DNA of 21,179 nucleotides, from positions 1 through 21,179 of the IMG/VR virus record IMGVR_UViG_3300021959_007709; one strand, given 5' to 3'. This document shows positions 1-21,179 of this stretch, one piece after another. This stretch comes from a virus. The position numbers and the translations under genes were made by a program. The notes beneath the pieces are model-generated. The model saw only the letters and a program-made list of their open reading frames with translations, was not told where the DNA came from and did no database searches. Each line of letters opens with the position of its first letter. The first letter of the stretch is position 1.

Positions 1-495
1 AGTGCCAAATAGAGAGAAAGTAGACTCACCAAGACCAACTCCGGTAGCAGCCTTTGGAATAACATTCAAGTGAACGTTCTGAATAAAGACATTCAAGTCT
101 TCATTTACAAACTCCTTTGGAAGCTTACTTGCGATTGCTTGAGCAAATGGTATAATCTTTCCAACAGGTAAGTCTGAAAGCTTAAGAAGAGTTTCCTTCT
201 TTGTTGCAAGATGCTCAGTTAAAGTAACACCCTCATCATATTGAGAGTTAATAACAATCTCTTTATACTTGTTCTTAGCACCACCCTGCTTAGGACCCGT
301 CCAATCAGCTTGATTGAACATTGAATCGATATTGTCACCTAAACCTGAGTTCTGGTTAACACGAAGTTGTCTTGATATAACCTTACCATACGAGTCATCA
401 AGAGTAAAAGTCTCCTTCTTACCGTCTGCATTAGTGATAACTACTTCAACCTCTTCATTGAGGATCTGATTGGAATAAATGTTTTCTAATCTCAT
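1..495 (-). CDS. Hypothetical phage protein, C-terminus beyond the window edge
   Basis: Open reading frame of 165 codons starting at the ATG at 495 (reverse strand) and still open at base 1, so the C-terminus is missing. It has no family I recognise. The N-terminus reads MRLENIYSNQILNEE, a short amphipathic stretch ending in L-N-E-E; this fits the (L/I)-X-E rule of T4 prohead protease sites and resembles the starts of the next two genes on this strand. The visible remainder is soluble, has no membrane segment, and ends near a Gly-rich GVGLGESTFSLFG stretch. It lies 25 bases downstream of the 106-residue gene, so it is probably co-transcribed with it. The neighbouring late promoters and shared N-terminus suggest a virion or head-associated role; this is inference only. 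Confidence 0.75.
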   Translation of the reverse strand, partial: MRLENIYSNQILNEEVEVVITNADGKKETFTLDDSYGKVISRQLRVNQNSGLGDNIDSMFNQADWTGPKQGGAKNKYKEIVINSQYDEGVTLTEHLATKKETLLKLSDLPVGKIIPFAQAIASKLPKEFVNEDLNVFIQNVHLNVIPKAATGVGLGESTFSLFGT

Positions 496-520
496 ACTAT
501 CACTATATAGATGTTCCTTA

Positions 521-841
521 TTAGAGTGCAAGTGTTTCCTTCATCTCACCATTGCCGAGCTCGACAAGGTTGGAGATTGCTGAAGCAACACCTTTAGGAT
601 CTTCTTCGATCTGAGCTTGAAGCTCTTTAGCTGTAGCAGCACCTGACTCATCTGGCTCATGTAAGAAAGCCTTAACGAGAAGCTCTACAAGATACTTCTC
701 ACCTTCAGATGTCATTTCATCTGTCTCAGCAGCCATTGCCTCAGCAGGTACTTCAGCTACATCAGTAGCATCTGGGGATCCTCCATCAACCTCTTCATTG
801 AAGATGGAAGTATAGTAGTTAAATAGTCTTTCTGTTTTCAT
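521..841 (-). CDS. Small acidic hypothetical protein, possible head/internal protein
   Basis: Codes for 106 residues with no recognised family. The N-terminus is MKTERLFNYYTSIFNEE, followed by a very acidic Ala/Glu/Asp-rich linker (about residues 18-48) and a helical C-terminal half (about 49-100). The first 17 residues resemble the starts of the flanking minus-strand genes, with a Phe-Asn-Glu-Glu where the others have Leu-X-Glu. The start lies 1 base beyond the stop of the upstream 141-residue gene, so the two are almost certainly in one operon. An acidic, helical, small protein beside structural-type genes recalls prohead core or scaffold components of T4-like phages (gp67/gp68-type), but no similarity can be shown by eye. 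Confidence 0.8.
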   Translation of the reverse strand: MKTERLFNYYTSIFNEEVDGGSPDATDVAEVPAEAMAAETDEMTSEGEKYLVELLVKAFLHEPDESGAATAKELQAQIEEDPKGVASAISNLVELGNGEMKETLAL

Positions 842-842
842 A

Positions 843-1268
843 TTATTTGAGAGATTTAGTTACACGGTCAATAGCCTTTGATACACCACCTGCTAACTTA
901 TCGATACTCTTATCAATCTTCTTAATACCACGTGATGGACGCTTTGGATCGGATGCAGCCTTAACCTCTTTACCAGCAGCAAGAGCTTTTGTAGCATTAC
1001 CGAGCATTGACTTATCATTCTCCATCTTACCAATACGCTTTCTTGTCATTGCTGGAGTTTCAAAATCCTCTGCTTCAGGTACACCACCCTTTGTTGTAAG
1101 CTCTTCGTTAAGAGCATTAAGCTCGAGAAGTAACTCGTCAATATCGATGTCACGTCCTTCTTCAAGAGCAGAAACTCTATCTGCAAAACGGTGAAACTTA
1201 TCGGCAAGAGACTCTGGTAGCTCTTCTCCTGGTGTATTTTCCTCTACAAGGCTTAGAAACTTTGACAT
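843..1268 (-). CDS. Small hypothetical protein with capsid-targeting-like N-terminus
   Basis: Codes for 141 residues beginning MSKFLSLVEENTPGEE. Residues 1-10 form a short hydrophobic helix ending in L-V-E, matching the T4 gp21 prohead protease rule L-X-E. The middle (about 20-60) is acidic and probably coiled-coil. The C-terminal third (about 95-141) is Lys/Arg-rich with repeats of the K-x-I-D-K type (IKKIDKSIDKL), fitting a nucleic-acid-contacting tail. The start is supported by a late-type element ATTAAATA ending exactly 5 bases upstream, which also overlaps the stop of the upstream gene. Inferred role: late protein of the head interior. A scaffold or tail-related function is equally possible. 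Confidence 0.8.
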   Translation of the reverse strand: MSKFLSLVEENTPGEELPESLADKFHRFADRVSALEEGRDIDIDELLLELNALNEELTTKGGVPEAEDFETPAMTRKRIGKMENDKSMLGNATKALAAGKEVKAASDPKRPSRGIKKIDKSIDKLAGGVSKAIDRVTKSLK

Positions 1269-1273
1269 ACCAA

Positions 1274-1281
1274 TATTTAAT
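1274..1281 (-). promoter_or_regulatory. Late promoter element (T4-like) for the 141-residue gene
   Basis: Read on the minus strand this is ATTAAATA, 6 of 8 matches to the T4 late consensus TATAAATA with the TAAATA core intact. It ends 5 bases before the ATG at 1268. The same 8-mer at the same distance precedes the starts at 15687 and 16943, which makes chance less likely. It overlaps the stop codon of the upstream gene. Confidence 0.6.
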
Positions 1282-1783
1282 GCAGCAGTGACAGTTTAAC
1301 ATTAATATCGTGTGTAAATTTCTTCTCAATCATAGTAAGATTGTTCTTCTTTAAGAATTGTTTAAACTTCTTCCATGATATCATACTTGTATCGATGGGT
1401 GTATAAGCTTGATACTCACGTTGCTCAATAATAAACTCTTCAAAAGAGACATCATCATAGATAATCTTAGATGGAAGCACCTTGAATATACGCTCAACTA
1501 GTAGCTTCTCTACAGTATACTCATCATTCACCTCGTAATAGAAGCACTTCTTACGCTTAGACATCTTACAAATGATAAGAATCTGGTTTAGTATGAAGTG
1601 AGTACCGAGTTGGTTCTTTTCTTTCTGCTTAAGAGTATGTAACTCGTTCTCAGTAACGTAATATTGATACTCTTGAAACGAACTATCAAGATAAGGACCG
1701 AGATTCACATATTCTACATTGGCATCCATGTCAAAATAGCTCCTAAGCTTGGGCTTATTAAGATTTGTTGGAGAATCTAACAT
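1277..1783 (-). CDS. Hypothetical protein, 168 residues
   Basis: No recognised family. The protein is rich in Tyr, Phe and Lys, appears globular, and has no signal peptide or transmembrane segment. Notable stretches are an aromatic N-terminal region (residues 15-45, with repeated Tyr), a central helix with Lys-rich KMSKRKKCFYYEV, and a C-terminal WKKFKQFLKKNNLTMIEKK helix. Unlike its neighbours it has no L-X-E-type N-terminal peptide. A late-type element AATAAATA lies 9 bases upstream of its ATG, so late expression with the head-type genes is probable. Its TAA overlaps the late element of the next gene downstream. Confidence 0.72.
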   Translation of the reverse strand: MLDSPTNLNKPKLRSYFDMDANVEYVNLGPYLDSSFQEYQYYVTENELHTLKQKEKNQLGTHFILNQILIICKMSKRKKCFYYEVNDEYTVEKLLVERIFKVLPSKIIYDDVSFEEFIIEQREYQAYTPIDTSMISWKKFKQFLKKNNLTMIEKKFTHDINVKLSLLH

Positions 1784-1792
1784 GTTACTTAC

Positions 1793-1800
1793 TATTTATT
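1793..1800 (-). promoter_or_regulatory. Late promoter element for the 168-residue gene
   Basis: Minus-strand AATAAATA has 7 of 8 matches to TATAAATA. It sits 9 bases upstream of the ATG at 1783, a slightly longer gap than at the other late starts here (5 bases), and in the 35-base gap between two minus-strand genes. Confidence 0.6.
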
Positions 1801-1818
1801 TAAGTATACTCTCATTTT

Positions 1819-2244
1819 TCATGAAAGCAACAGCTTTGGCGGCTTTTTAGTAAACTTTACACGTCCAATACGGCAATTCATGATACCATTGTAGTAATCT
1901 TCACGTAAAAGTGCTTCAGCTTGGAACTGATAGAGGGTTTCCATGTAAGCAAGCTCACTTTTAGTACCACAACTGTAGATTATCTCAAATTTAAACTTTT
2001 TCTTACCAAGCTTCTTGATATCTGCATTTAATTTGTCAGATGACCCTGTATATGTCTTCCAATCCGACTCACCTATAGTAATTCTCTTACGTTTCTTACC
2101 TTTCAAGGGTGGTCTCTTAGTTTTCTTCTCGATTTGCTTCTTACCAATGTACTTCATACCGGATACCGTGTTGGTAATCAAATATACGAAGCCAAAAGGA
2201 AGCTCTTCCCATTGCTCGTCACATGTCCAGTGACCTAAATCCAT
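1819..2244 (-). CDS. GIY-YIG-like putative endonuclease
   Basis: Codes for 141 residues with the layout of a degenerate GIY-YIG nuclease domain. GFVYLITN at residues 18-25 takes the place of the GIY strand and KYIGKK at 31-36 that of YIG. A basic insert (about 36-58) precedes W-x-x-Y-x-G-S-S (62-69), a Lys-rich helix, the strand FEIIYSC (86-92), and the helix ELAYMETLYQFQ (about 97-108) whose Glu is the expected metal ligand. A final YNGIMN resembles the conserved C-terminal Asn region of this group. T4-like phages carry many such proteins (Seg-type homing enzymes or domesticated relatives). It starts 3 bases beyond the stop of the Lys-rich gene upstream, so it shares that gene's late promoter. 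The first motif departs from GIY (VYL), so activity is uncertain. Confidence 0.75.
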   Translation of the reverse strand: MDLGHWTCDEQWEELPFGFVYLITNTVSGMKYIGKKQIEKKTKRPPLKGKKRKRITIGESDWKTYTGSSDKLNADIKKLGKKKFKFEIIYSCGTKSELAYMETLYQFQAEALLREDYYNGIMNCRIGRVKFTKKPPKLLLS

Positions 2245-2247
2245 ATT

Positions 2248-2565
2248 CTACATGTAGTCAGAGATATCGTCTACCTTGACAACCTTAACCTCCTCATTCT
2301 CCTCATCTACCACTTTAACTACCTTCTTAATAGCCTTCTTCTTCTTTTTCTTCCTCTTCTTTGGACTATCGAGGCGTGATTGTACTTTACCAAGTGGTTT
2401 TGCTATACGAGTATCACCCGGTGCATATGTATCACCAGATTTAGAAGCATTAGGAGCAAAATTACCACCAGCATTGGGTCCAAGTGCGCCACCTGCACCA
2501 GCAGTCATAGCTTCCTCAAGAACCTTCTTGAAATGTTTAGCAAATCTACCAGTTGACTTTTCCAT
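2248..2565 (-). CDS. Lys-rich small protein with capsid-targeting-like N-terminus
   Basis: Codes for 105 residues. Residues 1-18 (FAKHFKKVLEE core) form an amphipathic helix ending in L-E-E followed by Ala, which agrees well with T4 prohead protease sites (L/I-X-E before Ala) and with the FIAE-A capsid-targeting ends of T4 internal proteins. Next comes a Gly/Ala/Asn-rich flexible stretch (about 20-40), a GDTYAPGDTRI segment, and a strongly basic run (about 68-80, nearly all Lys/Arg), then a Val/Glu/Asp-rich tail. The start is fixed by a perfect TATAAATA late element ending 5 bases upstream. It is plausibly an internal, DNA-associated head protein; this is inferred from composition and N-terminus, not from homology I can demonstrate. 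Confidence 0.8.
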   Translation of the reverse strand: MEKSTGRFAKHFKKVLEEAMTAGAGGALGPNAGGNFAPNASKSGDTYAPGDTRIAKPLGKVQSRLDSPKKRKKKKKKAIKKVVKVVDEENEEVKVVKVDDISDYM

Positions 2566-2580
2566 ACTATTATTTATACT
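2553..2580 (+). promoter_or_regulatory. Sigma70-type promoter of uvsY
   Basis: TTGACT at 2553-2558, a 16-base spacer, and TATACT at 2575-2580, with 6 bases to the uvsY ATG at 2587. The -35 box lies inside the coding start of the divergent gene, and the -10 box overlaps the minus-strand late element. Confidence 0.7.
2571..2578 (-). promoter_or_regulatory. Consensus late promoter TATAAATA
   Basis: Exact 8 of 8 match on the minus strand to the T4 late promoter element recognised by gp55. It ends 5 bases before the ATG at 2565. By T4 spacing (element at -13 to -6) the predicted start of transcription is the A of that ATG. It shares bases 2575-2578 with the -10 box of the divergent uvsY promoter. 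Confidence 0.8.
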
Positions 2581-2586
2581 AATGAT

Positions 2587-2982
2587 ATGGAGTTGCTACT
2601 AAAGTATATCGATGAGGTTGGTAAAGATCTTGTACTTGACGATTTCAACATTAAGGAGCAAAGTATGCGCTTGCCTGCACGTAAGCATTATTGGGTTGCT
2701 CAACTTATTAAGTCTAAGATTGCTCGTAATGCTACATTTGAGAAGAAGAAGCAGCTCAAAAAGAACATTACTAAGGAAGTAATTGCAACTTCACCAGTAA
2801 AGTTATCTCAATCAGCAGCAGAGCAAGCAGCTGAACGTCACGAGTCATTAGCATCACTAACTGCTAAGATAAAGGAGCTTGATCTCATCATTGAGTATCT
2901 TGAGAAGGTCGAAAAGACAATGTCGCAGATGGGATTCGATATTAAGAACATTGTTGAACTGCAGAAGATGGAGCAACTATGA
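2587..2982 (+). CDS. uvsY: UvsY-like recombination mediator
   Basis: Codes for 131 residues (T4 UvsY has 137). UvsY helps load the UvsX recombinase onto single-stranded DNA covered by gp32. The N-terminus (LLLKYIDEVGKDLVLDDFNI) follows the T4 pattern of a short helix, a Lys-Asp and a Leu/Ile-Asp turn. The middle carries a Lys-rich, DNA-contacting helical region (about 40-65). The C-terminus MGFDIKNIVELQKME closely matches the T4 ending (GFAIKHIQDMRAFE). Position directly before uvsW, with an ATGA overlap, is the usual T4-like context. The start at 2587 is 6 bases after a good -10 box, so the mRNA probably has almost no leader. It should be expressed together with uvsW, gene 55 and genes 47/46. 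Confidence 0.88.
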   Translation: MELLLKYIDEVGKDLVLDDFNIKEQSMRLPARKHYWVAQLIKSKIARNATFEKKKQLKKNITKEVIATSPVKLSQSAAEQAAERHESLASLTAKIKELDLIIEYLEKVEKTMSQMGFDIKNIVELQKMEQL

Positions 2983-4418
2983 TTCAGTTTGACGTAAAGA
3001 AGCCAACACCTAAGCAACCAGTTAAGCTTCTCATTAGATGCTCTGATAGTGAGTTGTTTGATACAATGCGAGAGCATTTCTCAGTAGAGAATACAGGAGC
3101 TAGGTTTGCAAGAGGTTATGGTCGCTTTGCACCAAGAAGAAAATATGTTATAACACCTACAGGTGCTTGTGAACTTGGATTGTATTGGGAGATTAGACAA
3201 TATCTAATTAAGAATCAGATAAATGAACCAATTGATATTACACCTGCACTTGCTAAGGCACTTAAAGTTGGAACCGATACAGAAATTGTAACTGACTTTA
3301 AGTTTACTCTACGTAACTATCAAGAAGAAGTAATACAAAAAGCAATTAAGCTTGGAACTGGTACATGCGTGCTTGGAACTGGTGCTGGTAAGACCTTTAC
3401 TACTGCAGCTCTAATTGAGCAATTCTATAGAGCAAGTAATGACCCAGAAACTTTCAAGTGTCTTATGCTTGTACCTGACTTAGGACTCGTAACTCAAACG
3501 TTTGATGAGTTTATCAATGTAGGCATTAACTATAAGTGCACTAAATGGACTGGAAAGACTAAACCCGACTTCACTTCTAATGTAATCATTGCAAACATTG
3601 GTATCATTCAAAGTAGGTTTCAAGAGAATGATTGGTTAAGACATGTTGACTTGTTAGTAGTTGATGAGTGTCACAAAATAACAGCAGGTAATAAAATTTC
3701 AAAGATAGTTCAACAGATTAAGACTCCTAATAAGTTTGGATTTACTGGAACCCTTCCAGAAGATCAACTCAACAAATGGTCAATCATAGGAAAGCTTGGA
3801 CCAGTTATATATGAGAAGAACTCTTATGAGCTTCGATTAGAAAACTTCCTTACTAATGTGAATGTTAAGATCATGAACATTAACTATAGCCCAAGACCTC
3901 ACTTTAGCGGTCCATCTGGTTATAGGGATGAGCTTGAATACATTTATAACAATGATAGAAGAAATACAATTATTCAAAAACTTGTTAGCAAGCTTCCTAA
4001 TAATACTCTTATCATGGTCAATCATATTGCTCATGGTGAAGTTATTGAAGAGTATCTTAACAAGATTGATGGTAAGAAAGTCTACTTCATTCAAGGGTCG
4101 GTCGATGTCGAAGAACGTGAAAAGATAAAAGCAATAATGGAGACTGAAACTAATGTTGTAGTTATTGCCATTAGTGCAATCTTCGCAACAGGAGTTAACG
4201 TTAAGAACCTTCACAACATCATATTTGCATCTGGAGGTAAAAGCTTTATTCGTACTGTGCAATCTATTGGTCGAGGACTTCGTAAGCATGACTCAAAGTC
4301 CAAGCTAATCATCTTTGATATGTGTGACAAACTTAACTATGGTCAAGCTCATTGTGAGAAGAGGATGGCTATATATGATAAGGAAAAGATCCAGTACAAA
4401 GAAGTTGATATCTCTTAA
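2979..4418 (+). CDS. uvsW: UvsW-like superfamily 2 helicase
   Basis: Codes for 479 residues (T4 UvsW about 503). UvsW is an ATP-driven helicase that unwinds branched DNA and R-loops and helps move T4 from origin-dependent to recombination-dependent replication. Visible motifs: an N-terminal accessory domain (1-105); Q-rich helicase entry LRNYQEEVIQKA (111-122); Walker A GTGAGKT (133-139); DECH Walker B (229-232); FTGTL motif III (255-259); and QSIGRGLRK motif VI (428-436). All catalytic motifs appear intact. Its ATG overlaps the uvsY stop by 4 bases and, unlike the promoter-proximal genes here, it has a clear Shine-Dalgarno GGAG 5 bases upstream (2970-2973), as expected for translation within an operon. 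Confidence 0.93.
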   Translation: MIQFDVKKPTPKQPVKLLIRCSDSELFDTMREHFSVENTGARFARGYGRFAPRRKYVITPTGACELGLYWEIRQYLIKNQINEPIDITPALAKALKVGTDTEIVTDFKFTLRNYQEEVIQKAIKLGTGTCVLGTGAGKTFTTAALIEQFYRASNDPETFKCLMLVPDLGLVTQTFDEFINVGINYKCTKWTGKTKPDFTSNVIIANIGIIQSRFQENDWLRHVDLLVVDECHKITAGNKISKIVQQIKTPNKFGFTGTLPEDQLNKWSIIGKLGPVIYEKNSYELRLENFLTNVNVKIMNINYSPRPHFSGPSGYRDELEYIYNNDRRNTIIQKLVSKLPNNTLIMVNHIAHGEVIEEYLNKIDGKKVYFIQGSVDVEEREKIKAIMETETNVVVIAISAIFATGVNVKNLHNIIFASGGKSFIRTVQSIGRGLRKHDSKSKLIIFDMCDKLNYGQAHCEKRMAIYDKEKIQYKEVDIS

Positions 4419-4432
4419 TGGTAGGATATAAT
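4405..4432 (+). promoter_or_regulatory. Sigma70-type promoter of gene 55
   Basis: TTGATA at 4405-4410, a 16-base spacer, and a perfect TATAAT at 4427-4432, with 8 bases to the ATG at 4441. The -35 box is inside the uvsW coding end. The 11-mer TAGGATATAAT here (4422-4432) recurs at 7711-7721 before the glycosyltransferase gene. Confidence 0.75.
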
Positions 4433-4440
4433 TAGGTAGA

Positions 4441-4872
4441 ATGTCTAAAACAGCTAAAGAAGAATATTATATTAAGCCTGCTGAGTTCAAGGCGAGTCTA
4501 CAAAAGTACTATGACTCAGATGTCTTGACCGACGACTTGGCTGAAAATATTAAGAAGATTGCTTATGGCTTGAGCTATAACGGGTCTTTTATTAACTATT
4601 CTTATAAAGATGATATGATTGGTGACGCTTTGATCAAAATGTATGCTGCTCTTAAGTATAAGAAGTATAAATTTGAGACTAAGTCTAATCCTTTCTCCTA
4701 CTTCACAACTATTGCTTACCACGCTTTCATTAATCGTATTAAGAAAGAGAAAAAGCATCACCTTACTATTACGCAGTATAAGGAAAAGGTTTATGAAGAG
4801 TATATGAGTAACCCAGATAACACTCATGGTACTGTTTATGTGAAGCCTATCGATGATGATTCCCAATATTAA
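4441..4872 (+). CDS. 55: Late-transcription sigma factor gp55
   Basis: Codes for 143 residues, shorter than T4 gp55 (185). gp55 binds host RNA polymerase core and recognises the TATAAATA late promoter, helped in T4 by gp33 and the sliding clamp gp45. The centre (about residues 55-105) looks like sigma region 2: DDMIGDALIKMYAALKYKKYKF, then NPFSYFTTIAYHAFINRIKKEKK, equivalent to the polymerase-binding and -10-recognition helices. No sigma region 4 is present, as in the family. The gene lies between uvsW and 47, its usual place in cyanophage-type T4-like genomes. The presence of matching late elements at 1274, 2571, 15693, 16949 and 17449 supports a working gp55. Its end overlaps the gene 47 start by 20 bases. 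Confidence 0.9.
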   Translation: MSKTAKEEYYIKPAEFKASLQKYYDSDVLTDDLAENIKKIAYGLSYNGSFINYSYKDDMIGDALIKMYAALKYKKYKFETKSNPFSYFTTIAYHAFINRIKKEKKHHLTITQYKEKVYEEYMSNPDNTHGTVYVKPIDDDSQY

Positions 4873-5911
4873 AAAGTCTAAGATTGCTATCTTTAGCGAT
4901 CTTCACCTTGGTGTTCATTCGAACTGCACTAAGTGGCATCAATACGCTCTTGAATGGGCTGATTGGTTTGTCGATGAGTGTAAGGCGAAGGGCATTGAGG
5001 ATATTATCTTTGCGGGTGATTGGCATCACAATCGCTCTGAGATCTCAGTTAATACTCTACAAGTGAGTGCTGAGATACTTGATAAGATGGCCGACTTTAA
5101 TCTTATCGCTATATGCGGTAACCATGATATCTATTATAAGCATAGAACAGATGTTAACTCATTGTCTATCTTTAAGAATAGAAAGAATGTAACTATCCTA
5201 GAGACATATCAGACTCTAGAAGCATTCAATAAGAAGATATCTTTATGTCCTTGGAATACACCTACAAAGGTTATTGAGGACTCAGATGTTATCTTTGGTC
5301 ACTTTGAGGTTGAGACCTTTAAGATGACAGGATTTAAACTTTGTGAAGAGGGAGTTAAGGTAAAAGACCTTCTCAAGAAAGCACCTCTCACTATTAGTGG
5401 TCACTTCCATACAAGACATGAGAAGCAGTTCGGTGCTGGTACTATCTTGTATTGTGGTAACCCATTCCAAATGGATTTCGGTGATGCTGGTAACTCTAAA
5501 GGTTATCATATTTTAGATCTTGACTCTATGGAGTATGAGTTCTTTGAGAATAAAGTATCACCTCGCTATGAGAAGGTATTCCTTAGCGAGTTAGTAGAAG
5601 AAGGAGATATAACTCCAATAGTACAAAATAAAATAAACAATAATATTGTTAAGCTTAAAGTAGACAAGAATATTTCTCAGGATGATATGGATATCCTTTT
5701 GAATGTGTTCAATAAGTTTGCTCCAGAACAGCTGTCTGTTGATTATGATATTAACTTTAATCGAATCCTTCAAGATCGTGAGGATATCGAAGACATGTCA
5801 GGTGTTGACGTTGAGCAAGCTATAGAAGACTTCATAGGAACGATGGATTTAGACAACTCTAAGTCTATAATCGAGTATACTCTTGGTCTATACGAGCGTT
5901 GTAAGCGATGA
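4853..5911 (+). CDS. 47: Recombination nuclease subunit gp47 (Mre11/SbcD type)
   Basis: Codes for 352 residues (T4 gp47 339). It is the metallophosphoesterase half of the gp46/gp47 complex, which resects DNA ends for recombination-dependent replication and degrades host DNA. Calcineurin-type motifs are intact: FSDLHLG (14-20), GDWHHN (55-60), GNHD (89-92), GHFE (149-152) and SGHFHTR (182-188), which supply the Asp, His and Asn ligands of the two-metal centre. The C-terminal 120 residues would form the capping and gp46-binding part. The start (ATG at 4853, or the next ATG at 4856) lies inside the end of gene 55, and the stop overlaps the gene 46 start by 4 bases, so translation is probably coupled. 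Confidence 0.92.
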   Translation: MMIPNIKKSKIAIFSDLHLGVHSNCTKWHQYALEWADWFVDECKAKGIEDIIFAGDWHHNRSEISVNTLQVSAEILDKMADFNLIAICGNHDIYYKHRTDVNSLSIFKNRKNVTILETYQTLEAFNKKISLCPWNTPTKVIEDSDVIFGHFEVETFKMTGFKLCEEGVKVKDLLKKAPLTISGHFHTRHEKQFGAGTILYCGNPFQMDFGDAGNSKGYHILDLDSMEYEFFENKVSPRYEKVFLSELVEEGDITPIVQNKINNNIVKLKVDKNISQDDMDILLNVFNKFAPEQLSVDYDINFNRILQDREDIEDMSGVDVEQAIEDFIGTMDLDNSKSIIEYTLGLYERCKR

Positions 5912-7713
5912 AACAAGTAAATTTTAAACGAGTAGCTATTCAGCATTTCCTGTCGGTTGGTGAAGAGCCTGTTGAGGTATCCTTTAGTAAGGGACTTCAT
6001 GTCATTACTGGAGCTAATAAAGATAAGCCCGATCGTCGTAACGCTATTGGTAAGAGTACCATTGCTGACTCTATATACTTCGCTATCTTTGGTGATACTC
6101 TAAGAGAGCTTAAGAAGGATCTTATACCTAACAACATTACTGGTGGTAAAACTCATGTAGAGTTAGACTTTGAGGTTGTTACTGGTAAGGAAACTATTGA
6201 GTATAAGGTTATACGTATGCTTAACCCATCAAAGGTTATGCTATTCAAGGATGGTGTTGATGTTACACGTGATAGCATTGGTAATACTAACAAGTTTATA
6301 TGCGATGTAACTTCTGCTACTCCTTCTATCTTTCAGAACTGTGTTATCATGACCGTGAACAATGCTGTTCCTTTTATGGCTAAGTCTAAGATCGAAAAGC
6401 GTAAGTTTATCGAGGACATCTTTGGTATGGAAGTCTTTTCACAGATGTTAACTCAACTTAGAGTAGAGTATAACGAACTAAAACGTGAGCATGACATTGT
6501 TCAAGCTACTTTAGCTGAGGTTAAGAACCAGAATAGAAACTATGTGTCCCAAAAGGAGGCTACACTCTTAAAGCGGGCAGATAAAAAGTCAGTATACTTA
6601 GAGAGAAAGGATAATAACACCTCAGAGAAAGAGAGACTAACAGAGAAGCTGGGCTCTTTCCAAGATAGAGATACTTCTGATATTGAATCTAATATTGAGG
6701 AACTAAAAGGTAAGCTTGTTATAGTAGATGATAAGATTACTGAGAGAAGTGTTGAGGCTGGTACTAAGAAAGCAGAGTTAAGGCATAGTAAAGAGTCATA
6801 TCAGAAGATTGGTACTGATGAAGATACTTGTCCTGTATGTTTACGACCAATGGATGCTCATGATGTTGAGCATATGGAGAAAGAAAAAGAGACTCTTAAG
6901 AAACGTCTCTTAGAACTTGGTGAAGAGATCAAAGATGTTAATGAGGCAGTAACCAGAGCTAATAACATTAAGCTTAAGATACAACAAACTATTCAAGCTA
7001 AGAATAACGAACTATCTTCTGCTAAGGTTGCTAATCAAGAGAAGAAAAGTATTGCACAACGTATTACTCAACTTGATGATTGGCTTAATGAGCTTGAGAT
7101 TGATCTTAAGCAAGTAGAAAGTACTGATACAGACTTTGATGATCTTATTGTTGAGTCAAATAAGAGACTAAGTGAGGTTGAATCTAAGGTAGAGAATTTT
7201 AGAAAGGATTTATCCAAGCTTGACATCGTTAAGTATGTAGTATCTGAGGAAGGTGTTAAGTCTTTTATCGTTAATAAGCTTCTTGAATTGCTTAATAGTA
7301 AGCTTCTTACTTATCTTCGTAAGCTTGACTCTAACTCTATTTGTATGTTTAACGAATACTTCGAGGAAGAGATTACTAACGAGAAGAATAAGATTTGTTC
7401 TTATCATAACTTCTCTGGAGCTGAACGTAAGTCTATTGACCTTGCTTGCTTGTTTACTTTCTCTGATATGAGAAGGCTTCAAGGTGGTGTTAAGTATAAC
7501 ATTGCTATCTATGATGAGTTGTTTGACTCTTCCTTCGATGAGAAAGGTATTGAGCTTGTAACTCAGATACTTCAAGAACGTACTGAAGAGCTCGATGAGT
7601 GCTCTATTGTTATATCTCACCGTAAGGAATCTATTAAGGCTGTTACTGGTGAAGTTATTTTCATGGAAAAGGAAAATGGTATTAGTCGCCGAGTTGATTA
7701 TCTTGAAGAGTAG
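5908..7713 (+). CDS. 46: Recombination nuclease subunit gp46 (Rad50/SbcC type)
   Basis: Codes for 601 residues (T4 gp46 560). It is the ABC-type ATPase partner of gp47. The N-terminal ATPase lobe has a Walker A split by an insert: G-A-N at 35-37, then KDKPDRRNA, then IGKST at 47-51. Coiled-coil arms flank a zinc hook CPVC at 308-311. The C-terminal lobe has the signature FSGAERKS (502-509), Walker B IAIYDELFD (532-540) and a terminal switch histidine in VISHRKES. All catalytic features appear present. The longer P-loop resembles that of cyanophage gp46 proteins rather than T4, from memory. The ATGA overlap with gene 47 implies equimolar, coupled production. Confidence 0.92.
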   Translation: MKQVNFKRVAIQHFLSVGEEPVEVSFSKGLHVITGANKDKPDRRNAIGKSTIADSIYFAIFGDTLRELKKDLIPNNITGGKTHVELDFEVVTGKETIEYKVIRMLNPSKVMLFKDGVDVTRDSIGNTNKFICDVTSATPSIFQNCVIMTVNNAVPFMAKSKIEKRKFIEDIFGMEVFSQMLTQLRVEYNELKREHDIVQATLAEVKNQNRNYVSQKEATLLKRADKKSVYLERKDNNTSEKERLTEKLGSFQDRDTSDIESNIEELKGKLVIVDDKITERSVEAGTKKAELRHSKESYQKIGTDEDTCPVCLRPMDAHDVEHMEKEKETLKKRLLELGEEIKDVNEAVTRANNIKLKIQQTIQAKNNELSSAKVANQEKKSIAQRITQLDDWLNELEIDLKQVESTDTDFDDLIVESNKRLSEVESKVENFRKDLSKLDIVKYVVSEEGVKSFIVNKLLELLNSKLLTYLRKLDSNSICMFNEYFEEEITNEKNKICSYHNFSGAERKSIDLACLFTFSDMRRLQGGVKYNIAIYDELFDSSFDEKGIELVTQILQERTEELDECSIVISHRKESIKAVTGEVIFMEKENGISRRVDYLEE

Positions 7714-7721
7714 GATATAAT
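7694..7721 (+). promoter_or_regulatory. Sigma70-type promoter of the GT4-like gene
   Basis: TTGATT at 7694-7699, a 16-base spacer, and a perfect TATAAT at 7716-7721, with 7 bases to the ATG at 7729. The boxes span the gene 46 stop. There is no Shine-Dalgarno in the sequence between -10 and ATG. Confidence 0.75.
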
Positions 7722-7728
7722 ATCTTCA

Positions 7729-8940
7729 ATGATTGGTAGTAACCCTTTTCCACAGCCCTTTGGCTCACCTTTACCGGGTGCAAGACCTAAAGCACCTGTT
7801 AAACAAAACCCTCAACCTCGTGAGGCTACTATGCCTCGCTTTATTAACTACCTTGCTGACTATTCAGGGTGTGGTCATTGGCGTTTAATTTGGCCTGAGA
7901 ATGTAATCAATATGACTCAGCGTGGTATTAGTCAAAGTACTACTGCAATGGTAGCTGACCCTCGTTGGTATGCTGGTGTAAAGGCAGTTACTCTTCAGCG
8001 TCAGGCGTCTAAGTCACAAGTTGAGTTTACTAAGCACCTTAAGAAGGTTCAACAAGAGCATGGCTTTAAGATCATCTATGAGGTTGATGATGTTGTATTT
8101 AGGGAAGAGATTCCTGACTACAATAAGTTCAAGTTTGCATTTGATACTGCAGAGGTTCGTGCTAACTGTATTGAGATTATGGATATGGCAGATGAGATTA
8201 CTCTCACTTGTGACTTTATGCGGACCTTATTCCAATCTAAGCTTACGAATAAAAACGTAACTGTCATTCCTAACTTTGTACCATTCAACTGGATGGGATA
8301 CCTTTATGATCAAACAACTATTCAACGTAACTTCGAGTCTAATAAGCGAAAGCCTCGAGTTTTGTATACGGGTTCTGGAGCTCATTACGATGTAGGTAAT
8401 AAGAATGGTGGTAAAGATGACTTTAGTCATGTTAATGACCTTGTACGTAAGACGGTTGATAAGTATCAATGGATCTTTGTAGGAGCTTACCCACCACCAT
8501 TGACTGATCTTGTTAAGAGCGGTAAGATTGAGTTCTATCAATGGAAGAGTCTACTTGAGTATCCTAACTTTATTGTTGGTCTTAATGCTCAGCTAATGAT
8601 TGCTCCATTAACTGTTAACAACTTCAATAACTCTAAGTCAGATATTAAGTTTGTTGAAGCAGCTACCCTTGGTATTCCTTGCTTGTGTCAAGATATGCAT
8701 ACTTACTCTACTGCACCTGATGATCTTAAGTTCAAAGATGCCGATGAACTTGAGGAAAGGATGGATTGGATTCTTAACTACAAGAATCGTAAGAGGTACT
8801 TTGCTAATACTCCTAAGCTTCGTGAGTATGGTCTCACTCGTCGACTTGAGAATGATGATAACATCGGTTGCCGAATGGAAGCATTAATGACTCCATATGG
8901 TTCACCAGAAAGAAAGTACCTTAAGCGCTGGAACCCTTAA
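7729..8940 (+). CDS. GT4-like (GT-B fold) glycosyltransferase
   Basis: Codes for 403 residues. The layout is that of a GT-B glycosyltransferase: an N-terminal domain opening with YLADYSGCGHWRLIWP (about 39-54), a VDDVVF strand near 120 after FKIIYE, a linker with VIPNFVPFNW (about 180-190), and a C-terminal nucleotide-sugar domain with VLYTGSG (about 210), IFVGAYPP (about 250) and the signature KSDIKFVEAATLGIPCLC (about 304-321), whose Glu is the usual sugar-nucleotide contact. Donor and acceptor cannot be read from sequence. It is expressed from a host-type promoter between 46 and 43, not from a late promoter like the other sugar genes here. That hints at a target present early, such as phage DNA or the host surface. 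T4 places alpha-gt near 46/47 too, but this protein is not obviously that family. Confidence 0.82.
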   Translation: MIGSNPFPQPFGSPLPGARPKAPVKQNPQPREATMPRFINYLADYSGCGHWRLIWPENVINMTQRGISQSTTAMVADPRWYAGVKAVTLQRQASKSQVEFTKHLKKVQQEHGFKIIYEVDDVVFREEIPDYNKFKFAFDTAEVRANCIEIMDMADEITLTCDFMRTLFQSKLTNKNVTVIPNFVPFNWMGYLYDQTTIQRNFESNKRKPRVLYTGSGAHYDVGNKNGGKDDFSHVNDLVRKTVDKYQWIFVGAYPPPLTDLVKSGKIEFYQWKSLLEYPNFIVGLNAQLMIAPLTVNNFNNSKSDIKFVEAATLGIPCLCQDMHTYSTAPDDLKFKDADELEERMDWILNYKNRKRYFANTPKLREYGLTRRLENDDNIGCRMEALMTPYGSPERKYLKRWNP

Positions 8941-8956
8941 GGAACTCTAGTATAAT
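8929..8956 (+). promoter_or_regulatory. Putative promoter of DNA polymerase gene 43
   Basis: A perfect TATAAT at 8951-8956 lies 8 bases before the ATG at 8965. The -35 position (TGGAAC at 8929-8934 with a 16-base spacer) is poor, so this promoter may need an activator or be weak. Confidence 0.5.
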
Positions 8957-8964
8957 TAACATAG

Positions 8965-11541
8965 ATGTATAGAAACGTAGTCTACAATGGTCGTGAAGGT
9001 ACGATCACAGAGTTTGCTTGGAACGAAGATGGTGATCGAGTTCGACGTGAGGTATCTTTCGAGCCTTACCTTTATGTAGAAGATCCGCAAGGTGATAAAA
9101 CCTCTATCTTTGGTACTAAGGTTAAGAAACGTTCATTCCAGAATGGTTATGGTCGTTATAAGTTCCTTAACGACTCTGGTGTCAAGCGTGTCTTTGAGAA
9201 TGCCCCGCCTGTTCAGCAGTACTTGCTAGACGCTTATGGTGGTGAGAATGAGAAGCCTGAGTTCAACCAGCATGACATTAAGTATTGCTTTATTGATATT
9301 GAGACTTACTCTGTCGATACCTTTCCTGACGTAGACGATCCTACTCACGTATGTAACGTCATTACTGTCTGGGATAACTTTAGTAAAAAGTTCAATACGT
9401 TTGGTATTCACGAGTATACTGGCGAGGGTCGTGATGATATGATCTATCATTACTGTAAGACTGAACGTGATATGTTTCTTGCCTTCCTTAAGTATATCGA
9501 GATGCAACATCCTGATATTATCAGTGGTTGGAACTCTGAAGGCTTTGATATACCTTACATCGTTAATCGTATGGAGCGTATCTTAGGTCAAGAGTACGTT
9601 GATCGTCTCTCACCTTTGCGTAATGTTTACTTTCGTATGCGTATGGGTAGCTTTGGTCGTGAGCAGAAGCGGTACTACTTCGATGGTGTCGCTAACCTTG
9701 ACTACCTTGACGTGTATAAGCGCTTCTGTCTTAAGTTACGTCCATCATACAAGCTTGACTCTATCGGTGAACTTGAGTTAGGTCAGAAGAAGATCGATTA
9801 CGAAGGCTTAGCTCTTCACGAACTTGCCGATCAGGACTGGAATAAGTTTATTGACTACAACGTTCAGGATGTTAACCTTCTCGTTGAACTAGAAGAAAAG
9901 CTTCAATACATTCCTCTACTACGTATGCTATCATATGTCGGTCTTACTACCATGGAAGGTGCTATGGGTACGATTGGTGTTATTAATGGCGCTCTAACTG
10001 TAAGGGCTCGTCAGCGAGGTGAGGTTATCTCTACCTTTGTGCGTGGTGGTAACAAAGATCATAAGAACCCTGGTGCATATGTTGCTGAGCCTAAACGTGG
10101 CTTCAAGGAGAACATCATATCCTTTGATGCTAACTCTCTATACCCTAACGTTATGATCTCTCTCAATACTTCACCTGAGACTAAGGTGGGTAAGATTGAG
10201 AAGAAAGATGGTGATCAGATTACCATCCAACATACCTCAGGTAGGTTGTTTAAACTATCAAAGCTTGACTTCGTAAAGTTCCTTAAAGACGAGGAATGCG
10301 CACTATCGAAAGCTGGTTTCCTGTTTAGTCAGAAGAAGCAAGGCATCATTCCTGAGTTCCTTGAGTACTATTACAACCAGCGTGTTGAGATTAAGAAAGG
10401 CTTGTTTACTAACATGCAAAGGCTTAAGAAAGAGCCTGATAACACCGATCTCAAGTACGAAGTCGAACGTCTCAATACTCAACAGATGGTTATCAAGATT
10501 CTAATTAACTCTTGCTATGGGTATATGGGTAATAAGAATGCCCCTATTGGTGACGATGATATTGCTGCTAGTGTTACTCTAACTGGTCAGGCTGTTATTA
10601 AGCATTCGAATGAGTTGCTTAAGGACTTTATGCGTGATGAGGTTGGCTCTGATAACATATCTGAACGTGACCTAGAAGAGTGTATTGTCTATAACGATAC
10701 TGACTCATCTTATATCTCTATCAAGCCTTTGATCGATAACGGTGTTAAGTTCTGGGAGTCTAAGGACGATGCTCTTGTTCACCAAGAGACTTATGACAAG
10801 ATTCAGGAGATTGAGGACTACCTTAACGAGGGTATTACTTCTTGGGCTCGTAAGGCTCTATTGACTCGTGACCCTCGCTTCGTATTCAAGCGTGAGATGA
10901 TTGCTGACGTTGCTACTTTCATTCAGAAGAAGCGTTATGTTATGCATATCCTTGACGATGAGGGTATCAAGGAGAATAAGTTCAAGTATACTGGTGTTGA
11001 GGTTGTTCGTACTACTATGCCTGATGCCATTAAGCCTTATGCTAAGGGTATCATTGAGACTATGCTTACTACTCAGGACCTGGGTAAGACTAATAAGATC
11101 TTCAACGAAGCGTATGATACTTTCAAGACTCTTGCTCCTGAGGAGATTGCTTTCGTTATGGGTGTTAAGGGTTACGAGAAGCATGCTGTGCAATGTCGTG
11201 ATTGGGAAACCGTTAAGGGTATGCCAGTGCATGCTAAGTCTGCATACTACTATAACCGTATGTGTGATGAGCTTAATACTGGTAATAAGTATGAGTCTCT
11301 TGGTTCAGGTGATAAGGTTCGCTTTATGTATGTTGAGACTCCTAATAAATATGGTGTTAGCTCTATGGGGTTCAAGTATGAATGGCCTGAGGAGTTCAAT
11401 GAACTGTTTAAGATCGACTACGAGAAGATGTTTGATAAGATTCTCTTCCAGTCCATTGCTCGCTTCTATGACTCCGTAGGTTGGGCTATTCGTAAGCCTA
11501 CTGAGAATGTTAAGACTGAGCTCTTTGACTTATTTGGGTAG
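8965..11541 (+). CDS. 43: Family B DNA polymerase with proofreading exonuclease
   Basis: Codes for 858 residues (T4 gp43 898). It is the replicative polymerase. Exonuclease motifs are intact: Exo I FIDIET (D111, E113), Exo II GWNSEGFDIPY (D195) and Exo III YNVQD (298-302). Polymerase motifs are intact: A SFDANSLYPN (386-395), B KILINSCYGYMG (511-522) and C YNDTDS (576-581). The last residues ELFDLFG (852-858) match the T4 C-terminal clamp-binding tail (LFDMF), so a gp45-type sliding clamp should exist elsewhere in the genome. Motif A has Asn after SLYP where many relatives have Ser. Clamp and clamp-loader genes (45, 44, 62) and regA, which lie between 46 and 43 in T4, are absent here. Confidence 0.96.
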   Translation: MYRNVVYNGREGTITEFAWNEDGDRVRREVSFEPYLYVEDPQGDKTSIFGTKVKKRSFQNGYGRYKFLNDSGVKRVFENAPPVQQYLLDAYGGENEKPEFNQHDIKYCFIDIETYSVDTFPDVDDPTHVCNVITVWDNFSKKFNTFGIHEYTGEGRDDMIYHYCKTERDMFLAFLKYIEMQHPDIISGWNSEGFDIPYIVNRMERILGQEYVDRLSPLRNVYFRMRMGSFGREQKRYYFDGVANLDYLDVYKRFCLKLRPSYKLDSIGELELGQKKIDYEGLALHELADQDWNKFIDYNVQDVNLLVELEEKLQYIPLLRMLSYVGLTTMEGAMGTIGVINGALTVRARQRGEVISTFVRGGNKDHKNPGAYVAEPKRGFKENIISFDANSLYPNVMISLNTSPETKVGKIEKKDGDQITIQHTSGRLFKLSKLDFVKFLKDEECALSKAGFLFSQKKQGIIPEFLEYYYNQRVEIKKGLFTNMQRLKKEPDNTDLKYEVERLNTQQMVIKILINSCYGYMGNKNAPIGDDDIAASVTLTGQAVIKHSNELLKDFMRDEVGSDNISERDLEECIVYNDTDSSYISIKPLIDNGVKFWESKDDALVHQETYDKIQEIEDYLNEGITSWARKALLTRDPRFVFKREMIADVATFIQKKRYVMHILDDEGIKENKFKYTGVEVVRTTMPDAIKPYAKGIIETMLTTQDLGKTNKIFNEAYDTFKTLAPEEIAFVMGVKGYEKHAVQCRDWETVKGMPVHAKSAYYYNRMCDELNTGNKYESLGSGDKVRFMYVETPNKYGVSSMGFKYEWPEEFNELFKIDYEKMFDKILFQSIARFYDSVGWAIRKPTENVKTELFDLFG

Positions 11542-11569
11542 TTGACTTAATCCATAAACAGAGTAAATA
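11542..11569 (+). promoter_or_regulatory. Promoter region with both host-type and late-type matches
   Basis: TTGACT (11542-11547), a 16-base spacer and TAAATA (11564-11569) form a host-type promoter. The same bases extended to AGTAAATA (11562-11569) match the late consensus at 6 of 8 with the standard 5-base gap to the ATG at 11575. Either or both polymerase forms may use it. Confidence 0.55.
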
Positions 11570-11574
11570 TAAGT

Positions 11575-11880
11575 ATGAGCGAATCATACTTAGACAAACC
11601 ACAACTCGACGGCAAGCCAGGAGGACATCCAGCATTTAAACGTGGTCAACTTAAAGGAGTACTTACAGTACTAAGCGTTGTTAAGCAAACAGTAAATGGT
11701 GCTGATAAAGGATCTGGAGAGTTTGGATCACCACAAATTGAAGCAGCTCGACAAGCAATTGTTACCCTCGTGGAGGCACTAGAAGAGATCTCTGAAGCAT
11801 CTACTGCCCCATCAAAGAAAGCACAGAAGGCACTTGAGGATGCTCGTAAGCTTGCTGAACAAGTACCATCACTTCGTTAA
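11575..11880 (+). CDS. Small hypothetical protein, 101 residues
   Basis: No recognised family. Residues 1-35 are polar with Gly/Pro (LDGKPGGHPAFKRGQLKG). Residues 25-43 include a hydrophobic VLTVLSVV strand or helix, and 53-101 form a helical Ala/Glu/Lys-rich region suited to a coiled coil. There is no signal peptide. It starts 5 bases after a late-like element and 33 bases after gene 43. It ends head-to-head with the minus-strand sugar block, the two stop codons overlapping in a single TTAA with no terminator between. A structural or host-interaction role late in infection is possible, but nothing in the sequence decides it. Confidence 0.75.
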   Translation: MSESYLDKPQLDGKPGGHPAFKRGQLKGVLTVLSVVKQTVNGADKGSGEFGSPQIEAARQAIVTLVEALEEISEASTAPSKKAQKALEDARKLAEQVPSLR

Positions 11881-13580
11881 CTCTCAACCCTTTCATCGGC
11901 ATTGTAATATACAATTCTATCGTGCCATATAGGACTCGCAAGAAGGATCGCTGGAGACAGCCTTCCTTCTTTTGTTAGTTGGAACATGTGAGACATCCAA
12001 GTTTGTTCATGTGGATGTGCCCATGTCTCCTCTAAAAACATCTTTCGATTACCCTCTTTACTAACAATCATTGGCCAGTTACCATAGTATACATCACCAG
12101 TAATGTAAGCTACACCATCAATTGTATTCATAGTACCCCATTCAGTCTTTGGGCAGTTAGGATCCAAACCCATAACAGGAAGCTTATGGTAGTTAGGGAA
12201 ATGTTCCTTACGAACATCATCAGGAACGTTATACCAAGAGCATTGATTGTCGTTATCGAAGTATACCTCAGTAAAGGACATCTTTAAGAAGTCAAAGTCC
12301 TCAACATAAGCAATCTTATGGATAATTTCATAGATGTTAGGTATGTATTTTCTAAAACCATTACGACAAACTTCACCTGCTTGATCAGGACCATTAAAGG
12401 TCATATCATCTTCAAAGAATAGATAGTAGTCAGCATCAGACTTATCGAAGTGCTCTGCTACAGCTTGCCTACCACCACATATACCAATATTGCCATCCAT
12501 TTTAACATACTCAAAGCCATGCATCTCGGCAATTGCTTGATTAGCTCGCATAGCTTCCTTATCAGTTGAGTTGTCAAAGATATACTTAGCAGGGTGAGTC
12601 ATTAAGCCTTCAGTCTCAACCATTGTCTTAATAGTATGAGTTAACTGCTCGGGCATATTGAACGTCAACATGTATAAGTTAGTCTTAAGCTCCTTTGTAA
12701 CATTGTCTGGAACTACCTTCGCGGTCTTAAATCGATTCTTAACAAAGCTACCATTAAGCTCTGCTAACTTAGCATTACCTTCAATAATGTCTTGAGTAAG
12801 TTTTACAATTAAGCCATTAGCCTCAATATCAAACTTTCTATATGTATAAGGATTAAGGTGAGCCATAATACTAAAGATAGATTCTTCAGTACCCATATAG
12901 CCATCACCTAATGTTGTACTAAGCAACGAGTAGTACTCAGCATTAGCCTTACCTATTACCTTCTTATGTCCACCAAATAGACCACCCCTACAAACATACT
13001 TGACATCATCACCAGCATAACTATTGATAGCAGGATATTCGAAGCCATGAATCTCGTTATTTGCTTCGTAGGGGAAGGCTACGAACATAAACTCATCCTC
13101 GGTAGTATACTTATGTAAACTATCTAAAACAGGCTCATCCCTTAAGTGACCATCAGGAACCGTATTGGTAATACCAGCGTCTAACCAATAGAAGTACTCT
13201 GTATCAAATGGGTTAAAGATAGACGCATCGTTAAGCATAAACATCTTTGATTGTACGATAGGGTTATAGTACTCGAGCTTATATTGTGGTGAATCTTCTA
13301 ACCAACCTGCACGTTTTACCCATTCATCCGATGTTCTTATCTCTTGAGTCTTATCCCAAAATGGATCATACATTCTCTTAACATCATTTAAGCCAAAGAT
13401 ATTGACATGAGTATTCTCTGGACTTCTATATTGCCATACAAAGTCCTCTAACTCTTCTGGTACATAAAGATACATGGGTTGATCAATAGATAGGAACTTT
13501 TCGAATGCCTCGATGTAGTGATCAAAGCTTCTATTGTGTCTCTTAATGTCCCAGAGACCAGATACTATAGTAGTGTTCAT
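11877..13580 (-). CDS. HtrL/YibB-like domain fused to a GT2-type glycosyltransferase
   Basis: Codes for 567 residues in two parts. Residues 1-275 resemble the HtrL/YibB (WlaTC-type) sugar-related family: TIVSGLWDIKRHNRSF at the start, YWLDAGITN (131-139) and CRGGLFGG (197-204), motifs shared with the separate gene just upstream. Residues 300-567 look like a GT-A fold transferase of the GT2 type: LYMLTFNMPEQL (302-313), YIFDNSTD (333-340), GNIGICGGRQ (363-372) and an acidic FFEDDM (388-393) in place of DxD for metal and sugar-nucleotide binding, then WAHPHEQTW near the end. No membrane segments, so cytoplasmic. The ATG overlaps the stop of the preceding gene by 4 bases. It is the last gene of the minus-strand operon. 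Donor and acceptor are unknown. Confidence 0.8.
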   Translation of the reverse strand: MNTTIVSGLWDIKRHNRSFDHYIEAFEKFLSIDQPMYLYVPEELEDFVWQYRSPENTHVNIFGLNDVKRMYDPFWDKTQEIRTSDEWVKRAGWLEDSPQYKLEYYNPIVQSKMFMLNDASIFNPFDTEYFYWLDAGITNTVPDGHLRDEPVLDSLHKYTTEDEFMFVAFPYEANNEIHGFEYPAINSYAGDDVKYVCRGGLFGGHKKVIGKANAEYYSLLSTTLGDGYMGTEESIFSIMAHLNPYTYRKFDIEANGLIVKLTQDIIEGNAKLAELNGSFVKNRFKTAKVVPDNVTKELKTNLYMLTFNMPEQLTHTIKTMVETEGLMTHPAKYIFDNSTDKEAMRANQAIAEMHGFEYVKMDGNIGICGGRQAVAEHFDKSDADYYLFFEDDMTFNGPDQAGEVCRNGFRKYIPNIYEIIHKIAYVEDFDFLKMSFTEVYFDNDNQCSWYNVPDDVRKEHFPNYHKLPVMGLDPNCPKTEWGTMNTIDGVAYITGDVYYGNWPMIVSKEGNRKMFLEETWAHPHEQTWMSHMFQLTKEGRLSPAILLASPIWHDRIVYYNADERVES

Positions 13581-14428
13581 ATAAATAGATGGTAAAATAA
13601 AATGTTATCGATGTTCTCATTAGCCCATTCATCTCGAGCATACCAATCATCGAACTTAAGAAGGTTATATTCTTCTGGTGTGTTAACTGCCATACAAGAT
13701 AAGATTAACTCTTCATGATAGAGTTCATTCTCTTTATCTAATAGAGTAAGTAGGAGTTCTTCAAAGCGTGTTGTAAGGTTATCATAAGCTTGAGGAGTAC
13801 CACCAAACATACCACCAATGATATGTCTTGATCTATCATACTCATTGTAATATGATTGAGGTAATGTCTGAGACCAAAAGTACCTATCATCATTGTTCTT
13901 AGAGAACATAACGACTTTGTCTTTTGATGCATTACTCCATTTAGATAGTAACTCAGGTGTAAAGAGCCTAATAAGGAAATGCCTCTCCCATTGATCACCC
14001 ATCATATACTCTTCTGGAAATAGACCACCATGTGATAGACCAGCATCAATCCAATACATCCTATCATAGTCATGCCTATCTTCAATAAGCTTTGACCAAA
14101 AGAACTTCATATATTGTATCTCATGACACCTATCATGACTCTTAACGAACTCTACATCTTTGTTCCTTTGTATTAAGTCATAGTGCTCACAGTTATAAAG
14201 ATCGTATACTCTAAACTCAAGAAGTTCCTTATCTACTTTTTGTACATGGTAGAACCAAGCCTCAAGCTCTGGTAGTTCCTCTTCACTTGTAAAGCATACT
14301 ACCTTAGTAGGTTTAGTATTAAGTATATTAAGTAAAGACCACTTGTAGTGATGATCACGACTCGTTCTACCACCTAAGTCAGTACCCCAAAGCTTAGTGT
14401 AAATAGATGTCAGTAGTAATGTCTTCAT
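13577..14428 (-). CDS. HtrL/YibB-like putative sugar-transfer protein
   Basis: Codes for 283 residues. It resembles the HtrL/YibB/WlaTC group, members of which sit in bacterial LPS and capsule loci and are thought to be transferases. Visible signs are the N-terminal strand LLLTSIYTKLWG, a central YWIDAGLSHGG (125-135) with the W/Y-x-D-x-G motif, and HIIGGMFGG (202-210), followed by an H/E-rich helix (NELYHEELILSC). The same three landmarks occur in the first half of the fusion gene downstream, so the two are probably distant paralogues. It overlaps both neighbours by 4 bases (ATGA), so it is translated as part of the operon. The precise reaction cannot be inferred. Confidence 0.75.
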   Translation of the reverse strand: MKTLLLTSIYTKLWGTDLGGRTSRDHHYKWSLLNILNTKPTKVVCFTSEEELPELEAWFYHVQKVDKELLEFRVYDLYNCEHYDLIQRNKDVEFVKSHDRCHEIQYMKFFWSKLIEDRHDYDRMYWIDAGLSHGGLFPEEYMMGDQWERHFLIRLFTPELLSKWSNASKDKVVMFSKNNDDRYFWSQTLPQSYYNEYDRSRHIIGGMFGGTPQAYDNLTTRFEELLLTLLDKENELYHEELILSCMAVNTPEEYNLLKFDDWYARDEWANENIDNILFYHLFI

Positions 14429-15687
14429 CCTATACTCGATTCTATTGCATCCTCAAAGCCATTACTCTCACTACATGGCCATACTCTCCACTTAACAATA
14501 TGTTCGGTAGTAGCAAATGATCTCCAAAGCTTAACATAAGTCTCTTCATTAGACTTCAAACGTTTGATCTCATCCTTATCAGCATCTTGACGATATACCT
14601 CTTCACCTTTATCGTTAAAGAAAGCTACTGCCCAAAATTCATAGTCATCACTCGGTACTTGATCAAAGCTTAAGTCAATACATAGCTTAAAGAAACCTTT
14701 GAATGAATCTTTATACTCTTTCTTATTCTCAATAGTAGGATTAGGTGCAAGCTTATTGTCTAGTGTATATTGTTGTATAGTCTTATCCTTAAAACGAACT
14801 CCTGCATACTTTTCATACTCAGCTAATGTACGAACCTTACCAAAGCCATACTTCCTCTTACACTCACCCTTAGCAAACTTCTCACCCTTAATACCAAATA
14901 GCTTTCGAACCCTTGAATAAGAATGTTGATTAGCTTCACCCCACTTCTTAGCATCATCCCAATGCTTAGGATTACCTTCTCTACCATAGTGATGCCAAGC
15001 TATAACTTTATGTGGGTGGTATAAATCATAACCATGTGTAAATGCTCTTGCAGCAAGACTAATCTCTTCACCATGGAAGTACATCTCAGGGTCATGTTGT
15101 ACATCCTTACTAAAGGCGCCATCAGCAAAAGCAAAGTGAGCAGAGAAGAATCTTGCCCTAGCAGGACCACCCATACTCTCCCAGCCAGGTAATGTAGCAG
15201 GTAATGTATGTAATGGACCTTCTGGACCAAAGTAGTTGAAGTTTAATGTCCATGGCTCGTTGTCAATAGGTTCATTTGTATCAGCATCATAAGCTGGTAT
15301 GTAAGATGTAATGAGAGGTTTCTTAGAACCATTAAGCTTACATTGAGCATACATCTTCTTAAGCTCTACATCCCAGTTATCAGCAAACCTATGATGCGAG
15401 TCTAACTGAAAGGTAAAGTCCTCACCTTTATATTCTTGTTGTATTCTATTACGAGCCCAGCAAGCACCTTTAGCTTTACGAGAGTCAATATCAATAATAG
15501 TAAATCGAGGATCATCTTGATACTCATCCAAGTGATCCCATCTGTCTTTTGGATGGTGTTGGTGGCAAATACATATATGTAGAGCATTAGGAAACCTACA
15601 AGTCTTGAGAAGGTCTTCAATAGTGGGTCTTAGTTCCTTATCTCTGTAAGAAGCAATTTGAATAAATATAGTGCTACTTTCGTACAT
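14425..15687 (-). CDS. GT60-like (Skp1 GlcNAc-transferase type) glycosyltransferase
   Basis: Codes for 420 residues. It matches the layout of the GlcNAc-transferase family typified by Skp1 hydroxyproline GlcNAc-transferase (GT60, Pfam GlcNAc group): IFIQIASYRDKELRPTI (7-23), HICICHQ (37-43), KGACWARNRIQQ (73-84), FQLDSHHRF (93-101) with the Asp-Ser-His metal motif, FFSAHFAFADG (180-190), MYFHGEE (202-208) and YHPHKVIAWHHYGR (223-236). The last 100 residues form an extra domain also present in the next gene (FFKLCIDLSFD ... VYRQDADKDEI). It starts 5 bases after the late element ATTAAATA. Late timing favours virion proteins as acceptors over DNA, by inference. Confidence 0.85.
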   Translation of the reverse strand: MYESSTIFIQIASYRDKELRPTIEDLLKTCRFPNALHICICHQHHPKDRWDHLDEYQDDPRFTIIDIDSRKAKGACWARNRIQQEYKGEDFTFQLDSHHRFADNWDVELKKMYAQCKLNGSKKPLITSYIPAYDADTNEPIDNEPWTLNFNYFGPEGPLHTLPATLPGWESMGGPARARFFSAHFAFADGAFSKDVQHDPEMYFHGEEISLAARAFTHGYDLYHPHKVIAWHHYGREGNPKHWDDAKKWGEANQHSYSRVRKLFGIKGEKFAKGECKRKYGFGKVRTLAEYEKYAGVRFKDKTIQQYTLDNKLAPNPTIENKKEYKDSFKGFFKLCIDLSFDQVPSDDYEFWAVAFFNDKGEEVYRQDADKDEIKRLKSNEETYVKLWRSFATTEHIVKWRVWPCSESNGFEDAIESSIG

Positions 15688-15692
15688 GCACT

Positions 15693-15700
15693 TATTTAAT
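15693..15700 (-). promoter_or_regulatory. Late promoter element for the second GT60-like gene
   Basis: Minus-strand ATTAAATA, 5 bases before the ATG at 15687, in the 20-base gap between the two GT60-like genes. It is the identical 8-mer, at the identical distance, to the elements at 1274 and 16949. Confidence 0.65.
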
Positions 15701-15707
15701 CCTGTTC

Positions 15708-16943
15708 CTATAGAGTGCCACTCCTACGCTCTAACCACTCACCGTTGTTAGGCCATACAATCCATTCAGCCGGTCTTGCTGTTACTGGTGCATCAATCCA
15801 AAGATTAACAGTAGTTCCATTTGTACAAGCAGTTACATCCTCAGCTGTATAGTCTTGTCTATAAAGATCGTTACCATCTTTATCTTTTAGTATGACAGCA
15901 ACAAATTCAATATCCTCTAGAGTACTCTGATGCATATCAATACAATGCTTAAAGATTCTACTAAATGAAAGTTTCTTATCTACTGGGGGTAACTCACCAT
16001 CAATAGTGGGTTGCTTAACACTTCTATCATTAAACCTAACACCAGCATATTGTTCCCAATCGGCAATAGTTCGAACATTACCAAGACCATAAGTTCCATA
16101 TGTCTCTTTCTTAGATAGTGACTCACCATCAATACCGAGTAGACCCCTCATTAACTTATATGTATCTTGATTGTGTTGAGTAATTTTACTATAGCTATCC
16201 CAGTGCTTGTCTGGTCTATAGTCTCTACTAAACTCGTGATAGCAAACCAACTTGTGTGAATGGAACAAATCATAGCCATATGTATAAGCTCTAACACCAA
16301 TAGTAATCTCTTCACCATGGAAGTAGTATCTTGGATCGTGAGGAACTTCTTCACAAAAAGTTCCTAATGTAAAGCAAAAATGAGCAGAGTAGAACCTTGC
16401 TGGTACAGGCATTGTTCTTTCTTGCCAGTTAGGTATACCATCTGGTCTAAAGAACACTACACCATCAGGAGTGAATCTATCAAAGCGCATTTGCCATGGA
16501 TCACTTGACCATTCATTTTTAGGTTGTGATGGATGGTAGGCTGTCATATAGCCAGTAATCAATGGCTTCTCATATCCATGTAGTTGTAGTTGTAGTACTT
16601 GATTCTTTAGCTCGGTATCCCACCCCTCAACAAACCTATGATGTGAGTCAAGTTGTAATGTAAAGTCTTCACCATCATACTCTTGTTGTATAAGATTCCT
16701 TGCCCAACATACCCCCTTAGAGTCTTTAGCATCTACATCAATAATGATAAACCTATCGTCACCCTTAAACTCCATTAAGTGATCCCACTCATCCTCTTCA
16801 CTATGTTGCCAACAAATACAAATCTTAAGATGTTCAGGTTCGTTAGCCTTGTCAATCATATCATGTAGTGTAGGTAGTAACTCACTATCACGAAAAGATG
16901 CTATCTGTACAAAGATTGATTTACCAGCATTTGGATTAAGCAT
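15708..16943 (-). CDS. GT60-like glycosyltransferase, first of a tandem pair
   Basis: Codes for 411 residues from the ATG at 16943. An in-frame ATG at 16976 would add 11 residues, but the late element at 16949-16956 ends 5 bases before 16943, so the shorter start is preferred. Family motifs run in order: IFVQIASFRDSELLPTL (10-26), ICICWQ (41-46), KGVCWARNLIQQEY (76-89), TLQLDSHHRF (95-104), FYSAHFCFTLG, YYFHGEE and HSHKLVCYHEFSRDYR. The C-terminal domain (about 325-411) carries FKHCIDMHQS and LYRQDYTAEDV, matching its downstream partner. The two are clear paralogues with strongly diverged sequence between motifs, so different acceptors are plausible. In eukaryotes the family adds GlcNAc to hydroxyproline. 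Confidence 0.85.
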   Translation of the reverse strand: MLNPNAGKSIFVQIASFRDSELLPTLHDMIDKANEPEHLKICICWQHSEEDEWDHLMEFKGDDRFIIIDVDAKDSKGVCWARNLIQQEYDGEDFTLQLDSHHRFVEGWDTELKNQVLQLQLHGYEKPLITGYMTAYHPSQPKNEWSSDPWQMRFDRFTPDGVVFFRPDGIPNWQERTMPVPARFYSAHFCFTLGTFCEEVPHDPRYYFHGEEITIGVRAYTYGYDLFHSHKLVCYHEFSRDYRPDKHWDSYSKITQHNQDTYKLMRGLLGIDGESLSKKETYGTYGLGNVRTIADWEQYAGVRFNDRSVKQPTIDGELPPVDKKLSFSRIFKHCIDMHQSTLEDIEFVAVILKDKDGNDLYRQDYTAEDVTACTNGTTVNLWIDAPVTARPAEWIVWPNNGEWLERRSGTL

Positions 16944-16948
16944 ACACA

Positions 16949-16956
16949 TATTTAAT
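16949..16956 (-). promoter_or_regulatory. Late promoter element of the minus-strand sugar operon
   Basis: Minus-strand ATTAAATA (TAAATA core) with the usual 5-base gap to the ATG at 16943. It faces away from the host-type promoter of the gene at 17018. Confidence 0.65.
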
Positions 16957-16980
16957 AAGGAACTTTTTTTAATCAAGTAG

Positions 16981-17010
16981 TTGATTATCTGTAGAGAGCA
17001 TCCATACTAT
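16981..17010 (+). promoter_or_regulatory. Sigma70-type promoter of the 123-residue gene
   Basis: TTGATT at 16981-16986 is followed by either CATACT (17003-17008, 16-base spacer) or TACTAT (17005-17010, 18-base spacer), 7-9 bases before the ATG at 17018. The -10 choice is ambiguous. Confidence 0.55.
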
Positions 17011-17017
17011 AAAGGTA

Positions 17018-17389
17018 ATGAGTGATCAAAAAGAAATCATCGCAATCGTCGATCAAGTAGGTCGTACCGTCGTTGGAGTCGAGACCGGTAATACCGCCAA
17101 GACTCTAACCCTTAATAACCCAGTAATTGTTCATGTTCAGCCAGACCCACAAAATGGTCAGCTTCAAGTGCAAACCTTCCCTTATCTCTTTATGGAGTTC
17201 ATTGATGGTGACAAGCAAAAGAACGAGTGGACCTTCCATAAGGCAGCTATTACTACTTCCACAGTAAAGCTTACTCCACAAATTACTGCACAGTATCATG
17301 CCATCAATAACCCAGCTCCAGCACAAGCAGCTCCTGCTGAAGAGCCAGAAGTCATTCAGCTCTTCGGTGCTGATGGTGACGATGCATAA
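17018..17389 (+). CDS. Small beta-rich protein with acidic tail, upstream of uvsX
   Basis: Codes for 123 residues. The first 85 or so alternate hydrophobic and polar residues as in a small beta-barrel: EIIAIVDQVGRTVVGVE, TLTLNNPVIVHVQP, LQVQTFPYLFMEFI and WTFHKAAI. A Pro/Ala linker (about 97-108) then leads to an acidic end, EEPEVIQLFGADGDDA. A beta-barrel plus acidic tail recalls single-strand DNA-binding proteins and Sm-like folds, but no diagnostic motif is visible. I recall similar proteins as conserved unknowns in cyanophage-type genomes. It is followed by a strong terminator and has its own host-type promoter, so it is expressed alone. Position near uvsX suggests a DNA-metabolism role, as inference. 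Confidence 0.8.
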   Translation: MSDQKEIIAIVDQVGRTVVGVETGNTAKTLTLNNPVIVHVQPDPQNGQLQVQTFPYLFMEFIDGDKQKNEWTFHKAAITTSTVKLTPQITAQYHAINNPAPAQAAPAEEPEVIQLFGADGDDA

Positions 17390-17410
17390 ACAATCTTGCG
17401 TGTGAAGCAG

Positions 17411-17439
17411 AGGCTATCGGGAAACCGGTAGCCTTTTTT
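17411..17439 (+). terminator. Rho-independent terminator after the 123-residue gene
   Basis: Ten-base stem AGGCTATCGG / CCGGTAGCCT (17411-17420 with 17425-17434, one G-T pair), a GAAA tetraloop at 17421-17424, then a T run. It lies 22 bases after the stop codon. Confidence 0.9.
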
Positions 17440-17448
17440 ATGTCTCGG

Positions 17449-17456
17449 TATAAATA
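17449..17456 (+). promoter_or_regulatory. Consensus late promoter TATAAATA without a gene at the usual distance
   Basis: Exact 8 of 8 match on the plus strand, just after the terminator. Unlike the other late elements here there is no ATG 5 bases on. The predicted transcript would begin near 17462 and meet a strong terminator hairpin at 17510-17547. Confidence 0.65.
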
Positions 17457-17475
17457 TTATTGCGGTTGAGGTGTT

Positions 17476-17520
17476 ATGTATTGGCTCAACCGTATTTTAT
17501 TATTGTTTGGGTGGGTGTAG
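17476..17520 (+). CDS. Possible 14-residue hydrophobic microprotein
   Basis: ATG at 17476 to TAG at 17518-17520 reads MYWLNRILLLFGWV, an aromatic/aliphatic peptide long enough to lie at a membrane surface. GAGG with a 4-base gap (17468-17475 region) precedes the ATG, one of the few Shine-Dalgarno-like sites in the window. The stop lies in the left arm of the terminator hairpin. The frame is too short for coding statistics, so it may be chance. Confidence 0.25.
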   Translation: MYWLNRILLLFGWV

Positions 17521-17551
17521 GTTTTTTAGTTTTCTCCTACACCCACCTTTT
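17510..17551 (+). terminator. Strong terminator hairpin upstream of uvsX
   Basis: Perfect 12-base-pair stem GGTGGGTGTAGG (17510-17521) with CCTACACCCACC (17536-17547), a T-rich 14-base loop, and a short T run (17548-17551). It isolates uvsX from anything read from the late element upstream. Confidence 0.8.
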
Positions 17552-17554
17552 CTG

Positions 17555-17582
17555 TTGATTATGCTATCTAAGCAGCCATAAT
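17555..17582 (+). promoter_or_regulatory. Sigma70-type promoter of uvsX
   Basis: TTGATT at 17555-17560, a 16-base spacer, and CATAAT at 17577-17582, with 7 bases to the ATG at 17590. It begins 3 bases after the T run of the preceding terminator. Confidence 0.7.
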
Positions 17583-17589
17583 ATATAGG

Positions 17590-18744
17590 ATGAGTAATTT
17601 TGATAAAGATACCCTAGCGGCTCTTGACTCTATTGATAAGGTAAACCCTTTCGCTACTTACCTCGAAGATAGTACTCTATCTCGAGTAGGTGGTTGGATT
17701 GATACTGGTAGTTATGTTCTTAATGCTATTGTATCAGGTTCTATTCATGGAGGTATTCCTAAAGGCCGAGTAACAATGCTTGGTGGAGAGTCCATGACTG
17801 GTAAGACATTGTTTGTTCTTAAGATTTTAGCCAATGCCCAGAAAGAGGGTTTGATTCCAGTTATCTTTGATACTGAGAATGCAGTTGATCCAGAAGGTGC
17901 TGAACGTATCGGACTTGATATTAGTAAGGTTAAATATGTTCCTTGTGTTACTATTGAGCAGACCCGTAACGCTTTGTATAAGTTCCTTACCTCTGTTAAA
18001 GAGAAAGGTCTTGAGGGTAAGTTCATTGTAGCTATTGACTCACTTGGTAACCTTCAATCAGAACTTGAGCATAGCCGTATGGGTAAAGAGAGTACCGCAT
18101 CTGATATGGGATCAAAGGCTCGTGCTATGAAGTCTCTTATGCAGACTTGTACTAACCTTGGTGCTACTACCCAGACTACAGTACTTGCTACTAACCATGT
18201 TTATGATGATCCAGCAGCAATGTTCCCTTCTATTGAGAAGCATATGCCTGGTGGTAAGTCTATTGTATATCTTCCCTCAGTAACTGTTCAGTTGGCTCGT
18301 AAGCCTATGAAGAGTGATGGTGGTAAGACTATGGATGCTGAAACTGCTGTAGGTCAGAAGAACTATGCTGGTATTCTTATTAGAGCATTGACTCGTAAGA
18401 ATCGATTCATTAAGCAGTACCTTCAAGGTGAAATGTTCCTTTCATTCCATACTGGACTTGACCGTTACTATGGTCTCCTTGACCTTGCTGTAGGTGTTGG
18501 TGCTGTTATTCAGACTGGTTCTACATATCAGCTCCCTGATGGTAAGAAGATTGGTTACTATAAGAACTTCCGTAAGGATATTGACCTTTGGGAGAATACT
18601 ATCCTTCCAGTACTTGAAGAGAAGATTAAGACTGAGTGGGCTTATAGTGGCGGCGAAGAAGGTGAAGTGCCTGATGAGGTTGATGAAGAGGTAGTAGAAG
18701 AAGTAAAGCCAACTCTTGTTGACGAAGCATTAGACAAGCAGTAA
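17590..18744 (+). CDS. uvsX: UvsX RecA-like recombinase
   Basis: Codes for 384 residues (T4 UvsX about 390). It coats single-stranded DNA and performs strand exchange with the help of UvsY. Walker A is GGESMTGKT (65-73), the Glu of ATP hydrolysis lies in DTENAVD (94-100), and Walker B is FIVAIDS (145-151). The RecA-type LATNHVYDDP strand follows, then a mobile loop rich in Gly. The C-terminus (about 353-380) is strongly acidic, with runs of Glu/Asp, as in RecA-like proteins where it modulates DNA binding. It is a single-gene transcription unit with a terminator on each side. It sits about 14.6 kb from uvsY, so the pair is not co-transcribed, but both have the same promoter type. Confidence 0.93.
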   Translation: MSNFDKDTLAALDSIDKVNPFATYLEDSTLSRVGGWIDTGSYVLNAIVSGSIHGGIPKGRVTMLGGESMTGKTLFVLKILANAQKEGLIPVIFDTENAVDPEGAERIGLDISKVKYVPCVTIEQTRNALYKFLTSVKEKGLEGKFIVAIDSLGNLQSELEHSRMGKESTASDMGSKARAMKSLMQTCTNLGATTQTTVLATNHVYDDPAAMFPSIEKHMPGGKSIVYLPSVTVQLARKPMKSDGGKTMDAETAVGQKNYAGILIRALTRKNRFIKQYLQGEMFLSFHTGLDRYYGLLDLAVGVGAVIQTGSTYQLPDGKKIGYYKNFRKDIDLWENTILPVLEEKIKTEWAYSGGEEGEVPDEVDEEVVEEVKPTLVDEALDKQ

Positions 18745-18764
18745 AGGAACTATAACTTTCTTAC

Positions 18765-18798
18765 AGAGGTACTTAGGGCAACTTAAGTACCTCTTTTT
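18765..18798 (+). terminator. Rho-independent terminator after uvsX
   Basis: Perfect 11-base-pair stem AGAGGTACTTA (18765-18775) with TAAGTACCTCT (18784-18794), an 8-base loop, then a run of T. Confidence 0.92.
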
Positions 18799-18800
18799 AG

Positions 18801-18828
18801 TTGATATAAGTTATTCAGATGGTATACT
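18801..18828 (+). promoter_or_regulatory. Sigma70-type promoter of the LOG-family gene
   Basis: TTGATA at 18801-18806, a 16-base spacer and TATACT at 18823-18828. Here 23 bases separate the -10 box from the ATG, so this mRNA should have a real leader of about 16 bases. No strong Shine-Dalgarno is visible in it. Confidence 0.7.
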
Positions 18829-18851
18829 TAAGGTAACAAAAAAGATTAACT

Positions 18852-19883
18852 ATGGCTAAGAGACATATTGGTACTACCGGAGATGACCGGACCGATGAGG
18901 CTATTGCGATGCTCGTGGAGAGTGTCGATTGCGATAACCCAAATCATCTTAAAGAGATGATGACTACTGCAGTACGAGTAGCAACTGGACCTGTACAACG
19001 AGCTGACTTCATGATGCTAAATAGGGCTATGAAGGAACTCGAACATACATGTGAGATGTTTGCACCCTATAAAGATAGACGTAAAGTAACTATCTTTGGT
19101 TCGGCAAGAACATCTAAAGATGACCCCGCATATATTGCTACTGAGATCTTCTCTAAAGCAATGGCTGCTAAGGATTGGATGACTATTACAGGTGGTGGTC
19201 CAGGTATTATGGAAGCAGGTAATAATGCTGCAGGTAAAGACAATACTTTCGGACTCGGTATTACATTACCCTTCGAACAAACTCACTCACAACTTGTAGG
19301 TGACCCGAAGTTCTATGAGTGTAACTACTTCTTCACTCGTAAGGTATCTATCATTAGAGAAGCACATGCATCAGTAGCAATGCCAGGTGGCTTTGGAACT
19401 TGGGATGAGATCTTTGAAGTACTTACTCTTGTTCAAACTGGTAAGTGTTCCTTACACCCAATCATACTACTTGATAGACCAGGTGGTTCCTATTGGCGTA
19501 GTGTAGATGCTGTACTACGAAAGGAACTTCACGGTAATGGAACTATCAGTGGTGAAGACTTTAACCTCTATAAGGTTACTGACAATGTAGTAGAAGCAGT
19601 AGAAGAGATTACTAACTTCTATAAGAACTTTCACTCATATAGATTCATTGAAGACAACCTTATACTTCGTCTTAATAAGAAACTTAGTAAAGAAGAAGTG
19701 AACAACCTTAACATTGAGTTTGCTGAGGCAATTTGTGATGGGCATCCTATCACTCAACGTAAGGCATTTGTAGAAGAAGAGAATAGACCTGACCTTGCTG
19801 ATAAGCCTCGCTTGGTTCTTAAGTTCAATAGACTCAACTACGGTCAACTACGAGTGTTGATTAACAGAGTCAATAGCCTATAA
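18852..19883 (+). CDS. LOG-family (TIGR00730-type) Rossmann-fold nucleotide hydrolase
   Basis: Codes for 343 residues. The central domain (about 75-265) has the LOG family signatures: VTIFGSAR (79-86), TITGGGPGIMEAGN (111-124), an Arg-Lys pair (163-164) in FFTRKVSIIREA, and the hallmark PGGFGTWDE (178-186). Known members cleave nucleoside 5'-monophosphates to base plus ribose 5-phosphate (plant LOG, bacterial cytokinin enzymes, E. coli PpnN); old records call them lysine decarboxylases wrongly. It has a 75-residue N-terminal helical extension and an 80-residue C-terminal extension, so it is longer than single-domain LOG proteins and shorter than PpnN. Key residues look intact, so it is probably active. 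It shares a region with queC; a role in reshaping the purine nucleotide pool is inferred. An in-frame TAA at 18834-18836 excludes a longer start. Confidence 0.88.
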   Translation: MAKRHIGTTGDDRTDEAIAMLVESVDCDNPNHLKEMMTTAVRVATGPVQRADFMMLNRAMKELEHTCEMFAPYKDRRKVTIFGSARTSKDDPAYIATEIFSKAMAAKDWMTITGGGPGIMEAGNNAAGKDNTFGLGITLPFEQTHSQLVGDPKFYECNYFFTRKVSIIREAHASVAMPGGFGTWDEIFEVLTLVQTGKCSLHPIILLDRPGGSYWRSVDAVLRKELHGNGTISGEDFNLYKVTDNVVEAVEEITNFYKNFHSYRFIEDNLILRLNKKLSKEEVNNLNIEFAEAICDGHPITQRKAFVEEENRPDLADKPRLVLKFNRLNYGQLRVLINRVNSL

Positions 19884-19884
19884 T
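19857..19884 (+). promoter_or_regulatory. Sigma70-type promoter of the small membrane protein gene
   Basis: TTGATT at 19857-19862, a 16-base spacer and a perfect TATAAT at 19879-19884, 6 bases before the ATG at 19891. The -10 box overlaps the stop codon of the LOG gene. Confidence 0.75.
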
Positions 19885-19890
19885 GCTGAC

Positions 19891-20118
19891 ATGAGCTTTA
19901 TCACCCGACACCTCAAAGAGAGTAACCTTAACTACGTAGAGCACCTATGCTGTGCTTGGTTCTTTGCCCTCTTACACCTTATGGTAGTGCCAATTGCACT
20001 ATTCCATGGTATCTTTCCTTTCCTTATTCCAGGACTTGGTAAGAAACTTAACTCTAAGATTCGTCCACGTTACGATTCCTTAGCTACATTCTTTCAAACA
20101 CAAAACCCTAAAAACTAA
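19891..20118 (+). CDS. Small membrane protein (DUF6356-like)
   Basis: Codes for 75 residues. MSFITRHLKESNLNYVEHLCCAWFFA begins a pattern I associate with DUF6356-type proteins (MSF-x-x-HLKE-x-N-x-x-Y-x-x-H), followed by one long hydrophobic stretch (about 20-50) that could span the membrane once or as a hairpin, and a basic C-terminal tail. Function is unknown. It has its own promoter and is followed directly by the next gene with no gap. The family name is from memory of the pattern, not a search. Confidence 0.72.
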   Translation: MSFITRHLKESNLNYVEHLCCAWFFALLHLMVVPIALFHGIFPFLIPGLGKKLNSKIRPRYDSLATFFQTQNPKN

Positions 20119-20373
20119 ATGCCATATATCAACGAAAAGGATAGACAAAAGTCAGGTCTTACCCATGAGGGTGACCTCAACTACCGTATTCATGAACTCA
20201 TTGAGATATATCTTAATGGTCAAAAGAAGAAAGGCTATGCTCAATACAATACAGTAGTTGGAGTACTTGAATGTGTTAAGCAGGAGTTCTATCGTCGTGC
20301 TGTCTCTACATATGAAGAGCGGAAAAAAGTTGAAAATGGTGATATAAGCCTCTATACTAAGGGTGATGAGTAA
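20119..20373 (+). CDS. Conserved hypothetical protein (DUF6899-like)
   Basis: Codes for 84 residues. MPYINEKDR at the start, GDLNYRIHELI (18-28), YNTVVGVLECVKQEFYRRAV (43-62) and YEERKKVENGDI (65-76) match a phage-associated family I recall as DUF6899, whose members share MPYI, LNY, EFYRR and NGD. No function is known. It begins immediately after the membrane protein's stop and overlaps the start of queC, so the three are read together, although queC also appears to have its own promoter within this gene's end. Confidence 0.75.
   Translation: MPYINEKDRQKSGLTHEGDLNYRIHELIEIYLNGQKKKGYAQYNTVVGVLECVKQEFYRRAVSTYEERKKVENGDISLYTKGDE
20330..20358 (+). promoter_or_regulatory. Possible promoter of queC inside the preceding gene
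   Basis: TTGAAA at 20330-20335, a 17-base spacer and TATACT at 20353-20358, 7 bases before the ATG at 20366. This supports ATG 20366 rather than the GTG at 20363 as the queC start. Confidence 0.55.
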
Positions 20374-21112
20374 GAAGTTAGTACTTAGTATTAGTGGTGG
20401 TATGGACTCTGTAGTCCTGCTGCATATGGCTGTAGATAAAGGCTTTGAAGAGATTCACCTTATTACATATAACTATGGTCAGCGTCATGTTAGAGAGATT
20501 GATTGTGTCCAAGGTCAGATTGATGCTGTAAAAGCTAAGTCACCTGATACTCTTATCACTCACTATGTAGCCGATGTTGGGTTTATTAAGTATCTTGCTC
20601 CTACCTCATCTCTAACTAATACTGATATCGATAACCCTGATATTAGTAAGATTGCTGGTGATGCACAACCAGTAAGCTATGTACCTTTCCGTAATCAGTT
20701 ATTCAATACTATTGGTTGTGCTTATGCTGAAGCTAAAGGTGCTGATACTGTCTGGTATGGTGCTGCTGAGGTTGATAGTCTTGCTGGTTATTGGGATGGT
20801 AGTAATGAATTCGTTAGTGCTATGAATGCTTTGATTGCTCTTAATAGAGAGAATCGAATTACTATCGATGCACCATTACTTACTATGTCTAAAGAAGCTA
20901 TTGTTGAAGAGGGTGTGAGGCTCGGAGTAGACTTTGGTAAGACTTGGACTTGTTACTCTAATAGGAAAGATGGATTGGCTGATGCTACTACACCGTCCTC
21001 GAGTATGAGAGTCAAAGGCTTTATTGATGCAGGCTATCAAGACCCTATTCAATATGTACAGCAAGATAAGCTTAGTGAAGTGTATATGGCTAAAGGCTGC
21101 AAGAAGATTTAA
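20366..21112 (+). CDS. queC: QueC-like 7-cyano-7-deazaguanine (preQ0) synthase with altered zinc site
   Basis: Codes for 248 residues from ATG 20366 (a GTG at 20363 adds one). QueC converts 7-carboxy-7-deazaguanine to preQ0 with ATP and ammonia. In phages preQ0-derived bases are placed in DNA to escape restriction. PP-loop SGGMDS (10-15), NYGQRH (36-41), YVPFRN (105-110), AEVDSLAGYWDGSNEF (134-149) and PLLTMSKEAIV agree with the family. The usual C-terminal zinc site, a Cys in TxTCY followed by C-G-x-C-x-x-C, keeps only the first Cys (C196); the rest is ATTPSSS. The enzyme may be zinc-free, or may have changed substrate. Relatives such as QatC and CBASS-associated QueC-like proteins show the fold can be reused. 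A terminator follows. Confidence 0.88.
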   Translation: MSKKLVLSISGGMDSVVLLHMAVDKGFEEIHLITYNYGQRHVREIDCVQGQIDAVKAKSPDTLITHYVADVGFIKYLAPTSSLTNTDIDNPDISKIAGDAQPVSYVPFRNQLFNTIGCAYAEAKGADTVWYGAAEVDSLAGYWDGSNEFVSAMNALIALNRENRITIDAPLLTMSKEAIVEEGVRLGVDFGKTWTCYSNRKDGLADATTPSSSMRVKGFIDAGYQDPIQYVQQDKLSEVYMAKGCKKI

Positions 21113-21131
21113 CTCCCACAATGTCAATAAG

Positions 21132-21168
21132 GAACTCCAAGAGCATTTCTGCCCTTGGAGTTCTTTTT
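21132..21168 (+). terminator. Rho-independent terminator after queC
   Basis: Ten-base-pair perfect stem GAACTCCAAG (21132-21141) with CTTGGAGTTC (21154-21163), a 12-base loop, then TTTTT. Confidence 0.9.
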
Positions 21169-21179
21169 ATATATGAGTT

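Follow-up and report, generated by a model that had tools for sequence, protein, structure and literature searches.

QueC enzymes carry a zinc site with the canonical arrangement C(x)8CxxCxxC (PMC13329287), and this motif is used to define the family and to separate it from look-alikes. Four residues of the Escherichia coli enzyme, Y35, R99, Y131 and Y189, are essential, and the Y189A variant is inactive (PMC13329287). In phage 9g and in archaea, a class-II glutamine amidotransferase (Gat) works together with QueC as a fused Gat-QueC protein, which in 9g leads to dG+; the 9g protein keeps its zinc cysteines and the phage encodes DpdA. T4-like phages also possess zinc-bearing QueC proteins, including those of KVP40, in which queC adjoins a DpdA2-like gene, and of Vibrio phage 2.275.O. 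No description of a QueC without the zinc site was found in the literature searched, which was partial in coverage.

The window analysed here comprises 21,179 nucleotides and represents, judged by gene content, a 21-kb fragment of a T4-like phage with genes for a UvsW-type helicase, the late sigma factor, SbcD/SbcC-type gp47/gp46, a family-B DNA polymerase, UvsX and UvsY. The first-pass annotation had placed at positions 20366-21112 a QueC homologue that has lost three of the four zinc cysteines; its coordinates, its reading frame and the loss itself are confirmed by PF06508 and by alignment. The locus is composed of the following features:

17590..18744, + strand, UvsX recombinase, the conserved gene upstream of queC (phrog_97)
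20366..21112, + strand, queC-like coding sequence of 248 amino acids, zinc-less variant (PF06508, E=9e-47; AlphaFold2 pLDDT 89.9)
21132..21163, + strand, terminator-like 10-bp perfect inverted repeat with a loop of 12, followed by TTTTT, just 3' of queC (read from the sequence)

The ATG of queC lies at 20366 and is immediately preceded by a GTG codon, so that the listed open reading frame opens at 20363. The protein matches the PF06508 (QueC) profile over its full length (profile positions 2-209 of 210), and the closest solved structures by sequence are QueC 2pg3 and 3bl5, followed by Cap9. The nearest annotated relative of the window's UvsX is that of cyanophage S-RIM2 with only 33% identity, in a collection that may omit records very near the window; the window therefore has no close cultured relative in that collection. 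Two further gene arrangements are notable in this region. A LOG/SLOG-family gene, possibly coding for a nucleotide N-glycosidase or a DprA-like protein, is located between uvsX and queC (18852-19883) and is present only in the window and in L012 among 54 loci. An opposite-strand cassette with glycosyltransferase-like genes (11877-16976, - strand) separates the DNA polymerase gene from uvsX, and the relative L022 carries a different cassette at this position, which includes a carbamoyltransferase.

With canonical QueC (E. coli, Bacillus subtilis 3BL5; PF06508 cluster 1), the window protein shares the fold, the SGGxDS, YxQxHxxE and VPxRN motifs, the Tyr and Asp of YPDC, the Tyr that follows the first zinc cysteine and a conserved Lys. 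Motif invariance was scored in an alignment of 32 sequences:

20393..20410, + strand, SGGMDS ATP-pyrophosphatase loop, residues 10-15 (SGG and DS invariant)
20474..20497, + strand, YGQRHVRE, the YxQxHxxE motif, residues 37-44 (Y, G, Q, H and E invariant)
20681..20695, + strand, VPFRN, the VPxRN motif, residues 106-110 (V, P, R and N invariant)
20789..20800, + strand, YWDG, the counterpart of YPDC, residues 142-145 (Y142 and D144 invariant)

The ATP loop is thus intact, as had been proposed at first pass, and the counterparts of the essential E. coli residues (Y37, R109, Y142 and Y197) are invariant in the same alignment. The companion statement that the substrate residues are intact holds for Y142 and D144, whose counterparts form the pair that reads the deazaguanine base in Cap9 and QueC (PMC13279940), and needs amendment for the motif around them, in which YPDC has become YWDG (P to W, C to G). 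As YWDG is also found in the zinc-bearing sister proteins, it is a trait of this phage lineage that is separate from the loss of zinc. The AlphaFold2 model of the window protein (pLDDT 89.9) finds its best PDB fold matches in QueC 3bl5/2pg3 and Cap9 9nto, and its best viral match in the QueC of PBPA162, a relative of phage Iggy. A model of the zinc-bearing sister L067 (pLDDT 93.7) shows its elements in identical order and shares all four top matches.

The zinc site itself has been rebuilt. Three of the four cysteines of the C(x)8CxxCxxC motif are gone and only C196 is kept; after C196 and the essential Tyr, the window protein continues with SNRKDGLADATTPSSSMR. Replacements were assigned by gapless alignment of two divergent zinc-less sequences without an insertion, L054 and L058 (zinc loop SGDELSDATTPSSSLR), against the zinc-bearing sisters L062 and L063 (EGKEKACGECTACSSR). 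This match fixes D206, T209 and S212 as the counterparts of Cys2, Cys3 and Cys4, respectively. The features of this region are:

20951..20956, + strand, C196-Y197, the sole retained zinc cysteine and the Tyr matching E. coli Y189 (both invariant)
20981..21004, + strand, D206-A-T-T209-P-S-S212-S loop in place of C-G-x-C-x-x-C (alignment; D206, T209 and S212 invariant in the aligned zinc-less clade)
21098..21100, + strand, C245, a C-terminal cysteine conserved in the zinc-less clade (invariant among 21 aligned)

Among 21 diverse zinc-less homologues, D206, A207, T209, P210, S211, S212 and R215 are invariant, a regularity well beyond what chance would produce. The resulting loop (D-A-T/D-T-P-S-S-S) is fixed and presumably metal-free. 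In comparison to canonical QueC, the window lineage additionally differs by a C-terminal extension with the conserved cysteine and by a separate gat gene nearby. C245 is present in 52 of the 55 zinc-less loci and the remaining three are cut off before this residue, hence all 52 complete sequences contain it. Since the defining zinc motif is absent, the protein is best classed as a QueC variant lacking the zinc site and not as a canonical member; from its sequence, it most probably works like QueC.

The variant is widespread. A viral scan with peptide patterns that lie outside the zinc loop, and are not keyed to it, recovered 55 zinc-less carriers among uncultured, mostly marine T4-like phage contigs, with 56-91% identity. 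A second scan yielded 80 loci that all lack CxxCxxC; since the loop itself served as one of the two patterns and the hits overlap those of the first scan, this result speaks for abundance and not for independence. In cells, no zinc-less QueC was detected among the best 80 bacterial and archaeal relatives, which were found by patterns outside the zinc region and all keep the motif. Relative to sequences at 69-91% protein identity, dN/dS is 0.05-0.14, values that are approximate because dS is near saturation. The sequence comparison indicates a gene under purifying selection that is maintained rather than decaying, and the first-pass view of a specialised enzyme is upheld by these values together with the fixed substitutions and the conserved catalytic residues.

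When the zinc columns were left out of the tree, the zinc-less T4-like proteins formed one clade (support 100/95) that is sister to four zinc-bearing T4-like sequences (L062, L063, L065 and L067). Both groups occupy the same uvsX-queC-gat locus. In 44 of 45 loci, queC is preceded by uvsX, and a class-II Gat, encoded as a separate ORF and not fused to QueC, lies downstream in 39 of 39 zinc-less loci. Gat adjoins or is near queC in all zinc-bearing T4-like relatives compared (the four sisters, KVP40 and Vibrio phage 2.275.O), and L063, L065 and L067 share with the zinc-less loci, where covered, the upstream uvsX and the gene order after gat. The YWD motif is likewise common to both, whereas CGxCxxC is kept in the sisters. 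The presence of this intact motif in the same locus points to a single loss in an orthologue and not in a side copy, and the tree and synteny would be best explained if this loss took place in the common ancestor of a large group of T4-like phages. A paralogue residing beside a normal QueC was considered and rejected, as each contig yielded only one QueC and the gene order is that of the zinc-bearing sisters. A glycosyltransferase-like gene (PF13712; L022 13778-14500 and its counterparts) follows gat in nearly all relatives, including the zinc-bearing sisters.

A second group of zinc-less QueC proteins occurs in the cultured phages Iggy, RHEph06, R5C, Bhz54, MMDA13, ZHS, ART, 83AMN and Me-ZS1. 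Here, all four cysteines are gone and the loop reads [YF]PP, with [DN]H a few residues on. On the tree, this group is distant from the T4-like clade and stands beside zinc-bearing phage QueC, which implies that zinc was lost at least twice; a common origin of the two groups was rejected because of this distance and their different loops. The Iggy-type proteins resemble the window protein in having lost zinc cysteines, in keeping the catalytic motifs and in residing within FolE-QueD-QueE clusters, whereas Iggy encodes DpdA, for which no match was obtained in the searched relatives of the window. For Iggy, dPreQ0 in the phage DNA has been reported (title of Olsen et al. 2023, as cited in PMC11008142). 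A phage with preQ0 in its DNA and a QueC devoid of zinc cysteines offers an independent precedent for zinc-less preQ0 synthesis. The Iggy host probably has its own QueC, so the precedent is only suggestive for the zinc-less enzyme.

The upstream pathway is absent from the window fragment and becomes visible in longer relative contigs, which encode QueD, QueE and either FolE2 (in four contigs) or FolE (in four different ones). QueF is the enzyme that acts on preQ0. It was found only in the contigs of 170.9, 154.6 and 121.9 kb, the three largest, where its catalytic Cys/Asp region is intact, a distribution to be read with the fragmentary state of the window and most relatives in mind. In the largest relative, G001, the queF gene is well inside phage genes, and QueF recurs in G017 and G018; the end of G001 (L084, 160001-170908) contains bacterial-looking genes and a doubtful tmRNA call and may be chimeric. 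Searches with four DpdA models (PF01702, phrog_887, phrog_10773 and phrog_7068) gave no match in the relatives searched, which are represented by contigs of uncertain completeness; phrog_7068 detects the DpdA of 9g, and two of the other three models matched no control genome. The pathway check proposed at first pass thus succeeded for FolE2/FolE, QueD and QueE and returned no known DpdA. DpdA families diverge strongly, and a phage lacking DpdA might supply queuosine for host tRNA or have a different route to modified DNA (Hutinet et al., PMC6884629).

Taken together, the window protein is probably a zinc-free QueC that still makes preQ0 with ammonia supplied by Gat; its metal-free state, its product, the way in which ammonia reaches it and the eventual destination of the base are all inferred. 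This proposal is backed by the retained catalytic residues, the QueC fold, the pathway genes and the presence of QueF in relatives, since an enzyme that uses preQ0 argues for a QueC that forms the nitrile. In the proposed route, the zinc-less QueC would adenylate the carboxylate of 7-carboxy-7-deazaguanine (CDG) with ATP, the neighbouring class-II Gat would free ammonia from glutamine, and QueC would take up this ammonia to give the amide (ADG). A second ATP would then activate ADG for dehydration to preQ0, which QueF could reduce to preQ1. The D-A-T-T-P-S-S-S loop would hold the region that is held by zinc elsewhere. The base might finally serve host tRNA through the host TGT, or phage DNA without a recognisable DpdA. 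Of the functions offered at first pass, a zinc-independent preQ0 synthase is hence the best supported, by the upstream pathway, QueF and Iggy; another deazaguanine such as ADG is less likely as product, and a different carboxylate substrate is unlikely because the deazaguanine-reading pair Y142/D144 is invariant.

The link of 9g Gat-QueC to G+ means that preQ0 may not be the end point, and the remodelled loop could alter the outcome, such that the reaction ends at ADG or, together with Gat, yields G+ or some other amidated deazaguanine. The constant neighbourhood of gat in the zinc-less loci would fit, as would the DpdA-less Campylobacter T4-like phages, in which all dG is replaced by dADG (PMC8306585; PMC6884629). 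We nevertheless regard this outcome as unlikely. All four zinc cysteines are kept in the QueC of Campylobacter phage CP21, which is of the dADG type: it shares ~92-93% identity with the QueC proteins of CP220 and CPt10, and the DNA of the latter two phages is fully dADG-substituted (PMC8306585). ADG formation therefore does not go with zinc loss, and dADG formation was rejected as its cause. In addition, Gat also accompanies the zinc-bearing sisters and so does not explain the change at the zinc site, and the QueF of the three largest contigs needs preQ0.

Rather improbable, too, is a replacement metal site formed by C196, the clade-specific C245 and either D206 or C47, with an enzyme that is not metal-free. 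The tail cysteine leaves room for another site, C47, C196, C245, D202 and D206 are invariant among the zinc-less members, and the tail is predicted with high confidence in the AlphaFold2 model, in which a bridge residue adjoins C245. However, T209 and S212 are poor zinc ligands and C47 is also present in some zinc-bearing sisters. It is very improbable that the protein ligates a different acceptor, for instance by attaching a deazaguanine to the N-terminus of a protein as Cap9 or QatC do. Such new uses of the QueC scaffold are known (PMC13329287, PMC13279940) and Cap9 9nto ranks high among the fold matches, but these defence proteins retain the zinc cysteines that the window protein lacks, and a small-molecule pathway and Gat accompany queC; in zinc-less loci, queC is flanked by genes for UvsX, Gat and a glycosyltransferase and by a helicase-like gene, with neither a CD-NTase nor a QatB-like protein observed nearby. 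Decay of queC, which the disappearance of a supposedly family-defining motif might suggest, can scarcely be credited and was rejected given the dN/dS values, the replacements fixed across the lineage and the invariance of all other catalytic motifs.

The zinc motif has thus disappeared from two or more unrelated phage lineages, one of which is large, and the rest of the active site has been kept. If these proteins still make preQ0 as favoured here, zinc would be a replaceable structural prop and not part of the chemistry, the rules for QueC annotation should change, and the role of zinc could be tested directly by comparing sister enzymes of the same locus.

A broader interpretation, which we consider doubtful, is that the deazaguanine pathway of these phages has shed its zinc in adapting to seawater with little of the metal or to a contest with the host over its supply. 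Some members would rely on FolE2 instead of the zinc-dependent FolE, joined by a QueD that lacks two of the three histidines for zinc and by the zinc-less QueC. Zinc economy as a rule for the pathway fits only partly and was set aside, since FolE2 and zinc-type FolE are evenly split (four contigs each). The altered QueD is found in seven of seven relatives (G001, G002, G006, G008, G017, G018 and G020), in which AAH has changed to an AFRQ-type sequence and HGH to HGY, while the counterparts of Cys27, Asp70, His71 and Glu110 are retained:

L290 2195-2686, and for example L071 1465-2076 and L070 1294-1971, QueD ORFs without two zinc histidines

Cellulophaga phage phi38:2 encodes a QueD of the same histidine-poor form, yet its QueC keeps zinc. 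In the QueE of the lineage (L080 15627-16385, and other contigs), the radical-SAM loop reads CX3CX11C in place of CX3CX2C, and the Pfam Radical_SAM model missed this protein. Finally, a GMP-reductase/IMPDH-type gene and a phosphoribosyltransferase gene are present in two large relatives, G001 (L076 8493-9533 and L083 13309-13746) and G017, and could be relevant if the base enters DNA via the nucleotide pool.
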